Below are positions 1-64,000 of a DNA stretch of 64,000 nt, in pieces; the stretch's first letter is position 1, and every line of letters begins with the position of its first letter. This DNA comes from Flavobacterium alvei (lineage in GTDB: Bacteria; Bacteroidota; Bacteroidia; Flavobacteriales; Flavobacteriaceae): the NCBI RefSeq assembly GCF_002920895.1, contig NZ_PQVG01000004.1, forward strand, positions 310,001-374,000, read 5' to 3'. Made by a program: the position numbers and the translations under genes. The notes beneath the pieces are model-generated. The model was not told the DNA's origin. It did no database searches and saw nothing but the letters and a program-made list of their open reading frames with translations.

Positions 1-1008
1 AAAATTACTAATAAGTTCAATTGGCATATATTTAAAAGAATATTCTTGCCACAACGATATTTGATTTCCTTTATCTAAAGTTCCATCTAAATGTTCGGCA
101 AGAGTTTCAAGACTATTTTCTTTTAGGTAATTTTCTCTCTTTTCTTTCTCAATTAAATCAATATTTCCGTTTTTATCTCTAGGAGAAATTTCAAAAACAC
201 CACCATTAAAATGACCCTCTAAAGCAGTAAATAAATCAATTATTTTTTTATTAGATAGAATTTCATTTAATGTGTTATAGCCAATTTTGTTTTTTTTGTA
301 AAATTTTTGAGCGTATTCTAAACCATTTTCCTCTAAATATTTTATAAGAATACACTTAAACAATAAATCTTCGGCAAAGTCTTTTTTTAAGCTTTTATTT
401 GTAAAATCCTTAATAAATCCAAATTTGATTTTATTTAAAATTTCCACTAGTTTTTCATAAGCAGAAGTATTTTTCAGAAAATGTTTAGAATTATCTCTAT
501 TTTCCCAAAAAAGACCTGAATTTAATTTTTTTGCATTAAAAAAACCTTTTAAAATTTTTAGTTTTTCTTCTACGTTAAATGGAGTTTCTTTAATTAAGCA
601 ATTCAGATTAGAAATTTGATTATCAATTAGTTTAACAGATTCTTTTGTGTCAAATAATTGGATTGAAACTGTATCAACAACAACTATTAATGCTACTTGA
701 TTACTACTATAAACATTTCTATGAATCTCGGCAATTTTGTTTTTATCATAAATTCCATTTGAATTATCATAAAAATAAACTTGAGGAACACAAAAACGAT
801 TGTCATCATAATATTTGAAGTAAACAGCATCAGCTTCAAGGTTTTCGGCAAATTCAAGCGCAATATAATGTTTTGGATGAAGGTTTGAAGAAGGATTTTT
901 AGTAAAAACAATTTCAGGAAAATCATTTTTAATAGAAGGATCAGAACTAAAAAAATCTAATTTTTTTAGTACATCAACTAAAAATTCATTTTCTCGAACT
1001 TTTTCCAT
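1..1008 (-). CDS. N-6 adenine DNA methylase, restriction-modification type (N-terminal part)
   Basis: The reading frame is open for 336 codons from the ATG at 1008 to the left edge, so only the N-terminal part is present. It carries blocks typical of the region ahead of the methylase core in Eco57I-like and type I HsdM-like enzymes: LLFKCILIKYLEENG near residue 213, LFTALEGHFNGGVFEI near 256, and LWQEYSFKYMPIELISNF at the very end. In these families the last block directly precedes the AdoMet-binding motif I. The protein probably methylates adenine in DNA. Whether it also cuts (type IIG) or has a separate nuclease cannot be told, because the catalytic NPPY motif lies outside the window. Its 5' end lies about 40 bp from a decayed tex fragment, which suggests an acquired island. 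The family assignment is from motif recognition only. Confidence 0.65.
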   Translation of the reverse strand, partial: MEKVRENEFLVDVLKKLDFFSSDPSIKNDFPEIVFTKNPSSNLHPKHYIALEFAENLEADAVYFKYYDDNRFCVPQVYFYDNSNGIYDKNKIAEIHRNVYSSNQVALIVVVDTVSIQLFDTKESVKLIDNQISNLNCLIKETPFNVEEKLKILKGFFNAKKLNSGLFWENRDNSKHFLKNTSAYEKLVEILNKIKFGFIKDFTNKSLKKDFAEDLLFKCILIKYLEENGLEYAQKFYKKNKIGYNTLNEILSNKKIIDLFTALEGHFNGGVFEISPRDKNGNIDLIEKEKRENYLKENSLETLAEHLDGTLDKGNQISLWQEYSFKYMPIELISNF

Positions 1009-1012
1009 ACTA

Positions 1013-1020
1013 CAAAAATA
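1013..1020 (-). promoter_or_regulatory. -7 promoter element of the methylase gene
   Basis: The minus strand reads TATTTTTG, an exact match to the Bacteroidetes TAnnTTTG box, only 4 bases before the ATG at 1008. If it is used, transcription would begin at about the start codon and the mRNA would be leaderless. A chance match is possible because the region is very AT-rich. Confidence 0.35.
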
Positions 1021-1048
1021 ATTTTTTGGATTGAGAAAATCTATTTTT

Positions 1049-1186
1049 AAGGACTTTATTTCCCAACTCAAAGCAGGATTTGTGAGTGATGTAAATGTAG
1101 TTGTGAAATTACACCAACACGTTGAAGTAAAAGTAACGGAGGTGGCTGAAGATAGAAAGAGAATTCAGTTGACGATGGTTTTGTAA
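1049..1186 (+). pseudogene. tex: Remnant of the 3' end of tex (S1 RNA-binding domain)
   Basis: A plus-strand frame of 45 codons ends at TAA 1184-1186 and reads like the last part of the S1 domain of the transcription accessory protein Tex: KDFISQLKAGFVSDVN, then KLHQHVEVKVTEV, then RKRIQLTMVL. Family members end in RKRI(Q/A)LTM followed by a few residues. There is no start codon and an in-frame stop lies at 1019-1021, so nothing is left of the preceding roughly 650 residues. The fragment is either a deletion remnant or a copied 3' end left by integration of neighbouring DNA. The identification rests on sequence resemblance recalled from the family. Confidence 0.6.
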
Positions 1187-1194
1187 AATAAAAA

Positions 1195-1222
1195 AGCCAG
1201 TTTCAAGATTTTGAGACTGGCT
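1195..1222. terminator. Bidirectional hairpin terminator
   Basis: The arms AGCCAGTTTCA and TGAGACTGGCT pair with one G-U. An A-run precedes the hairpin, which is a U-run for leftward transcripts, and TACTTTT follows it. It separates the tex remnant from the convergent outer-membrane protein gene. Confidence 0.7.
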
Positions 1223-1242
1223 ATACTTTTAGAATTACTATT

Positions 1243-1845
1243 TTATAACTGAATTACACCACCAAGATTGAAGCTGTAACCAGCATTGACTACACGAAAA
1301 TCTGTTGCTTTATTTATATTAGTCAAACCATTGAAGAATTGTGCATCAATTAAAATTCCGAATTTTTCTGTAATCCCAATTTTATAACCAATACCATATG
1401 TAAATCCTAACTGAAAAGATTCAATAGCTGATGAAGGAATTTTTTCAGATGTACCATTATATTTTGCAGTTGCTTTTGTTAAAAAAGAAGGACTTAAGCC
1501 AAAATTCAAATTCCATTTTCGTGTGCTACCAAAATGCCAATTGGCATTGATTGGAATGCTTAAATAGTTTAAAATATCCTCGTATTTATCCTCAGCATCA
1601 GTATTTGTTCCTCCCATTTTATCAAATATCAAACCCGAACGTAAACTCCACCTATTGTTAAAATAATAATCAGCAGTTACTCCAAATTGTACACCTGAAT
1701 TGTATTTAGAGGAATCATATTCACTATTTTCATAAAAACTTGAGCTTCCAATTTTTGGAGTAATTTCCATAGTTCCTTTGTTTCTAGTTTGAGCATTTGT
1801 GTATCCCATTGATACTAAAGCTAGTACTAATAATAATTTTTTCAT
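1243..1845 (-). CDS. Outer-membrane beta-barrel protein, PorT-like
   Basis: The 200-residue protein starts with a Sec signal peptide (KKLLLVLALVSMGYTNAQ) and then has alternating short strands rich in G, Y, W and N. It ends in SFNLGGVIQL, as expected for a small 8-stranded outer-membrane barrel of the PorT / outer membrane protein beta-barrel family of Bacteroidota. Features such as YYFNNRWSLRSGLIFDKMG and FGFTYGIGYKIG-like strands fit that fold. It is a single-gene unit with its own promoter (1871-1878) and terminator (1195-1222). It lies between two tex 3' remnants and may have arrived with them. Its function is unknown and no ligand can be inferred. Confidence 0.7.
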   Translation of the reverse strand: MKKLLLVLALVSMGYTNAQTRNKGTMEITPKIGSSSFYENSEYDSSKYNSGVQFGVTADYYFNNRWSLRSGLIFDKMGGTNTDAEDKYEDILNYLSIPINANWHFGSTRKWNLNFGLSPSFLTKATAKYNGTSEKIPSSAIESFQLGFTYGIGYKIGITEKFGILIDAQFFNGLTNINKATDFRVVNAGYSFNLGGVIQL

Positions 1846-1870
1846 TTCTTAAATTATAAAAATAATACTA

Positions 1871-1878
1871 CAAAAATA
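1871..1878 (-). promoter_or_regulatory. -7 promoter element of the beta-barrel gene
   Basis: The minus strand reads TATTTTTG, an exact TAnnTTTG box 25 bases before the ATG at 1845. The spacing suits a short leader. Confidence 0.45.
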
Positions 1879-1939
1879 AAAATTTTAGTTGAAAAAGAAA
1901 AGAAAAAAATCGATAATTTAAGCTTGTTAAATCTATTTT

Positions 1940-1981
1940 GAAGATAGAGTAAAATGAATCCAGCTGACGATGATATTATAA
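1940..1981 (+). pseudogene. tex: Second, decayed copy of the tex 3' end
   Basis: The plus strand reads E-D-R-V-K-stop-I-Q-L-T-M-I-L-stop in one frame, against E-D-R-K-R-I-Q-L-T-M-V-L-stop at 1148-1186. The differences are mostly third-position or conservative (ATT/ATC, TTG/CTG, GTT/ATA, TTG/TTA). That pattern indicates divergence while coding and only later decay, not a recent local duplication. Together with the 1049-1186 fragment it forms an imperfect direct repeat bracketing the beta-barrel gene. Confidence 0.5.
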
Positions 1982-2028
1982 AAATATTGATTTCCGTCAG
2001 TTACCTAAAAAACAACAAATTTAGATTG

Positions 2029-3042
2029 TTATTTCTTGCTCTTCCAAATAAATCCATCCAAGAGGTAATGTGTAAATTGTGGTACCGTTAATAGCGGAAC
2101 TACTAAAAAATACCAATTAGAAAAATCATTGGAAGAACCTGAAAATTGTTCTTTCCAAACTAAAATCTCCCAAAGATATTCTTCAGAAAAAGCAATAAAA
2201 ATCAGAATTGCAATGAAGAGTAACAGCCCTTTGAAATGTTTAAAATAATGCAACCAATTTAAATCTGCAGTTGGTTTTGTATCAATTTCTTTCAGATAGA
2301 TTAAGGCGATATAAGGGATTCCGTGGGAAACAACATTGAGTAAAGTAAAAATTAAATCGTTGTTGAAATAAACAATTCCAAAAAACCAAGACATAAAAGT
2401 TCCTATGATTATAGCATTTTTTGGAATATTGAAATAGTTGGTCTTTATGAATAAGTAGATTGTTCTAATCACATAAAAAAGAAGTATAAAACCATAAATC
2501 CAGCTCAAAACAGTAATCAGAAAAGGATTTTCGAAATGCAAAAACTCATTTTCTACAAACCAATTGAATTTTCTGGGAGCGGATAAAAACCAATACAACA
2601 TTGGATAAATTGTGGCGGTATAAATAATCAAGTTATCAATCCAAGTCCATTTTTTGGATTCATTTCGAGCATATAAACGCATAAAACCATATTGCTGTCT
2701 AATGAAGTGAAAAACGGCGATATAAGCCAAAACAGACCAAAAAACACCACTTCCAAAAGAGAACAAAAAAATTCCGATTAGAAAACACAAAATTGGCAGT
2801 CCAATCAGTAATTTTTTTCTTTTTTGAAATTCGGTTGCTACAAAATAGGTTTTGAATAAAGTGGCATAAACGTGAGCCACGTCAACAAAAACAATCAGAA
2901 AAAGCCAAGTATAAAACGAATAGTTGTCTTCTATTTGATGCAATTGTTTTTCAAATAAAAATACAATCGCAACTACTAAAAAGGAAGGAGATAGAATAAA
3001 CAGACTGTCTGTTTTTGCTTTATTAATCCAGGGTTGTTGCAT
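2029..3042 (-). CDS. Polytopic membrane protein with intramembrane histidine motifs (last gene of the polyamine operon)
   Basis: The protein has 337 residues and about eight predicted hydrophobic segments. Histidines sit in or beside membrane helices: DVAHVYATLF (about 54), FHFIRQQYG (about 112), VSHGIPY (about 239) and THYLLDGFIWK at the C-terminus. Such clustered His, Arg and Asp residues would suit a metal-binding or redox membrane enzyme, but that is inference. I do not recognise a characterised homologue. The start overlaps the end of the FAD-oxidase gene by 20 bases, so the two are translationally coupled. It is the promoter-distal member of a seven-gene leftward operon that begins with AdoMet decarboxylase. 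Confidence 0.6.
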   Translation of the reverse strand: MQQPWINKAKTDSLFILSPSFLVVAIVFLFEKQLHQIEDNYSFYTWLFLIVFVDVAHVYATLFKTYFVATEFQKRKKLLIGLPILCFLIGIFLFSFGSGVFWSVLAYIAVFHFIRQQYGFMRLYARNESKKWTWIDNLIIYTATIYPMLYWFLSAPRKFNWFVENEFLHFENPFLITVLSWIYGFILLFYVIRTIYLFIKTNYFNIPKNAIIIGTFMSWFFGIVYFNNDLIFTLLNVVSHGIPYIALIYLKEIDTKPTADLNWLHYFKHFKGLLLFIAILIFIAFSEEYLWEILVWKEQFSGSSNDFSNWYFLVVPLLTVPQFTHYLLDGFIWKSKK

Positions 3043-4648
3043 CGAGCATTGTGTTTACTGCGTTAATTCCTTGGTGAAAGGCTTCTTCAAAAATCGAAAT
3101 TCCCGATAAATCGCTGTGGGCAAAATAGATTGTATCATCAATGGATTTCGAAGCTTCTTTTTTGGCTTGACCATAAATAAAATCAGGAACAGGGCTAATC
3201 ATTCCGTGTCCTAAAAGATGAATTTCGATACTTTCGGTAAGTAATTTAATGTTGGGATGCGCTATTTTTAAATCATCAAAAACCATTTGTTTCCAGTATT
3301 CTTTCGGCTTTTTATATATTTCCCTCCGGGTCTTTTTTAAATCGGCTGAAGAAAAACTGTAATAATATGTAATTACTTTTTTGTCTTGTATTTGTTGTAA
3401 AGATTGTTGCTGGTCATATACGTATCCTAAACCTTTTGAACCGTAAATTACATTGTCCCAACAGAGCGGAAAACTGCCATTATCTGTTAAATCTGAAACT
3501 ACTAATGTTGCCAACAACCAGGGTGTATAGTGAAAATTAGATGCTAAATTTTTCCTATTTTCTAATAAATATTGATTGACAAACTGAGGAGTCGCAAGCA
3601 AAATTTTATCGGCTTTTATTGCAATGGTGGTTTTTGTTGTATTATCAAAAACTTTTGCCACAGTTTTATTATTGCTGTTTTCAATTTGAAAAACCAAATG
3701 ATTTTTCAGCGATTTTCCTTTTACATATTTCTGCAAATGATGTGCTAATCTCGAGTTTCCTTCAGGCCAAGTGAGTACGGTATCTTGTTTATCTGCGGAA
3801 GCATTTTGTTTTCTTCCGGCAAAATAATGAATACCAGCATAAGCCGAAACATAATGAATTCCCAAACCAAAATCATCTTTACAGCAATAATCGATGTAAT
3901 TAAAAAGGGGTTTTGAGGTAAATTGATTCTCCTCAAACCATCGTTTCATCGTGATGGAATCCAATTTTTTTACGTCTTCATTTTCAGAAGATTCTGCAAG
4001 AGGAATCATAAACCAATATTTTCCTTGTTCGTCTTTTTTGGTTCTAAAATCATCCATTAATTTAAAGAAACGGACTAATTCTTGATCTTCTTCAGTTGTA
4101 TTTCCTGCCTTTGGAACCACACCTTCCTGCCAATTATTTTTATAAAATAAACGTTCATCAGGAGCAATGGTGAGCTGGGTTTCATCAAATTTTGGAAAAC
4201 CTTTGGAGTCGTAACCGAGTATAATTTTCTCTTCTTCTAAAAATTCTAACAAGGCTTTATCTTCCAAATTGGGTAAAGGCAAATAATGAGCACCCAATGG
4301 ATATTTGGAATATTTATTTTCTCCATTGGAAGAGTTTCCTCCCAAATGATCTTCTAATTCAACCATTAAAAAGTCTGTGATTCTTCTTTTGGTCAATTGT
4401 CTTGCTGCGCTTAAACCCGAAATTCCGCCTCCAACAATTAAGTAGGAAACTGAAATTTCCTGTGTTGGTTTTGGAAAATCTTGAACCCGAAGCTGATGGC
4501 CTAAAATATGATTGGTTCCAGATAATCGAATCAAAAGTGTAACTACTTTTTCTTTGCAGGCATCCAAAAAAGGAATAACCAACAGAGAAGTCGCAATTAT
4601 TTTGAAGAAGTTTCTTCGTGAATTATTGTAATTTTCCCCATTCTTCAT
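3023..4648 (-). CDS. Tat-exported lipoprotein, FAD-dependent amine oxidase family
   Basis: This 541-residue protein has a twin-arginine signal (SRRNFFK at 10-16), a hydrophobic stretch and a lipobox-like LDAC ending at Cys31. It is therefore probably exported folded with its cofactor and lipid-anchored outside the inner membrane. A Rossmann FAD motif follows (YLIVGGGISGLSAARQL, glycines at 73-78), with the second acidic residue at VELEDHLGGN. A C-terminal FAD-contact region lies around IYFAHSDLSGISIFEEAFHQG. This layout is that of flavin-containing amine oxidases and phytoene-desaturase-like enzymes. Beside a spermidine synthase-like gene, a polyamine or aminopropyl-containing substrate is the natural guess. 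It overlaps both neighbours (26 and 20 bases). Confidence 0.75.
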   Translation of the reverse strand: MKNGENYNNSRRNFFKIIATSLLVIPFLDACKEKVVTLLIRLSGTNHILGHQLRVQDFPKPTQEISVSYLIVGGGISGLSAARQLTKRRITDFLMVELEDHLGGNSSNGENKYSKYPLGAHYLPLPNLEDKALLEFLEEEKIILGYDSKGFPKFDETQLTIAPDERLFYKNNWQEGVVPKAGNTTEEDQELVRFFKLMDDFRTKKDEQGKYWFMIPLAESSENEDVKKLDSITMKRWFEENQFTSKPLFNYIDYCCKDDFGLGIHYVSAYAGIHYFAGRKQNASADKQDTVLTWPEGNSRLAHHLQKYVKGKSLKNHLVFQIENSNNKTVAKVFDNTTKTTIAIKADKILLATPQFVNQYLLENRKNLASNFHYTPWLLATLVVSDLTDNGSFPLCWDNVIYGSKGLGYVYDQQQSLQQIQDKKVITYYYSFSSADLKKTRREIYKKPKEYWKQMVFDDLKIAHPNIKLLTESIEIHLLGHGMISPVPDFIYGQAKKEASKSIDDTIYFAHSDLSGISIFEEAFHQGINAVNTMLDATTLD

Positions 4649-6155
4649 CGAAATAGCGTACTAAAATTTGGTTATCTAATCGATTGATTTCTATATTTTT
4701 TGAAATCATATCCTGAGAAAAATAATTGAATGTATCAAACTGATAATTGTAAAAACGCAGGGTATTTACTTTTCGATTTACAGTATTAAAAGTAGTTCCA
4801 AAACCATTTATGGCAATCGTATAACCCCATTCGCCAAACGAAGGAACATAGGCGTGATAGGCATCTACCTGCGGGAAAACCTGCATCACCGTTTTATTAA
4901 TACACCAGAATGATTTGGGAGCAAAATAGGGAGAAGTAGTCTGAATTACTGCAACCGCATCCGGCTTTAAAAGTTTTTGAACCGTGGCATAAAAATTAAG
5001 CGAATACAATTTTCCTAAGCTGTAATTGGACGGATCTGGAAAGTCAATAATCACTACATCAAATTTTTCTTGACAGTTTTTTGCCCAAATGTAAGCGTCT
5101 TTGTTGTAAACGGTAACTTTAGGATTATTGAGCGAATTTTTATTAAAACCTGTCAATATAGTATTGATTTTGAACATTTTGGTCATACCTTCATCAAGAT
5201 CGACAAGAGTTATTTTTTTAACGTCTTTGTATTTCAATATTTCTCTAACAGCAAGCCCATCGCCACCGCCTAAAACCAAAACGTTCGACACACTTTTTGC
5301 CATTGATAGTGCAGGATGTACTAAAGCCTCGTGATAACGGTATTCATCGGCAGAACTAAATTGTAAATTGTTGTTGAGGTACAATCGATAATCGCTCTTG
5401 TTATGCGTTAAAACGATTCTTTGATAAGGCGTTGTATTGGTGTAAATAATGTTTTCACCGTACAATTTTCCTTCGGAATAGGATAAAATTTTATCTGAAA
5501 ATATAAAAACGGCGAGCAAAATCATGAACGACAAAATGGCTTTCGTTTTTAAAAAATGTACTTTTTTTAATTCTTTTTTAAGCAGATAACATAAGGCAAT
5601 AGCGATAGAAACATTAATCATTCCGAAGAATAGTGAAGTTCCCATAATGCCCAGTTTTGGCACTAAAATAAGTGGAAATAGGATAGAGGCCAATAAGGCT
5701 CCAATGTAATCAAAGGTAAAAACATTCGAAACCAAATCCCTAAATTCGACTTTGTCTTTCAGGATATTCATCAAAAGCGGAATTTCTAATCCGACCAAAC
5801 AACCCGTTATAAAAACAAGGAAGTAAAGTATGAACTGAAAGGAATAAATACTTTCGAAAAGCAAAAATAAAATTACCGAGCTTAATCCGCCAATTAAACC
5901 TACCAGAATTTCTATTTCGACAAAACTATTGAGCAGATTCTTGGTCAAAAATTTAGAAAAATAGGAGCCAATACCCATCGAAAAAAGATAGACTCCAATG
6001 ATAAAAGAGAATTGTTTTACCGAATCGCCCAATAAATAGCTAGCCAAAGTTCCCGCGACCAATTCGTAAACTAATCCGCAGGTGGCAATGGTAAATACAG
6101 CAAAAAGCAGTAAGTATTCAAATTTTAAAAACTTTTTACCCATGAATGGCTGCAC
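4623..6155 (-). CDS. Membrane-embedded spermidine synthase-like aminopropyltransferase
   Basis: Residues 1 to about 225 form around seven membrane helices with the conserved stretch CGLVYELVAGTLASYLLGDS. Residues 230-510 form a spermidine synthase fold: Q265 and YHE 274-276 in FSSADEYRYHEALVHP, GGGDG 296-300, DLD 319-321, D353-A354 and the catalytic DFPDP 371-375. All signature acidic residues for decarboxylated-AdoMet chemistry look intact. The substrate may be a membrane-proximal amine and not free putrescine; the membrane domain is typical of the fused membrane-plus-synthase class of aminopropyltransferases. It overlaps the DUF350 gene upstream (20 bases) and the amine oxidase gene downstream (26 bases), and the AdoMet decarboxylase in the same operon would supply the donor. 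Confidence 0.85.
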   Translation of the reverse strand: MQPFMGKKFLKFEYLLLFAVFTIATCGLVYELVAGTLASYLLGDSVKQFSFIIGVYLFSMGIGSYFSKFLTKNLLNSFVEIEILVGLIGGLSSVILFLLFESIYSFQFILYFLVFITGCLVGLEIPLLMNILKDKVEFRDLVSNVFTFDYIGALLASILFPLILVPKLGIMGTSLFFGMINVSIAIALCYLLKKELKKVHFLKTKAILSFMILLAVFIFSDKILSYSEGKLYGENIIYTNTTPYQRIVLTHNKSDYRLYLNNNLQFSSADEYRYHEALVHPALSMAKSVSNVLVLGGGDGLAVREILKYKDVKKITLVDLDEGMTKMFKINTILTGFNKNSLNNPKVTVYNKDAYIWAKNCQEKFDVVIIDFPDPSNYSLGKLYSLNFYATVQKLLKPDAVAVIQTTSPYFAPKSFWCINKTVMQVFPQVDAYHAYVPSFGEWGYTIAINGFGTTFNTVNRKVNTLRFYNYQFDTFNYFSQDMISKNIEINRLDNQILVRYFDEEWGKLQ

Positions 6156-6351
6156 TAATAATCATTGAAATTCCAATGATAAAGGCGGCAAAAACAATTG
6201 CCAAAGCCACATTATTATTTTTTGAAATCTGGTTCCAAGTGTTTTCTGGAGTCAATTTTTCGATGATAAAATAAGCTATCAATAAAATGATAATTCCAAT
6301 AAGCGAAAAAACAATTGATGCTAAAACGGGTTTCATAGTTAAAATATCCAT
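6136..6351 (-). CDS. DUF350 small membrane protein
   Basis: The 71-residue protein has two hydrophobic helices (about 8-28 and 46-68) joined by a short charged loop containing EKLTPENTWNQISKNNN. The helix-EKLTP-loop-NxAxA layout is that of DUF350, the family of E. coli YjfL. From family knowledge, DUF350 genes recur beside AdoMet decarboxylase, spermidine synthase-like and DUF4178 genes in membrane-linked clusters, which matches this locus. Its biochemical role is not established. The stop overlaps the start of the aminopropyltransferase gene. Confidence 0.75.
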   Translation of the reverse strand: MDILTMKPVLASIVFSLIGIIILLIAYFIIEKLTPENTWNQISKNNNVALAIVFAAFIIGISMIISAAIHG

Positions 6352-6368
6352 GGTATTTTTGGTTTTGA

Positions 6369-6551
6369 TTATTTGTGATAAAAGTGATTAATGCTGCTCC
6401 TGTTAGTAGAATTAGGTTTATAATTTTCGGTCGATTCGCAATCGCAGATTTGGTTTCCTGCTGTGTTGTAATACACAAAAAGACCATAGAAAAACAATCC
6501 TATTAATACGATAAGGTAATTGTTTTTAATAAAAGGTATTATTTTTTCCAT
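6369..6551 (-). CDS. Small single-pass membrane protein
   Basis: This 60-residue product has one transmembrane helix (NNYLIVLIGLFFYGLFVYY) followed by a polar tail with a Cys-x-Cys (QICDCES) and a Ser/Asn-rich end. It lies in the same orientation and tight spacing as its operon neighbours: 11 bases after the DUF4178 gene and 17 bases before DUF350. That is the main reason to accept it as real. No family is recognised. It may be a small partner of the DUF350 protein or the synthase. Confidence 0.5.
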   Translation of the reverse strand: MEKIIPFIKNNYLIVLIGLFFYGLFVYYNTAGNQICDCESTENYKPNSTNRSSINHFYHK

Positions 6552-6562
6552 ACAATTAGTTT

Positions 6563-7759
6563 TTATTCATTCCATCTTTTTTGTTCAAAATTTTTCTCGA
6601 GATAATACATTCCAATGACAAATACGGTCATAAATATATAGACCATCCAAACATTTCTTGAAGAAGGACTTGACCAATTGGCTTGAATTTGAATTTTCTG
6701 ATTTTGAAAGTCTTCAGTAGCTTTCATTGGGGTAATTGTCAAATGATATTTACCAGCGGCAACGCCACAAATATTAAATTCTTCGGTTGTATTTCCTTCC
6801 GTCCAGTTTTCGCCATCGGTGTATCCGTGATAGTATTCGATGTCTTTGTTGGCATAAATTTCTTCGCCGGTTGTTTCGTTGATTAAAGCAATTTGCACAT
6901 TGGCCCAAGAATTGTCAACCTCCGAATGCACTCTTATAGACAATGGCGCAGCACTTCCTTTCAACTCAAATGAGGGTGTTACATAATCTTTGGTGGTATA
7001 TTGTTCAAAAGGAAATTCAGTATTCAAAACATTTTGTTCTACCCGGTCTTTATTGAGATACCAATTGGTAAGAAGAATTAATAGGGCAACTACACAGAAA
7101 GTTATGGCTAAATTTCGAATATTGAAAATAAAGGGTTGTACTTGTCCAATACCTTTTTTGGAAGGTAAATTTGAAGTTCCAAAAGCTTTTTTTATATCAC
7201 TTTTTGAAATATGTTTTCCTAAAAAAGCGGTTTGTTGGCGCCCCATTTTTTCAAAAGAAAGCATCAAAGGTGGGTTGATAAACTCGATTAATTCAAATTT
7301 GTCAAAAACATCAAAATCAAAAAAGCCTTGAGCGGCAACTAAAGATGGATAGTAATAATCAAATCGGTCATATATGATTTCTTCATATTCTACAGTCAAT
7401 GGATGATTACCAACTTTTTGATCAAATGGAATTTCGGTTAAAATAATCCAATGCCCAGCGGCTTCGGATAAATAGATATAATCGTTCTGTTTTGCTTCTA
7501 AAATATATTCTGTCCATTCAAAGCCTTGATTTTCTTTGATAAGAATACCAGTAACTTTATATTCTTTACCATCAAAAGTTGCCGTTTTTCCTAATTCAAA
7601 TTTTTCGTCAAAGGAGTAGGCTTCTCTTTTTTTATAGAATTTAAGCCCAACTTCAGTGTTTCTATAAACAGAAGTACAATTAGGACAAGCAAAAGTGCTT
7701 ACTTCAAAATGAACTTCTAGCGTGGTGGATGTGTTGCAATTATAACAAGGAACAGTCAT
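6563..7759 (-). CDS. DUF4178 protein with zinc ribbon and membrane anchors
   Basis: The 398-residue protein begins with a zinc ribbon (CYNC at 5-8, CPNC at 25-28). Beta-rich DUF4178-like repeats follow (FELGKTATFDGKEYKVTGIL, WTEYILEA, GHWIILTEI), then one membrane helix near 213-230 and a second near 370-387 that flank a region resembling an extracytoplasmic beta-domain. DUF4178 proteins accompany DUF350 and spermidine synthase-like genes in other bacteria. A scaffold or sensor role on the membrane is inferred, not shown. It lies 3 bases downstream of the AdoMet decarboxylase gene. Confidence 0.7.
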   Translation of the reverse strand: MTVPCYNCNTSTTLEVHFEVSTFACPNCTSVYRNTEVGLKFYKKREAYSFDEKFELGKTATFDGKEYKVTGILIKENQGFEWTEYILEAKQNDYIYLSEAAGHWIILTEIPFDQKVGNHPLTVEYEEIIYDRFDYYYPSLVAAQGFFDFDVFDKFELIEFINPPLMLSFEKMGRQQTAFLGKHISKSDIKKAFGTSNLPSKKGIGQVQPFIFNIRNLAITFCVVALLILLTNWYLNKDRVEQNVLNTEFPFEQYTTKDYVTPSFELKGSAAPLSIRVHSEVDNSWANVQIALINETTGEEIYANKDIEYYHGYTDGENWTEGNTTEEFNICGVAAGKYHLTITPMKATEDFQNQKIQIQANWSSPSSRNVWMVYIFMTVFVIGMYYLEKNFEQKRWNE

Positions 7760-7762
7760 ATA

Positions 7763-8125
7763 CTATCGGTTAATTTCGAAATCTTTTAAAATTTTTGCTT
7801 CAAAATAAGCTATATAATCGTTGGTAATCGCTTTTACTTTAGCAGTATTGTCTTGGAGATAATTGCACAAGTAAACATCCAAAGTTAATTGTTGGAATTC
7901 AGGCCAAGTATGAATACAAATGTGGGATTCTTTTAAACAAATAGCAATGGTAAAACTATTGTTATCAAAATTATGCTGACTAATGCCTACTTTTTCTAAA
8001 TCGAATTTTAAAATTAATTTTTCTGAAAATGCGATAAATTTTTCACTAGATAGGAGTTTTTCTGTTTTTTGAACCTCAAGCGTAACCAATTTGTGTAAAC
8101 CTGGGGAATAAGGATTTTGAATCAT
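7763..8125 (-). CDS. speD: AdoMet decarboxylase, prokaryotic pyruvoyl type
   Basis: The 120-residue protein has KESHICIHTWPE at 65-76 and DVYLC ending at Cys87. In the Thermotoga-type family the proenzyme self-cleaves at Glu-Ser inside ESH to make the pyruvoyl cofactor, and a His and a Cys act in processing and catalysis. Here they are Ser67, His72 and Cys87, with the same spacing as the family's Ser63, His68 and Cys83. It should be active and produce decarboxylated AdoMet, the aminopropyl donor. It is the first gene of the seven-gene operon. No ornithine, arginine or carboxynorspermidine decarboxylase is nearby, so the amine acceptor must come from elsewhere. Confidence 0.9.
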   Translation of the reverse strand: MIQNPYSPGLHKLVTLEVQKTEKLLSSEKFIAFSEKLILKFDLEKVGISQHNFDNNSFTIAICLKESHICIHTWPEFQQLTLDVYLCNYLQDNTAKVKAITNDYIAYFEAKILKDFEINR

Positions 8126-8224
8126 TCAGCAATTACATTTTTTTACTAAAGTAGTATTTTTAGTCGTAATACAATTGTTTTTGCCTTCTCTTTTTTTATT
8201 AGACAGAAATGATTTTATAAAAAT

Positions 8225-9607
8225 TTATTTCAACCCCAAAATCCAGTCGCTCATGGTGTTTAAAGCAGTAGGAGCAAAGGTTTGTTCAATAGTTAAATAT
8301 TCGGCTGTTGCTCCTGTTTTGGCTTCTTGAAACAAATGATTTAATCCCGGAAGTTCTTTTATTGCAACTTTTTTATTTCCTGCTTTGGCTAATGAAGCCT
8401 GAATTCCAGCTAAATTTTCAGTTGCTTTTACTTGAACATCTAATGAACCATTTAACGCCAATACAGGAATTTTCAACTTAGACCAATACAAATCAGGATT
8501 GAATTTTATAAAATAAACATACCACGAACTTGTAATGTTTTGAGTTTGTTGCGCAACAAAATTATCGATTTGACTTTCTGAAAGACCTTGACTTTGAGTT
8601 ATTTTTTTAAATTCTTCTTTAACGAATGGTTGAAAATCAGTTTTTAAATCGGCTCCTTTATAATTGATAATATAGGCATATACTTTTTGGTTAAAAGCAG
8701 TACTAGCCTCAATTTGAGCGGGAGTTGCACCTTGCGATTTTGCAATTGCTTGACTTTGCAAAAGCATCATTTGGTCAATTGGAATGCCCGGACCGGCAAG
8801 CGATATGATAAATTGTACTTTTTTGTTTTGAACCGCTACAATGGGTGCAATTAATCCTCCTTCGCTGTGGCCGATTAAACCAATTTTTCCAAAACCTTTT
8901 GCACTCAAAAAATCGACAGCTGCGCTGATATCTGTAGCAAAATTAGCCGAAGTATCTTCTGTAGTTCCTTTGCTAGAACCGCCAACACCTCGATCGTCTA
9001 GACGCAATACTCCAATTCCTTTTTGAGCAAAATCATTAGCAATGACAGCAAAAGGTTTGTGACCAAAAATTTCTGAATCACGATTTTGAGCACCTGAACC
9101 TGTAATTAAAACTACTACAGGAAAATCTTTTTTGTTTTTAGGAAGCGCCAAAGTTCCTGCCAATGTATTTTTATCTTTTGGATTTACAAAAATCACTTCT
9201 TCAATTGGATAATCAAACGGAGGTTTTGGTTCTTGAGGGCGATTAAGTACTGGAGCATCTCCTTTTTTACGATTTAAAATAAGCGGAAAACTAGCGCCAT
9301 TTTGTATGAAAGTTCCATCGATTGTTTCGCCTTTAAAGAGGCCTTCAAATTTTAAATTAAGATTGGGAGCGTTGATTTTCAATTCATTATTTACATAAAT
9401 AGTTTCCTTTACAGGAATACCTTTTGCGCCTTGCATCGGACTGTCTAAAGTGGATAGATAGAATTCTCCGTTTTTTTGAATGTTAAAAATCAATGGAAGT
9501 TTGGTTCCTTGAACAGATAAGTCTCCCTCCCACGATCCTACAATTTCTTGAGCAAAGAGCGATTGTAAGGACACTAAAAATAATAATAAAAGGCTTTTGG
9601 TTTTCAT
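8225..9607 (-). CDS. Secreted alpha/beta hydrolase (esterase/peptidase-like)
   Basis: The 460-residue protein has a signal peptide (KTKSLLLLFLVSLQSLFAQE). An N-terminal beta-domain (about 20-115) precedes an alpha/beta-hydrolase domain from about 145. The nucleophile elbow is GHSEGG (IGLIGHSEGGLIAPIVA), the probable acid is in LNGSLDVQV and the catalytic His is in LPGLNHLFQEA, so the triad looks complete. Serine esterases and acyl-peptidases of this arrangement act in the periplasm or outside the cell; the substrate is unknown. It is probably a single-gene unit. Confidence 0.8.
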   Translation of the reverse strand: MKTKSLLLLFLVSLQSLFAQEIVGSWEGDLSVQGTKLPLIFNIQKNGEFYLSTLDSPMQGAKGIPVKETIYVNNELKINAPNLNLKFEGLFKGETIDGTFIQNGASFPLILNRKKGDAPVLNRPQEPKPPFDYPIEEVIFVNPKDKNTLAGTLALPKNKKDFPVVVLITGSGAQNRDSEIFGHKPFAVIANDFAQKGIGVLRLDDRGVGGSSKGTTEDTSANFATDISAAVDFLSAKGFGKIGLIGHSEGGLIAPIVAVQNKKVQFIISLAGPGIPIDQMMLLQSQAIAKSQGATPAQIEASTAFNQKVYAYIINYKGADLKTDFQPFVKEEFKKITQSQGLSESQIDNFVAQQTQNITSSWYVYFIKFNPDLYWSKLKIPVLALNGSLDVQVKATENLAGIQASLAKAGNKKVAIKELPGLNHLFQEAKTGATAEYLTIEQTFAPTALNTMSDWILGLK

Positions 9608-9774
9608 TTGAACTGGAGTTAAATCACAAAATTTTATCGCAACAATGTCTGTTTAAAACACAAAGGATGAAGACAATTAATAGATTTTGATTAGGATATA
9701 AAAATATAAATTCCAAACTCCAAAGCAAAAATAGTTTGGAATTTGGAATTCTAAAAGACAGAAATTTCTAAAGT

Positions 9775-9954
9775 TTATTCTTTAGTTTCTTCTTTTTCTT
9801 TTTTATCTGCTGGTTGGTCGTCTTTAGCAGCGTTTTTGAATTCTTTAATTCCACTACCTAAACCTTTCATCAATTCTGGAATTTTTTTACCACCAAAAAG
9901 TAATAAAACAACTGCCAAAATAACAAGGATTTCCGTTAAACCAAATCTTCCCAT
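9775..9954 (-). CDS. tatA: Twin-arginine translocase subunit TatA/E
   Basis: This gene is easily missed because it encodes only 59 residues. It begins [20 protein letters not shown] (one short membrane helix), then [20 protein letters not shown] (the FGGKKIPEL hinge and amphipathic helix), then a highly charged tail rich in K and E. This is the textbook TatA pattern. It would form the translocation pore for folded proteins such as the Tat-lipoprotein amine oxidase encoded at 3023-4648. No tatC is in the window. A TAnnTTTG promoter box lies at 10002-10009. Confidence 0.9.
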
Positions 9955-10001
9955 AATTAAAATAATTTATTGCCGAAGCAAATTTGTAATAAATCGTTTG
10001 G

Positions 10002-10009
10002 CAAAGGTA
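10002..10009 (-). promoter_or_regulatory. -7 promoter element of tatA
   Basis: The minus strand reads TACCTTTG, an exact TAnnTTTG box 47 bases before the tatA start codon. Confidence 0.45.
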
Positions 10010-10135
10010 AATAGAAATACTGTACTCAAAATCATTTTGAGTTATTTATTTAAGGTCGAATACGTTAAAAATTTCGTAAAAAATGCCATAGCACAAACAC
10101 AAACAAGAAAACAAGCGAATGATTGCATTAATTAT

Positions 10136-10143
10136 TATATTTG
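10136..10143 (+). promoter_or_regulatory. -7 promoter element of the 10161 gene
   Basis: TATATTTG matches TAnnTTTG and lies 17 bases before the ATG at 10161. Confidence 0.45.
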
Positions 10144-10160
10144 TATCATAAACGCAAAAT

Positions 10161-10661
10161 ATGTCTGAGAATAGGCTTAAAAGAAGAAAACTTCACCATA
10201 AATTATTCACAAAAAACCGTTTGGTTATTTTAAATGAAGAAACATTTGAAGAACTTTTTTCCTTCAAATTGAATCTGATGAATGTTTTTGTGGCCGCAAC
10301 TTCAGGGGCTATTTTATTGATTACTTTCACCACTTTTATCATTGCTTTTACCCCTTTGAGAGAGTTTATTCCAGGATATTCTTCTTCTAAATTAAAAAAA
10401 GACGCTACCGAATTAGCTCTTAAATCAGATTCCTTAACTTTGGCTTTACAGCAAAATGAAGCCTACATCAAATCTATTCAGAAAGTATTGACAGGCGAAT
10501 TAGAATATGCCAAATTCAATAAAGACTCTATTCTTGCCTCAGCCTCTGACACAGTTTCTAAAGCGGATTTATCTCCTTCAAAAGAAGAATTGGAATTAAG
10601 AAAAGAAGTCGCCAAAGAAGAAAAAAACACGAAATCCAACGCATCAAAAGCGAAAAAATAA
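10161..10661 (+). CDS. M23-peptidase-family N-terminal protein lacking the peptidase domain
   Basis: The 166-residue protein has a basic N-terminus (NRLKRRKLHHKLFTKNRLVILNEETFEE), one membrane helix at about 45-66, and then TPLREFIPGYSSSKLKK and a helical region. This is how a flavobacterial family of membrane-anchored M23 metallopeptidases begins; those usually run to about 290 residues and end in a LytM domain with HxxxD and HxH zinc ligands. Here the protein stops after a Lys/Glu-rich tail and the next gene starts 9 bases later, so no LytM coding sequence remains. It is either a truncated gene or a shortened, non-catalytic version. It is probably cotranscribed with the GH3-type gene. Confidence 0.55.
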   Translation: MSENRLKRRKLHHKLFTKNRLVILNEETFEELFSFKLNLMNVFVAATSGAILLITFTTFIIAFTPLREFIPGYSSSKLKKDATELALKSDSLTLALQQNEAYIKSIQKVLTGELEYAKFNKDSILASASDTVSKADLSPSKEELELRKEVAKEEKNTKSNASKAKK

Positions 10662-10670
10662 AACCATACA

Positions 10671-12158
10671 ATGTCTTTAAAATCTTTTTTTGCTAAAATC
10701 TTTGCTCAACAAATTTATCGAAAAACACAGCTTTGGGCAACCAATCCCATAGCAACGCAGCAGCAAGTTTTCGAAGATTTAATTCGTCAAGCGAAAAACA
10801 CCCAATTTGGAATCGACCATCATTTCGACCAAATCAAAACTTTTGAGGATTTTTCAAGAAATGTTCCCGTTCGAGACTATGAAGGCTTGAAATCGTATGT
10901 AGATAAAGTGGTGAAAGGAGAAGAAAACGTGCTCTGGAAGGGCAAACCGCTTTATTTTGCCAAAACTTCAGGTACGACTTCGGGAGCCAAATACATTCCA
11001 CTCACCAAGGAATCGATGCCATTTCATATCGAAGCGGCTCGAAACGCCATTTTGCATTACATTCACGAAACAGGCAAGGCCAATTTTGTTGATGGCAAAA
11101 TGATTTTCCTCCAAGGAAGTCCGATTTTAGAAGAAAAAAACGGCGTGAAACTCGGCAGATTATCCGGAATTGTGGCGCATTTTGTTCCCAAATATTTACA
11201 AAAAAACCGAATGCCTTCTTGGGAAACTAATTGCATCGAAGATTGGGAAACCAAGGTAAATGCCATTGTCGAGGAAACTTTCTATGAAAATATGACCGTC
11301 ATTTCGGGGATTCCATCTTGGGTGCAAATGTATTTCGAGAAATTGCAGCAAAAAGGAGGGAAGCCTGTGGGCGAAATTTTTAAAAACTTCAATTTGTTCA
11401 TTTATGGCGGCGTCAATTATGAACCCTATCGTGCCAAATTCGAAAATTTAATGGGTCGAAAAGTAGATAGCATTGAATTGTTTCCGGCTTCGGAAGGATT
11501 TTTTGCTTATCAAGATTCGCAGAAGGAAAAAGGAATGTTGCTGTTGTTGAACTCCGGAATTTTCTATGAATTCATCAAAAGCGACGAATTTTATACCGAA
11601 AACCCAAAAAGACACACCATTGGCGAAGTTGAATTGGGCGTAAATTATGTCTTGATTATTTCGACCAATGCCGGACTTTGGGGTTACAACATTGGCGACA
11701 CCGTACAGTTTACGGGTTTGAAACCGTATCGAGTTATCGTTTCGGGCAGAATCAAACATTATATTTCGGCTTTTGGCGAACACGTTATTGGCAAGGAAGT
11801 CGAAAGTGCTTTGCAGGAAGCTATTATTGACACCAATATTCGTATTAATGAATTTACTGTTGCGCCTCAAATCACTCCAAACGAAGGATTGCCTTATCAC
11901 GAATGGTTTATCGAATTTGAAAACGAACCTGAAAATTTCGTTGCTTTTGCAGAAGCTTTGGACAACGCTATGCGGAGACAAAATATCTATTACGACGATT
12001 TGATTGTGGGTAATGTGTTGCGAAAAGTGGTCATCACAAAAGTGGTCAAAAACGGTTTTCAAGACTATATGAAATCCATTGGAAAACTGGGCGGACAGAA
12101 TAAAATTCCGAGGTTGAGCAACGACAGGAAAATCGTAGATTTACTAGAAAGAGAATAG
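10671..12158 (+). CDS. GH3 auxin-responsive-promoter family protein (acyl-adenylate enzyme)
   Basis: The 495-residue protein matches the bacterial GH3 family throughout. The ATP-binding P-loop-like motif is FAKTSGTTSGAKYIPLT (about 99-115), the middle motif is FIYGGVNYEPYR, and YNIGDTVQFTGLKPYRVIVSGR is the hinge and C-terminal adenylate-binding region. Plant GH3 enzymes conjugate amino acids to carboxylic hormones through an acyl-adenylate. The substrates of bacterial homologues are largely unknown, so only acyl-acid amido synthetase-like chemistry can be stated. The length equals that of full GH3 proteins. Confidence 0.85.
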   Translation: MSLKSFFAKIFAQQIYRKTQLWATNPIATQQQVFEDLIRQAKNTQFGIDHHFDQIKTFEDFSRNVPVRDYEGLKSYVDKVVKGEENVLWKGKPLYFAKTSGTTSGAKYIPLTKESMPFHIEAARNAILHYIHETGKANFVDGKMIFLQGSPILEEKNGVKLGRLSGIVAHFVPKYLQKNRMPSWETNCIEDWETKVNAIVEETFYENMTVISGIPSWVQMYFEKLQQKGGKPVGEIFKNFNLFIYGGVNYEPYRAKFENLMGRKVDSIELFPASEGFFAYQDSQKEKGMLLLLNSGIFYEFIKSDEFYTENPKRHTIGEVELGVNYVLIISTNAGLWGYNIGDTVQFTGLKPYRVIVSGRIKHYISAFGEHVIGKEVESALQEAIIDTNIRINEFTVAPQITPNEGLPYHEWFIEFENEPENFVAFAEALDNAMRRQNIYYDDLIVGNVLRKVVITKVVKNGFQDYMKSIGKLGGQNKIPRLSNDRKIVDLLERE

Positions 12159-12165
12159 AACAAAG

Positions 12166-13047
12166 ATGATAAAAAAAAGACTTTTTTTAGTAGTGGTTTT
12201 ATTCACGTGTTCCATTTCGGCGCAAATAAAAGGAGTCGTCAAAGACAGTCTTTCTGGAAAACCCATTCCGTTTGTGAATATTTGGGTGGAGGGCGAAAAC
12301 ATTGGCTCGACTTCAGAAGAAAACGGCACTTTTTTCATTAATACAACTGCAAATGGGAAGAAATTAATTTTTTCAACTTTGGGTTACGAAAAGAAAATTA
12401 TCAAGGCTTCTTCAGTTATGGGAGTCAATTTGAAACCAATGGCGTATTCCTTGAATGAGGTCGTAATTTCAAAAAGCATTGGCACCAAGGAAATTGAAAT
12501 TGGAAAATCTAAAAATGAAATATATCAAGCATTTGATAATGGACCAAAGATTGACACCAAATTTTTTTCTTATATTTCGTCGTACAAAAAGACAAAATAT
12601 TTAAAACAAGTTAGTATTTACACCGACAGCAAAATCGAAAATGCCAGTATTAAGATTCATTTTTATACAGTAGATTCGAATGGTTTTCCTGCCGAAGAAT
12701 TATTAGACAAAGATTTTGTGGTTACAGTCAAAAAGGGAACAAGAATCAACCGATTTGATTTAGCTAAATTCAATTTAAAATTTCCAAAAAACGGTCTTTT
12801 TGTTGGTTTCGAAAAATTGTTAGTCGAAAGAAATAAAACCGAAAAAACCATTACCGATTTGAATACGAACATTACACAAGTACAAAAAACTTATTTTCCT
12901 TTTGTTTTGTACAATTATGTAGAAAGAGAATTTTTATATACTTTTTCAGGCGGAAAATGGAATAAACAAACGAATCAGAATGAAAGAGATCCATCGCCCA
13001 AAATGATGATAAATGAACCAGTGATAACACTAATTTTATCTAACTAA
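12166..13047 (+). CDS. Exported carboxypeptidase-regulatory-like domain protein
   Basis: A signal peptide (IKKRLFLVVVLFTCSISAQ) is followed at 20-105 by a CarboxypepD_reg-like beta-sandwich (IKGVVKDSLSGKPIPFVNIW, GSTSEENGTFFI, LIFSTLGYEKK). The remaining 190 residues are beta-rich and resemble no enzyme I can name. Proteins with this N-terminal domain but no receptor barrel are common in Flavobacteriaceae and usually lack a known function. It starts 7 bases after the GH3 gene and may share its transcript. Confidence 0.7.
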   Translation: MIKKRLFLVVVLFTCSISAQIKGVVKDSLSGKPIPFVNIWVEGENIGSTSEENGTFFINTTANGKKLIFSTLGYEKKIIKASSVMGVNLKPMAYSLNEVVISKSIGTKEIEIGKSKNEIYQAFDNGPKIDTKFFSYISSYKKTKYLKQVSIYTDSKIENASIKIHFYTVDSNGFPAEELLDKDFVVTVKKGTRINRFDLAKFNLKFPKNGLFVGFEKLLVERNKTEKTITDLNTNITQVQKTYFPFVLYNYVEREFLYTFSGGKWNKQTNQNERDPSPKMMINEPVITLILSN

Positions 13048-13056
13048 ATTATTAAA

Positions 13057-13074
13057 ACCATACATTTGTATGGT
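13057..13074. promoter_or_regulatory. Promoter covered by an 18-bp perfect palindrome
   Basis: ACCATACATTTGTATGGT is a perfect palindrome. It contains TACATTTG (13061-13068), an exact TAnnTTTG -7 box for the gene starting at 13091. A dimeric repressor bound here would block the promoter. Weak hairpin formation at the 5' end of the transcript is the alternative. Confidence 0.5.
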
Positions 13075-13090
13075 TACAAAGTAGAATTTT

Positions 13091-14773
13091 ATGAAAGAAA
13101 TGAAAAACATATCCAGATCTAGAGCACAAGAATCATCGGCGGCAATAGAAAAAATGTACATCACAATGCGCCATTTGTTTAACCGTGGTTTTTATAAACC
13201 GATGGGTGTTTCGGGCGATACATTACGAGAAGCATTATTGGCATTGCGACCAGAAATTTATGGAAACATTGCCGAAGAAAAAGTAGAATTAAGTGGACTG
13301 TTATACGTTATCGAACGACTTCCAACAGGAATTGAGGAATGTAGATTCATCAATTTAACTTCGGACGAAGGCTATTCGAAATCACATTTTCAGGCTATTG
13401 TTCCTCCAAAAAGACGACGCAATTGCTATCGAATTGACGATGAACAAATGAATGTTGAAATCACCCGAGGACGTTCGGATATTTATGATATTTTGACGCA
13501 TTTGACCTTTATTTTCATCGAATCACATAAGATTAAAAACAGAGTTTTGCTTGATGATGCTGGCGAAGTTTCGCGCGATTGGCAAAAATTAGAGGCAGCA
13601 GTTTCACAAAAGAAAAAACTGACTCAAATAGAAAAAGAAAAAGCCGTTTCGCACGCAGCCAATATTTTAGGTAGAACTTTTATTGAAGTTTTAGACATTT
13701 ATGATGCTTTTGGATCAGAATTATCGCCAGATCGATTTTTGCACGTGATTTATTGGTTGGGAAAATTAGCCATCGAAGAAGTGGTCGATGATAACAAGAG
13801 AACCATCACTTTTAGTCCGATTTTAAGAGAACGATTAGGACACCATATTCACGGCGAAATCTGGGCAACCAACATCAAAGAAGTTTTAAAACAACACAAA
13901 CTTTTAGATCGACCAATCCATGTTATCAGTGCCAACATGCACAGTGTGATGAATTCGATTTTTGCTACTACGGTTTTGAAAACCAAGTTCAAAGACAAAT
14001 CCGATTTCTTTATTTATGAAGAATTAAGCAAATCGGGTGCGAATGAAGTTAGGGAAAAAGTTTCAGCATTTGCAAAATTGCACGGAATGATCTCGCTTCC
14101 TGATGCAGCTTCTGGAACCAATATTGACGTACAAATTTTTGACACGGCCAAAATAGATTGGGCTAAATCCTCGTTTCCAAACGCTAAAATAGGAGAAAAA
14201 CAACCAGTTCTTATCGTGATGGATTATGCCTTTGGGGAGCAGGCTTATGAAACCATAGATGAATTATTGAAACCCTACAAAAAAGATATTTTATTGAATG
14301 TCGAATCGGTTTCTATTATGGGAAAAGCAGGAATTCTTCAAGGAGGAAAAGGCGATATTATGATTCCATCTGCACACATCAACGAAGGAACTGCCGATAA
14401 TTATTACTTTGAAAACGAATTAAAAGGAGATATGTTTAAAGATGATGGCATTCCTGTTTTTGAAGGACCTATGGTCACGGTGCTTGGAACATCATTGCAA
14501 AATAAGGATTTATTGAAGTTTTTCCACGAATCGACTTGGGGTGTAATTGGATTGGAAATGGAAGGTTCTTATTATCAAAAAGCCATTCAATCGGCTTCGA
14601 AAATTAGAAAAAGTATTCCACAAGATGTGAAAGTAAGATATGCATATTACGCTTCGGATAACCCACTCGAAACAGGAAGCACATTGGCTTCAGGAGGTTT
14701 AGGAACAACAGGAGTAAAGCCCACGTATTTGATTACTATTAAAATATTAGAACAAATTTTTAATATAAAATAA
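13091..14773 (+). CDS. Conserved Bacteroidota protein with nucleoside-phosphorylase-like C-terminus (probably DUF6909)
   Basis: The first 300 residues of this 560-residue soluble protein are mostly helical and match a conserved Bacteroidota family of unknown function (I believe DUF6909). The C-terminal part carries two blocks like those of the purine nucleoside/uridine phosphorylase fold. One is IMGKAGILQGGKGDIMIP (about 416), resembling the glycine-rich phosphate/ribose region ahead of GDxVIP. The other is VIGLEMEGSYYQ (about 490), resembling the EME(G/A) ribose-binding motif. A nucleotide- or nucleoside-cleaving role is thus possible but inferred. It is monocistronic, with a palindrome-covered promoter. 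Confidence 0.6.
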   Translation: MKEMKNISRSRAQESSAAIEKMYITMRHLFNRGFYKPMGVSGDTLREALLALRPEIYGNIAEEKVELSGLLYVIERLPTGIEECRFINLTSDEGYSKSHFQAIVPPKRRRNCYRIDDEQMNVEITRGRSDIYDILTHLTFIFIESHKIKNRVLLDDAGEVSRDWQKLEAAVSQKKKLTQIEKEKAVSHAANILGRTFIEVLDIYDAFGSELSPDRFLHVIYWLGKLAIEEVVDDNKRTITFSPILRERLGHHIHGEIWATNIKEVLKQHKLLDRPIHVISANMHSVMNSIFATTVLKTKFKDKSDFFIYEELSKSGANEVREKVSAFAKLHGMISLPDAASGTNIDVQIFDTAKIDWAKSSFPNAKIGEKQPVLIVMDYAFGEQAYETIDELLKPYKKDILLNVESVSIMGKAGILQGGKGDIMIPSAHINEGTADNYYFENELKGDMFKDDGIPVFEGPMVTVLGTSLQNKDLLKFFHESTWGVIGLEMEGSYYQKAIQSASKIRKSIPQDVKVRYAYYASDNPLETGSTLASGGLGTTGVKPTYLITIKILEQIFNIK

Positions 14774-14817
14774 TCAGGGTTTACGATTTAAAAAACTTCT
14801 CTAAACACATCAAATAG

Positions 14818-16170
14818 GTGAAAACCAAAACAGGAAGATATTCAGGTTATATTCGTCCATTTTCATACATGATTGATTTAATTATCATCAATGTATTGGC
14901 TTTCTATGTGTTTCCGTTTCACGACAATAAAGTTGTTTATTCCATTCTAATTAGTTTTGCCTGGTTGTCAATTGCCATTTATCTTGGTTTTTATGAAGTC
15001 TATCGCTATACAAAGGTGATAGCAATTTTAAATTGCGCTTTAAAACAATTCATTCTATTTTCCTTATTTTGCTTGGCTTTAGAGTTGTTTTATTCTGATT
15101 TTTATTTTCAAAAAAGAGTCGTTTTCTTTGTTTTTGTATCGATAGCATTTGTTTTATTTTTCAAACTTTCTATTTATTATTTTCTAAGAAAATTTAGAGT
15201 TTTATATGGAGGAAATTCCAGAAGCGTTGTTTTATTGGGAAACATGAAAAACATCAATCCACTAAAAAACTTTTTCACAGAAAATCCAGATTATGGTTAC
15301 AGACTAATGAAAGTTTTCACTCTAGAAGACCGTAAGAAAGAAAGAATCGAAGAGTGTCTTTCCTATGTAATTTCTAGTCATACCAATGAAATATATTGTG
15401 CGATGGCCGATTTGTCAGAAAGCCAAATTAGCAAAATTGTTGATTTTGCCGATAATAATTTGAAGACTTTAAAATTTATTCCAAACGAAAACCAAATTTT
15501 TTCAAGAACAGCAAAGTTCGAATATTATGACTATATTCCAGTTATTTCTTTGAGAGATATTTTACAGGATGAAACCATAAATAAAATAATTAAACGCGTT
15601 TTCGATGTTGTTTTTTCATTATTAATAATTGTCGGAATATTGTCTTGGCTTACACCAATTTTAGCCCTATTAATAAAATTAGAGTCAAAAGGGCCTTTGT
15701 TTTTTGTACAAAAAAGAAATGGTCTTAATTATAAAGAATTTAATTGTTACAAATTTCGTTCGATGTATATAAACGATAAAGCCGATGTGGATTTGGCTTC
15801 AAAAAATGATGTTCGAATTACCAAAATAGGCAAATTTATTAGGAAAACTAGCATTGATGAGTTGCCTCAGTTTTTCAATGTTTTAAAAGGTGATATGTCG
15901 GTTGTTGGGCCTAGACCACATATGGTTAGCGTTGCTAATTTGTATGCAGCCAATGTCGATAAATTTATGGTTCGTCATTTTGTAAAACCAGGCATCACCG
16001 GTTTGGCTCAAACCAAAGGGTATCGTGGCGAGGTAGAAACCGATGAAGACATCATTAATAGAGTAAAATACGATATTTTTTATATGGAAAACTGGTCTAT
16101 TTTATTAGATATTCAAATCATTATCAAAACTATTTATAATACTTTGAAAGGTGACGAAAAAGCATTTTAA
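14818..16170 (+). CDS. Undecaprenyl-phosphate sugar phosphotransferase (WcaJ/PglC superfamily)
   Basis: The start is GTG. The 450-residue protein has four to five membrane helices (about 15-125), a central nucleotide-binding-like region (about 130-255) and a C-terminal bacterial sugar transferase domain with its re-entrant helix (IKRVFDVVFSLLIIVGIL). The family motifs KFRSMYINDKAD, KTSIDELPQFFNVLKGDMSVVGPRP and PGITGLAQTKGYRGE are all present. It transfers a sugar-1-phosphate from a UDP-sugar to undecaprenyl phosphate, the first membrane step of exopolysaccharide or capsule synthesis. It converges with the GT4 gene, and the two stops overlap by 4 bases. Confidence 0.9.
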   Translation: MKTKTGRYSGYIRPFSYMIDLIIINVLAFYVFPFHDNKVVYSILISFAWLSIAIYLGFYEVYRYTKVIAILNCALKQFILFSLFCLALELFYSDFYFQKRVVFFVFVSIAFVLFFKLSIYYFLRKFRVLYGGNSRSVVLLGNMKNINPLKNFFTENPDYGYRLMKVFTLEDRKKERIEECLSYVISSHTNEIYCAMADLSESQISKIVDFADNNLKTLKFIPNENQIFSRTAKFEYYDYIPVISLRDILQDETINKIIKRVFDVVFSLLIIVGILSWLTPILALLIKLESKGPLFFVQKRNGLNYKEFNCYKFRSMYINDKADVDLASKNDVRITKIGKFIRKTSIDELPQFFNVLKGDMSVVGPRPHMVSVANLYAANVDKFMVRHFVKPGITGLAQTKGYRGEVETDEDIINRVKYDIFYMENWSILLDIQIIIKTIYNTLKGDEKAF

Positions 16171-17363
16171 AACAAGTTCTTATTGATTAAATTTTTAATT
16201 TGAAAATCAAGATTGAAATTCTTTTCGGCACTATCAAAAACTTCTTTTTTCATCATTTGAATTTCACTTTTCCCAGTTTTTGATATTTCGATTAAAGCCT
16301 TATTTAAACTTTCAAAATTGCCCACATTCGCTACCCAGCCTAAATTATTTTCGTTTACAATAGTTTCGCCTTCGCCACCACCAAAATACAATACAGGAAA
16401 ACCCAAAGCCCCATATTCGAATATTTTAGAAGGAACAGAGCCATAAATTCTTGTTTTTAATGGAATAATGGCAATATCAAAAGTTTGTAGTTTTTCGTGC
16501 AGAATATGACGTTCCAACATTCCGTGAAAGAAGATTTTTTTCTCGGTCCCGAGGCTTCGGGATTGTTGAATCAACTCTTCAATTTGTGCTTTTTCGGCAC
16601 CATCGCCAAAAATATGCAATTCAATGTTTAGATCTTCTAATTCTATTTTTTGACACAATTCAAAAACACCTTGGGCAACACCCAATAATCCTGCATAAAA
16701 TAGCTTGATAGGTTCATTTTCATGGGTTGAAAAATGAATTTCTTTGGCTTGATGATCCGGAAAATTGCGGTACAAATGGCATTCTTTTTCAGGAAAAATA
16801 GAATGAATGTGCGTGATAATTTCGTTCGATTGACCAAAGATTAAACTAGCTTTCGAATAAATAAATCGTTCAAAAAACAATGAAACTTGATGCGAAAAAC
16901 TTTCTTTTTTCAAGGCTTTCAATTCAATAGCCGCCAGTGGCCACAAATCGGAAACATTGAGGATTATTTTTTTTCGCTTAAGCGAAAGAATTAAAACCGA
17001 CACAAACGACAACAACAACGGAGGCGATTGCACCACCACTTTATGCGGTATTTTTTTGAACAATAAATAAAAGAAAAGCACCGAAGAAAACGACAAAACC
17101 GACAGCGTTCTCTTGAAAATATTTTTGCTCACACTTGGATAAATCCAAAGCCTTTTTACCGTAATATTTTGCAATTTTTCCGTTACCGAAAATTTGCCTT
17201 TGTATTCTGGAAATAGTTCTCCTTTTGGGTAATTTCCTAACGGACAAAGCACGGTAACGTTATACTTATTTTCGTGTAATTTCAGTGCCAATTGCTCAAT
17301 TCTATTGGCGGCAGCCCCTTTTTCGGGCGGATAATAATTGGATATGATGAGGATTTTGTTCAT
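16167..17363 (-). CDS. Glycosyltransferase family 4
   Basis: The 398-residue enzyme begins KILIISNYYPPEKGAAANRIEQLA, the N-terminal motif of WcaI-like GT4 glycosyltransferases. Its C-terminal nucleotide-sugar-binding half includes LFYAGLLGVAQG, FHGMLERHILHEKLQTFDIAIIPL and the E-x7-E-like PSKIFEYGALGFPVLYFGGGEGE. An upstream ATG at 17384 would add MRICGKK, but those codons fall in one arm of a 16-bp inverted repeat (17371-17386), so ATG 17363 is preferred. It probably adds a sugar in the polysaccharide pathway of its neighbours. Confidence 0.85.
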   Translation of the reverse strand: MNKILIISNYYPPEKGAAANRIEQLALKLHENKYNVTVLCPLGNYPKGELFPEYKGKFSVTEKLQNITVKRLWIYPSVSKNIFKRTLSVLSFSSVLFFYLLFKKIPHKVVVQSPPLLLSFVSVLILSLKRKKIILNVSDLWPLAAIELKALKKESFSHQVSLFFERFIYSKASLIFGQSNEIITHIHSIFPEKECHLYRNFPDHQAKEIHFSTHENEPIKLFYAGLLGVAQGVFELCQKIELEDLNIELHIFGDGAEKAQIEELIQQSRSLGTEKKIFFHGMLERHILHEKLQTFDIAIIPLKTRIYGSVPSKIFEYGALGFPVLYFGGGEGETIVNENNLGWVANVGNFESLNKALIEISKTGKSEIQMMKKEVFDSAEKNFNLDFQIKNLINKNLF

Positions 17364-17370
17364 TTTTTTA

Positions 17371-17447
17371 CCGCAAATTCGCAAATTTATTTTTTAATTA
17401 ACAGCCAAATAAACAATTTTATGTTTTAATAATTTGCGAATTTGCGG
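17371..17447. repeat. 16-bp perfect inverted repeat between GT4 and wecB
   Basis: The arms are CCGCAAATTCGCAAAT (17371-17386) and its exact complement (17432-17447), with a 45-base AT-rich loop. It could form an intercistronic hairpin protecting or ending the wecB transcript, or be a dispersed intergenic repeat. Confidence 0.6.
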
Positions 17448-17449
17448 TT

Positions 17450-18535
17450 TTATTTTTGAAGTAGAATTTCAATAATTCGTTCCGAGGCTTTTCCGTCCCA
17501 AAGTTCTGGAATTCCTGCTTGTCGTTTTCCGTTTTTAAGAAATTCTCCAAATAGTTTTTCTAAATTTTCTATCGAAGTTCCTACTAAAGTATTTGTTCCA
17601 ATTATTTGTGTTTCAGGTCTTTCGGTGTTGTTTCGCATCGTAAAACAAGGAATTCCCATCACGGTAGTTTCTTCCGAAATTCCACCCGAATCCGTAATTA
17701 CGGCAAAACTATTTTTGATGAGGTACATAAAGTTTAAATAACCTTGTGGCTCTACAAAAAGAATGTTTTTCAGTTCTAAATTCGTTTCGCCAAGAATCGC
17801 TTTTGTTCTGGGATGAATCGGGAAAATCACTTTTTTGTCGCCAGCCAGTTTATCAATTCCCTGTAATAATTGAATTAAGGATTGCTCTTCATCCACATTC
17901 GACGGACGATGCAGGGTAAGAATGATGTAATTTCCGGTTTCCAATTGATATTCATTCCAAAAAAAAGGTTCGAAAATTCTATCTAAATTTTGGTACAAAG
18001 TATCAATCATCACGTTGCCCACGAAATGAACATTGGTTGCATCAACACCATATTTCAGCAAGTTTTCAGAAGCCGATGTTGAGGTTGTAAAGAAATAATC
18101 GGTAATACTGTCGGTCACGATTCTATTGATTTCTTCAGGCATTGTCATATCGCCGGAGCGGATTCCGGCTTCGACGTGGGCGACTTTTAGGTTTTGTTTT
18201 TTGGCTACAATCGCACAAGCCATAGTCGAATTGACATCGCCAACAACCAATACCAAATCACAAGGATTTTGTTGCAATTCTTTTTCAAAAGCGACCATAA
18301 TAGCTCCAGTTTGTTCCGCTTGCGAACCGCTTTTTACCTCTAGGTTGCTGTTGGGTTTGGGGATATTCAATTCCTCGAAAAAAGTATCGCTCAAGTTCTT
18401 GTCATAATGCTGACCTGTATGCACCAAACGATAGGAAATAGTGGCTCCTTCGTTTTGCTTTTTTTCAATTGCCTTGATGATGGGAGCGATTTTGATGAAA
18501 TTGGGTCTTGCGCCTGCTATGATGGTTATTTTCAT
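17450..18535 (-). CDS. wecB: UDP-N-acetylglucosamine 2-epimerase (non-hydrolysing)
   Basis: The 361-residue length fits the family. Motifs include the N-terminal GARPNFIKIAPI, HTGQHYDKNLSDTFFEEL, VVGDVNSTMACAIVAKK, HVEAGIRSGDMTMPEEINRIVTD, the UDP-contact LTLHRPSNVD, and the C-terminal ITDSGGISEETTVMGIPCFTMRNNTERPET. It interconverts UDP-GlcNAc and UDP-ManNAc, feeding surface polysaccharide synthesis. It lies upstream of and in the same direction as the GT4 gene. Confidence 0.93.
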   Translation of the reverse strand: MKITIIAGARPNFIKIAPIIKAIEKKQNEGATISYRLVHTGQHYDKNLSDTFFEELNIPKPNSNLEVKSGSQAEQTGAIMVAFEKELQQNPCDLVLVVGDVNSTMACAIVAKKQNLKVAHVEAGIRSGDMTMPEEINRIVTDSITDYFFTTSTSASENLLKYGVDATNVHFVGNVMIDTLYQNLDRIFEPFFWNEYQLETGNYIILTLHRPSNVDEEQSLIQLLQGIDKLAGDKKVIFPIHPRTKAILGETNLELKNILFVEPQGYLNFMYLIKNSFAVITDSGGISEETTVMGIPCFTMRNNTERPETQIIGTNTLVGTSIENLEKLFGEFLKNGKRQAGIPELWDGKASERIIEILLQK

Positions 18536-18544
18536 TTTTTTAAA

Positions 18545-19075
18545 TTATTTTTTGTAACCAATTTTTGTTCTTGGCGTTTCATTTTCTTTTTTCTCGGACA
18601 ATTCATCCAAATAAGAGAAAACTAACTCGATATTCTTGTCGTGATTTTCTAATTTTTTCTGAATTTGTAGAATGTCTATTTTTAAATCGGTGGTATCCAA
18701 AAGCATTTGTCTCACTTTTGAAAATATTCTCATAATTTGAATATTGGTCTGTATGGCTTTGTCACTTTTCAAAACGCTCGACAACATAAGAACACCGTGT
18801 TCCGTGAAAACGGAAGGTAAATATTTTAAATTAGATCCTCTGCCATTCTTCAAGGTCACAATTTGTGATCTTGAAGAATCGTATTCTATCTTTGTAAGTT
18901 CAAACATAAAATCTTCAGGAAATCTGGATAAATTTCTTTTTACAGCTTGTTTTAAAATTCTGGTTTCAATTCCATAAAGCAAAGCTAAATCTGAATCAAA
19001 CATCACTTTTTGGTTTCTAATAAAGTAAATTTTATTAGAAATTAATTCTTCAGAAAGTAGTATTTCGTTTCCCAT
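18545..19075 (-). CDS. ORF6N-domain DNA-binding protein
   Basis: The 176-residue protein contains the ORF6N domain (about 10-120): NKIYFIRNQKVMFDSDLALLYGIETRILKQAVKRNLSRFPEDFMFEL, then LPSVFTEHGVLMLSSVL. The C-terminal third is helical and probably coiled-coil. ORF6N proteins are phage-type DNA-binding proteins widespread in Bacteroidota genomes, with unknown targets. A longer frame from 19150 would add 25 Ser/Arg-rich residues that merely translate the palindromes in the leader, so ATG 19075 is chosen. An almost perfect 29-bp palindrome lies inside the gene (18848-18876). The gene sits between polysaccharide genes and is probably an insertion. Confidence 0.8.
   Translation of the reverse strand: MGNEILLSEELISNKIYFIRNQKVMFDSDLALLYGIETRILKQAVKRNLSRFPEDFMFELTKIEYDSSRSQIVTLKNGRGSNLKYLPSVFTEHGVLMLSSVLKSDKAIQTNIQIMRIFSKVRQMLLDTTDLKIDILQIQKKLENHDKNIELVFSYLDELSEKKENETPRTKIGYKK
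18848..18876. repeat. Palindrome inside the ORF6N gene
   Basis: The arms are CTTCAAG-G-TCACAA and TTGTGA-T-CTTGAAG around a single central T, with one mismatched pair. It encodes the SRSQIVTLKN stretch of the protein and resembles the palindromes in the gene's own leader. Confidence 0.6.
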
Positions 19076-19097
19076 AAAGTATTCTTTTAATTTCTTT

Positions 19098-19178
19098 AAG
19101 GACGCAAATTGCGACCTTGAACGTCTTGAAGTCGCAAAATGCGATTTCAAGATTCAATTTGGACATCACAATTTGTGA
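19098..19178. repeat. Three related palindromes in the ORF6N leader
   Basis: 19098-19118 reads AAGG-a-CGCAA-a-TTGCG-a-CCTT. 19125-19151 has arms CTTGAA-g-TCGCA and TGCGA-t-TTCAAG around AAA. 19166-19178 is TCACAATTTGTGA. They lie immediately upstream of the ORF6N start and repeat the theme of the palindrome inside the gene, as expected of operator sites or of a mobile palindromic repeat. Confidence 0.6.
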
Positions 19179-19185
19179 CCTCCAA

Positions 19186-20499
19186 TTATTTTAATAACGA
19201 AACAAACTGTTTCAATTTGCCACTTTTGCTTCGTTCTAATTTTTCTTTTCTAACGAATGAGAAAATCAATCCTTTCTCCAAATATAAGGCAATTGCGGCT
19301 TCAATTTTTTGGATTTGTTCTTGATTTAATTCGGTTTTGCTCACATATTCGATTTCAAAAGTATCGATTTTAGTTTGTTTGATGACAAATTCTTTTACGT
19401 TACCGTCGTCTTCGATGATGCTTTTGGTCACGTAGTAAAAAGTCAATCCAGGCGATTTTTTCCCGCTTGGTAAAATGGCAATGTCATTGGTTCGACCGAT
19501 TAATTGTTGAAGAATCGGTTTTTTCGGGGTGCTTTTCGCGTCCAAAATTCCAATGTCGCCAATGTCGTATCGAATAAACGGATGTGCTTTGTTGAATAAG
19601 GAAGTGATTACGACACGACCTTCATTTCCATAAGGCAAAACGGTATTGTTCTCGTCCAAAATCTCCACAAAAAGTGTTTCGGAATTCACTTGCCATTCGC
19701 CGTTAGGATTTTGAAAGGTAATCAAATCCAGTTCCGAAGCTCCGTATTCATTGACAACAGCAACTCCAAATTGTTTTTCTAAAAGGATTTTATCTTCATT
19801 AAAAAGCATTTCAGAAGTTACAACACAAACTTTCAAAGTCGGGCAAATATTCTTTAAAACAATATTTTTTTGCTGTAGAAATTTGGCAAATAAAACGATG
19901 GAACTCGTGTATCCATTGATGTAATCGAATCTTTTTATTTTGAATTGTTGTAAAAAACGGTCTAAAACTTTATCCGATAAATCAAAAATTGGAAAGCGAA
20001 AACGATTGGTAAAAAAATCCTTGAAACGTTCTTTTTTGTTTCCAATAAAATCCAACGGAATACCATAAAATCGCGCTTGATAGGAAGAATTAAAATCGAT
20101 ACCATACCATCCAAAACGATTAATGATATTCGCCCAAGTCAAGGCGTGCGAAAATTTGTCTTTAGCAAAAATAAATGGATCACCGCTGGAACCAGAAGTT
20201 TTATTGACGTACACTTTTTTCAGAGAAAACTCGGTTGAAAGTCTTTCAATCAAGGGTTTTTGAAAATCTTTCTTGGTCATTATCGGCAAATCTTTCCAAG
20301 TATTGAAAGTGGTTTTGCCAACGAGATTTTGATAGGAAGAATTATTTTTTAAATGATAATCAACAATTTCTTGTTTTTTGTTTTCGATGAAAGTTTCAAA
20401 TTCTTCTTCTGGGATAGACTGGATTTTTTGCAATTCGGCTTTGGCTTCCTTCATCGGAAAACCATTTATTAGCAGCGAAAAATCGAAAAGTGGAAACAT
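19186..20499 (-). CDS. CapK-like / phenylacetate-CoA ligase-family adenylating protein
   Basis: The 437-residue protein has the adenylate-forming motif NKTSGSSGDPFIF (about 111-123), AVVNEYGASELDLITF, EGRVVITSLFNKAHPFIRYDIGD and LQQLIGRTNDIAILPSGKK. This is the AMP-ligase subfamily related to coenzyme F390 synthetase and to CapK of capsule loci. Such proteins in polysaccharide clusters probably activate an acid for modification of the glycan. ATG 20499 is preferred over the non-ATG codons up to 20520 because family members start close to FDFSLLINGFP. Confidence 0.8.
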   Translation of the reverse strand: MFPLFDFSLLINGFPMKEAKAELQKIQSIPEEEFETFIENKKQEIVDYHLKNNSSYQNLVGKTTFNTWKDLPIMTKKDFQKPLIERLSTEFSLKKVYVNKTSGSSGDPFIFAKDKFSHALTWANIINRFGWYGIDFNSSYQARFYGIPLDFIGNKKERFKDFFTNRFRFPIFDLSDKVLDRFLQQFKIKRFDYINGYTSSIVLFAKFLQQKNIVLKNICPTLKVCVVTSEMLFNEDKILLEKQFGVAVVNEYGASELDLITFQNPNGEWQVNSETLFVEILDENNTVLPYGNEGRVVITSLFNKAHPFIRYDIGDIGILDAKSTPKKPILQQLIGRTNDIAILPSGKKSPGLTFYYVTKSIIEDDGNVKEFVIKQTKIDTFEIEYVSKTELNQEQIQKIEAAIALYLEKGLIFSFVRKEKLERSKSGKLKQFVSLLK

Positions 20500-20599
20500 T
20501 TTACGGATATATTTCACCAAAAATAATATTTACAGTCAACTAATACTCTTGAATTAGTAACTTTTTAAAAATTAATTATTTTTTACGTTCAAAAGCAAT

Positions 20600-20607
20600 T
20601 ATTTTTG
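20600..20607 (+). promoter_or_regulatory. -7 promoter element of purD
   Basis: TATTTTTG matches TAnnTTTG exactly and lies 20 bases before the purD start codon. Confidence 0.5.
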
Positions 20608-20627
20608 CCAAACTTAAAAACGACACT

Positions 20628-21902
20628 ATGAATATTTTACTATTAGGATCAGGAGGTAGAGAACACGCTTTTGCTTGGAAAATGGTTCAAAGTCCACTTT
20701 GCGACACACTTTTTGTAGCACCTGGAAACGCAGGAACAGCAGCAATTGCAACCAATTTAGATTTCAGTGCTACTGATTTTGATGCCATAAAAGCCTTGGT
20801 TATCAAAGAAAATATTGAAATGGTAGTAGTTGGACCAGAAGATCCGTTGGTAAAAGGGATTTATGATTTTTTTAAAAATGACCATGATTTAAAAGATATT
20901 CCAGTTATTGGACCATCCCAATTGGGAGCAACTCTTGAAGGAAGTAAAGAATTCGCCAAGGAATTCTTGATGAAACACAAGATTCCAACAGCGGCTTACG
21001 ATAGTTTTACGGCAGAAACCGTAGAGAAAGGATGTGAATTCCTAACTACTTTGCAACCGCCTTATGTCTTGAAAGCCGATGGATTGGCCGCAGGAAAAGG
21101 TGTTTTAATCATTCAAGATTTGGCAGAAGCTCAAGAAGAATTGAGAAATATGTTGGTAGGTCAAAAATTTGGTGCGGCTAGTTCCAAAGTAGTTATCGAA
21201 GAGTTTTTGGACGGAATTGAATTGAGCTGTTTTGTTTTGACTGACGGAAAAAGCTATAAAATTTTGCCAACTGCCAAAGATTACAAACGAATTGGCGAAG
21301 GCGACACGGGATTGAACACAGGCGGAATGGGAGCCGTTTCTCCGGTTCCTTATGTGGATGCTGTTTTGATGGAAAAAATCGAAACACGTATTGTAAAACC
21401 AACCATTGAAGGTTTTCAAAAAGACGGAATCGAATACAAAGGTTTTGTGTTTATTGGATTAATCAATGTGAAAAATGAGCCTATTGTTATTGAATATAAC
21501 GTGAGAATGGGAGATCCGGAAACGGAAGTGGTTATCCCAAGAATGAAATCGGATTTGGTGGAATTGTTTTTGGCTGTGGCCAATGAAAAACTAGACGAAT
21601 TCGAATTGGAAATTGACGAAAGAAGTGCCACAACAGTTGTGGTGGTTTCGGGCGGATATCCAGAAGATTTCGAAAAAGGAAAAGTGATTTCAGGCTTTGA
21701 AAACGTGGAAAATTCCATTGTTTTTCACGCTGGAACCAAACTAAATAACGGAAATATAGTTTCTAATGGCGGAAGAGTTTTAACGGTAACCTCATACGGA
21801 GATAACTTCGAAGAGGCCATAAAAAAATCTTACCAAAATATAGACAAGCTACATTTTGATAAGATGTATTTTAGAAAAGATATTGGGAACGATTTAAAAT
21901 AG
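20628..21902 (+). CDS. purD: Phosphoribosylamine-glycine ligase
   Basis: The 424-residue ATP-grasp enzyme of purine synthesis step 2 joins glycine to phosphoribosylamine. Landmarks are the N-terminal NILLLGSGGREHAFAWK, PGNAGTA, VVGPEDPLVKGI, the ATP-grasp loop LKADGLAAGKGV, EEFLDGIELSCF, DYKRIGEGDTGLNTGGMGAVSP and EYNVRMGDPETEVVIPR. All family landmarks are present and the length is normal. It is a single gene with its own promoter and terminator. Confidence 0.96.
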   Translation: MNILLLGSGGREHAFAWKMVQSPLCDTLFVAPGNAGTAAIATNLDFSATDFDAIKALVIKENIEMVVVGPEDPLVKGIYDFFKNDHDLKDIPVIGPSQLGATLEGSKEFAKEFLMKHKIPTAAYDSFTAETVEKGCEFLTTLQPPYVLKADGLAAGKGVLIIQDLAEAQEELRNMLVGQKFGAASSKVVIEEFLDGIELSCFVLTDGKSYKILPTAKDYKRIGEGDTGLNTGGMGAVSPVPYVDAVLMEKIETRIVKPTIEGFQKDGIEYKGFVFIGLINVKNEPIVIEYNVRMGDPETEVVIPRMKSDLVELFLAVANEKLDEFELEIDERSATTVVVVSGGYPEDFEKGKVISGFENVENSIVFHAGTKLNNGNIVSNGGRVLTVTSYGDNFEEAIKKSYQNIDKLHFDKMYFRKDIGNDLK

Positions 21903-21912
21903 TTCCCAATAT
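21880..21912 (+). terminator. purD terminator hairpin
   Basis: The arms ATATTGGGAAC (21880-21890) and GTTCCCAATAT (21902-21912) pair perfectly over an 11-base loop. The hairpin overlaps the purD stop codon and TT follows. Confidence 0.6.
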
Positions 21913-21937
21913 TTATCGTTTCAAATTTCTTAAAATA

Positions 21938-22168
21938 TTATTTCAAGAAAGAGTGAGCGGTTGTATCTTGATTTTCTTCGCCTTTTTCATCGTAGATTTT
22001 CAATTGTTTGCACCAATATACGATAGCAACAGAGCAAATGGCCATAAAAATCCAGTTCAAAAGATTAGCAGCGAACCAATGTGTAAGTTCTAATTCTCTT
22101 AGAAAATCGTGTAGAGCGAAAAAAATTGTTTCAAATAACCATTGAATTCCTTCAAAAAATGCTTTCAT
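21938..22168 (-). CDS. Small conserved flavobacterial membrane protein (probably DUF6341)
   Basis: The 76-residue protein has a hydrophobic N-terminal segment (FFEGIQWLFETIFFALHDFL), a second helix (WFAANLLNWIFMAICSVAIVYW) and a polar C-terminus. It matches a short conserved Flavobacteriia family located next to the DUF6427 gene and upp. The function is unknown. It is transcribed divergently from the 22217 gene across a 48-base gap that holds its promoter. Confidence 0.65.
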   Translation of the reverse strand: MKAFFEGIQWLFETIFFALHDFLRELELTHWFAANLLNWIFMAICSVAIVYWCKQLKIYDEKGEENQDTTAHSFLK

Positions 22169-22196
22169 CTTAGTACAAGTATTATATTTACAGTCG

Positions 22197-22204
22197 CAAA
22201 AGTA
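22197..22204 (-). promoter_or_regulatory. -7 promoter element of the 76-aa membrane protein
   Basis: The minus strand reads TACTTTTG (TAnnTTTG), 28 bases before the ATG at 22168. Confidence 0.45.
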
Positions 22205-22216
22205 TAAAATATCCTT

Positions 22217-23146
22217 ATGATAACAAGTGTTTTTAAAAAATCTACGCCAATAAATTTAATTTTGGTTGTAATTTTAATGCTGGTTTTCTTTTTTATCTAT
22301 CAATTTCAGGATTTATCTTGGACCAAATCGGTTGTTTCCATTTTAAAAACATTCGGATTGTTTCTTGTTTTGTTGGCATCTGTTTTTATTACCAATTTTA
22401 TTGCCAAGAGAAACGGATTGAGCAAAGACAGTGGCTACACGTTGTTTTTTTATTTTTTGTTTCTGTTATTTTTTCCATCCGTTTGGAATAATACCAACTT
22501 AATTGCTTCTAACTTTTTTATCTTATTAGCCCTTAGAAGATTAATTTCACTACAATCCTTAAAAGCTACGAAAGAAAAAATATTCGATGCTTCATTGTGG
22601 ATTTTTGTGGCGTCTTTGTTCCACTTTTGGAGTATTCTTTATATAATTTTGGTGTTTATATCTGTTATTTTCCATGTTGCTCGCGATTATAGGAATTGGG
22701 TTTTACCGTTTATTGCTTTTTTTGCTGTTGGAATTATTTCGGTGGGCATTTCACTACTATGCAACAAAGACCTTTTAGGTTACATCAGTCAAAATGCAGT
22801 TTTCAATTTCAATATTGATTATTTTACAAATAATTATCAGAATATTGCCTTTTCGATTTATATAACGGTGGCTTTATTTTTTGTGGTTTCTATGTTTGCA
22901 TCACTTTCAAGCAAACCATTATTATTGAATTCTTCGTTCAAAAAAATTATTATGGCTTTTTTTATTGGTCTATTAATTTTTGTAATTTCATCAAACAAAA
23001 GCAATGATATGTTGATTTATACCATTGCACCATTGTCTATTATGGCAACGAGCCACATCGAAGTTAAGCAATTACAATTGAAGCAAGAACTGGTTTTGGG
23101 TGTATTAATTCTGTGTAGTTTGTTTGCGTTTTTCTCTCAATTATAA
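22217..23146 (+). CDS. Polytopic membrane protein (probably DUF6427)
   Basis: The 309-residue protein is almost entirely hydrophobic, with about nine membrane helices and conserved-looking stretches FFPSVWNNTNLIASNFFILLALRRL and SLFHFWSILYIILVF. This is a Flavobacteriia family usually found between the small 76-residue membrane protein and upp. No catalytic residues or transporter signature are visible, and its function is unknown. Its stop overlaps the end of the convergent upp gene by 6 bases. Confidence 0.7.
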   Translation: MITSVFKKSTPINLILVVILMLVFFFIYQFQDLSWTKSVVSILKTFGLFLVLLASVFITNFIAKRNGLSKDSGYTLFFYFLFLLFFPSVWNNTNLIASNFFILLALRRLISLQSLKATKEKIFDASLWIFVASLFHFWSILYIILVFISVIFHVARDYRNWVLPFIAFFAVGIISVGISLLCNKDLLGYISQNAVFNFNIDYFTNNYQNIAFSIYITVALFFVVSMFASLSSKPLLLNSSFKKIIMAFFIGLLIFVISSNKSNDMLIYTIAPLSIMATSHIEVKQLQLKQELVLGVLILCSLFAFFSQL

Positions 23147-23794
23147 TTTATTACCGTAAGCCAAATCACCAGCATCACCAAGTCCGGGAATGATATATTT
23201 TTTGTCATTTAGTCTTTCGTCTAGTGTGGCAACCCAAAGATGGCAGGAATCTGGCAAATGTTTTTCAAGGTAAGCAATTCCTTCTGGAGCTCCAATAATT
23301 ACGGCAATGTGAATCTCTTTTGGAAGTCCTTTTTCCATTAATTTGTTAAAAACAGCCACCATCGATTGACCTGTGGCAAGCATAGGATCGATTAAAAGCA
23401 AGGTCTTGTTTTCGATATTGGGAACAGCTTGATATTCGACTAAGATATCAAAAAAATCATCGTTATTAGGATGATGTCTGTAGGCAGAAACGAAACCATT
23501 TTCGGCACTGTCAAAATAATTTAGAAAGCCTAAATGAAGAGGTAAACCAGCTCGAAGAATGGAACATAAAACCAATTTATCTGCTATTTCAGTGGTTTTT
23601 TTGATGCCCAGCGGTGTTTGAATTTCGATATTTCGATACTGTAAATCTTTGCTTAATTCATAGGCCATCACTTCGCCAATGCGTTCTATATTTCTTCGAA
23701 AACGCATACTGTCGTGTTGCACATTCACGTTTCTAATTTGACCCAAAAAATGATTGAGAATGCTATTGTCTTCGGATAGATAATGTGTTTGCAT
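23141..23794 (-). CDS. upp: Uracil phosphoribosyltransferase
   Basis: The 217-residue enzyme has the PRPP-binding motif LLLIDPMLATGQSM (about 128-141) and the uracil-binding C-terminus YIIPGLGDAGDLAYG. SILRAGLPLHLGF is also diagnostic. It salvages uracil to UMP with PRPP. Length and motifs are normal. It stands alone, convergent with the DUF6427-like gene. Confidence 0.95.
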   Translation of the reverse strand: MQTHYLSEDNSILNHFLGQIRNVNVQHDSMRFRRNIERIGEVMAYELSKDLQYRNIEIQTPLGIKKTTEIADKLVLCSILRAGLPLHLGFLNYFDSAENGFVSAYRHHPNNDDFFDILVEYQAVPNIENKTLLLIDPMLATGQSMVAVFNKLMEKGLPKEIHIAVIIGAPEGIAYLEKHLPDSCHLWVATLDERLNDKKYIIPGLGDAGDLAYGNKL

Positions 23795-23890
23795 AATGAT
23801 AATTTAAGATTTGTAAATTAAAATTTAGGAATTTCGCAAAAACTCCGCTAAACTTCTTATGTTTTTTATAGACTATAAAAGTATAAAAAG

Positions 23891-23898
23891 TATCTTTG
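23891..23898 (+). promoter_or_regulatory. -7 promoter element of the DUF4254 gene
   Basis: TATCTTTG (TAnnTTTG) lies 21 bases before the ATG at 23920. It is preceded by TATAAAAGTATAAAAAG, an AT-rich direct repeat. Confidence 0.45.
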
Positions 23899-23919
23899 TA
23901 TTTATAAAATATAAAAGAT

Positions 23920-24525
23920 ATGTTTTCAAAATTAGCTTATTCTGTTTTCGAACAAAGTATTCAAGATTATCATCAATTTGATAATGTAGATCAACCTATA
24001 AACAATCCTTTTCCAAAGGAAAAAATTGAACATTTATTATATTTAAAAAATTGGATTGATACGGTTCAATGGCATTTTGAAGATATTATTCGTGACCCAA
24101 ATATTGATCCTGTTGCTGCTTTGACTTTAAAAAGAAGAATTGATGCTTCTAATCAAGAACGTACCGATATGGTAGAATATATAGACGGTTATTTTCTTCA
24201 AAAATATGCCCATATTGCTGTAAAAAATGATGCTAAAATCAATTCCGAAAGTCCAGCTTGGGCATTTGATAGATTGTCTATTTTAGCTCTAAAAATTTAT
24301 CATATGCAAGAAGAAGCTACTCGAGCAGAAGCTTCGCAAGACCACAGAGATAAATGTCAAGCCAAATTGAATATTTTGTTGGAGCAAAGAACCGATTTGT
24401 CAACAGCAATTGAAGAGTTGCTAACTGACATTGAAAACGGTGATAAATTTATGAAAGTGTACAAACAAATGAAAATGTACAACGACGATGATTTGAATCC
24501 TGTTTTGTATCAGAATAAAAAATAA
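23920..24525 (+). CDS. DUF4254 protein
   Basis: The 201-residue soluble, helical protein contains NPFPKEKIEHLLYLKNWIDTVQWHFEDIIRDPNIDP and RRIDASNQERTDMVEYID, hallmarks of DUF4254. The family is found mostly in Bacteroidota and typically lies beside a glycosyltransferase family 9 gene, as here. Its function is not established; a role in lipopolysaccharide core assembly is inferred from that pairing. Confidence 0.8.
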   Translation: MFSKLAYSVFEQSIQDYHQFDNVDQPINNPFPKEKIEHLLYLKNWIDTVQWHFEDIIRDPNIDPVAALTLKRRIDASNQERTDMVEYIDGYFLQKYAHIAVKNDAKINSESPAWAFDRLSILALKIYHMQEEATRAEASQDHRDKCQAKLNILLEQRTDLSTAIEELLTDIENGDKFMKVYKQMKMYNDDDLNPVLYQNKK

Positions 24526-24537
24526 GAACACTATTTT

Positions 24538-24599
24538 AAACCATTAAGGTATTAAGGGTCATTAAGTTTTTCTTAATTTTCTTAATACCTTAATGGTTT
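24538..24599. terminator. Long inverted repeat between the DUF4254 and GT9 genes
   Basis: A 19-base arm (24538-24556, AAACCATTAAGGTATTAAG) pairs perfectly with 24581-24599 across a 24-base loop that itself holds ATTAAG/CTTAAT. T-runs follow. It may terminate or attenuate transcription between the two genes, leaving the GT9 gene at a lower level. Confidence 0.6.
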
Positions 24600-24614
24600 T
24601 TAAACATAAATCAA

Positions 24615-25652
24615 TTGTCCAAAAAAATCAAACATATAGCCGTCTTCCGACTTTCAGCAATGGGAGATGTCGCTATGACGGTTCCTGTTGTAAGAGCTTT
24701 TGTAAACCAATATCCGTTGGTGAAAATTACAGTAGTTTCTCGTCCATTTTTCAAACCTTTTTTTGAAGGAATTTCCAATGTTTCTTTCTTTGCTTTCGAC
24801 GAAAAACAACGTCACAAAGGATTCTTTGGATTGTTGCGATTGTTTCAAGATTTGAAAGGGTTGCAGATTGATGCTTTTGCTGATTTGCATAATGTTTTAC
24901 GCTCCAAAGTCGTTCGAATACTTTTCTTCTTAAGTGGAAAAAAAATAGCATTTGTAGATAAAGGAAGAGCCGAAAAAGCAGCCTTGACACGAGCCGAAAA
25001 TAAAATATTCAAACCCTTGACCACGATGTTCGAAAGACACGTCAAAGTTTTTGAACAATTGGGTTTTAAAGTAGAATTGTCGCATCCGACCTTTCCAGAA
25101 AAGGCAATTTTAGATAGCGAAATCTTTAGTTTAATTGGAGAAAATAACCAAAAATTAATCGGGATTGCGCCTTTTGCACAATACGATTCCAAAGTCTATC
25201 CGTTAGATTTGATGCAAGAGGTTATCAATGAATTGGCAGAAGAAAAGAATCATAAAATCCTGCTTTTTGGTGGTGGAAAAAAAGAAATTGAATTGTTAGA
25301 TTCGCTTTCAAAAGGCAAAGAAAACATAGTTGTTGTTGCTGGAAAACTTAAGTTTCAACATGAATTACAACTCATTTCCAACTTAGATGTAATGTTTTCT
25401 ATGGATTCTGGAAATGCTCATATTGCAGCAATGTTGGGTGTAAAAGTCATTACGCTTTGGGGAGCGACGCATCCTTTTGCGGGTTTTTCGCCGTTTAATC
25501 AACCTTTGGAAAACGCTTTGGTTTCCGATAGAAATTTGTTTCCAAAATTGCCCACATCAGTCTATGGAAATAAAAAAGTGGAAGGCTATGAAGAGGCGAT
25601 GCGAACGATCAGTCAGGAACAAGTGGTTTCTAAAATAAAATCTCTATTGTAG
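24615..25652 (+). CDS. Glycosyltransferase family 9 (heptosyltransferase-like)
   Basis: The probable start is TTG, since no ATG precedes the conserved beginning KKIKHIAVFRLSAMGDVAMTVPVV. The 345-residue protein shows the ADP-heptose:LPS heptosyltransferase pattern: the RxSAMGDV N-terminus, IGIAPFAQYDSKVYPLDLM, and SMDSGNAHIAAMLGVKVITLWGATHPFAGFSPF in the nucleotide-sugar domain. It probably adds a core sugar to lipopolysaccharide at the cytoplasmic face. It is paired with the DUF4254 gene. Confidence 0.85.
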   Translation: MSKKIKHIAVFRLSAMGDVAMTVPVVRAFVNQYPLVKITVVSRPFFKPFFEGISNVSFFAFDEKQRHKGFFGLLRLFQDLKGLQIDAFADLHNVLRSKVVRILFFLSGKKIAFVDKGRAEKAALTRAENKIFKPLTTMFERHVKVFEQLGFKVELSHPTFPEKAILDSEIFSLIGENNQKLIGIAPFAQYDSKVYPLDLMQEVINELAEEKNHKILLFGGGKKEIELLDSLSKGKENIVVVAGKLKFQHELQLISNLDVMFSMDSGNAHIAAMLGVKVITLWGATHPFAGFSPFNQPLENALVSDRNLFPKLPTSVYGNKKVEGYEEAMRTISQEQVVSKIKSLL

Positions 25653-25708
25653 ATTTTATTTGCCAATACATTCAGAAAATCGAGTTTGTTTTATTTTAAA
25701 TGCTTATC

Positions 25709-25758
25709 TTGTTGCGCCTATTTAGGATTTGAAAAACGCAACAATGTAATCGATTACA
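25709..25758 (+). promoter_or_regulatory. LacI-type operator and adjacent inverted repeat upstream of the pectate-lyase-like gene
   Basis: TGTAATCGATTACA (25745-25758) is a perfect 14-bp palindrome that fits the LacI-family consensus TGnAAnCGnTTnCA at every fixed position. It is directly preceded by the inverted repeat TTGTTGCG (25709-25716) / CGCAACAA (25737-25744). The operator ends 9 bases before the start codon, so a bound repressor would block transcription or early elongation. The regulator gene is not in the window. Confidence 0.6.
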
Positions 25759-25767
25759 GTTTTAATT

Positions 25768-27738
25768 ATGAAAAAAATTATATACAAAATAGCAGTACTG
25801 CTACTTTTAATTTTGAGTTCGGGAATTAGTTATGCCCAACAAATTGCCTTTCCAGGAGCAGAAGGATACGGAAAATATACCGTTGGAGGACGGGGAGGAG
25901 TAGTTTATGAAGTAACTAACCTTAATGATTCAGGCACAGGCAGTCTTCGTGCTGCAGTTGAAGCTTCAGGACCTCGAACAGTTGTATTTAGAGTTTCGGG
26001 TACAATTACGTTAAATAGTGATTTAAAAATTTCTAATCCCTATCTTACTATAGCGGGACAAACAGCTCCCGGAGATGGTATTTGTTTGAGGAAATATGCT
26101 TTAGTATTCAATAACGCGGTACATGATGTAATTGTACGCTATTTAAGGGTGAGATTAGGAAATGAATCTGGTGGAGAATCGGATGCGGTATCTGCAAGAG
26201 ATTGCAGTAATATTATTTTAGACCATGTTTCTGCCAGTTGGAGCGTTGACGAAACGATGTCCCTGTATTTTTGTGAAAACATAACCATTCAATGGTGTAT
26301 GGTTTCAGAAAGTTTGTACAATTCAAATCATCCTAAAGGCAATCATGGTTATGGAGGTATTAATGGTAGTAACAATAGCACATCACATCATAATTTATTA
26401 GCGCATCATTCTAGTCGCAATCCTCGAATGGCCTCAGGTTGTGGGTATTTTGATTATAGAAATAATGTTATTTACAATTGGGGGTTCAATAGTACTTATG
26501 GCGGAGAACAACAACAAGTTGGCGATCCCAATCATTCATTTTCTACTATTAATATGGTGGCCAATTATTATAAACCAGGGCCTGCTACCAAACCGGGTAC
26601 TATTACTTATCGCATTGTAAATCCTTCTTCACGTAATTTGGCTGACGATTACGGAAAATGGTATGTAGATGCAAATGTTATGGTAGGTAATACTGCTGTT
26701 ACTGCCAATAATTGGAACGGTGGCGTCCAGCCTCAAGACGGCAATGCTTATCTTGCTGGATTAAAATTGGATAATCCTTGGCCAGCAATGGCTTTCAATC
26801 AACAGACGGCTAGCGATGCTTATTATTCGGTTTTAGACAATGTAGGTGCTACTTTGCCAAAACGTGATGTGGTCGATGCTCGAATTGTGAGTGATACCCG
26901 TAATGGAAATGCAACTTATGAAGGCCCAACATACGAAACGGTACAGTCGGTTCCTGATAAAACTAAAATGTGCGGTATTATTGATTTACCAGACAATGTG
27001 GGTGGGTGGCCAGTATTAAGTTCTACAACGGCTCCAACCGATACCGACAAAGATGGAATGCCGGACGATTGGGAAACCGCCAAAGGCCTAAATCCAAATA
27101 ATGCATCCGATAGAAATACGGTTGGAACAGATGGATATACTAATCTTGAAAAATATTTGAATAGTATTGAATTTAACTATCCAGTAACGGATTATAAATT
27201 GACAAAACCTACCGGAACAACCTATAAACTCGAATGGAGAGATGATTATATTGCCGAAGATGGTTTTATTGTGGAGCGTTCTTATAACAATGGCCCATTT
27301 CAAGTGATTGCAACTTTGCCTCAATATGCCAATAATTATACCGACACACCTAGTTTTACGGGTTTAGTTACCTATCGAGTGGTGGCTTTCAATGCCGATA
27401 ACACTTCGCCACGAACCACGAGTATATCTGATGGAGCTTTGGGACTTAATGACAAAACTTTAGATAATTCTAAAATCATTTGTTCTCCAAACCCTTTTTC
27501 GAATGAACTCACAATTGAAATACCAGTTTTGGAGTCTCAAAAAATTCGCATAGAGTTGTTTGATATTGGCGGCAAAAAAGTGGCAACAATAGCAGATCGT
27601 TTATTTGAAACAGGAAACAATTCATTGCTTTGGAATAGCAGTAATTCCAATTGTGATTTAAAATCGGGTGTCTATATCATTTCTTTTTCTAACGCCTCTT
27701 CAATTATTAAAAAAGAAGTGAAACTAATCAAAAAATAA
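25768..27738 (+). CDS. Secreted pectate-lyase-like protein with type IX sorting tail
   Basis: The 656-residue protein has a signal peptide (KKIIYKIAVLLLLILSSGISYAQ). A right-handed beta-helix follows, resembling polysaccharide lyase family 1 (FPGAEGYGKYTVGGRGG, VTNLNDSGTGSLRAAV, YLTIAGQTAPGDGI, LDHVSASWSVDETMS). Next come a calcium-binding DTDKDGMPDDWE loop with LNPNNASD (about 432-455), a fibronectin-like segment, and a type-A type IX secretion C-terminal domain (about 570-656, SPNPFSNEL to GVYIISF). It should be exported and released or anchored outside the cell to attack pectin-like glycans. The LacI-type operator ahead of it suits induction by sugar. No other pectin genes are adjacent. 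Confidence 0.87.
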   Translation: MKKIIYKIAVLLLLILSSGISYAQQIAFPGAEGYGKYTVGGRGGVVYEVTNLNDSGTGSLRAAVEASGPRTVVFRVSGTITLNSDLKISNPYLTIAGQTAPGDGICLRKYALVFNNAVHDVIVRYLRVRLGNESGGESDAVSARDCSNIILDHVSASWSVDETMSLYFCENITIQWCMVSESLYNSNHPKGNHGYGGINGSNNSTSHHNLLAHHSSRNPRMASGCGYFDYRNNVIYNWGFNSTYGGEQQQVGDPNHSFSTINMVANYYKPGPATKPGTITYRIVNPSSRNLADDYGKWYVDANVMVGNTAVTANNWNGGVQPQDGNAYLAGLKLDNPWPAMAFNQQTASDAYYSVLDNVGATLPKRDVVDARIVSDTRNGNATYEGPTYETVQSVPDKTKMCGIIDLPDNVGGWPVLSSTTAPTDTDKDGMPDDWETAKGLNPNNASDRNTVGTDGYTNLEKYLNSIEFNYPVTDYKLTKPTGTTYKLEWRDDYIAEDGFIVERSYNNGPFQVIATLPQYANNYTDTPSFTGLVTYRVVAFNADNTSPRTTSISDGALGLNDKTLDNSKIICSPNPFSNELTIEIPVLESQKIRIELFDIGGKKVATIADRLFETGNNSLLWNSSNSNCDLKSGVYIISFSNASSIIKKEVKLIKK

Positions 27739-27787
27739 GATTGACATCGATGATTTGATAAAAAGGAAATCAATAATAACAAGTTGT

Positions 27788-27822
27788 AAGGGTTGAAGGT
27801 GTAAAAACATTCAACCCTTTTT
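27788..27822 (+). terminator. Terminator after the pectate-lyase-like gene
   Basis: The arms AAGGGTTGAA and TTCAACCCTT form a perfect 10-bp stem with a 12-base loop, followed by TTT. Confidence 0.75.
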
Positions 27823-27851
27823 GATAGTTGTAAATTTGTTAATGGAATATA

Positions 27852-28160
27852 TTACAAATAGATTTTCTCGTCTTGGCAACGCTTTAAAATATAGCTTTTT
27901 AGATTTGAAATGGTGCTTTGATAATCAGGTGCTTCAAAACCAAAACGCTCGTGTTCCATTTGTTCTTTTTCGATGGCGTTGCAACCTTTGATAACTTCCT
28001 TGAGGATATCGAGCATTGCCAATTCCTTGTTGTCCGTTTTCTGAAATTTAAATTCCACGATTTCGTCTTGCAATTCTTCGCAATAAGCAATAAGTTTTGC
28101 TACTTCGGGTTCATCCAAAAGGGAAGGATTGGTCTTGAATATTTCTCGGGTGGATTTCAT
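27852..28160 (-). CDS. Conserved small protein of unknown function (intact copy of a triplicated gene)
   Basis: The 102-residue, acidic, mostly helical protein begins MKSTREIFKTNPSLLDEPEV and contains HERFGFEAPDYQSTISNLKSYIL. I do not recognise a characterised family, though the sequence looks like a short conserved flavobacterial protein. It matters here because two decayed copies of the same gene lie at 32251-32364 and 33115-33234 in the same orientation. An 8-bp repeat (CAAGACGA) inside this intact gene marks the deletion joint seen in one of them. Confidence 0.6.
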   Translation of the reverse strand: MKSTREIFKTNPSLLDEPEVAKLIAYCEELQDEIVEFKFQKTDNKELAMLDILKEVIKGCNAIEKEQMEHERFGFEAPDYQSTISNLKSYILKRCQDEKIYL

Positions 28161-28629
28161 AATTAAATTATAATTTAAAAAAATTCGGTTTTACAGGAAA
28201 TGTAGTGAGAATTACAAACACATTACTACTAAAATCCGAAAAAAAAACAAATTTCACATTTCATTTTTAACCGCAAAAATCAGAAAGGTATCGCAAACAA
28301 AGGTTGCAAAAAATAGTAAAGACACAAGACGCTTCGCTTGACTTGAAATTATATTTTCAGGTAAAAACGAGTTGAGTTAAAAAAATTTAAATTATTGAAA
28401 TAAAACGAATTATAATTTTCTGTCGAAGCATTTGTTTTCATTCATACGAATAGTATTATGAATTAATTAACAGCTTGTTTTAAATAATTTAGGAATATTA
28501 ATACTATTTTTGATTTTTTTGAGTTCTATTTTCTAATTCAAAACTAACTTTATCGAAAGAGTTTCTGCTTTTTGGGTACCTTAATTTTATAAATTTTTAA
28601 AGAATAATAAAGTAAAAATAAAACTATTT
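28161..28629. other. 469-bp intergenic region without a gene
   Basis: This is the divergent control region between the small conserved gene (leftward) and the large barrel gene (rightward). It is very AT-rich with no open frame of note. TATTTTTG at 28505-28512 fits the -7 consensus for rightward transcription, giving a leader of about 110 bases. No riboswitch, tRNA or strong hairpin was recognised. Confidence 0.4.
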
Positions 28630-31413
28630 ATGCCAAAAACTTCACTTTTAATTGCAATTTTATCTTTATTTTCTTTATCTGTTTTTGCTCAAAAAGCCAG
28701 TGTTACGGGGGTTTTGACTGATGGTAACGAAAAAACTCCAGTGTACAATTCGGTGGTTGCCTTACTAACACCCAAAGATTCTATTTTATATAAGTTTACC
28801 CGATCGGATAAAAAGGGGAACTTTGAGCTTAAAAATGTAAAAGCAGGAAACTATATTGTGATGACTTCTCACAGACAATATGCCGATTATTTAGATGATA
28901 TCACTGTAAATGAAACTGAAAAAAACTTAGGAACAATAGCTTTGGTAAGCAAAATTAATGCACTTAGAGAAGTAATTATAAAAACAGGTTCCATAAGAAT
29001 TAAAGGCGATACGACTAGTTACAGAGCCAGTGATTTTGTTGTTAGTGCCAATGCTAATGTAGAAGAATTACTAAAAAAACTTCCAGGAATACAAGTCGAT
29101 AAAAATGGTACAATAAAAGCTATGGGCGAAACGGTACAAAAAGTATTGGTTGATGGCGAAGAATTTTTTGGAGATGACCCAGGAATGGCCGTGAAAAATT
29201 TGCGAGCAGATGCCATAAAAGAAGTGCAGGTTTTTGATAAGAAAAGTGACCAAGCCGAGTTTACAGGAATTGATGATGGTGAAAAAAAGAAAACGATTAA
29301 TCTAAAATTAAAAGAAGACAAAAAGAAGGGATATTTTGGAAAAATAGATGGTGCCAATGAGCCATTTACAGGTTCCGATTCCAGATACAATACCAATCTT
29401 ATGTTTAGTAGTTTTAAAGGTAAACGAAAAATATCGGCGTTTTTATTGAATGGCAATACCGGTCAAGATGGATTGAGTTGGCAAGATAGCGATAAATTTG
29501 GAGGACGTGATAGTAACGTGAGTATGAGTATGGATGATGATGGCAACGTAAATTATGAATGGTCGGGCGGCAATAATGATGAAGAACCATATGTTGATAC
29601 TCAAAATGGATTTGTCAAAAACACCAACGCAGGATTGCAATACAGCAACAAGTGGAATGATAAACAAACATTGAATTTAACACCAAAATACAACAAGCAA
29701 ATTTATACCAACAACAATAACAAAAAAACACAAACCCAAGTAGGAGAAACCGAATTAATCGAAAACACGTCTAAAGTAAGCAATGTTGATAGGAGTAATT
29801 TTAAATTGAATGCTATTTACGATGTAAAAATAGATTCTTTAAACAGTTTACAAATTACCACCAAAACTAATTTTTATAATACGGAAAGTGGTGAATTTAC
29901 CAACGGAAACACTACCGGAATAGATGGATTGTTAAAAAACAAACAGCTAAAAACATTTACAACAAAATCAGATAAGCAATCCTTGTTTGCTAGTGTTTTA
30001 TATAAACATAAATTTGCCAAACCTCGTCGTACATTTTCTGTAAACGCTAGTGCGAGCACCTTGAATACAGACGCAAATAATTTTTTAAAGTCTTCGAACG
30101 AAAGTTATGAAGACGGTAATTTTGCCTCTAGGGTCGATCTCGATCAAAACAAAATTGAGGAGAAAAAAAATCAAAATTTAACTGTAAATCTTACTTATTC
30201 AGAACCTATTGGTAAGAAATATGCAATGCAATTTGCCTATCAAGTTACTCAAAACAAGGGGGACAGCAATTATTTGACTTATAATTATTCGGATCTAACA
30301 GGAAATTATGACGAGCTCGTCAATTCTTTGTCAAACCAGTTTTACCAGAATATAATTACCAACAAGCCCAACATTAGATTGAGTTATAATTCCAAAAAAA
30401 TCAATTACAACTTAGGAGGTGGTATTGGATTTACTTCGTTTGATTTGGAAGATCAAACTATGGACAAAGAATACAAACGCAATTATATCAATTTTTTTCC
30501 GTCTGCAAATTTTACTTTTAAATACAAAAGCAATAGCAATTTGCGTATCAATTATCAAGGAGCTACAAAACAGCCAACACTCGACCAGTTGCAGCCTTTG
30601 AGAGACAATCAAGACTTTTTTAATCAAACCTTGGGAAATCCAGATTTAAAGCAATCTTTTACTAATAGTTTCAATTTATTTAACAGCACTTATAGCATTT
30701 TGACAGAAACGCAATTCTATCAAAGTTTCTCATACAGAACGACTTCTAATTTAATTTCTTATAGCAGAGTCATCGATCCAGAAAGTGCCTTAACCATTAC
30801 CAAACCCATCAATACGAATGGTAATTATTCACTCAATTTGTATATAGGATATGGTTTTAAGGTAAAGAAACTCGATTTATGGGTTAATCTTAATCCAAAT
30901 CTAAACTACAATAAATCAGTAAATAGCATCAACCTTAGAACTAACGATACTAAAACTTTAAATTCAGGATTTTCGGTTTATTTAAATAAATCAAAAGAAA
31001 AGAAATATGACATTACTTTGAGTAATAATTTTTCAAATAGCCGAAATACGACTTCACAAAGCGATGAAATAAAATCATTCAATACTAATAATTTAGCTTT
31101 GGATATTGGGGTTTATTTCAAAGAAAAATGGAAACTATCTACAGATTACAATTTGTATTCTCGTCAAAAAACAGTCGATTTTCAGGACAATCTCACCAAT
31201 CAATTGTGGAATGCAAGGCTACAACGCACTTTTAAAAACGATGAATTTACCGCTTATATAATGGTGCGAGATATTTTGAATCAAAATATTGGCATCAGAA
31301 GATATGTTTATGAAAACTCCATTACAGAGGAGCAAAATGACAGACTCAAAAGATATGCTATGATAGGATTTACCTGGAATTTTAAAAACAAAGGCGAAAA
31401 AACAAATAAATAA
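28630..31413 (+). CDS. TonB-receptor-like outer-membrane beta-barrel protein
   Basis: The 927-residue protein has a signal peptide ending near VFAQ, then a carboxypeptidase-regulatory-like beta-sandwich (about 22-100) and a plug-like region (SANANVEELLKKLPGIQVDKNGTIKAMGETVQKVLVDGEEFFGDDPGMAVKNL). A barrel of about 650 residues follows, ending in MIGFTWNFKN. This is the class without a clear TonB box that pairs with GLPGLI-family proteins in Bacteroidota, and a GLPGLI gene indeed follows 50 bases downstream. A peptide or metal uptake or export role is often guessed, but none is established. Confidence 0.8.
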   Translation: MPKTSLLIAILSLFSLSVFAQKASVTGVLTDGNEKTPVYNSVVALLTPKDSILYKFTRSDKKGNFELKNVKAGNYIVMTSHRQYADYLDDITVNETEKNLGTIALVSKINALREVIIKTGSIRIKGDTTSYRASDFVVSANANVEELLKKLPGIQVDKNGTIKAMGETVQKVLVDGEEFFGDDPGMAVKNLRADAIKEVQVFDKKSDQAEFTGIDDGEKKKTINLKLKEDKKKGYFGKIDGANEPFTGSDSRYNTNLMFSSFKGKRKISAFLLNGNTGQDGLSWQDSDKFGGRDSNVSMSMDDDGNVNYEWSGGNNDEEPYVDTQNGFVKNTNAGLQYSNKWNDKQTLNLTPKYNKQIYTNNNNKKTQTQVGETELIENTSKVSNVDRSNFKLNAIYDVKIDSLNSLQITTKTNFYNTESGEFTNGNTTGIDGLLKNKQLKTFTTKSDKQSLFASVLYKHKFAKPRRTFSVNASASTLNTDANNFLKSSNESYEDGNFASRVDLDQNKIEEKKNQNLTVNLTYSEPIGKKYAMQFAYQVTQNKGDSNYLTYNYSDLTGNYDELVNSLSNQFYQNIITNKPNIRLSYNSKKINYNLGGGIGFTSFDLEDQTMDKEYKRNYINFFPSANFTFKYKSNSNLRINYQGATKQPTLDQLQPLRDNQDFFNQTLGNPDLKQSFTNSFNLFNSTYSILTETQFYQSFSYRTTSNLISYSRVIDPESALTITKPINTNGNYSLNLYIGYGFKVKKLDLWVNLNPNLNYNKSVNSINLRTNDTKTLNSGFSVYLNKSKEKKYDITLSNNFSNSRNTTSQSDEIKSFNTNNLALDIGVYFKEKWKLSTDYNLYSRQKTVDFQDNLTNQLWNARLQRTFKNDEFTAYIMVRDILNQNIGIRRYVYENSITEEQNDRLKRYAMIGFTWNFKNKGEKTNK

Positions 31414-31463
31414 ATTCGGTCTTGCACTAAAATCCAAAACAAATTACCATAAAAATTACAGCT

Positions 31464-32225
31464 ATGAAATCAATACTTTTTATACTTACAACACTCCTTT
31501 TTGCAACTTCAGCAACAGCGCAACAATTTATAGAAAAAGCAGTAGTTGAATATGAAGTAAATACGAATTTAAAAAAAACAATGAGCAATGATAGTTGGGA
31601 TGAGATGATGAAAGACAACCTTTCCGACCTTAAAATATCGTATTACAACTATACTTTTGCCGACAACAAAAGCATCTTCAAATTTGACAGATGGAGTCCA
31701 AAAACAAGAATTCCTAAATACCAAAAAGACCTTGACGAAGAAAACACTTGGTATTTTGATTTTGGCGCCAATAAAATGATGATGCAAAAACAAATAGTAG
31801 GAACTAATTTTGTGATTGCCGACAGTATTCAAAATATTGAATGGAAAATTACAAACGAAAACAGAGAAATAGCAGGTTATAATTGTCGGAAAGCCGTTGG
31901 CAAAATAATGAATGATGTTTATGTATTTGCTTTTTACACCGATGAAATTACCATCACTGGAGGGCCTTGTTCTATCCACGGATTGCCAGGTTTGATTTTA
32001 GGACTTTCAATCCCTAGATTATACACTTCATATGTAGCCACCAAAGTAGATTTGACGATGACTAAAGCCTCCGAAATAAAACCCATCACAGCCAAAAAAA
32101 CCTATGATTTATTGGGTCTAAAGAAGGAAATGGAAGAAAAAACAAAAGAATGGTTCAACTATGGCGATGATAAAGTTGAAAATGAAAGGCAAAAAAACAT
32201 TTTTTTATGGAATGCTTTTTTGTAG
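31464..32225 (+). CDS. GLPGLI-family secreted protein
   Basis: The 253-residue protein has a signal peptide (KSILFILTTLLFATSATAQ) and the family-defining motif GLPGLI in GGPCSIHGLPGLILGLSIP, near residue 172. The rest is beta-rich. GLPGLI proteins of Bacteroidota are defined by this motif and usually sit next to a carboxypeptidase-regulatory-domain barrel protein, as here. The molecular function is unknown. It is probably cotranscribed with the barrel gene. Confidence 0.9.
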   Translation: MKSILFILTTLLFATSATAQQFIEKAVVEYEVNTNLKKTMSNDSWDEMMKDNLSDLKISYYNYTFADNKSIFKFDRWSPKTRIPKYQKDLDEENTWYFDFGANKMMMQKQIVGTNFVIADSIQNIEWKITNENREIAGYNCRKAVGKIMNDVYVFAFYTDEITITGGPCSIHGLPGLILGLSIPRLYTSYVATKVDLTMTKASEIKPITAKKTYDLLGLKKEMEEKTKEWFNYGDDKVENERQKNIFLWNAFL

Positions 32226-32250
32226 TTATGGCGAGGAACGAATCAATAGC

Positions 32251-32364
32251 CTATAAATAAATCTTCTCGTCTTGCAATTCATTTCAATAGTCCAAAAGTT
32301 TTGCTACTTCTGGTTCTTCCAAAAGGGAAGGGTTGGTTTTGAATATTTCTCGGGTGGATTTCAT
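32251..32364 (-). pseudogene. Decayed second copy of the 27852 gene with internal deletion
   Basis: The reading frame is MKSTREIFKTNPSLLEEPEV-AKLLDY-stop-NELQDEKIYL-stop. It keeps the first 26 codons, carries a TGC-to-TGA nonsense change, and joins the N-terminal CAAGACGA directly to the C-terminal CAAGACGA, losing about 65 codons. The deletion joint at an 8-bp repeat is clear when compared with the intact copy. Codon differences from the intact copy show that it is an old duplicate. Confidence 0.85.
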
Positions 32365-32472
32365 AATAAAACGACTTAAACGAGCTTGTGTTTTGTGATT
32401 TATATTGAAATGAAATCTTTTTTTGAGTTTGTACAACTGCTTCCGCTGTTAGCTGTTCGTTGCTTTTTTCGA

Positions 32473-33000
32473 TTAGTTTTGTTTTAATTCTATTTTTAGT
32501 AACTTTTTTACCTTGTTTAAGTCAGTTTCGTTTTCAATTATTTCTACAAAATATTTTGTTTGCCAATTTTGAGTTTTTTGTGCTTGTTTATTTTCTGTTA
32601 CGCTCCAATTTGGATAAACTCTAATTCCACGTTTTCCTTCTACTTTTTTCCTTGTCAAAATTCTGTTTTCGCTCAAAACTCTTTTGTCGAAAATGAAAAT
32701 TCCAAACCTTTCTGCTTGACGAGTTGCAATTAAGTAAAATTCGAATTCGTCGTCAACATTATGTGGTTCAGTTATTCCGTTTTCATTCCGTTTCCAAATT
32801 GCTACAAATTGCCCAGTTTTGGTTGGCGTAATTTTCGCCATTCTGAATTTCACTTTTTGTTTATTCAGTTTAAAATTATGAGCGAAATATTCTTGACTTT
32901 CTTTTTCAGGTTCTATGTTTTCAAGTTCTATTCCGCAAACTTTAAATATCGAATTATTTAAAAGTTCTATTTCAGAAAATATTTTGATGGAATTTGTCAA
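32473..33000 (-). CDS. MepB-family protein
   Basis: The 175-residue protein has the MepB pattern: EYFAHNFKLNKQKVKFRMAKITPTKTGQFVAIWKRN (about 37-72), then DDEFEFYLIATR and FGIFIFDKRVL, then RGIRVYPNW. MepB was named in Staphylococcus from the mep efflux operon, and its own function is unknown. The predicted start is TTG at 33000. It lies between decayed copies of the 27852 gene and beside an attC-like hairpin, all in the same orientation, so it looks like a cassette-borne accessory gene. Confidence 0.8.
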   Translation of the reverse strand: MTNSIKIFSEIELLNNSIFKVCGIELENIEPEKESQEYFAHNFKLNKQKVKFRMAKITPTKTGQFVAIWKRNENGITEPHNVDDEFEFYLIATRQAERFGIFIFDKRVLSENRILTRKKVEGKRGIRVYPNWSVTENKQAQKTQNWQTKYFVEIIENETDLNKVKKLLKIELKQN

Positions 33001-33043
33001 TTTTGGGTTAATTAATTTTTCTTAATAAGTTCTGTTTTTCTGT

Positions 33044-33103
33044 GTAACGTGCCCCATCTGGTGCTCGTCTGCGACGAGTACCAGTGGGGAAGTTTTCGTT
33101 AAC
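33044..33103. repeat. attC-like imperfect hairpin between MepB gene and pseudogene
   Basis: The outer arms GTAACG (33044-33049) and CGTTAAC (33097-33103) pair with one bulge. The inner arms CCCCA-t-CTGGT-g-CTCGTC (33052-33069) and GACGAG-t-ACCAG-TGGGG (33073-33089) pair almost perfectly over a TGC loop, with an unpaired T at 33057. The separated outer core, asymmetric spacers and bulge recall integron attC sites. Confidence 0.5.
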
Positions 33104-33114
33104 TATTTAATCAT

Positions 33115-33234
33115 TGAAATTTGAACTCCACGATTTCATCCTACAATTGCTAGAAAAAGTCCAAAATTTATGCTAATTCTGGTTCGTCTAGTAGGGGAAG
33201 GGTTGGTTTTGAATATTTCTCGGATGGATTTCAT
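33115..33234 (-). pseudogene. Decayed third copy of the 27852 gene (5' part only)
   Basis: The fragment begins MKSIREIFKTNPS and then shifts frame; alignment to the intact copy resumes at nucleotide level through TGAAATCGTGGA and then stops. No C-terminal part remains. It shares orientation with the MepB gene and the cassette gene at 33389, and it is older or less constrained than the 32251 copy. Confidence 0.8.
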
Positions 33235-33323
33235 AAGCAATGGCAATTTCAATATCAAAAATCAATTTCAATTATTTGGATTTCAAGATAAATAGCATCA
33301 AAGGAATTGTTGTTTCCAGTTCC

Positions 33324-33383
33324 GTTCAACAGGAGTTTCATTGTTCGTGCTGCGCACCCAACGAAACTCTAGCTGTTATGGGC
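33324..33383. repeat. attC-like recombination site beside the 33389 gene
   Basis: Ends: GTTCAAC (33324-33330; complement GTTGAAC fits the core GTTRRRY) and GTTATGGGC (33375-33383). Stem: AACAG with CTGTT, GAGTTTC with GAAACTC, TTG with CAA. Bases TAG (33370-33372) bulge out, and GTGC-TGC-GCAC forms a terminal hairpin. Size (60 bp), bulges and core fit an integron attC. It lies directly after the stop codon of the 33389 gene in coding direction, where an attC belongs. Confidence 0.5.
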
Positions 33384-34160
33384 TGCCTTTAGTTTTCTAC
33401 AACAGTTATAAAATCTTCTTTCCATTTTCCACTTTCTTTTCCGTAATAACAATTAATCTGAACTCCTTCTTCGGGAATTTTGATAGTCAATGATATTCTG
33501 TCGTAAAAACGAATAAGGCTTTCAAATTCAATGTAGAATTTTTCTTTGATGTCTTTTTTATCTTTAAAAACGGCTTTTCTTCCGTCAACTTCTATATCTA
33601 CTTTCAACTTGTGATAATTTGCAATGATAAATTCTCTTGTTGTTTGAATGTCAAAATGGTAAAAACATTTTACTTTATTTGAGTTAAAAGCCAAATTCAA
33701 AACTTCTTGCATATCAGAAACCACTTCTTTATTAACAGGTTCTATTTCAGGATAAAGAATGGTGCGGAACTCCATAATTTTATCTCTGTCAGAGTCTAAA
33801 AATTTGCGATAACCATATCCTAATCTAAGATCAATTAATATATCGTCTTTGCTAATTATATACTTTTCATTGATTGTACCAGCGGATTCTTCATCTCCCG
33901 AAATGATTTTGATTGTATCATTAACAATTTTATATTTTCCTTTGGCTGATGTATTACCGAAATGCCCTGAAGATATTCTTTCAAATTTTCCATTCTCTGA
34001 AAAGCGAAATTCCCAAATAGTTTCTGCCCACATTCCAATGAAATTTTTTTCTATGCCTTGTCCAAAAGCCATTTTGCAACTTAAAATCAATGCAATTAAA
34101 AGAAAATATTTTTTCATTTTAGGTTGTTTTTTAACGAGTCGGGGTAAGGTTGCCCATAAC
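33375..34160 (-). mobile_element. Integron-cassette-like unit carrying one gene
   Basis: GTTATGGGC at 33375-33383 and its exact complement GCCCATAAC at 34152-34160 bracket a single leftward gene. The match continues imperfectly (GTTATGGGCnnCCTT). In integron cassettes the first bases of the cassette are complementary to the 5' end of that cassette's own attC, as found here. No integrase gene is in the window, so this would be an attC cluster without integrase. Confidence 0.4.
33389..34117 (-). CDS. Secreted protein of unknown function (cassette gene)
   Basis: The 242-residue protein has a signal peptide (KKYFLLIALILSCKMAFGQG). An N-terminal lipocalin-like or DUF-type beta domain follows (FIGMWAETIWEFRFSENGKFERISSGHFG, KGKYKIVNDTIKI), and the C-terminal half is beta-rich without recognised motifs. 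The frame is open upstream to 34195, but those residues translate the cassette boundary, so ATG 34117 with its signal peptide is the credible start. No function is assigned. Confidence 0.65.
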   Translation of the reverse strand: MKKYFLLIALILSCKMAFGQGIEKNFIGMWAETIWEFRFSENGKFERISSGHFGNTSAKGKYKIVNDTIKIISGDEESAGTINEKYIISKDDILIDLRLGYGYRKFLDSDRDKIMEFRTILYPEIEPVNKEVVSDMQEVLNLAFNSNKVKCFYHFDIQTTREFIIANYHKLKVDIEVDGRKAVFKDKKDIKEKFYIEFESLIRFYDRISLTIKIPEEGVQINCYYGKESGKWKEDFITVVEN

Positions 34161-34315
34161 TTGTATAAAAGCGCTACAAACCTGTGTATATACACCCAAA
34201 ATTGGGTAGATTGGGGAAGGTTTCTTTCGTTCTATAGTTGTATCAAATATATTAATTTTTTCTTACAAATTATCAAATGGACTTTTATAATAAATCCAAA
34301 CTCTCTTAAAACAAA

Positions 34316-34340
34316 AAAACTTCCCTTTTCAGAGAAGTTT
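34316..34340. terminator. Weak hairpin before the reductase gene
   Basis: AACTTC and GAAGTT pair across CCTTTTCAGA. The hairpin is flanked by A-runs on the left and TTTT on the right, and would serve the leftward reductase transcript. Confidence 0.45.
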
Positions 34341-34363
34341 TCGTTTATAATTTAAATCGTTTT

Positions 34364-35416
34364 TTAAACATCATCAAAATCCACCACAATTTCAGCAGAA
34401 GTAGGATGTGCTTGACAACTCAAGATTAAACCTTCGGCAATTTCGCTATCGGAGAGGATGGAGTTTTTCTTCATTTGGGCAGTTCCTGATTTTACTCGAC
34501 AAAGACAACTGCTGCAAATTCCGCCTTGGCAAGAATAAGGAGCATCGATTCCTTGTTTCAGGGCGGCTTCGAGAATGGTTTGTTTTTGCGACATTTCGAA
34601 AGTGGTTTCGTCGTCATCTACCGTAATGGAGATTTTGGTGTGTCCTTCGTGAGCACCGGCATCCACATTTTCGACAGCCGAACTAGTAAACAATTCAAAC
34701 TTAATAGCCGAATCTTGAATGTTGTGTTCCTTCAAAACTTTGGAAACGGTGTTGATCATTTCTTCTGGTCCGCACAAATAGAATTTAGCGAATTCCAGTT
34801 CTTTGTGTTTGTTGTTCAAGACAAAATTCACGACCGATTTATCGATTCGACCAAAAAGTGCTCCATCGGCTTTGGCTTGACTATAGACATAATGCACAAA
34901 CAATCGTCCAGTATATTTCAGTTGTAAATCGTGTAATTCTTGGTGAAAAATAGTTTCTTCTGGCGATTTATTTCCGTAAACTAATACGAAAGAACTTTGT
35001 GGTTCGCTTTTCAATACCGATTTCAAGATAGAAATGGCAGGTGTGATGCCGCTTCCGGCTACAAAAGCTGCGTAGTTTTTTAGGTTGTGAATTTCGGGTT
35101 CGAAAGTGAATTTTCCTTCCGGTTTTGCGACTTCAAGAACGTCGCCCGCTTTTAGTTTGGTATTGGCAAATTGGGAGAAAGCACCATTTTTTACTGCTTT
35201 CACGGCAATTCTCAATTCACCACTTTCAGGCGATGAACAAATAGAATAAGCACGACGAATTTCTTGTCCGTCCAGCGTCAATCTTAAGTTAACATATTGA
35301 CCCGCAACGAAAGTATAATGCGATTTGAATTCTTCGGGCACATTAAAAAGTATGGAAACGGCGTCTTTGGTTTCGCGTTTTACTTCTTTTATAATGAGTT
35401 TTTTAAATAAAGGCAT
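34364..35416 (-). CDS. Ferredoxin-NADP reductase family protein with 2Fe-2S domain (PaaE-like)
   Basis: The 350-residue protein has an FAD domain (VNLRLTLDGQEIRRAYSICSSP, about 41-62), an NAD(P) domain (AAFVAGSGITPAISILKSVL; KFYLCGPEEMINTV) and a C-terminal plant-type 2Fe-2S domain with PYSCQGGICSSCLCR and LSCQAHP ligands. The arrangement equals PaaE, the reductase of phenylacetyl-CoA epoxidase, but no paaABCD genes are adjacent, so the electron acceptor is open. ATG 35416 is chosen because an upstream ATG (35434) would lie inside the -7 box at 35432-35439. Confidence 0.85.
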   Translation of the reverse strand: MPLFKKLIIKEVKRETKDAVSILFNVPEEFKSHYTFVAGQYVNLRLTLDGQEIRRAYSICSSPESGELRIAVKAVKNGAFSQFANTKLKAGDVLEVAKPEGKFTFEPEIHNLKNYAAFVAGSGITPAISILKSVLKSEPQSSFVLVYGNKSPEETIFHQELHDLQLKYTGRLFVHYVYSQAKADGALFGRIDKSVVNFVLNNKHKELEFAKFYLCGPEEMINTVSKVLKEHNIQDSAIKFELFTSSAVENVDAGAHEGHTKISITVDDDETTFEMSQKQTILEAALKQGIDAPYSCQGGICSSCLCRVKSGTAQMKKNSILSDSEIAEGLILSCQAHPTSAEIVVDFDDV

Positions 35417-35431
35417 TGGAATATTTTTTTG

Positions 35432-35439
35432 CAAATATA
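35432..35439 (-). promoter_or_regulatory. -7 promoter element of the reductase gene
   Basis: The minus strand reads TATATTTG (TAnnTTTG), 15 bases before ATG 35416. It decides the start codon, since the ATG at 35434 would overlap it. Confidence 0.5.
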
Positions 35440-35496
35440 GTAAACTGCTAAGGTTTCATAAAATCAATCTAGTTTTAATTAATTACATTGAATACT

Positions 35497-35530
35497 GTAG
35501 TGGAGATGCTTCGTTCCTCAGCATGACAAA
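35497..35530 (+). repeat. Dispersed hairpin repeat, copy 1
   Basis: This copy reads GAGATGCTTCGTTCCTCAGC followed by ATGACAAA. ATGCT and AGCAT can pair over a 9-base loop. Near-identical copies lie at 35652-35684 (opposite strand) and 36035-36066. Confidence 0.8.
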
Positions 35531-35651
35531 ATTAAGAAAAAAAATTAGTTAGGGGAAAACATATAAAACTCAACATAATCTGAAACATTTTCTTATTTTT
35601 ATGGTTAATTAAACCACTAATAGGGAATAGTATCAATCAACAATACAGCAC

Positions 35652-35684
35652 TAATTTGTCATGCTGAGGAACGAAGCATCTCTA
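35652..35684 (-). repeat. Dispersed hairpin repeat, copy 2 (inverted)
   Basis: This is the inverted copy of the 35497 repeat, identical over about 28 bases. It lies 33 bases upstream of the GIY-YIG gene. Confidence 0.8.
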
Positions 35685-35717
35685 CATAACTGATAAATCA
35701 ACTTTTAATTAAATTAA

Positions 35718-36029
35718 ATGATAGAGTTTCAAGAAGGATATCATACGTATTATGTTTATATTTTAACAAATAAAGCTAAAACCGTTTTGTACACTGGTGT
35801 AACAAATAATTTAAAAAACAGGCTTCAACAGCATAAAGATTCCTTAAATCCAAACTCATTTACAGCCAAATATAATGTTCATTTTTTGTTATATTTTGAA
35901 AAATTTACTTGGATACAACTGGCAATAGCTAGAGAAAAAGAAATTAAAGGATGGAAAAAAGACAAGAAGATCATATTGATAAAAACAATCAATCCCGAGT
36001 TAAATTTCCTTAATAACTTGTTTGAATAA
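35718..36029 (+). CDS. GIY-YIG nuclease-family protein
   Basis: The 103-residue single-domain protein has the two defining strands as YYVYILTN (11-18) and LYTGVTNNLKNRLQQHK (about 26-42), then AREKEIKGWKKDKK with the conserved metal-binding Glu near 73. Residues NPEL-NFLN close the fold. Small stand-alone GIY-YIG proteins of this UPF0213-like class are predicted DNA nucleases with unknown targets. It is bracketed by three copies of the same hairpin repeat, one of them starting 5 bases after its stop codon, which suggests that gene and repeat form a unit. Confidence 0.85.
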   Translation: MIEFQEGYHTYYVYILTNKAKTVLYTGVTNNLKNRLQQHKDSLNPNSFTAKYNVHFLLYFEKFTWIQLAIAREKEIKGWKKDKKIILIKTINPELNFLNNLFE

Positions 36030-36034
36030 TAAAA

Positions 36035-36066
36035 TGGAGATGCTTCGTTCCTCAGCAGGACAAATA
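36035..36066 (+). repeat. Dispersed hairpin repeat, copy 3
   Basis: This copy matches the 35497 repeat except that AGCATGAC has become AGCAGGAC, which breaks one stem pair. It follows the GIY-YIG stop codon at once. Confidence 0.8.
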
Positions 36067-36178
36067 AATGAGTGAACTTAAAGCTTGTTTATTTGGAGTC
36101 ATTTTTTATAAATGTCAAATGTTATTTTGTAACAATTATTTACATTTATCTACTCATACAAAATCAAACGATACAATT

Positions 36179-37648
36179 ATGATTCGAAAATTCCTTTATC
36201 TCGAATGGAAGGCTTTTACGAGGTCGGCTTCCTTTGGAACCAATTTGGCTGTAAAAATACTGGTGGGTTTTTTAGCGGTCTATTTCACTTTAGTCTTTTT
36301 AGCAATAGGTATTGGTGCGTTTTACATTCTCAAGGAATTAAAACTCGACCCGATAGTCACCATCAATAAATTTATGATTTATTATTTGTTGGTTGATTTA
36401 ATCATTCGATTGTTGTTGCAGAAAATTCCGGTGATGAACATTCGTCCACTTCTGGTTTTACCCATCAAAAAACCGATCATCGTTCATTTTTCATTGGGGA
36501 AAACGGTTTTGTCTTTCTTCAATTTTGTTCATGCTTTTTTCTTTCTTCCTTTTAGCATTGTTTTGATATACAACGGATATGATGTTTTGTCCGTGATTCT
36601 TTGGCATACGGCAATGGTTTCCTTGATTTACATCAACAATTTTGTCAATATTCTATTGAGCAATAAGGACAATTTGTTGGCTGTTTTTATTGGAATTGTC
36701 GCTACTTTGGGTGGTTTGCAATACTATGGGTTTTTTGACATCACGAGTTATACGAGTCCTTTTTTTGATGCACTTTTCAACACCTATTGGGCTTTTGCTA
36801 TTCCTGAGATTGGTTTGATAGGGTTGTATTATGTTACATTCCATTATTTCAAAAGTAATTTGTATTTGGATGCGGGACTTTCGAGCAAACACGACATTGC
36901 CAAAACAGAAGATTTGACTTGGTTGAATCAATTTGGCACCATTGGAACATTCCTGAAAAACGACATCAAATTGATTAAAAGAAACAAACGATCCAAAACT
37001 ACTGTAGGAATGAGTGTGATGTTCCTTTTTTATGGTTTGCTTTTTTTTACGAACGGAATTGAAGCTTACAACAATCCGACGATGCATATTTTTGCCGGAA
37101 TATTTGTTTCTGGAGGATTTTTAATCACTTTCGGACAATTTGTACCGAGTTGGGACAGCGCTTATTACCAATTAATGATGACCCAAAACATTCCTTACAA
37201 AGGCTATTTGAGTTCTAAATGGTGGTTGATGGTGATTGCTACGATTGTAACAACCATTATTGCCTCGTTCTATCTTTATTTCGGATGGCAGGTTTATATG
37301 ACCATTGTTGTGGGAGCGATTTACAACATTGGAGTTAATTCTCATTTGGTTTTGCTTGGTGGCGCATTCACCAAAACGCCCATAGATTTAGATTCTGGAA
37401 AAGGAGCTTTTGGCGATAAAAAAGCGTTCAATATAAAAACGATGTTGATATCGATTCCGCAATTGGCTTTGCCTGTTTTAGTGTATTGGATAGGTGCTAA
37501 ATTAGCGAACGCCAATGTTGGATTAGCATTGATAGCTTTGTTAGGAATTATTGGCTTTGCCTTTAAAAACAAAGCTTTCTCTATGATTGAAAAAATATAC
37601 AAAACAGAAAAATACGCCACCATAGCTTCATACAAACAAAAATCGTAA
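36179..37648 (+). CDS. ABC-type exporter permease (probably DUF5687)
   Basis: The 489-residue protein has about twelve membrane helices and begins MIRKFLYLEWKAFTRSASFG, the usual start of this Bacteroidota permease family. No substrate-binding feature is seen. An open frame continues upstream to 36068, but that stretch runs into the dispersed repeat, so ATG 36179 is chosen. The ATP-binding partner follows 73 bases downstream. Together they resemble ABC-2-like exporters; the cargo is unknown. Confidence 0.75.
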   Translation: MIRKFLYLEWKAFTRSASFGTNLAVKILVGFLAVYFTLVFLAIGIGAFYILKELKLDPIVTINKFMIYYLLVDLIIRLLLQKIPVMNIRPLLVLPIKKPIIVHFSLGKTVLSFFNFVHAFFFLPFSIVLIYNGYDVLSVILWHTAMVSLIYINNFVNILLSNKDNLLAVFIGIVATLGGLQYYGFFDITSYTSPFFDALFNTYWAFAIPEIGLIGLYYVTFHYFKSNLYLDAGLSSKHDIAKTEDLTWLNQFGTIGTFLKNDIKLIKRNKRSKTTVGMSVMFLFYGLLFFTNGIEAYNNPTMHIFAGIFVSGGFLITFGQFVPSWDSAYYQLMMTQNIPYKGYLSSKWWLMVIATIVTTIIASFYLYFGWQVYMTIVVGAIYNIGVNSHLVLLGGAFTKTPIDLDSGKGAFGDKKAFNIKTMLISIPQLALPVLVYWIGAKLANANVGLALIALLGIIGFAFKNKAFSMIEKIYKTEKYATIASYKQKS

Positions 37649-37652
37649 TTCC

Positions 37653-37681
37653 GTACAGACGTTGCATGGCAACGTCTGTAC
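37653..37681. repeat. 29-bp perfect palindrome between permease and ATPase genes
   Basis: GTACAGACGTTGC and GCAACGTCTGTAC form a 13-bp stem with an ATG loop. This is a REP-like element of a kind common between genes of Bacteroidota. It lies 41 bases ahead of the ATPase gene and may stabilise the upstream mRNA. Confidence 0.8.
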
Positions 37682-37721
37682 ACATTGCAATGTTTTTACG
37701 GACAAAAAAACAAAACAAAAA

Positions 37722-38417
37722 ATGATAAACGTACAAAACCTTTCAAAAACCTACAACGGAACAACCGTATTAAAAATAGACAGTTTAACAATTCCAAAAG
37801 GACAAAGTTTTGGTCTTGTGGGCAATAACGGAGCCGGAAAAACGACTTTTTTCAGTCTAATATTGGATTTAATCCAACCGTCAACGGGACATATTATAAA
37901 CAATGATGTTCAAGTAAATACTAGTGAAAACTGGAAACCCTTCACCGCTTCTTTTCTTGACGAAAGCTTCTTGATTGGCTATCTCACGCCCGAAGAATAT
38001 TTCTATTTTATTGGCGATTTACGAGGTCAAAACAAAGCCGATGTGGATGCTTTATTAACTAAACACGAAGAATTTTTTAATGGTGAAATCTTGAAAAACA
38101 AAAAATATTTAAGAGATTTATCTAAAGGAAATCAGAAGAAAGTGGGAATTATTGCTACACTAATTGGCAATCCCGAAGTTGTGATTCTCGATGAACCTTT
38201 CGCCAATTTAGATCCTACAACGGTTATCCGATTGAAAAAAATAATCAAAGAATTGGCTGAAAATCCAGATGTTACCGTATTGGTTTCGAGTCACGATTTG
38301 CTTCACACGGTTGAGGTTTGCGACAGAATTGTTGCACTAAACAAAGGCGAAGTAGTAAAAGACATTCAAACATCGGCAGAAACCTTGCAAGAATTGGAAA
38401 CGTTTTTTGCGGTTTAA
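37722..38417 (+). CDS. ABC transporter ATP-binding protein
   Basis: The 231-residue ATPase has Walker A GNNGAGKTT (about 36-44), signature LSKGNQKKVG, Walker B VVILDEPFANLDP and the H-loop SSHDLLH. It powers the permease encoded just upstream. An in-frame upstream ATG at 37662 lies inside the palindrome loop and would add 20 unusual residues (MHGNVCTHCN...), so ATG 37722 is preferred. The class is the short CcmA/DrrA-like exporter ATPase. Confidence 0.88.
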   Translation: MINVQNLSKTYNGTTVLKIDSLTIPKGQSFGLVGNNGAGKTTFFSLILDLIQPSTGHIINNDVQVNTSENWKPFTASFLDESFLIGYLTPEEYFYFIGDLRGQNKADVDALLTKHEEFFNGEILKNKKYLRDLSKGNQKKVGIIATLIGNPEVVILDEPFANLDPTTVIRLKKIIKELAENPDVTVLVSSHDLLHTVEVCDRIVALNKGEVVKDIQTSAETLQELETFFAV

Positions 38418-38485
38418 ATTTCCATATTTCAAAAAGAAACGTATTTTTACCAGTCATTATACTAAAATGCGCTTTTAAAAGTTAA

Positions 38486-41314
38486 ATGATAAACTGTTTC
38501 CCATTGAAAACCAAGATATTTAAACCCATTTTCTTTCTATTATTTCTAATTTTTCTGGTAGCTTGTTCTACCAAGAAAGACACTTTTTTAGCCAGAAACT
38601 CCCACGCTTTAAGTACCAGAGACAACATTTTGTATAACGGTCAAATAGCTTTGAATAAAGGAGTTGAAGGTATAAAAAGTAGTAATCAAGATAATTTTTG
38701 GAAGCGATTGCCCATCGAAAGAATGCAATTAAAGGATGAAGGTGCTCCACAAGGAAGTTCCAAAAACGCCGATTTCGAAGCTGCAGAAGCCAAAGCTACA
38801 AAAGCCATTCAAAAACATTCGATGGTCATTGATGGTCAAGAAAAAAACTACCAAATAGATGAAGCTTATTTGCTTTTAGGAAAAGCACGTTATTATGACC
38901 AACGTTTTTTTCCTGCATTGGAAGCCTTCAATTTTATACTTTATAAATATCCTACAAGTAGTAATATCAATCAGGCCAAAATCTGGCGTGAAAAAACCAA
39001 TATGCGTTTAGGAAACGATGCTCAGGTTATAAAAAATATCTCAAAACTTTTAAAAGAGAAGAAGCTAAAATCACAAGTTGTAGCCGATGCTAATGCGCTT
39101 TTGTCTGAATCGTTTTTGAATTTAGAAGAGAAAGACAGTGCCATCGCTAAACTAAAAATTGCCGAAAAAAACACCAAAATTAACGCCGAAAAAGCACGCT
39201 ATCGCTTTATTCTTGGACAATTGTATCAAGAATTGGGAGTTCGCGACACAGCCTTGATTTATTATCAAGCTGTTATCGATATGAATAGAAAAGTAGATAG
39301 AGAATATCTTATTCAGGCTTATGCCAAAAGAGCACAGTTATTCGATTTTGAAAATGGTGACAAAGAATCTTTTGTAAAAACCTATAACAAACTCGTTGCC
39401 GACAGAGAGAATCGTCCGTTTTTAGGAACTATTTATTATGAAATGGGCGTTTTTTATGACAAAAAAAACGATCAGGATTTGGCCAAAGAATTTTATAATG
39501 CATCCTTAAAAACAAAGTCGCCAGACAATTATTTATTGGCTTCCAATTATAGGAATATCGGGGATATGCACTTTAAAAACACCGATTATTACACAGCAGC
39601 TAAGTATTATGACAGTACTTTAGTAAAATTGGATGTTAAAACAAGAGAATACATTCACATCAAAAAAGTGCGAAAAGATTTAGATGAAGTTATTGAATTT
39701 GAATCGATTGCAAAAACAAACGACAGCATTTTGAATGTGGTTGCGATGACCGATGCCAATAGAATTTCATACTATGAAGAGTATATTGGTAAATTAAAAA
39801 AAGCAGATGAAGCTAAAAAACTTTTAGAAGAAAAGGAAAAAGAAAGGCAAAAAAATATTGATAGAAATAATATTTCTTCTGAAGATGATCCTGCTACAGG
39901 AGTTCTACAAGGCGGAAAAGCGCCTCAAAAAAAATCACTTGTACCACCAACAATGGCTGGTGTTTCATCGAATGATGCTTCCAATGTTTTCTATTTTTAT
40001 AATCCGTCAACGGTAGCTTTTGGAAAGATAGAATTCAAGAAAAAATGGGGAAATAGACCTCTATCAGGAAATTGGAGAATGCCAACTACTAAAACTGATG
40101 CCACTACAGACGATAGTAATAACGGCGGAACAACAACCCCAGAAACCCAAGTTGCCGAAACCGAAATGCCTCAATACGCAACCGCATTTTATATCGGAAT
40201 GCTTCCTAATTCGCAAAAAGAAATTGACAGCATTGCTAAAGAAAGAAACTTTGCATACTATCAACTGGGTGTGATTTACAAAGAAAAATTCAAGGAATAT
40301 AAATTGGCTAGCAATAAATTGGAGCAATTGTTAAAGCAAAATCCCGAAGAAAAGTTAGTATTGCCTACAATGTATAATTTATATAAAATATATCAAATTA
40401 CCGATGCTGCCAAGGCTGAGGATATGAAAAATAGAATTTCTAGCCAATATCCAGATTCTCGATATGCACAAATTATTAATAACAAAAATCCTAATACAGT
40501 AACCGAATCAGAAACTGCAGAAGCTGAATATGGAAAATGGTATCAATTATATCAGGAAGAACAATTTGTAGTAATACTCGAAAAAATAGATGGTATTATT
40601 ATACAATATTATGGCAGTGAAATTGTACCAAAATTTGAATTATTAAAAGCAAACACCATCGGGAAACTTAGAGGTTTAGATGCTTATAAAAAAGCAATGC
40701 AGTTCGTAGCTGATAATTATTCAACTAGCGAAGAAGGCAAGAACGCTAAAGAAATTCTAACGACTCAAATTCCGTTGTTAGAAAAAATGAATTTTACTAA
40801 AACCGAATCTAAAAACTGGAAAGTGCTTTACAAAGTGGGCAAAATAGAGGATAAAGCAACAAAAGCACTTGAAGACAAAATTAAAAAATTCATAGCAAGC
40901 GAAAATTTGACAAGACTTAACTATACGTTTGATATTTATACCGAAAAAGAAAATTTCATAACCCTTCAAGGAATAAAATCAGAAGCATATGCTCATAATA
41001 TTGCCGATATTATGAAGGTTGACAAAAAATATAAAATTACAGAACCAGCTATAGTAATTTCAAGCGACAATTATCAAGTAGTTCAAATCAAGAAAAATTT
41101 AGACGAATATTTGTCTCCACCAAAAACGACTGTTGTTCCTACTCAGTCAGTTGCTCCAACACCAGCAGCTCAACAACCACCAGTAAATAATTCTAAAACA
41201 CCTGATCAAGCAGCGCCACCTGCAAGCAAATCTGCTAGAACAAGACCTCCAGGAGGCGTGCCAAATAGTAGTGGCAATGACAAACCCAATGCAACATCAT
41301 CGCCTAAACAGTAA
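38486..41314 (+). CDS. sprE: Type IX secretion lipoprotein SprE / PorW
   Basis: The 942-residue lipoprotein has a lipobox (FLVAC, Cys28) and multiple tetratricopeptide-type helical repeats (about 120-420 and 580-760). A Pro/Gln/Thr-rich low-complexity tail follows from about 885. The start of the mature protein (STKKDTFLARNSHALSTRDNILYNGQIALNKGV) is typical of SprE, needed for gliding and type IX secretion in Flavobacterium. It should act in the periplasm in assembling the secretion machine used by the two secreted proteins in this window. Confidence 0.85.
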   Translation: MINCFPLKTKIFKPIFFLLFLIFLVACSTKKDTFLARNSHALSTRDNILYNGQIALNKGVEGIKSSNQDNFWKRLPIERMQLKDEGAPQGSSKNADFEAAEAKATKAIQKHSMVIDGQEKNYQIDEAYLLLGKARYYDQRFFPALEAFNFILYKYPTSSNINQAKIWREKTNMRLGNDAQVIKNISKLLKEKKLKSQVVADANALLSESFLNLEEKDSAIAKLKIAEKNTKINAEKARYRFILGQLYQELGVRDTALIYYQAVIDMNRKVDREYLIQAYAKRAQLFDFENGDKESFVKTYNKLVADRENRPFLGTIYYEMGVFYDKKNDQDLAKEFYNASLKTKSPDNYLLASNYRNIGDMHFKNTDYYTAAKYYDSTLVKLDVKTREYIHIKKVRKDLDEVIEFESIAKTNDSILNVVAMTDANRISYYEEYIGKLKKADEAKKLLEEKEKERQKNIDRNNISSEDDPATGVLQGGKAPQKKSLVPPTMAGVSSNDASNVFYFYNPSTVAFGKIEFKKKWGNRPLSGNWRMPTTKTDATTDDSNNGGTTTPETQVAETEMPQYATAFYIGMLPNSQKEIDSIAKERNFAYYQLGVIYKEKFKEYKLASNKLEQLLKQNPEEKLVLPTMYNLYKIYQITDAAKAEDMKNRISSQYPDSRYAQIINNKNPNTVTESETAEAEYGKWYQLYQEEQFVVILEKIDGIIIQYYGSEIVPKFELLKANTIGKLRGLDAYKKAMQFVADNYSTSEEGKNAKEILTTQIPLLEKMNFTKTESKNWKVLYKVGKIEDKATKALEDKIKKFIASENLTRLNYTFDIYTEKENFITLQGIKSEAYAHNIADIMKVDKKYKITEPAIVISSDNYQVVQIKKNLDEYLSPPKTTVVPTQSVAPTPAAQQPPVNNSKTPDQAAPPASKSARTRPPGGVPNSSGNDKPNATSSPKQ

Positions 41315-41317
41315 ATT

Positions 41318-41728
41318 ATGTTTGAAAAAAAATCAAAATCATACACCGAATTTCTGGGGAAAACGAATCGAATTGTTGAAGGAACAATTCTAAAAGGAGA
41401 TATTATTTCTAATGCCGATTTTAGATTAGATGGAGAACTTACAGGGAATTTTCAAACCAAAGGAAAAATTGTGATAGGCCCAGCAGGAAGTGTAACCGGT
41501 GATATTATTTGCAAAAACGCTGATATTGAGGGCAAATTTAAAGGCAAAATTCAAGTGGTAGAAATATTGAACGTGAAAAATAAAGCTAGTATTTACGGCG
41601 AAGTAATTTGCGGAAAATTATCAGTAGAACCAGGCGCCGATTTTAGTGCTTCTTGTATCATGAAAACCAATTCCAAAAACACGATTGCAAATGACGGACA
41701 ACCCCAACCCGAAGAAGCAAACCAATAA
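41318..41728 (+). CDS. Bactofilin (polymer-forming cytoskeletal protein)
   Basis: The 136-residue protein has a central beta-helix of short repeats (RIVEGTILKGDIISNADFRLDGELTGNFQTKGKIVIGPAGSVTGDIICKNADIEGKFKGKI), the bactofilin fold that self-assembles into filaments without nucleotide. Short polar termini flank it. It starts 3 bases after sprE and its 3' end overlaps the atpZ gene in another frame, so it is part of the sprE-atp transcription block. Confidence 0.9.
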   Translation: MFEKKSKSYTEFLGKTNRIVEGTILKGDIISNADFRLDGELTGNFQTKGKIVIGPAGSVTGDIICKNADIEGKFKGKIQVVEILNVKNKASIYGEVICGKLSVEPGADFSASCIMKTNSKNTIANDGQPQPEEANQ

Positions 41729-41924
41729 TAAATGGTTGGCACTCATTAACATTCCTATTCAAATGGGAGCAATCATTTTTTTGTTCGCCTATTTTGGAAA
41801 TTGGTTGGACGAGAAATACCCCAATTCACATACTATATTTGTCAAAATCCTAACACTAGTTGGGGTTGCCATAGCTTTTTACAACATCAATAGGCAACTG
41901 AAAGACATTAATAAATCTTCATAA
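41685..41924 (+). CDS. atpZ: AtpZ/AtpI family protein
   Basis: The 79-residue membrane protein has two helices (about 18-38 and 51-70) joined by a loop with NWLDEKYPNSHTIFV, the pattern of AtpZ/AtpI proteins that precede atpB. These assist assembly of the c-ring or Mg uptake for ATP synthase. The start may be ATG 41685 or ATG 41691; either overlaps the bactofilin gene by about 40 bases. Confidence 0.85.
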   Translation: MQMTDNPNPKKQTNNKWLALINIPIQMGAIIFLFAYFGNWLDEKYPNSHTIFVKILTLVGVAIAFYNINRQLKDINKSS

Positions 41925-41931
41925 AATAGTG

Positions 41932-42330
41932 ATGAATTTAAAAAAATACCGCCCCCTAATTGAAGTAGTTTTCCTTTCAATTCTGGTTTATTCAATACAC
42001 AAATTGGTTTTTTTCTTAAACGAAAACCATCCTAAACTTCAGGGATTTCACTTTCCAATAGAGGTTGTTTATGGGTTTTTCTTTATTTCTTCACTATTAA
42101 TTATCTTCATACTTATTAAGGTTTATGAAAAAAGTATTGATAACGTAGGATTTACATTTCTTTTGCTAACTTGCTTGAAAATCGGTATTTCATATGTTGT
42201 TTTATTACCCATCCTGAATTCGGGAAATCCAAATTTAAGAACCGAAAAAATTGACTTTTTTATCATTTTCGCTCTGTTTTTGACTATAGAAACCATTGTA
42301 ACTGTCAGAATGTTAAATAATAAGCAATGA
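41932..42330 (+). CDS. Small membrane protein in the atp operon (probably DUF6168)
   Basis: The 132-residue protein has four hydrophobic helices. It lies between atpZ and atpB, where Flavobacteriia usually carry a protein of this size, and a role in ATP synthase assembly is inferred from place only. A GTG at 41929 directly precedes the ATG chosen. Confidence 0.65.
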   Translation: MNLKKYRPLIEVVFLSILVYSIHKLVFFLNENHPKLQGFHFPIEVVYGFFFISSLLIIFILIKVYEKSIDNVGFTFLLLTCLKIGISYVVLLPILNSGNPNLRTEKIDFFIIFALFLTIETIVTVRMLNNKQ

Positions 42331-42397
42331 ATTGACTTTTAAAAGATAAAATTGTTATTTTTTTTATTTAATGTTTTTAACATATTAATTTAAAATG

Positions 42398-42405
42398 TAC
42401 CTTTG
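42398..42405 (+). promoter_or_regulatory. -7 promoter element of atpB
   Basis: TACCTTTG matches TAnnTTTG, 41 bases before the atpB start codon in a 116-base gap. It suggests that atpBEFHAG has its own strong promoter apart from sprE. Confidence 0.5.
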
Positions 42406-42446
42406 CACCCAATTTCAGAAAGTACAAATTAAGATAATTAACAGTT

Positions 42447-43592
42447 ATGGTGATTTCAAACAAACCACTTCAATTTATAATAGCGATTTTAATAGCCTGT
42501 CTTCCAATAGTTGGTTTAGCCAATAATCCAACGGAACATACGCCAGCACATACTGAAACAACAGCAGTTGCTCACGAAGCTTCGGGTGAACCAAAAGATG
42601 AAAAATCAGAAATAAAAGAAAAAATAGACGAGAAAAAAGCACACCACGTTCTTGATGCTCATGAATTTTCTTTATTTGAAGACGAAGAAACTGGAGTTCA
42701 TTATGGTTTTCCACTACCTATTATATTGTGGGATAATGGAGTTCAAATCTTTTCATCATCAAAATTCAATCACGGAGAATCGGTTGCTGAATCTAACGGA
42801 AACTATTATAAATTAGGTCATAACGAAAAAATTTATAAAACCGATGCAGCGGGAACAATGACCGGAGACGAGCATCATCCAACAAATCCACAGGTTTTAG
42901 ATTTTTCTATAACAAAAAGTGTTTTTTCCATGATGGTTGTTGCACTTTTAATGTTTTTATTGTTTTCAGGATTGGCAAAATCATATGCTAAAAATGGAAG
43001 TATTGCTGCTGGAGCAGGTCGTTTCTTCGAGCCAATTGTATTGTATGTTCGTGACGAAATAGCCATTCCAAACATTGGTGAAAAGCACTATAAAAGATAT
43101 ATGAGTTTCTTATTGACTGTGTTTTTCTTTATTTGGTTCCTAAACATTTTTGGATTAACACCACTAGGAATCAATGTTACAGGAAATATTGCCATTACAG
43201 CAGGTTTAGCCATTATCACCTTTCTTATTACAACATTTACAGCAAATAAAAATTATTGGGGACACATTTTCTGGATGCCAGGGGTGCCAACACCAATGAA
43301 AATAATATTAGCACCAATAGAATTATTGGGGATATTTATTAAACCTTTTGCATTAATGATTCGTTTGTATGCCAATATGATTGCAGGACACATCGTAGTG
43401 ATGAGTTTGCTTGCTTTGATTTTTATTTTCAATAATATCGGAATGAGTATTTTCTCATTACTGTTAACGTTTATCATTTCAGTAATCGAAATATTAGTTG
43501 CCGCATTGCAAGCTTATATTTTCACAATGTTGGCCGCTTTATATTTTGGTTCAGCAGTAGAGGAGCATCATCACGAAGAAGCTCATCATTAA
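42447..43592 (+). CDS. atpB: ATP synthase subunit a
   Basis: The 381-residue protein is longer than enterobacterial subunit a because of a signal-like N-terminus (about 1-25) and a His/Glu-rich extracytoplasmic region (about 26-140), as is usual in Bacteroidota. The core helices include PFALMIRLYANMIAGHIVVMSLL with the essential proton-path arginine, and EILVAALQAYIFTMLAALYFGSA. It forms the stator channel beside the c-ring. The His-rich end EEHHHEEAHH is notable. Confidence 0.95.
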   Translation: MVISNKPLQFIIAILIACLPIVGLANNPTEHTPAHTETTAVAHEASGEPKDEKSEIKEKIDEKKAHHVLDAHEFSLFEDEETGVHYGFPLPIILWDNGVQIFSSSKFNHGESVAESNGNYYKLGHNEKIYKTDAAGTMTGDEHHPTNPQVLDFSITKSVFSMMVVALLMFLLFSGLAKSYAKNGSIAAGAGRFFEPIVLYVRDEIAIPNIGEKHYKRYMSFLLTVFFFIWFLNIFGLTPLGINVTGNIAITAGLAIITFLITTFTANKNYWGHIFWMPGVPTPMKIILAPIELLGIFIKPFALMIRLYANMIAGHIVVMSLLALIFIFNNIGMSIFSLLLTFIISVIEILVAALQAYIFTMLAALYFGSAVEEHHHEEAHH

Positions 43593-43594
43593 AA

Positions 43595-43664
43595 AGTGGG
43601 AAGTTAGAAGTGGGAAGTTAGAAGTCAATTCTAACCTCAAATTTCTGACCTCTAACCTCAAATT
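43595..43664 (+). repeat. Short tandem repeats between atpB and atpE
   Basis: AGTGGGAAGTTAGA occurs twice in tandem (43595-43622). It is followed by two copies of CTAACCTCAAATT (about 43631-43643 and 43652-43664), whose complement resembles the first unit, so a folded leader before atpE is possible. Confidence 0.7.
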
Positions 43665-43692
43665 GAATGTTTAATTTTTAATACATATTTTT

Positions 43693-43887
43693 ATGGAAAT
43701 TCCTAAAATCATTGGAGCAGGATTAGTAGTTATTGGAGCAGGTATTGGTATTGGTAGAATCGGTGGTTCTGCAATGGATGCTATCGCTCGTCAACCAGAA
43801 GCTACTGGAAAAATTCAAACAGCTATGCTTATTGCAGCTGCGCTTATTGAAGGTATTGGTTTCGCAGCTTTGTTTGCAGTAAACTAA
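43693..43887 (+). CDS. atpE: ATP synthase subunit c
   Basis: The 64-residue hairpin protein has helix 1 with the glycine run GAGIGIGRIGG, the polar loop ARQPEATGKIQ and helix 2 with the ion-carrying Glu53 in ALIEGIGFAALF. Multiple copies form the rotor ring. The residues around Glu53 give no clear sign of sodium specificity, so proton use is assumed. Confidence 0.96.
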   Translation: MEIPKIIGAGLVVIGAGIGIGRIGGSAMDAIARQPEATGKIQTAMLIAAALIEGIGFAALFAVN

Positions 43888-43895
43888 AAAAGACC

Positions 43896-43931
43896 AAAAG
43901 CTGTAACGGTTGGTTGCAGCTTTTGTTTTAA
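43896..43931 (+). terminator. Hairpin with T-tract between atpE and atpF (attenuator)
   Basis: AAAAGCTGTAAC (43896-43907) pairs with GTTGCAGCTTTT (43913-43924) with one G-U and a 5-base loop, then TTGTTTTAATTTT. Inside an operon it probably causes partial termination or protects the atpE message, helping make more c than b subunits. Confidence 0.65.
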
Positions 43932-43977
43932 TTTTAAAAACACACATTGTTACAATATAAATTATACTTAAATTAAG

Positions 43978-44478
43978 ATGGAAAAATTGTGGGAAGATTT
44001 CGGGTTTGGATTGTTTTTTTGGAACGCCATTATTTTCGTAGGATTAATTTTCTTATTGAAAAAATTTGCTTGGAAACCAATTTTGGATGCTGTTAACGAA
44101 AGAGAAGAAGGAATAAAAAATGCCTTGCTTTCTGCCGACAACGCTAGAAAAGAAATGCAAAATCTTCAATCAGACAATCAACGTATTTTGCAAGAAGCAA
44201 GATTAGAGCGTGATGCCTTATTGAAAGATGCTCGCGATATGAAAGAAAAAATGGTTGCCGATGCTAAAAATGAAGCTCAAGCTCAAGGTCAAAAAATGAT
44301 CGAACAAGCAAAAGCTGCTATCGAAAGCGAGAAAAATGCTGCTGTGGCCGAATTGAAACTTCAAGTTTCTACTTTGTCACTTCAAATAGCCGAAAAATTA
44401 TTAAAAGACGAATTATCTAACAAAGAAGCTCAAGTAAAATTAGTGGAAAAAATGTTAGGCGATGCTAAATTAAACTAA
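43978..44478 (+). CDS. atpF: ATP synthase subunit b
   Basis: The 166-residue protein has one N-terminal membrane helix (FGLFFWNAIIFVGLIFLLKKFAW) and a long charged coiled coil (about 40-150, rich in A, E, K and Q). This is the peripheral stalk protein linking subunit a to the F1 head through delta. It starts with the usual KPILDAVNEREE after the helix and ends 1 base before atpH. Confidence 0.95.
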   Translation: MEKLWEDFGFGLFFWNAIIFVGLIFLLKKFAWKPILDAVNEREEGIKNALLSADNARKEMQNLQSDNQRILQEARLERDALLKDARDMKEKMVADAKNEAQAQGQKMIEQAKAAIESEKNAAVAELKLQVSTLSLQIAEKLLKDELSNKEAQVKLVEKMLGDAKLN

Positions 44479-44479
44479 T

Positions 44480-45016
44480 ATGGCAAGTACAAGAGCAGCA
44501 ATTCGTTATGCAAAAGCCATTTTAGAAATAGCAAATTCAAAAAATGCTACTTCTGAGGTAAGCGCCGATATGGCATTGATTGCATCAACAATACAATCGA
44601 ATTCAGAATTGAATTCTTTTATCCAAAATCCGCTTGTAAGAACGGAGAATAAAAAGGATGTTGTTTCAGAAGTTTTTGCTTCTGTTAATCCAGTTACCCA
44701 AAGTATTTTTCAATTGTTATTGGAAAACAAAAGATTCGGAATTTTGGATAGCATTGCAGTAGAATACAACAAATTGTTTGATATTATTAATGGTGTTGAA
44801 ACAGCAAAAGTTACTACAGCCGTTCCGATGGATGCCGCATTAGAAGCTAAAGTTTTGGCTAAAATTGCAACCATTTCATCAAGCAAAAAAATTACAATTG
44901 AAAACATAGTAGATCCTGCTATTATTGGAGGATTTATTTTAAGAATAGGCGATAAGCAATACAATGCTTCTATTGCCGACAGATTACAAGTATTAAAAAG
45001 AGAATTAAGTAACTAG
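44480..45016 (+). CDS. atpH: ATP synthase subunit delta
   Basis: The 178-residue protein begins with STRAAIRYAKAILEIA, the standard N-terminal helix of F1 delta, and ends with the conserved VDPAIIGGFILRIGDKQYNASIADRLQVLKRELS. It caps the F1 head and ties it to subunit b. The spacing to atpF and atpA is short. Confidence 0.95.
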   Translation: MASTRAAIRYAKAILEIANSKNATSEVSADMALIASTIQSNSELNSFIQNPLVRTENKKDVVSEVFASVNPVTQSIFQLLLENKRFGILDSIAVEYNKLFDIINGVETAKVTTAVPMDAALEAKVLAKIATISSSKKITIENIVDPAIIGGFILRIGDKQYNASIADRLQVLKRELSN

Positions 45017-45032
45017 TTATTTATAAATAATT

Positions 45033-46610
45033 ATGGCGGAAATTAAACCTGCTGAGATTTCAGCAATATTAAGAAAGCAAGTAGAAGGTTTTGAATCTGG
45101 TGCTACATTAGAAGAAGTAGGTTCTGTACTTCAAGTTGGAGATGGTATTGCTCTTGTTTATGGGCTATCAAACGTTCAATACGGTGAATTAGTTGAATTC
45201 GAAAACGGATTGGAAGCAATCGTTTTGAATCTTGAAGAAGACAATGTTGGGGTGGTACTTTTAGGACCATCAACAGGAATCAAAGAAGGTTCAACTGTAA
45301 AAAGAACACAACGTATCGCCTCTCTTAAAACTGGAGAAGGAATGGTGGGTCGTGTAGTAAACACTTTAGGTCAACCAATTGATGGTAAAGGACCAATCGG
45401 TGGTGAATTATTCGAAATGCCATTAGAAAGAAAAGCTCCTGGAGTTATCTTCCGTCAGCCAGTTACCGAACCATTACAAACAGGTATCAAAGCAGTAGAT
45501 GCAATGATTCCAGTAGGTCGTGGACAACGTGAGTTAGTTATTGGTGACCGTCAAACAGGTAAATCAACTGTTTGTATCGATACTATCTTGAATCAAAAAG
45601 AATTTTATGATGCAGGAAAACCTGTATTTTGTATCTATGTTGCCATTGGACAAAAAGCGTCAACGGTAGCAGGAATTGCAAAAATGTTAGAAGAAAAAGG
45701 AGCAATGGCTTATACAGTTATTGTTGCTGCTAATGCTTCTGATCCAGCTCCAATGCAAGTATATGCTCCTATGGCAGGTGCTGCAATTGGAGAATATTTC
45801 AGAGATTCTGGTCGTCCAGCTTTGATTGTTTATGATGATTTATCTAAACAAGCCGTTGCTTACCGTGAGGTTTCTCTTTTATTAAGAAGACCACCGGGAC
45901 GTGAGGCATATCCTGGAGACGTTTTCTACTTACACTCTCGTTTATTGGAAAGAGCTTGTAAAGTAATTGCTGATGACAGTATCGCAAAAGATATGAACGA
46001 TTTACCAGATTCTTTAAAAGGTATCGTAAAAGGTGGTGGTTCATTGACTGCTTTACCAATTATCGAAACTCAGGCTGGTGACGTTTCTGCATACATCCCA
46101 ACTAACGTAATTTCTATTACTGATGGTCAGATTTTCTTGGATGGAGATTTGTTTAACTCAGGGGTTCGTCCAGCGATTAACGTAGGTATTTCTGTATCTC
46201 GTGTTGGAGGTAATGCTCAAATTAAATCAATGAAAAAAGTAGCTGGTACATTAAAATTAGACCAAGCACAATTCCGTGAATTGGAAGCGTTTGCTAAATT
46301 TGGTTCTGATTTGGATGCCGTTACTTTGAACGTAATTGAAAAAGGAAAAAGAAACGTAGAGATTTTGAAACAAAATCTAAACGACCCTTATACAGTTGAA
46401 AACCAAACTGCCATCATCTATGCAGGTTCTAAAAACTTGTTGAGAAACGTTCCTGTTGATAAAGTAAAAGAATTCGAAAAAGATTACTTAGAATTCTTGA
46501 ACAACAAAAACAGAGCTACTCTTGATGCATTAAAAGCAGGTAAACTGACTGACGAAATCACAGACGTGTTAGAAGCAGCAGCTAAAGAAGTTTCAGCGAA
46601 ATATAACTAA
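45033..46610 (+). CDS. atpA: ATP synthase subunit alpha
   Basis: The 525-residue F1 subunit has Walker [10 protein letters not shown] (about 171-179), the preceding [52 protein letters not shown], and the [43 protein letters not shown]-terminal region. This is the non-catalytic nucleotide-binding partner of beta. Codon choice is visibly more GC-tolerant and uniform than in neighbours, as expected of a highly expressed gene. Confidence 0.97.
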
Positions 46611-46695
46611 TTAGGTTCTAGGCTTTAGGTTTTGGGTTATAGTTAATTCTAATAAACCAAGACCTAAAACCAAACAACCCAATACCCATAATAAA

Positions 46696-47556
46696 ATGGC
46701 AAATTTAAAGGAAATCCGTAATAGAATTACTTCCATTTCATCGACGATGCAGATTACTGCTGCGATGAAAATGGTTTCTGCAGCAAAGTTGAAGAAGGCT
46801 CAAGACGCCATCACAGCCATGCGACCTTATGCCGAAAAACTAACGGAATTATTGCAAAATCTTTCGGCAACTCTTGATGGAGATGCAGGAGGAGAATTCA
46901 CCAAACAACGTGAACTTAAAAAAATATTGGTTGTAGCGATCACTTCTAATAGAGGTTTGTGTGGCGCTTTTAATACCAATGTAATCAAAGAAGTTAAAAA
47001 CCGTTCCGATTTTTATGCTGGAAAACAAGTTGATGTTTTTGCCATTGGTAAAAAAGGAAATGATTTATTGAGCAAAACACACACTGTTGTTGACAATCAA
47101 AGTCAGGTTTTTGATGCATTAACTTTCGAAAATGTTACCGTTATTGCTGAAGTATTGACTCAAAAATTTGTTTCTGGAGAGTATGACAAAATCGAATTGG
47201 TTTACAATCAATTTAAAAATGCAGCGACTCAAATCGTTCAAGTTGAACAATTTTTACCGTTAGCTCCAATACAATCAGATAAGCCAGCTTCAACAGGTGA
47301 TTATATTTTTGAACCATCAAAAGAAGAAATCGTGTTGACCTTGATTCCAAAATCATTGAAAACACAATTATACAAAGGAGTTAGAGATTCATTTGCATCT
47401 GAACACGGAGCGCGTATGACTGCCATGCACAAAGCAACAGACAACGCAACCGAATTGAGAGATCAATTGAAATTGACTTACAACAAAGCCCGTCAAGCGG
47501 CGATTACTAACGAAATCTTAGAGATTGTTGGTGGAGCAGAAGCTTTGAAAGGATAA
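46696..47556 (+). CDS. atpG: ATP synthase subunit gamma
   Basis: The 286-residue central-shaft protein has the N-terminal helix LKEIRNRITSISSTMQITAAMKMVSAAKLKKAQ and the C-terminal ASEHGARMTAMHKATDNATELRDQLKLTYNKARQAAITNEILEIVGGAEAL, both conserved in the family. The usual beta and epsilon genes do not follow; the operon ends here at a strong terminator, and atpD-atpC must lie elsewhere, as is common in Bacteroidota. Confidence 0.96.
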   Translation: MANLKEIRNRITSISSTMQITAAMKMVSAAKLKKAQDAITAMRPYAEKLTELLQNLSATLDGDAGGEFTKQRELKKILVVAITSNRGLCGAFNTNVIKEVKNRSDFYAGKQVDVFAIGKKGNDLLSKTHTVVDNQSQVFDALTFENVTVIAEVLTQKFVSGEYDKIELVYNQFKNAATQIVQVEQFLPLAPIQSDKPASTGDYIFEPSKEEIVLTLIPKSLKTQLYKGVRDSFASEHGARMTAMHKATDNATELRDQLKLTYNKARQAAITNEILEIVGGAEALKG

Positions 47557-47580
47557 TTATTTATTCAATATACATTTAAA

Positions 47581-47609
47581 AGTCCCGCAATTTGTGGGAC
47601 TTTTTTTTT
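47581..47609 (+). terminator. Terminator of the atp operon
   Basis: AGTCCCGCAA and TTGTGGGACT form a 10-bp stem with one G-U, followed at once by nine T residues. Confidence 0.9.
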
Positions 47610-47677
47610 GATTTAATGACAGAAAATTTACATAATATTTAATTTAGAAAGAAATCAACACATACTTATCGTTTATC

Positions 47678-47695
47678 TAACCATAACTTAACGTT
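47678..47695 (+). promoter_or_regulatory. Direct-repeat site upstream of the TonB receptor gene
   Basis: TAACCAT-AACT-TAACGTT is a 7-4-7 direct repeat with an 11-base period, the layout bound by OmpR/PhoB-type regulators. A similar array with the same AACT linker lies at 63755-63783. Confidence 0.3.
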
Positions 47696-47754
47696 GGATG
47701 AATTTTAGAGAAATTTGTTAATCTATCAGTAACATTCAAAATTTAGTTTCAAAG

Positions 47755-47762
47755 TATTTTTG
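47755..47762 (+). promoter_or_regulatory. -7 promoter element of the TonB receptor gene
   Basis: TATTTTTG matches TAnnTTTG, 38 bases before ATG 47801. Confidence 0.45.
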
Positions 47763-47800
47763 CCGTGAAATTCTAGCAATTTTTAATCAAAAATAGTTCA

Positions 47801-50800
47801 ATGAAATTATCAAAACTTATCGGATTTTTATTTTTAGCCACTTCTGTTTATTCACAAAATGCTATCGTAGCTGAATTATCAGACAATCTTGTAGCAGATG
47901 TGACAATTCACACCAATATAGATGATGCTTCTATTATAAAAGGAACCGTAATCGAAGAATCTACAGGAAAACCTTTGCCAGGCGTTCTGGTTGTAATAAA
48001 AGACACTAAATTTTCTACTACTACCGATGCTGAAGGTAAATTTTATTTTAGAAAAATGCCAGCTGGTAAATACAATTTAGAGTTTTCGTTTTTCTCATTT
48101 TCAACCAAAATTGTTTCCGATGTTGAAGTGATAGATAAAGAAGCCACAGTATTAACGGTTTCTTTGGCTGAAATGAACGGTACATTAGACGAAGTTATTG
48201 TAAAAACAACCGTTAAAGCAAAGGCAGAATCAGTACAGTCGCTTTTAACAATGCAAAAAACCAGTGTTCGAGTTTCTGACGGAATTTCGGCCGAAAGCAT
48301 CAAAAGGACACCAGACAAAACAGCCTCTGATGCATTAAGACGTATTAGTGGGGCCAGTATTCAAAACAATAAATTTATTGTAATACGAGGTTTAAATGAC
48401 CGATACAACACCACTTATTTGAACGGTTCGCCATTGCCTAGTACAGAACCCGATAGGAAAGCTTTTTCTTTTGATATTTTTCCAACCAATATGCTCGATA
48501 ATTTAATTATTAATAAAACAGCATCTCCCGATTTGCCTGGAGAGTTTGCAGGAGGAGTTATTGAGATTAACACTAAAATGGCACCAGATAAAGATTTTCA
48601 AACTCTGTCTATCGGTGGGGGATACAATACAGTGACCACCGGTAAAACACAAATTAAAGCAAATGATGCCAAAGTGGGATTACCTTCTTATTTTCCGAGT
48701 TCAGCAGTTATGTTTGAATTACAAAAACCTCCTAAAACAGAGAACAATATTTTGGCTATTGATGATTTGTCTAAAAAATACCAAACGGATTGGGGAACTA
48801 AAGAAGATCAATTCGACCCAAATACTAGTTTTCAGTTAAGTCTTGGTCGTTATTTTAAATTCAATGGAGACCAAAGTCTAGGTTTATTAGCTTCTGTAAC
48901 GAACAATGTATCTAATGTTTATGCAGATAGAACTCAGAAATTTTATGAAGTTGCAAATGACTTAAGAGAAGATTTTTCAGATAAAAGTTATACTACACAA
49001 AGACTTAGTGGTGCTATTTTGAATCTTACTTTAAAAATGAATACTAACAATAAATTTAGTTTCAAAAATTTATACAGTGTCAATACCGAAACTAGATTTA
49101 CGGATAGATTTGGTACTAAAAACGTAACAGATGTTGAGCCAATAATGTTGATTTCGACCAACCGATTTTTTTCTAGGAACAATATTTATACTGGTCAACT
49201 TATAGGAGAGCATTTTTTACCTGACAGCAAAATTAAAATTAACTGGGTAGGTTCCTATAGCAATATAAAAAGGGATATTCCAAGCGAAAGAAGAAATACT
49301 TATGAATATATTCAATTTTCAGATGGAACCCAATCAGTACCAACAGCCAACTTTATTATTGGTGTTGTAGGTAAGGATAGTCCAGGTTCTATTTTTACAT
49401 CATTAAACAAAGAATTTATCTTTAGTACTAAAATTGATGTGAGTAAGAAGATAAATTTTTCAGATGATTTTTCAGCCGATTTTAAAATAGGGGGAATTAC
49501 TCAATCTCGAAACCGAAAATTTGAAGCTCGCCAATTGGGTTACATTCCTTTTAATGGAACAGTTGGAGGAGTAAGATATGAAACTGTTTCGCCATCAATT
49601 ACGGTATTGCCAAGTGAAACTATGTTTAATTCTTCGAATATGGGGATTTTGTCAACTTCACCAAAAGTAAGTGGATTGACTCTTTATGACGGTACAAAAG
49701 GAAGTGACACTTATGATGCAGAGTCAAATTTGGATGCCGGTTATTTGATGATTGATAATGTGTTTAAAAAACTAAGAGTGGTTTGGGGTGTTCGTGTAGA
49801 GAATTATTATCAATTTTTGAATTCTAAAACTATTGAAAACACACCAATAACTGTTGAAGACAAACAATTTGATGTGTTGCCTTCTATAAACTTTATTTAT
49901 AAACTCACTAAAAATCAAAATATAAGATTAAGTGGTTCAAAAACATTGAATAGACCTGAGTTTAGAGAATTAGCTCCTTTTTTATTCTTTGATAACGAAA
50001 CCAGATTCAATACATCTGGTAATCCAGAACTGAAAATCACCGAAATATACAATGCCGATTTGAGATACGAGTTTTTTCCAGGAAAAGGGCAGCTGTTTTC
50101 AGTGTCTGCGTTTTATAAAGACTTTAAGAATCCAATCGAATTACAAGCCTTGGCCAATAACTCGAATATATATAAAAACGCCAAAAGCGGAACCGATTAT
50201 GGTGTAGAGTTTGAATTTAGATCCTTATTAAGTACAATGACAGGGATGAAGGAACGCAAATTTTTTGATGATTTGACTCTTTATGCTAATCTTGCTGTAA
50301 TTCGTTCAAAGGTAGATATTTCTAATTTGTTTGAAACACCATATGCAATTGAAGATACTCCAATGCAAGGCCAGTCACCCTTTGTTCTAAATGCGGGAAT
50401 ACTATACACAAATACTGAGGCTGGCTGGTCGTTTTCAGCCAATTTGAACCGAATAGGAGATAGAATTTCTATTCACGCGAATCAAACATTAGGTAATCCG
50501 GTGGCAGGGTTTTGGGAAAAAGCCAGAACTTTATTAGACCTGCAGTTAGCTAAAACATTATTTAATAAAAAGCTTGAATTCAAAATAAACCTTCAAAACG
50601 CATTGGCCCAAGATTTGATTTTGTATCAAAACAATTATGAATTATCTTCCACAGCAAATCAGGTCAAAGGATTTAAAGCGTTTACCAACAAAATGATTTT
50701 AGGAGATTCACAAAATAAGAATGGCTATGATAGTAGTTATGATGATTTGAATGCAAGAATCAAATTTGGTTCCACCTATTCTTTCACTTTAACGTACTCT

Positions 50801-50806
50801 TTCTAA
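47801..50806 (+). CDS. TonB-dependent receptor
   Basis: The 1001-residue outer-membrane protein has a signal peptide (KLSKLIGFLFLATSVYSQ), a carboxypeptidase-regulatory-like domain (about 46-125), a plug domain (ASDALRRISGASIQNNKFIVIRGLNDRYNTTYLNGSPLPSTEPDRKAFSFDIFPTNM, about 178-235) and a barrel of about 700 residues ending in YSFTLTYSF. It should take up a large or scarce nutrient using TonB energy. The gene 152 bases downstream encodes a type IX-secreted protein that is probably its partner at the surface. Confidence 0.9.
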   Translation: MKLSKLIGFLFLATSVYSQNAIVAELSDNLVADVTIHTNIDDASIIKGTVIEESTGKPLPGVLVVIKDTKFSTTTDAEGKFYFRKMPAGKYNLEFSFFSFSTKIVSDVEVIDKEATVLTVSLAEMNGTLDEVIVKTTVKAKAESVQSLLTMQKTSVRVSDGISAESIKRTPDKTASDALRRISGASIQNNKFIVIRGLNDRYNTTYLNGSPLPSTEPDRKAFSFDIFPTNMLDNLIINKTASPDLPGEFAGGVIEINTKMAPDKDFQTLSIGGGYNTVTTGKTQIKANDAKVGLPSYFPSSAVMFELQKPPKTENNILAIDDLSKKYQTDWGTKEDQFDPNTSFQLSLGRYFKFNGDQSLGLLASVTNNVSNVYADRTQKFYEVANDLREDFSDKSYTTQRLSGAILNLTLKMNTNNKFSFKNLYSVNTETRFTDRFGTKNVTDVEPIMLISTNRFFSRNNIYTGQLIGEHFLPDSKIKINWVGSYSNIKRDIPSERRNTYEYIQFSDGTQSVPTANFIIGVVGKDSPGSIFTSLNKEFIFSTKIDVSKKINFSDDFSADFKIGGITQSRNRKFEARQLGYIPFNGTVGGVRYETVSPSITVLPSETMFNSSNMGILSTSPKVSGLTLYDGTKGSDTYDAESNLDAGYLMIDNVFKKLRVVWGVRVENYYQFLNSKTIENTPITVEDKQFDVLPSINFIYKLTKNQNIRLSGSKTLNRPEFRELAPFLFFDNETRFNTSGNPELKITEIYNADLRYEFFPGKGQLFSVSAFYKDFKNPIELQALANNSNIYKNAKSGTDYGVEFEFRSLLSTMTGMKERKFFDDLTLYANLAVIRSKVDISNLFETPYAIEDTPMQGQSPFVLNAGILYTNTEAGWSFSANLNRIGDRISIHANQTLGNPVAGFWEKARTLLDLQLAKTLFNKKLEFKINLQNALAQDLILYQNNYELSSTANQVKGFKAFTNKMILGDSQNKNGYDSSYDDLNARIKFGSTYSFTLTYSF

Positions 50807-50827
50807 GAACTTACATACTTAAAACTC

Positions 50828-50859
50828 TAAGAGCCTGTTTTTTATAAAACAGGCTCTTA
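50828..50859 (+). terminator. Hairpin after the TonB receptor gene
   Basis: Arms TAAGAGCCTGTTTT and AAAACAGGCTCTTA pair perfectly over a TTAT loop. It probably ends the receptor transcript. Confidence 0.8.
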
Positions 50860-50958
50860 ATGTTTACATAACATAATAGTGTCTTTTTTATAACTTTTAG
50901 TTTACCCAATATTTACATCACCATCTTAATATTGCTACATAATTTAAACAAACAAAAA

Positions 50959-52587
50959 ATGAAAAAAAATTACTTATTTTCGATGTTATTACTAGTAACA
51001 TTTACTGGTTTTTCTCAAATTATTACTACTACTTACAGAGGGGCATTTGCACCAGCTCCAGCTGCTATGTGGACAGATATTTGGACAGAATATGACCCTC
51101 AAAACAAAGTGTATCCAACACCAACCGTAACTATTTCTACTGATATTACTACCAATACTACTTGGACAGCTGGAAACACTTATTCTTTAGGAGGACAAAT
51201 TTATGTCAAAAATAATGCTACTTTAACTATTGAGCCAGGAGTAATTATTCGTAGTACTGCACCTGGAGCAGGTTTGTTTATCACTAAAGGAGCAAAACTA
51301 ATGGCTGAAGGGACCGCTGCCAGCCCAATTGTTTTTACGTCTGGTTATTCTGAAGGGAATAGAAGCAGAGGTGATTGGGGAGGTGTTATTTTGATGGGTA
51401 AAGGATCTTACAATATCAATGGCGGAGTAAATAATATTGAAGGTATCGCACCAACAACCGACACACAATATGGTGGAGGTGCTACGCCAGATGATAATGA
51501 CAATTCAGGTTCTTTGAAATATGTAAGAATAGAGTTTGCTGGTTATACTTATGGAGCTGCAGGAAGTAATACAGAGATTAATGGTTTAACAATGGGAGCT
51601 GTTGGTAAAGGAACAACAATTGATTATGTTCAAGTTTCTTATGCCAATGATGATTCTTTCGAATGGTTTGGTGGAGCTGTAAATTGTTCTCACTTAGTTG
51701 CTTATAGAGGCTTAGACGATGATTTTGATACCGATAATGGTTTTAGCGGAAGCGTACAATTTTGTTTGGCTATCAAAGAACCAGCTATTGCAGATTCTTC
51801 AGACTCTAACTGTTTTGAGTCGGATAACAATTCAACAAGCACGGCTGGAACTAGTTTTACAAGAGCCATTTTCTCTAACTGTACTTTGATAGGACCTTCA
51901 TATAGAGCCACTTTGCCAGGAGGAGGAGCTTTGGCCATTAGACATAGAAGAGGAGCACACTTAAGAAGAAATACACAACTTCAAGTTTACAATTCTATTT
52001 TTATGGATTTTGTTGATGGACTTGTTGTGGATGGAACTACTACCATAACAAATGCTACGAACAATACTTTAAAATTTAAAAGCAATATTATTGCAGGTAC
52101 AGCAGCAGCAAAAGTAGCTGTAAAAGTAGAATCTCCAGCAACTACTTTCGACGTGGCTACTTGGTTTACAAATAACAACAACACAAGTCAAACGGCTAGC
52201 GCTGGATTATTGACATTGCCATACAACACAACAGACGGAAGTCTTTACACAGGATTAGATTACAGACCAGCAGTAGGTTCTATCGCTTTATCAGGTGCTG
52301 ATTTTACTAATTTGGGAACAGATAAATTTGTTTCGAACGCTGAATTTTCTTTGGAAGTTTATCCAAATCCAGTAGTAAACAGTTTCAAACTAAATTACAG
52401 TTCTTCAAGCAACGAAGATGTAAAAGTAGCTACTTATGACATTACAGGGAAATTAGTAGAATCTATTAATGTTAAATATGCAGACATTAATGACCAAGAA
52501 ATGGGTAACAATTATAATGCAGGTGTTTACATCCTGGTTTTGAAACAAGGAGACATCAATAAATCAGTTAAGGTTATCAAAAAATAA
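50959..52587 (+). CDS. Type IX-secreted beta-helix-like protein (receptor partner)
   Basis: The 542-residue protein has a signal peptide (KKNYLFSMLLLVTFTGFSQ). A body of repeated short strands resembles a parallel beta-helix (IYVKNNATLTIEPGVIIRST, WGGVILMGKG, LKYVRIEFAGYTYG, VSYANDDSFEWFGGAVNCSHLVAYRGLDDDFDTDNGFSG). A type-A sorting tail follows (about 465-542, EVYPNPVVNSFKLNY to GVYILVLKQG). The Asp-rich DDDFDTD may bind calcium. It is exported to the cell surface by the type IX system. Ligand unknown. Confidence 0.8.
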   Translation: MKKNYLFSMLLLVTFTGFSQIITTTYRGAFAPAPAAMWTDIWTEYDPQNKVYPTPTVTISTDITTNTTWTAGNTYSLGGQIYVKNNATLTIEPGVIIRSTAPGAGLFITKGAKLMAEGTAASPIVFTSGYSEGNRSRGDWGGVILMGKGSYNINGGVNNIEGIAPTTDTQYGGGATPDDNDNSGSLKYVRIEFAGYTYGAAGSNTEINGLTMGAVGKGTTIDYVQVSYANDDSFEWFGGAVNCSHLVAYRGLDDDFDTDNGFSGSVQFCLAIKEPAIADSSDSNCFESDNNSTSTAGTSFTRAIFSNCTLIGPSYRATLPGGGALAIRHRRGAHLRRNTQLQVYNSIFMDFVDGLVVDGTTTITNATNNTLKFKSNIIAGTAAAKVAVKVESPATTFDVATWFTNNNNTSQTASAGLLTLPYNTTDGSLYTGLDYRPAVGSIALSGADFTNLGTDKFVSNAEFSLEVYPNPVVNSFKLNYSSSSNEDVKVATYDITGKLVESINVKYADINDQEMGNNYNAGVYILVLKQGDINKSVKVIKK

Positions 52588-52608
52588 TTCAAACCGTTTT
52601 ATAAATCT

Positions 52609-52637
52609 AAAAAGTCTCGCATTTGCGAGACTTTTTT
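52609..52637 (+). terminator. Terminator after the beta-helix-like gene
   Basis: AAAAGTCTCGC and GCGAGACTTTT pair perfectly over an ATTT loop, then TT. Confidence 0.88.
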
Positions 52638-52745
52638 AGTTAAGCAAAGAAACTCAATTTCAAAACTTGGGCATTTGACGACAAGTTCAAAATAATTCCT
52701 AAATATATTGAAGAAACAAAATCAGCATTAAACCAAAGAAATGGT

Positions 52746-52753
52746 TATTTTTG
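52746..52753 (+). promoter_or_regulatory. -7 promoter element of the flippase gene
   Basis: TATTTTTG (TAnnTTTG) lies 25 bases before the TTG start at 52779. It supports that start, since no ATG is available between the box and the conserved N-terminus. Confidence 0.5.
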
Positions 52754-52778
52754 TCTCATAAAAATTAAAAGCCACACC

Positions 52779-54242
52779 TTGGGATTATATAAAAACCTTT
52801 TCAAACAAACAGCCATTTACGGACTTGCCACAGTATTGCCGCGAATGCTCAGCTTTCTGTTAGTTCGATTATATACTGGCATTTTACCCACAACCGATTA
52901 TGGTGAAGTTTCCATTCTTTTGTCTTGGATGGTATTCTTCAACGTGATTTTGTCCTACGGAATGGAAACCGGATTTTTTCGTTTTTATAATTCCGAAACC
53001 GATAAGCAAAATGTAATTGCAACTTCTACCATTTCTATATTTTGGTCCACTATTTTCTTCCTTTTTGGAGCCTTGATTTTTAGGAATTCCTTGGCTTCAT
53101 TTGCCAATGTCGATGTACAATACATTACCTATTCCATTTGGATTTTGGCATTGGATGCCTTGGTGATTATTCCGTTTTCAAAATTGCGAGCCAATCAACG
53201 TCCGATAATGTATGCTGTTATTAAGATAGGAAACGTGATAGTCAACTTGATTCTCAACATTTTCTTTTTAGTGTTTTTGCCACAATTAGCAGCAGACAAT
53301 CCTCATTCTTTTTTCGATAATTTATATGTAGAGCATTCCGAAATAGGGTATATATTCATTGCTAATTTATTAGCTAGTTTGCTAACATTGGTGGTGCTTT
53401 CGCCCAATTATTTTTCGTTGAACCGAAAATTCGACAAGGAACTTTGGAAAAAAATGATGAAATACGGACTGCCCATTCTTGTAGCAGGAATCGCTTTTGC
53501 GGTCAACGAACATTTCGATAAAATTCTATTGGGATATTTACTCCCCGAAAATATTGCAAAATCCGAAGTTGGGGCTTATTCGGCCTGTTACAAACTCGGA
53601 TTGTTTATGGTTTTGTTTGCCACCGCTTTCCGTTTAGGAATCGAACCCTTCTTTTTTAGTCATTCGTCAAGCGAAAATGCCCCACAAACGTATGCCGTGA
53701 TTACCAAATATTTTGTCATTTTAGGCTCATTAATTCTATTAGGAGTTATCGTTTTTGCCGATGTTTTAAAATATCTATTGCTCGACAACAAATCCTATTG
53801 GGAAGCCATGAAAGTCGTGCCGTTAATTATTTTAGCTAACTTTTGTCTAGGCATTTACAACAACCTTTCTGTTTGGTATAAACTGACTGATAAAACGCAT
53901 ATTGGTGCTTATATTTCTATAGTTGGAGCGATATTAACTTTAGTTTTAAACTATCTTTTAATTCCAAAATACAGCTATTATGGTTCGGCAATTGCCACCA
54001 TTGCGGCCTACGGAAGTATGATGATTATCTCCTACGTTCTAGGGAATAAATATTATCCCATTCCGTATGATATGGAAAAAATTGGTGGTTATCTGGGCTT
54101 GTCCATCTTGTTTTCTGTGATTTATTTCTACGGATTTCGTGAAAATTATTTCGTTGGAATTCCGTTATTACTAGCGTTTATGTATTTTGTGTATCACAAC
54201 GAGAAAGCAACAATTTTGGGTATCCTAAAACGAAAAAAATAA
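52779..54242 (+). CDS. Lipid-linked polysaccharide flippase (Wzx-like)
   Basis: The 487-residue membrane protein has about twelve to fourteen helices. Its N-terminus [49 protein letters not shown] is typical of flavobacterial MATE/MOP-superfamily polysaccharide exporters. The start is TTG. It should turn undecaprenyl-linked glycan units across the inner membrane. It opens a colinear gene run (flippase, dut, nucleotidyltransferase, TPR, DUF4292, envC-like). Confidence 0.87.
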
Positions 54243-54250
54243 AAATTAGA

Positions 54251-54685
54251 ATGAAAATCAACATCATCAACAAATCGCAACACGATTTACCTAATTACGA
54301 AACCATAGCCTCGGCAGGAATGGATTTGCGTGCTAATCTAACCGAATCCATAACCTTGAAACCGTTGGAAAGAACTATCGTAAAAACAGGTCTTTTCATC
54401 GAATTGTCTATTGGTTACGAAGCGCAAGTGAGACCAAGAAGCGGCTTGGCAGCCAAAAAAGGAATTACCGTTCTCAATTCACCAGGAACTGTCGATGCCG
54501 ATTATCGTGGCGAAATTGGCGTGATTTTGGTGAATTTATCCAATGAAGTTTTCGTTGTCGAAAACGGAGAGCGCATCGCCCAACTCATCATCGCGAAACA
54601 CGAAAGAGCCGATTGGATTGAAGTTCAGGAATTATCCGAAACCTCAAGAGGAGAAGGCGGTTTTGGTAGTACGGGAGTGAAGTAA
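54251..54685 (+). CDS. dut: Deoxyuridine 5'-triphosphate nucleotidohydrolase
   Basis: The 144-residue enzyme has all five trimeric dUTPase motifs: [45 protein letters not shown] and [10 protein letters not shown]. It splits dUTP to dUMP, keeping uracil out of DNA and feeding dTMP synthesis. It starts 8 bases after the flippase gene. Confidence 0.96.
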
Positions 54686-54792
54686 GTGTTTAGTGTTCAG
54701 TCGCAGTTAGCAGTTTTAAACATAAAATTAATAGTTGAAAGTATTTAGTTTAGTCTTAATACTTGATACTAAAATCTTAATACAATTAAAAA

Positions 54793-55803
54793 ATGAAAAT
54801 AATAGTACCAATGGCTGGACGTGGTTCCAGATTAAGACCTCACACATTAACCATTCCCAAACCCTTAATTCCCATTGCTGGAAAACCAATCGTGCATCGA
54901 TTAGTAGAAGACATTGCTGGAGTTTTGAATCAAGATATAGAAGAAATTGCCTTTATCATTCACGAAAGTTTTGGCAAAAAAGTAGAGGAAGACTTAATCG
55001 CCATTGCCGAAAAACTGGGTTCAAAAGGGACAATTTATTACCAAAACGAAGCCTTGGGAACGGGTCACGCCATTATGTGTGCCAAAGAGTCGCTGAGCGG
55101 ACCGGCCGTAATTGCTTATGCTGATACTTTAATTCGTGCCGATTTTGATTTAGATCAAAATGCCGACAGCGTGATTTGGGTAAAAAAAGTAGATCAACCC
55201 GAAGCTTTTGGTGTGGTCAATTTGAACGAAAAAAATCAAATCGTTGAATTGGTCGAAAAACCGAAGGAATTTGTATCTGACCTTGCTGTTATCGGGATTT
55301 ATTATTTCAAAGATGTTGCGGTTTTGAAAAACGAATTGCAATTGGTTTTGGACAACAATATCATCAACGGTGGCGAATACCAAATTAACGACGGAATCAA
55401 GCAAATGATGGCAAAAGGTATGATTTTTGTACCCGGAGAAGTGGCCGAGTGGATGGATTGCGGCAACAAAGATGTTACTGTTGAAACCAATTCTAGAATG
55501 TTAGGATTTTTGAATCAAGATGGCGAAGAATTAGTGGCCAAAAACGTAAAACTAGACAACTCAACTATCATTCCGCCTTGTTATATTGGTGAAAATGTGA
55601 TTTTAATCAATGCTACCGTTGGACCAAATGTATCTTTAGGGAATGCATGTCACGTGAGCAACAGTTCTATAAAAAACAGTTTGGTACAAACGCATTCGCA
55701 TGTAAAAAATGCTAATTTAGACAACGCAATGATAGGAAGCCACGCTAGTTTTGATGGTAATTTTACCAGCATTAGCATTGGCGATTATTCGGTGTTGGAG
55801 TAA
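54793..55803 (+). CDS. Sugar-phosphate nucleotidyltransferase
   Basis: The 336-residue protein has the N-terminal nucleotide-binding signature PMAGRGSRLRPHTLTIPKPLIPIAGKPI, then YYQNEALGTGHAIMCA and AYADTLIRADFDL (metal-binding Asp), and MDCGNKDVTVETNSRML. The C-terminal hexapeptide beta-helix runs from about 250 (IGENVILINATVGPNVSLGNACHVSNSS). It makes an NDP-sugar (GDP-mannose, dTDP-glucose or similar) for surface glycans; specificity cannot be read from motifs. Confidence 0.87.
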   Translation: MKIIVPMAGRGSRLRPHTLTIPKPLIPIAGKPIVHRLVEDIAGVLNQDIEEIAFIIHESFGKKVEEDLIAIAEKLGSKGTIYYQNEALGTGHAIMCAKESLSGPAVIAYADTLIRADFDLDQNADSVIWVKKVDQPEAFGVVNLNEKNQIVELVEKPKEFVSDLAVIGIYYFKDVAVLKNELQLVLDNNIINGGEYQINDGIKQMMAKGMIFVPGEVAEWMDCGNKDVTVETNSRMLGFLNQDGEELVAKNVKLDNSTIIPPCYIGENVILINATVGPNVSLGNACHVSNSSIKNSLVQTHSHVKNANLDNAMIGSHASFDGNFTSISIGDYSVLE

Positions 55804-55863
55804 TTGGTTATTAGTTGTGTACAAGTTTTGAAAGAATATCAAGTAAATCAACAATGATAATAA

Positions 55864-56367
55864 ATGAGCTTTTTTAAAAAAATATTTGGCAAAAAAAACA
55901 TTATATCTGAAGACGAAAAATTTGATATTAATATACCAGTAGAAAACCCAGAACTTATTGATGGAATGAATTTATTTATTCAAGATAAGTCTGAAAATAA
56001 TCTAACAAAATTTATTAATGGATTATTGAAAGCCAAGTTCCTTGTGCTTTCTTATAATGATGAAATGGAAGTTGAGCAAGATGGTAAAAATACTGTTATT
56101 AAGCAAAACAGTAAACTCAAGTTTTTAAATTGCTTTAATGAAGATGGTGAAGCATTCTTACCACTTTTTACGGATTGGAAAGAAGTTAATGTTTGGCTTA
56201 AAGAACCAGACAAAAACATTGGAGGTTTTGTAATGGATACTTTTGAAGCTTTTGAATTTGTTAAATTAGGGGAGGATTACAATGGAATTGTTATTAATCC
56301 AGGCTCAAAGCCTTGGACAATGAATAATGAACAAGTCAACAATTTTCTTGAAGATTTTAAAAAATAA
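55864..56367 (+). CDS. SseB-like protein
   Basis: The 167-residue soluble protein has the SseB-domain features AKFLVLSY, FLNCFNEDGEAFLPLFTDWKEVNVW and AFEFVKLGEDYNGIVINPGSKPW. SseB domains occur in enhancer-of-serine-sensitivity proteins and in stand-alone accessory proteins of unknown role. It lies in a colinear envelope gene run without obvious relation to it. Confidence 0.75.
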   Translation: MSFFKKIFGKKNIISEDEKFDINIPVENPELIDGMNLFIQDKSENNLTKFINGLLKAKFLVLSYNDEMEVEQDGKNTVIKQNSKLKFLNCFNEDGEAFLPLFTDWKEVNVWLKEPDKNIGGFVMDTFEAFEFVKLGEDYNGIVINPGSKPWTMNNEQVNNFLEDFKK

Positions 56368-56403
56368 ATGCATAAAAGACACAAGAAATTTGGCTAATGT
56401 AAT

Positions 56404-57753
56404 ATGAAAAAATCGGTTTCCATCTTTTTGTTCTTGGTTTTGCTTTGCAATTCGGCATCGTTATTGGCACAAACTGAACCCGAGGAAATCAAGACTGAAA
56501 CCGACCAATTCGAGGAACATTTTTATGAATCTTTGAAACAAAAGGGTATCGAGAATTACGACAAAGCTATTACAGAATTGGGATATTGCTTGAAATTGAA
56601 ACCCAATGAAGCCAGTGTTCATTCTGAGATGGGAAGAAATTATTTAGCTTCAAAACAATATGAAAACGCCTATTCCTCATTCGATAAGGCAACTCAAATT
56701 GATCCTAAAAACAAATGGTTTTGGGTTGGAATGTATGATGTTTGTTATCAAACCAAGAATTACAATCAGTGCATTGTTGTTGTCAATAAGTTAATTGAGT
56801 TTGACCCAATTTACAAAGACGATTTGGTTTCGCTTTATATGAACACGCAACAATTTGACAAAGCACTCGTTTTAATCAATGAGTTGAATGAGAAAGTTGG
56901 AAAATCGGACATGCGCGACTTGTATAAAGCTCAAATTTTATCACAAGGAAAATTTCAAAATGCTGAAATAGATAATTTATTGACTCAAATTAAGTTGAAT
57001 CCAAAGGTGGAGTCCAATTATGTGGCTTTAATTAAGTTATATTCAGAGAAGAATGAAGCTCAAAAAGCAGTAGAAATCACTAAAAAATTGGAAGCTGAAA
57101 TTCCAGAATCGGAGTGGACACAAGTGGGTTTGTTTAAATTTTATTTAGATAAAAAGGAAGGCCCAAATGCGATTAAGGCAATGAATATAGTTTTGGCTAG
57201 TTCCAAGATAGATTCTAAAATAAAACATCGAGTTTTGAATGAATTTTTGAATTTTGTCAACACAAATCCTCAATATTCGCCAGATTTAGAGAAAGCAATT
57301 TCCTATTTTGATAAAGATTCAGATGTAAAAGTTGCCAAAGAAATTGGGAAATATTATCACGCTAAAAAGCAATCGGACAAAGCCATAACCTATTATGAAT
57401 TGTCTTTAAAAAACAGCTCTAATGAAGATGTTGAAACCAATTTACTTTTGCTTCAGGCCTATGTCGAAACGAAACAATTTGAGATTGTAAAAAAGAAAGC
57501 ATCTTCTTTGGTCGAAAGTTATCCAACGCAACCCCAATTTTATTATTTTTCGGGTTTGGCAAACAACCAATTAAAAGAATACAAAAAAGCCGCAACAATG
57601 CTTGAAGTAGGAATAGATTTTGTGGTAGAAGATGTAATTTTGGAAGCTAATTTCAATTTACAATTAGGCGAGGCCTACAACGGATTAGGAGATTTTAAGA
57701 AAAAAGAAATGTATTTTTCTAAAGCCAATCAATTATTAAAAGCCAAAAAATAA
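56404..57753 (+). CDS. Exported tetratricopeptide-repeat protein
   Basis: The 449-residue protein has a signal peptide (KKSVSIFLFLVLLCNSASLLAQ) and about nine TPR-like helical pairs spread over 40-445, e.g. NYDKAITELGYCLKLKPNEASVHSEMGRNYLASKQYENAYSSFDKATQIDP. It is a periplasmic scaffold by inference. It lies 8 bases before the DUF4292 lipoprotein gene, which is followed in turn by the EnvC-like gene, suggesting a joint role at the envelope. Confidence 0.85.
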   Translation: MKKSVSIFLFLVLLCNSASLLAQTEPEEIKTETDQFEEHFYESLKQKGIENYDKAITELGYCLKLKPNEASVHSEMGRNYLASKQYENAYSSFDKATQIDPKNKWFWVGMYDVCYQTKNYNQCIVVVNKLIEFDPIYKDDLVSLYMNTQQFDKALVLINELNEKVGKSDMRDLYKAQILSQGKFQNAEIDNLLTQIKLNPKVESNYVALIKLYSEKNEAQKAVEITKKLEAEIPESEWTQVGLFKFYLDKKEGPNAIKAMNIVLASSKIDSKIKHRVLNEFLNFVNTNPQYSPDLEKAISYFDKDSDVKVAKEIGKYYHAKKQSDKAITYYELSLKNSSNEDVETNLLLLQAYVETKQFEIVKKKASSLVESYPTQPQFYYFSGLANNQLKEYKKAATMLEVGIDFVVEDVILEANFNLQLGEAYNGLGDFKKKEMYFSKANQLLKAKK

Positions 57754-57761
57754 GATAGAGA

Positions 57762-58559
57762 ATGAATAGATTTTTTAAAAATTGTAAAACCTTTTTTTGG
57801 GTTAGCTTCATCAGCTCATTAACATTGGTGTCGTGTAAATCAAAAACAGCAGCTGTTGATGTGTCCAAAACTGAAAACAAAAAAAGCATCAATAAAATCA
57901 TAGAAAACTATTACAACAATAAAACTGATTTTTCGACATTATATATAAAAGCGAGTGTACAATATGCTAGTGAGAAACAAAATCAGAATGTAACCGCCGA
58001 AATTAAACTCAAAAAAGACGAGCAAATTCTAATTAGCATACGGTTTTTGGGAATTACAATGGCAAAAGCTTCGATTACGCCAACCAAAGTGAGCTATTAC
58101 GAAAAAGTGAAAAGCACGTATTATGAAGGTGATTTCAGCGCTTTGAGCCAATTGTTGGGCACCGATTTAGACTTTAGTAAGGTTCAAAATATGTTGTTGG
58201 GAAGAGCAATCGATAATTTGAAAGAAGGAAAATTTACAGAATCATTAGAAAATCAAGTCTATCGATTAGACGAAACGGCCGATGATAACCTTAAGAAATC
58301 TTTTTATATTGACGCCAATAGTTTCTTGATGAACAAACAAGAAATCACGCAAACCAAAGAAGAAAGAATGATTCAGGTTGTGTATTCCAATCCAAAAGAA
58401 TTCAAAGAAATGACTTTGCCGTTGAACATAAATATTGATACTTATCAAAAGAAAGGAAAAGCCGAAATCAATTTAGAATACAACACCGTAAGTTTCAATG
58501 AAGAACTTTCTTTTCCTTATAGCGTTCCAAATGATTATAAAAGAATTATAATTAAGTAA
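57762..58559 (+). CDS. DUF4292 lipoprotein
   Basis: The 265-residue protein has a lipoprotein signal (FISSLTLVSC, Cys25). A beta-rich DUF4292 domain follows (DFSTLYIKASVQYASEKQNQNVTAEIKLKKDEQILISIRFLGITMAKASITPTKVSYYEK). The fold resembles the LolA/LolB lipoprotein carrier class, so lipid or lipoprotein trafficking is plausible but unproved. It lies between the TPR and EnvC-like genes with gaps of 8 bases and, to the EnvC-like start, 23 bases. Confidence 0.85.
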   Translation: MNRFFKNCKTFFWVSFISSLTLVSCKSKTAAVDVSKTENKKSINKIIENYYNNKTDFSTLYIKASVQYASEKQNQNVTAEIKLKKDEQILISIRFLGITMAKASITPTKVSYYEKVKSTYYEGDFSALSQLLGTDLDFSKVQNMLLGRAIDNLKEGKFTESLENQVYRLDETADDNLKKSFYIDANSFLMNKQEITQTKEERMIQVVYSNPKEFKEMTLPLNINIDTYQKKGKAEINLEYNTVSFNEELSFPYSVPNDYKRIIIK

Positions 58560-58582
58560 ATTTGCACAAACATATTTGTACT

Positions 58583-59914
58583 ATGCCAAAATTTCTCCTA
58601 AGCCTGATTTTAATTTGTGTGACTTCATTATTGTGGAGTCAAGAATCGCAGCAAGAAAAATTAGAACAACGAAAAGCCCAAATACAACAAGAAATTAGAG
58701 ATAATGAAAAGTTGTTGCAATCGGTAAAGAAAAAAGAAAAATCAGCTGTAAATGTTGTTATTATTCAAGCCAATAAAATAAAGCTGAAAGAAAAACTGAT
58801 TAATACTACCGAAAAGCAGGCAAAGTTGCTTAGTAACGACATATACATTAATCAACTTCAAATTAACAAACTGAATCGAGAACTTACTGTTTTGAAGCAA
58901 GATTATGCTGAGATGATTGTAAAGTCCTATAAAAGTAGATCGCAACAAAGCAGAGCGATGTTTGTTTTGTCATCGAATAGTTTTCTGCAAGCTTACAAAA
59001 GAGCCCAGTATATGAAACAATATACCGGTTATAGGAAAATGCAGGGAGAAGAAATTAAATCAAAATCAAATCAATTAACGATTCATAACGAAAAATTAGG
59101 AGTTCAAAAATCGGCCAAGCAAAAACTGATTATAGAAAACGAAAAAGAAAGATTGTCGTTACTAAAAGACAAGCAAGAGCAACAAAAAGTGGTTAATTCT
59201 ATTAAAAAAGACAAAAATAAAATTGCTGCTGAAATCAAGAAAAAACAACAGGAAGCAAGAACAATCGACCGACAAATTAATCGTTTGATAAAGGAAGCCA
59301 TAGCCGAAGCTAATAGAAAAGCAGCGATGGAAAAAGCGATGGAAAAAGCTAAAGCCGAAGCTGAGGCCAGAGCCAAAGCTAATAACACTAAAGTAGATAC
59401 CAAAGAAGAAATAAAAACACGTGCAAAAGCAATTGTTTCCTCATCTGCGCCTGTTTCTTCATCCAAAATAGAATTGACTCCAGAAGCCAAAATACTGTCG
59501 GATAATTTCAAAGCCAACAAAGGAAGATTGCCTTGGCCAGTCGAAAAAGGAGTTGTTTCTTCGACTTATGGAGATCACCCACATCCAGTAATCAGTTCAT
59601 TAATGGTTCACAATAGTGGTGTCGAAATCACAACCGACCAAGGAGCAACAGCAAGAGCCGTATTTGCGGGAGAGGTAACCAGTGTTCAGATTTTTTCACC
59701 TGTAAATAAATCGGTTGTGATACAACATGGGGATTATTTCACCGTTTATACAAACCTAAGAGAAGTCTATGTGAGACAGGGAGATAAAGTTAATATTAAG
59801 CAAAATTTAGGAAAAATAAGAACCAATGGAGATAGCGGAAAAACGGTTCTAAAGTTTTCTATTTCACAAAACACAACCTATAACAATCCAGCCAGTTGGT
59901 TGTTTAATATGTAA
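58583..59914 (+). CDS. EnvC-like murein hydrolase activator (M23/LytM domain)
   Basis: The 443-residue protein has a signal peptide (PKFLLSLILICVTSLLWSQ), long coiled coils (about 20-270) with an Ala/Glu/Lys-rich stretch, and a C-terminal LytM domain (from about 320, PWPVEKGVVSSTYGDHPHPVISSLMVHNSGVEI). The zinc ligands are degenerate: the usual HxxxD site has Glu in place of Asp, and the HxH motif is replaced by LKFSI. It therefore probably activates amidases and does not cut murein itself, like E. coli EnvC in cell separation. Confidence 0.87.
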   Translation: MPKFLLSLILICVTSLLWSQESQQEKLEQRKAQIQQEIRDNEKLLQSVKKKEKSAVNVVIIQANKIKLKEKLINTTEKQAKLLSNDIYINQLQINKLNRELTVLKQDYAEMIVKSYKSRSQQSRAMFVLSSNSFLQAYKRAQYMKQYTGYRKMQGEEIKSKSNQLTIHNEKLGVQKSAKQKLIIENEKERLSLLKDKQEQQKVVNSIKKDKNKIAAEIKKKQQEARTIDRQINRLIKEAIAEANRKAAMEKAMEKAKAEAEARAKANNTKVDTKEEIKTRAKAIVSSSAPVSSSKIELTPEAKILSDNFKANKGRLPWPVEKGVVSSTYGDHPHPVISSLMVHNSGVEITTDQGATARAVFAGEVTSVQIFSPVNKSVVIQHGDYFTVYTNLREVYVRQGDKVNIKQNLGKIRTNGDSGKTVLKFSISQNTTYNNPASWLFNM

Positions 59915-59935
59915 TACATAGATTTAGACATAAAA

Positions 59936-59971
59936 AAAGCGCCATTTTAATCGAAATTAAAATGGCGCTTT
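59936..59971. terminator. Bidirectional terminator between envC-like and transglutaminase genes
   Basis: The arms AAAGCGCCATTTTAAT and ATTAAAATGGCGCTTT (16 bp, perfect) with a CGAA tetraloop separate convergent genes. A- and T-rich ends suit termination in both directions. Confidence 0.9.
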
Positions 59972-59984
59972 GTTATATTTAAAA

Positions 59985-60953
59985 TTATTGTTGCTGCTGC
60001 TGTTGGCGTTGTTGCACCATAATTTGATATTCTATAAGATCAAGTTGTCTTTGTACTTCTTCCGAAAGTTTTTTGAGTTTTACATCGGTTACCTCTTCAA
60101 ATTGTCTTCCATCTTCATATCCTATCGAAACGCTAACCGAAAGGGTTTGTTTTGCATATCCTTTGAATGTTCCTTTTACGGGACTACAATCATTAAAATC
60201 ACGACCAACCGAAAGTTTAACGTGATTGTCCATCGCCCATATATTATTGGTTGGATCAATTCCGAGCCAGCCTTGTTTTGGAGTATAAAATTCGACCCAA
60301 GCATGAGTTGCTCCTTCTCCTCTAAGACCGGTTGAGTTTGGACAAACATACCCACTCACATATCTTGAAGGAATTCCAGCAGTGCGCAAAAACTGTAGTA
60401 ATAGGTGTGCAAAATCTTGACAAACGCCTTTTTTATGCACTAGTATTTCGTCTAGAGTCGTTTCGATATTGGTAATTCCTTTGGTATAGGTATAGTTTTT
60501 ATAGATGTATTCGCTACATTTTTGAGCAATTTCTATAATAGGTATTTCGGTGGCATTTATTTTTTTTAGATAAGAGGTGATTTTCTTTTGTTGCAAAATG
60601 TTTTCTGGATAACAAAGCCGAAGCAAATAACTGTTCTTTTCTTTCTCTACATCCAAATCCTGAACTTTAATCGTGTCAATTTCGGGTATTTTGAGCGAAT
60701 GATTGACTTTTACTATCATTCGAGATTCGATAATCATCTCTTTGTGTGGTTCCAAAATGTTAAAATTACCAACATTATTACCATAAAAATCTTTTGTGAC
60801 TTCAACGATAGGATTGCTTGTAATTAGAAGCTGATGTTGCAATACCTCTTGGTTTTCAAAATTGTGAGGAAACAAACGAATTTCGTTGATGCTCTCTTTT
60901 ATCGGCCAATTGTATTGGTATTTTGTGGTATGAATTATTTTGAATACAGCCAT
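59985..60953 (-). CDS. Transglutaminase-like cysteine protease-fold protein
   Basis: The 322-residue protein has an N-terminal bacterial transglutaminase-like domain (TTKYQYNWPIKESINEIRLFPHNFENQ). The catalytic core follows: Cys in HKKGVCQDFAHLLLQFLRTAGIPSRYVSGY (Cys near 183), His in GEGATHAWVEFYTPKQGWLGIDPTNN (near 217) and the Asp after it. It ends in a polyglutamine run (QQRQQQQQQ) encoded by CAA/CAG repeats. It probably hydrolyses or crosslinks peptides as the last member of the ATP-grasp / alpha-E operon. Confidence 0.87.
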   Translation of the reverse strand: MAVFKIIHTTKYQYNWPIKESINEIRLFPHNFENQEVLQHQLLITSNPIVEVTKDFYGNNVGNFNILEPHKEMIIESRMIVKVNHSLKIPEIDTIKVQDLDVEKEKNSYLLRLCYPENILQQKKITSYLKKINATEIPIIEIAQKCSEYIYKNYTYTKGITNIETTLDEILVHKKGVCQDFAHLLLQFLRTAGIPSRYVSGYVCPNSTGLRGEGATHAWVEFYTPKQGWLGIDPTNNIWAMDNHVKLSVGRDFNDCSPVKGTFKGYAKQTLSVSVSIGYEDGRQFEEVTDVKLKKLSEEVQRQLDLIEYQIMVQQRQQQQQQ

Positions 60954-60958
60954 TTTTT

Positions 60959-61912
60959 TTAGGTATAGGAGAAAAATAATTTAGAAAAATCATTCGAAAA
61001 CTGATTCAATAGTTTTTTGGTATCCTTCAAAACTTCGTCTAATTGTTCGTCGTTCAAGTGGTGATAGTCGGTAAATTTGATTAAACTTTTTAGTCTTCCA
61101 AATTGGTTTTGAAGAGTTCTGGCCTCGCTTGAAGTATTGTCAATAGATAAGGAAACCAAATATTTGTCAATTAAATCTAACGTATAAATAACCGAATGTG
61201 AAAAATCTTTATTAAATATCACATGTTGTATTACTTTTCTATTGTGAGAAATGTTGCTATAGCTTTTTAGATATTGTTCGTATCCTGAAAGAGATAAAAG
61301 CAAACGTCTCCAGTACAATAAATCTTCTTCTCCTTCAAGGTTGTAATTAATGGGTTTGTAATAAGCTTGAGTTAAGGAAATGGTGTGTAAGCAACGTTCA
61401 ATGTTTTTTCCAACGCTAGAAAAACACCAGCCCAAACCTCGTGGCATTGTTACGTGAAGAATTCCGTTGTAGAGCAAAAGATCTTTTTTGAGACTTGTAA
61501 TAATATCAAGAGCTTCATAGGTTTCTAATCTTCTTGGCAAATCGGGCGAATTCATAAAATGATACAAAGAGTTGATGTGTTCCCAAAGTTCTTTGGTTAT
61601 TTTATCTTGAGCTCCTCTAGCATTTTCGCGGGCTTTTCTAACTAGGTTTTTAACCGAATTCACATTTTGATTGTCGCAAATAATGTATTTCAACACAAAA
61701 TTTGAATCATATTGCGATTGAATTATTTGTTCTTTTGTCAAATCGGTATAGTATTCCAATAAAGGTTTGTATCCTTGAGAATCATTCATTTCTTTGTCAA
61801 ATGACAAGATATAGAAAGTGTGAAGTGTGAGTAACATTCCATCGGCTCTTTCCATATATCTGTTAAACCAAAACATTCCGTCGGCAACTCGACTTAGCAT
61901 ATTTGTTTTCAT
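60959..61912 (-). CDS. Alpha-E domain protein
   Basis: The 317-residue all-helical protein begins LSRVADGMFWFNRYMERADGMLLTLHTF, the hallmark of the alpha-E family, and contains WEHINSLYHFMNSPDLPRRLETYEAL and GWCFSSVGKNIERCLHTI. Alpha-E proteins always accompany circularly permuted ATP-grasp enzymes and transglutaminases. Their glutamates may bind metal or substrate; the product is unknown. It lies 5 bases upstream of the transglutaminase gene. Confidence 0.9.
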   Translation of the reverse strand: MKTNMLSRVADGMFWFNRYMERADGMLLTLHTFYILSFDKEMNDSQGYKPLLEYYTDLTKEQIIQSQYDSNFVLKYIICDNQNVNSVKNLVRKARENARGAQDKITKELWEHINSLYHFMNSPDLPRRLETYEALDIITSLKKDLLLYNGILHVTMPRGLGWCFSSVGKNIERCLHTISLTQAYYKPINYNLEGEEDLLYWRRLLLSLSGYEQYLKSYSNISHNRKVIQHVIFNKDFSHSVIYTLDLIDKYLVSLSIDNTSSEARTLQNQFGRLKSLIKFTDYHHLNDEQLDEVLKDTKKLLNQFSNDFSKLFFSYT

Positions 61913-62023
61913 CTGTATGTTTTATTTATGTATCGTATAATGTAAGCGCTTGAACTTTATTTTCGATTCTGAAAAACTATTCTTGGGCGTTTCATTTTGA
62001 TAATGGTTATTAAAAAAACTTTT

Positions 62024-63460
62024 TTATTCTATAATCCAAGTGTCTTTACTACCGCCACCTTGCGAAGAATTTACTACCAATGAGCCTTCTGTTAGTGCTA
62101 CACGAGTTAGTCCTCCTGGAACTATTTTTACCCCATCTGGACCAAATAATGCGTAAGGTCTTAAATCAACATGTCTCAATTTCAACTCACCATCAATAAG
62201 ACAAGGTACAGTACTAAGCTGAATGATGGGTTGTGCAATGAAATTTCTAGGATTGGCAAGAATCGCTTTTTTTCCGTTTTCAAGTTCTTCATCGCTAGCT
62301 TTATTCCCCATAATCATTCCATAACCACCACTCTGATTGGTTTCTTTGATTACCATATTTCCCATATCGGCAAAGACTAGTTCGCGTTCCTCTTTGTTTT
62401 CCATTTGATAGGTTGGAACATTTTTCAAAATAGGCTCTTCGTTCAGATAGTATTTAATCATATCCGGAACATAAGCATAAACAGCTTTGTCATCGGCAAC
62501 TCCATTTCCAACAGCATTTACTAAGGCTACATTCCCCATTTTATAGGCGCTAATCAGTCCTGGAACACCTAATGCACTTTCAGGTTTAAATACTAAGGGA
62601 TCAAGATAATCGTCATCCAATCGTCTGTAAATCACATCCACTTGTTGAAGGCCAGAAGTGGTTTTCATATACACATTGTTGTTGTTCACAACCAAATCTC
62701 TTCCTTCTACCAATGGAACTCCCATTTGTCTGGCCAAAAAAGTATGCTCATAATAAGCAGAATTATATACCCCAGGAGTTAGTAAAACTACATTTGGATT
62801 TGAAATGTGTCTTGGCGACATCGAAACCAGTATGTTGTGCAGAATCATCGGATAGTTTCCTACCATGCTCACGTGATTTGAAGTAAGCATTTCAGGAAAA
62901 ATACGTTTGGTGATTTCTCTGTTTTCAAGCATATAACTCACACCACTCGGACATCTAAGATTGTCTTCTAGTACATAGAATTCTCCTTTTGCACCTCGAA
63001 TCAAATCGATTCCCGCAATGTGAATATGAATATTATGGGGTAATTTTATACCATGAACTTCCTGAATATAATGAGGACATGACGAAATCAATGAGGCGGG
63101 AATAACACCTTCTTTTATGATAAGTTGTTCGTTGTAAACATCTTCTAAAAACAGATTTAAGGCTTTTAATCGCTGTACAATACCCAATTCTACTTCGTTC
63201 CAATCCTTTTGAGTAATTATTCTGGGGATGATATCAAACGGAAATATTCTTTCTATACCTTGATTATCGTCGCTATATACAGTGAACGTAATCCCTTGAT
63301 TCATAAAGAAATCTGCTGCTTGTTTTTGTTTTTGTTCTAAGTTTTCTGGGCTTAGATTTTGCAAGGTATGCAAAACATTGCGATAGGAACTTCTCACTCC
63401 TTTACTCGAAAACATCTCATCCCATCCATTAGGGTTCAATTTGGGTATCAACTTCATCAT
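62024..63460 (-). CDS. Circularly permuted type 2 ATP-grasp protein
   Basis: The 478-residue protein has [38 protein letters not shown]-like features ([30 protein letters not shown], about 150-180), [50 protein letters not shown], and [14 protein letters not shown] with the phosphate loop. It is the enzyme of a peptide-ligase-like pathway: ATP-dependent amide bond formation between a carboxylate and an amine. It is the first of three genes with alpha-E and transglutaminase. The operon's natural substrate is unknown. Confidence 0.9.
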   Translation of the reverse strand: [478 protein letters not shown]

Positions 63461-63523
63461 AGTATTGCATTGTTAAATAGTCAAACTTTTCAGGTTGTTA
63501 TTTATAAAATAAATAGTTTTAGA

Positions 63524-63531
63524 CAAATTTA
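63524..63531 (-). promoter_or_regulatory. -7 promoter element of the ATP-grasp operon
   Basis: The minus strand reads TAAATTTG (TAnnTTTG), 63 bases before the ATG at 63460. A TTG lies roughly 15 bases further upstream. Confidence 0.35.
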
Positions 63532-63754
63532 TTGTTTTATTTTAATCAAAATGTTTGTTATGATGAATAATTAATAATTTATGTGATATTCTTCTTTTTA
63601 ACTTTCTATTTTGACAAATTTATTATTTTTTAGCTTCATTTTTTTAATTCGTTAAACCAAAAGACAATAAAAATTGAATTTTACCCCTTTTATTATAGGG
63701 TATGATTGTTAAATAGACACTATTTCAGTGCATACTAATGTAAAAATATAGGGG

Positions 63755-63783
63755 TAATGTAAACTTAATGTAAATTTAACTTC
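63755..63783 (+). promoter_or_regulatory. Direct-repeat array near the right edge
   Basis: TAATGTA-AACT-TAATGTA-AATT-TAACTT has three units with an 11-base period, the layout bound by OmpR/PhoB-type response regulators. It shares the AACT linker with 47678-47695. Confidence 0.3.
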
Positions 63784-64000
63784 AATATAAAAAGAGTCAA
63801 ATATTAAATTAATTCTAAATAACTACAGAATGTCTTTATCTCTTTTTTAAATTTGTAGTTGTAAAACAAAGACTTCATAATTATAAATGCTATTGTGTTC
63901 TTAGGTTGAATTTAGTAACTTCCCTTTTTAAACGCAAAAATTAATATAACTATCCGTTTTGTAAATCCAGTTTTTCAAGCTTTAATACACGAAAAGTAAA

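Follow-up and report, generated by a model that had tools for sequence, protein, structure and literature searches.

Spermidine synthases fused to membrane helices occur beside SpeD in many genomes, and no acceptor of these enzymes is known to us. What such a fusion aminopropylates is the question posed by seven genes in the window, the 64,000-nucleotide stretch of the Flavobacterium alvei genome analyzed here. The reading favored below, put forward tentatively from gene content and sequence conservation, is protein polyamination at the envelope, in which the C-terminal lysine of a small tail protein would be aminopropylated and the product then oxidized.

The open reading frames of the window place the seven genes adjacent and co-oriented on the minus strand (Table 1). 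Successive junctions have gaps of 3, 11, and 17 bases followed by overlaps of 8, 26, and 20 bases. The preliminary description of seven closely packed leftward genes stands except for its larger SpeE overlap, which came from a GTG start; the start of the SpeE fusion is taken here as the ATG at 6143. The dN/dS values against two other loci (L038 and L039) are ≤0.25 for all seven genes wherever computable, which indicates purifying selection; dS is saturated for the 60-aa gene against L038, so this pair has no dN/dS. Six of the seven products are membrane proteins or carry an export or lipid-anchor signal, and SpeD is the exception. Family searches of the seven genes detected no PspA, CesT, or Ctha_1186-type lipoprotein, and Pfam gave no match to a GSP_synth-type ATP-grasp ligase, in keeping with the earlier statement that PspA and ATP-grasp are missing. 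Rfam has zero matches at gathering score within the window, and the predicted sigma-70-like promoters (26 versus a shuffle mean of 31.8) and terminators (2 versus 4.8) both fall below shuffles. The −7 box motif of Bacteroidota is TAnnTTTG. In 16 of 31 loci, against 3.8 in shuffles, it lies in the 150 bases preceding SpeD; in the window these 150 bases lack it. A defense system was considered and rejected: the one PADLOC match, of the SpeE domain to mad2 (2.3e-16), is partial.

Table 1. Features of the seven-gene set (positions in the window)
Feature	Coordinates	Strand	Family evidence
SpeD, class 1b-like S-adenosylmethionine decarboxylase, 120 aa	7763..8125	-	PF02675 E 1.9e-17
Zn-ribbon + DUF4178 + extracytoplasmic domain between two TM helices, 398 aa	6563..7759	-	PF13785 E 2.4e-14
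60-aa one-helix protein, predicted N-in/C-out, C-terminal His-Lys (codons 6372-6377), candidate acceptor	6369..6551	-	
DUF350, two-helix membrane protein, 71 aa	6136..6351	-	PF03994 E 1.8e-13
SpeE-membrane fusion: seven TM helices, then aminopropyltransferase domain (about 225-506)	4623..6143	-	NF002956 635 bits
Lipid-anchored exported FAD amine-oxidase-fold protein, 541 aa	3023..4648	-	PF01593 E 2.9e-10
M337, multi-helix membrane protein; TM histidines H57, H112, H240, H325	2029..3042	-	invariant His, no family model

The genome has a single AdoMet_dc match, SpeD, which scores 59 bits against TIGR03330, below the 75.65 cut-off. Counting along the sequence bears out the intact Ser67 (pyruvoyl), His72, and Cys87 of the preliminary description and adds Pro75. 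S67/H72/C87 are in register, with equal spacing, with the reference residues S63, H68, and C83 of T. maritima AdoMet decarboxylase given in PMC10407285. The same paper separates bona fide AdoMet decarboxylases from pyruvoyl ornithine and arginine decarboxylases by a ‘gamma’ proline and the absence of four residues diagnostic of ornithine decarboxylase (PMC10407285). ESH, HTWPE with its Pro75, and the Cys are kept in 31 of the 31 SpeD sequences compared. A pyruvoyl ornithine or arginine decarboxylase is tentatively disfavored, because the His, the Cys, a proline in HTWPE, and the linked SpeE favor AdoMet decarboxylase. As a member of this family, SpeD would produce decarboxylated AdoMet (dcAdoMet).

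The catalytic motifs of SpeE are intact behind the 7-TM domain. GGGDG 292–296, D315, D367, D370, and YHE 270–272 are invariant in 18/18 aligned fusions, and the NF002956 score lies above the cut-off of 472. No free-standing SpeE was found in the genome, where the membrane fusion is the sole SpeE-profile match. The charge distribution places the catalytic domain outside and not in the cytoplasm. The Lys + Arg density is 0.216 per residue in the inner segments versus 0.064 in the outer ones, and the inner value is the higher in 63/63 SpeE rows and in 25/25 rows outside the genus. By the positive-inside rule, the domain is probably on the outer face. Counting against this placement, TM7 is short and the stretch that follows it also carries 1.4 Lys + Arg, and we know of no precedent for dcAdoMet outside the cytoplasm, as an external SpeE domain would need. 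YgiC-like ATP-grasp enzymes are presumably cytoplasmic, yet the tail proteins paired with them appear to be exported; modification may therefore precede export, and the topology is not decisive. The DUF350 protein is half the length of the 133-position PF03994 model, and together with the 7-TM part it would form a membrane platform, perhaps a passage for dcAdoMet. The topology of the DUF4178 protein was judged by eye.

The 60-aa protein, overlooked in the preliminary description, appears to be the best acceptor candidate. It consists of one TM helix and a variable tail ending in a conserved His-Lys, and searches of Pfam and NCBIfam gave no match of weight (E 0.27 and 0.38). Of the 65 loci in the oxidase clade, 64 have a tail ending in HK and one a tail ending in HGK. 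Among 83 SpeE-fusion loci, 81 encode a protein, anchored or exported, whose polar tail ends in Lys; the loci share descent and so represent far fewer independent cases. Two of the 81 come from a permissive scan (GGK in L175, FGK in L176) in which 31 of 202 TM plus polar-tail segments are Lys-ended, true tails included. The tail rule was fixed first for Pseudomonadota and held directly in 13 of 14 loci added later (Bacteroidota supplies 12 of the 14, and the broken L219 gives only a 33-aa piece without a helix); the SHK end of the fourteenth, Burkholderia L210, surfaced only in a wider both-strand stop-to-stop scan. Lys is a common last residue, found in 12.8% of the ORFs of at least 200 aa. 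HK ends occur in 7 of 2,012 background ORFs of 150+ aa, and six of the seven are the tails themselves. The His codon is CAC in 33 and CAT in 30 of 63 segments, one of which is a chance ORF, and this split points to selection on the residue. The 24 tabulated tail proteins were picked for their HK end and bear only on the helix, the charge, and how freely the remaining positions vary.

Lysine also ends tails of different architecture. In the other type the lipoproteins terminate in GK (11/11); the L208 lipoprotein has a weak 30-bit match but a lipobox, and L178, counted by its lipoprotein (GK), also holds a chance 69-aa HK-ended ORF. L182 encodes a DUF4178-TM-tail protein ending in RGFGK, with the TM helix before the tail confirmed. 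The exceptions are L174 and L177, each with a GSP_synth-type gene (E 9.9e-76 for the one of L177) and a tail ending in Gly-Gly that resembles E. coli YgiB and YjfM.

The oxidase scores 40.5 bits against PF01593, above the curated cut-off of 19.8. Its Foldseek matches are putrescine oxidase 2yg3, MAO-B, and SpdH 7d9f (best E 4.3e-21), and the closest protein by sequence is FMS1. The twin arginines R11 and R12 and the lipobox C31 are invariant in 25 aligned oxidases, the window's included, drawn from 32 genus-type loci whose N-termini were read for all but the broken L057. The twin Arg is not universal: L123–L125 have RK, L214, L217, and L219 have no RR, and L173 and L222 have RR with no evident lipobox. 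These export signals suggest that the oxidase is a Tat-type lipoprotein.

Rare linkage of the oxidase in relatives would have spoken against a dedicated envelope aminopropyl system with a linked exported oxidase, as proposed in the preliminary description. The linkage is instead fixed, which supports the proposal. Among 150 same-genus genomes, the set has the same order in 31/31 that bear the oxidase, the window's own included (the contig of L055 ends before SpeD, L059 joins the small gene and DUF4178 in one frame, and the oxidase of G280 is interrupted by stops). The fusion of tail protein and DUF4178 recurs in L169. Four core-only Flavobacterium loci have neither the oxidase nor the 337-aa gene; they retain the HK tail, which therefore does not depend on the oxidase. 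The oxidase lies beside the SpeE fusion in 13/13 phylum-sample and 20/20 class-sample genomes, counting matches of E 1e-20 or better. Weak matches confined to the Rossmann part were not counted: six from the family sample (E 1.2e-6 to 6.9e-4, query residues 54–149 at most) and, from the genus sample, G204 and G210. Oxidase and SpeE fusion also adjoin on Novosphingobium, Burkholderia, and Gemmatirosa replicons; the SpeE search matched 13 plasmid records, nine of which were analyzed, leaving out B. cenocepacia, the second Tritonibacter, the second Alteromonas, and Rhodovulum. A midpoint-rooted tree, with several long branches flagged and L122 omitted for its broken SpeE, suggests that the oxidase link arose once.

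All four histidines of M337 are kept in 50/50 linked sequences and in 11/11 distant homologs aligned, L139, L140, L184, and the broken L219 being left out of the alignment, and they sit in TM helices of like direction. M337 has no Pfam or NCBIfam match, no PDB sequence match, and no match in plasmids. Fold searches gave a best Foldseek E of 1.0 and a best VIA-align Z of 7.2 to rhodopsin over 161 residues, which VIA-align itself rates as possibly just a common arrangement. A contig search with M337 alone, by a method that reaches close relatives only, found one locus. M337 is an unnamed family and, as far as sampled, a local Bacteroidota addition; it is a possible heme or metal redox partner. 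The oxidase and the His-rich protein were both said to make this version unusual, which remains true of the 337-aa protein, Bacteroidota-only as sampled, and not of the oxidase, found in Pseudomonadota and Gemmatimonadota as well.

In the favored reading, the anchored SpeE domain, probably outside, would move one or more aminopropyl groups to the ε-amine of the tail's C-terminal Lys. The acceptor would be the 60-aa protein here and the lipoprotein in PspA-type operons, and the Lys-bearing chain end could enter the acceptor channel that binds free diamines in spermidine synthases. In the oxidase branch, the exported lipid-anchored flavin amine oxidase would then oxidize the aminopropyl-lysine, and M337 would pass electrons on or perform a further metal-dependent step. 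We infer all of these chemical steps, together with the acceptor, the dcAdoMet route, and the roles of M337 and DUF350. A scheme spanning several phyla is more doubtful: SpeE fusions would aminopropylate terminal Lys outside with exported dcAdoMet, GspS-like ATP-grasp enzymes would amidate terminal Gly-Gly, and in the window's branch the Tat flavin oxidase and the four-His protein would oxidize the product, for example to a reactive aldehyde.

A free unusual polyamine is a somewhat unlikely product. Here SpeE would aminopropylate a small amine (homospermidine, agmatine, or cadaverine), the 7-TM domain would export it, and the periplasmic oxidase would convert it to aldehyde or H2O2, with the HK tail as a docking or regulatory part. 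The 635-bit match to NF002956, named as a plain polyamine aminopropyltransferase, fits this route, as does an oxidase whose fold is nearest putrescine oxidase, MAO, and spermidine dehydrogenase and whose sequence is nearest FMS1. Elsewhere the genome has ADC-like and deoxyhypusine-synthase-family (homospermidine-type) genes side by side, both below every NCBIfam cut-off, which are further points for it and equally for the favored reading. However, the conserved C-terminal Lys is left unexplained, and such fusions, in the work of Li and colleagues from 2019, reportedly failed to complement a spermidine-synthase mutant, spermidine being absent. Ordinary spermidine biosynthesis by membrane-anchored enzymes agrees with the shared operon of SpeD and SpeE and with the database names, but is highly improbable given the seven-gene envelope linkage, the exported oxidase, the separate homospermidine-type genes, and a patchy distribution (33/150 in the genus sample).

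Two further explanations place the acceptor elsewhere. The C-terminus might be a structural plug, a metal ligand, or a docking signal for a SpeE/DUF350/oxidase complex that acts on another acceptor. The capacity of His and Lys to bind metals or acidic pockets, the four conserved His of M337, and the HK end kept in core-only loci favor such a role, which is nevertheless unlikely: the 1-TM peptides, lipoproteins, and DUF4178 extensions share only a polar flexible tail and the C-terminal Lys, and loci with a GSP_synth-type gene have a Gly-Gly end instead, which is more in keeping with a substrate than with a plug. Quite unlikely is a membrane lipid with an amino head group as the acceptor, its aminopropylated form being oxidized on the outer leaflet. 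The membrane location or export signals of all products but SpeD would suit it, as would the membrane stress to which PMC11237479 links such operons, but none of the seven genes encodes a lipid enzyme, the reading gives no account of the conserved protein tail, and no such lipid appears in the excerpts of the literature matches listed. Envelope protein polyamination, if true, would supply a widespread enzyme family with the target it has long lacked, define a post-translational modification made at the envelope of bacteria, offer a reason for the envelope-stress gene neighbors, and connect SpeE-fusion operons with the peptide-spermidine ligases of E. coli. M337 would add an unnamed membrane family, presumably redox or metal-linked, tied to an exported flavoenzyme.

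Clusters of AdoMetDC, an MFS/spermidine-synthase fusion, and DUF350 were reportedly described by Li and colleagues in 2019. PspA/CesT group 2 operons are described by Ravi et al. 2024 (PMC11237479). The window shares SpeD, the 7-TM SpeE fusion, DUF350, and DUF4178 with these systems. Unlike group 2, it has the 60-aa His-Lys protein, the exported FAD oxidase, and M337 instead of PspA/CesT/Ctha_1186; with no PspA-CesT dyad and no Ctha_1186-type lipoprotein, it is a branch of the wider kind and not a group 2 member. The sections of Ravi et al. 2024 consulted do not mention a Lys-ended tail, and they describe a Band-7 variant that carries AdoMet decarboxylase and a ‘polyamine oxidase’ (PMC11237479). 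We infer that this variant is the locus on plasmid p1 of Novosphingobium sp. ES2-1, which encodes DUF4178, a one-TM HK-ended protein, DUF350, a SpeE fusion, an FAD oxidoreductase, and SpeD. Its SpeE and oxidase are homologous to those of the window, which differs in having no SPFH gene, one DUF4178 gene and not two, SpeD first and not last, and M337.

The E. coli yjfIJKLMC and ygiBC operons encode PspA, DUF350, a DUF1190 protein, and a peptide-spermidine ligase. Pederick and colleagues reportedly described these E. coli ligases in 2023. In both settings a Gly/Ser/Arg-rich tail protein adjoins a polyamine-transferring enzyme, and DUF350 corresponds to YjfL in yjf, but E. coli has an ATP-grasp ligase and Gly-Gly tails where the window has SpeE and a Lys-ended tail. 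With no GSP_synth match among its seven genes, the window may work like the peptide-spermidine ligase system without being a member. The oxidase has the fold and FAD-binding N-terminus of putrescine oxidase 2yg3, FMS1, and SpdH 7d9f and is unlike the FAD polyamine oxidases and dehydrogenases in its Tat-type signal and lipobox, with about 14% identity over the fold. Diatom silaffins carry polyamine of aminopropyl units on protein lysines, with AdoMetDC plus aminopropyltransferase genes as the proposed makers; they are eukaryotic, modified at internal lysines, and serve silica formation (PMC3820600). The core of the window's set is a known system, and the Lys-ended tail as acceptor candidate is the new addition.

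The weaker of our two claims, that the seven genes of the cassette form one dedicated envelope aminopropyl/oxidase unit, is held with considerable confidence. The role that we judge most likely, although only tentatively, is aminopropylation of a C-terminal lysine on the tail, followed in this branch by its oxidation. The own genome (3.82 Mb, 22 contigs; window at G000:C17:310001-374000) carries the genes at intergenic distances of 3, 11, 17, −8, −26 and −20 bases along the cassette. The 8-base overlap is common to all loci compared and the 26- and 20-base overlaps recur in nearly all. The dN/dS values against the related loci L038 and L039 are ≤0.25 for the seven genes where computable, and thus no cassette gene in the window is decaying. 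M337, the 337-aa multi-helix membrane protein, is 86% identical to that of Flavobacterium agrisoli SE-1-e, the nearest named relative found. The TatA gene near the cassette, which encodes a Tat-type substrate, is also in the stretches compared for L038 and L039 and is absent from those of the other 29 relatives.

Features of the window, with the cassette in gene order, and of two comparison loci
Feature	Location	Strand	Remark
SpeD		minus	cassette
DUF4178		minus	cassette
60-aa protein		minus	cassette
DUF350		minus	cassette
SpeE fusion	window:4623-6143	minus	cassette; SpeE domain residues 283-427 give a partial PADLOC match to mad2 of MADS (E 2.3e-16)
Oxidase		minus	cassette
M337		minus	cassette
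TatA gene (PF02416)	window:9775-9954		two genes upstream of the cassette
Row of three genes	window:59985-63460		presumably transglutaminase-like, alpha-E-like and circularly permuted ATP-grasp-like
Gly-Gly tail protein	L174:7330-7917
Gly-Gly tail protein	L177:7324-7917

The 60-aa protein consists of one transmembrane (TM) helix and a freely varying C-terminal tail in which only the last two residues, His-Lys, are fixed. An initial scan located the HK end in 49 of 51 oxidase-clade loci. The small gene is seemingly missing from L059 and L169, where the tail is a C-terminal extension of DUF4178 that follows an additional TM helix. A rule for HK tails, fixed beforehand with Pseudomonadota named as the test group, was applied to 14 further loci (12 Bacteroidota, 2 plasmids), and such tails were found in 13, including one of the two Pseudomonadota and, only by a 33-aa piece, L219. 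A wider stop-to-stop scan of both strands detected a one-TM segment ending SHK in Burkholderia L210, which had failed the rule at first, and in its relative L203; the Gemmatirosa tail ends HGK. All scans together give a His-Lys end in 64/65 oxidase-clade loci. A rescan that required a TM helix, and which misses L122 and the broken L219, returned 63 HK segments in 83 loci, one being a chance ORF of L178. The background is 7 HK ends in 2,012 ORFs of 150+ aa, and six of the seven are these tails themselves.

Lys-ended tails extend beyond the oxidase clade to 16 of the 18 other SpeE-fusion loci. Eleven of these are lipoproteins ending GK (L208 among them is a weak match but has a lipobox), the DUF4178-TM-tail of L182 ends GFGK, and L175, L176, L206 and L207 have Lys-ended one-TM segments, those of L175 and L176 coming from a permissive scan. 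The overall count is 81 of 83 SpeE-fusion loci, which share much descent. The two loci that lack the Lys end, L174 and L177, belong to one genus; their tail protein ends SYGG and adjoins a GSP_synth-type gene (match made in L177). YgiB and YjfM of Escherichia coli, whose genes lie next to ones annotated as peptide--spermidine ligase, likewise have a Gly/Ser/Arg-rich tail with a Gly-Gly end. Tails beside GSP_synth-type genes (L174, L177, L228 and L229) end Gly-Gly and those of SpeE-only operons end Lys. Pederick et al. 2023 are said to describe an ATP-grasp branch that joins spermidine to peptides.

Among 24 representatives picked for ending HK, positive charge on the N side of the tail-protein helix exceeds that on the C side in 17, equals it in 6 and falls below it in 1, which suggests an N-in, C-out orientation. 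Mean K+R in 63 SpeE fusions is 2.5 for the N-terminus and 2.3, 2.7 and 4.4 for loops 2-3, 4-5 and 6-7, versus 0.7, 0.25 and 0.9 for loops 1-2, 3-4 and 5-6. Per residue the values are 0.216 inside versus 0.064 outside; the inside value is the higher one in 63/63 rows, and likewise in the 25/25 rows from outside the genus. This inside-positive bias and the seven helices argue statistically that the C-terminal catalytic domain would lie outside, together with the oxidase and the tail, but the short TM7 weakens this placement. With the SpeE domain outside, decarboxylated AdoMet would have to cross the membrane.

Putrescine oxidase, MAO-B and the spermidine dehydrogenase SpdH are structural matches to the oxidase model (pLDDT 76). 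The twin Arg and the lipobox Cys of the oxidase do not vary among 25 aligned sequences drawn from 32 loci; outside the genus, six oxidases have no RR and two no evident lipobox. The M337 model (pLDDT 74) belongs to no named family. Four TM histidines, in helices 2, 4, 8 and 10 by our count, which run in the same direction, are invariant in 50/50 linked sequences and 11/11 distant homologues, and the latter have no cassette gene nearby. This layout recalls, by analogy, di-heme or four-His metal proteins. The distant homologues from other phylum families (L128-L138) keep the four His and have extra HVVRQH, HDxQYHxxxWFHH and HH motifs; three that were checked gave no Pfam or NCBIfam match over cut-off.

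The oxidase query was found in 31/150 genus genomes, own genome counted, and M337 and the SpeE fusion accompany it in the same order in 31/31. The exceptions are L055, cut at a contig edge before SpeD, and L059, with its small gene fused to DUF4178; the G280 oxidase is broken by stops. The query matched at most the Rossmann part in 148 other genomes of the family sample. The SpeE fusion is in 33/150 genus genomes, two of which, G188 and G296 (the latter with broken genes), carry only the core and lack both oxidase and M337, as do G544 and G576 in the phylum sample. Cassette genes with stops or frame changes occur in L057 (G280), L122 (G296) and L219 (G682), reflecting either decay or assembly error. 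The phylum sample of 345 genomes contained 25 with the SpeE fusion (≥372 bits over most of its length), 13 with the oxidase (E ≤1e-20) and 10 with full-length M337; the oxidase adjoins the SpeE fusion in 13/13 and M337 is present in 10/13. In the class sample the oxidase (E ≤1e-20) occurs in 20/295 genomes, four already counted in other samples and one with the broken L219, and adjoins the SpeE fusion in 20/20. Five of these loci (L223-L227; oxidase E about 1e-22 to 1e-24) have a second arrangement, SpeE-M337-oxidase, adjoining PspA-type operon genes (lipoprotein, DUF350, SpeD, DUF4178). PspA and CesT are visible in L224 and L225, and a second SpeE faces the trio in L223 and L227. In the classes of G578 and G501, 2/98 and 1/104 genomes matched, of which one, G889, was new; plasmids of Novosphingobium, Burkholderia and Gemmatirosa carry SpeE then oxidase. 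About 690 bases, a possible insertion, separate SpeE and oxidase in L125, genes that overlap in most other loci. The SpeE tree (63 rows, midpoint root, some long branches) places the oxidase-linked sequences in a single group of 50 with 100/100 support, comprising 47 with the oxidase and three core-only Flavobacterium nested inside. The oxidase thus seems to be a long-standing companion of a single SpeE branch, missing from or lost in some members. M337 is absent from L169, L172, L173 and L220-L222 and looks like a Bacteroidota addition.

SpeD retains the residues for self-processing and catalysis (compared with section 7 of PMC10407285). The SpeE motifs GGGDG, D315, D367/D370 and YHE are kept in 18/18 aligned sequences, and a PDB search with the domain profile retrieves spermidine and thermospermine synthases; a free polyamine as the product is one rival reading. 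An ADC-like gene adjoins a deoxyhypusine-synthase-family gene in the own genome, neither reaching the NCBIfam cut-off, and by family only the pair would form a homospermidine-type pathway; SpeD and SpeE are therefore not obviously needed for polyamine supply. Two other rivals have a lipid as the acceptor, or the tail, with its near-constant Lys end, as a structural part. In the lysine-acceptor model, the SpeE domain would aminopropylate the C-terminal lysine of the anchored tail protein and, in the oxidase-bearing branch, flavin-dependent oxidation would then act on the aminopropylated lysine.

No description of the oxidase-M337 cassette or the tail appears among the literature matches listed (titles and abstract starts, subscription papers outside). 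The available passages of PMC11237479 cover the core together with PspA, as well as a band-7 variant that has AdoMet decarboxylase and polyamine oxidase, and mention "aminopropylation of other substrates"; they contain neither the Lys-ended tail nor M337, and "C-terminal lysine" is absent from the main text. Silaffins offer a eukaryotic precedent for lysine polyamination (PMC3820600); the modification proposed here would fall on the tail lysine of a bacterial protein.
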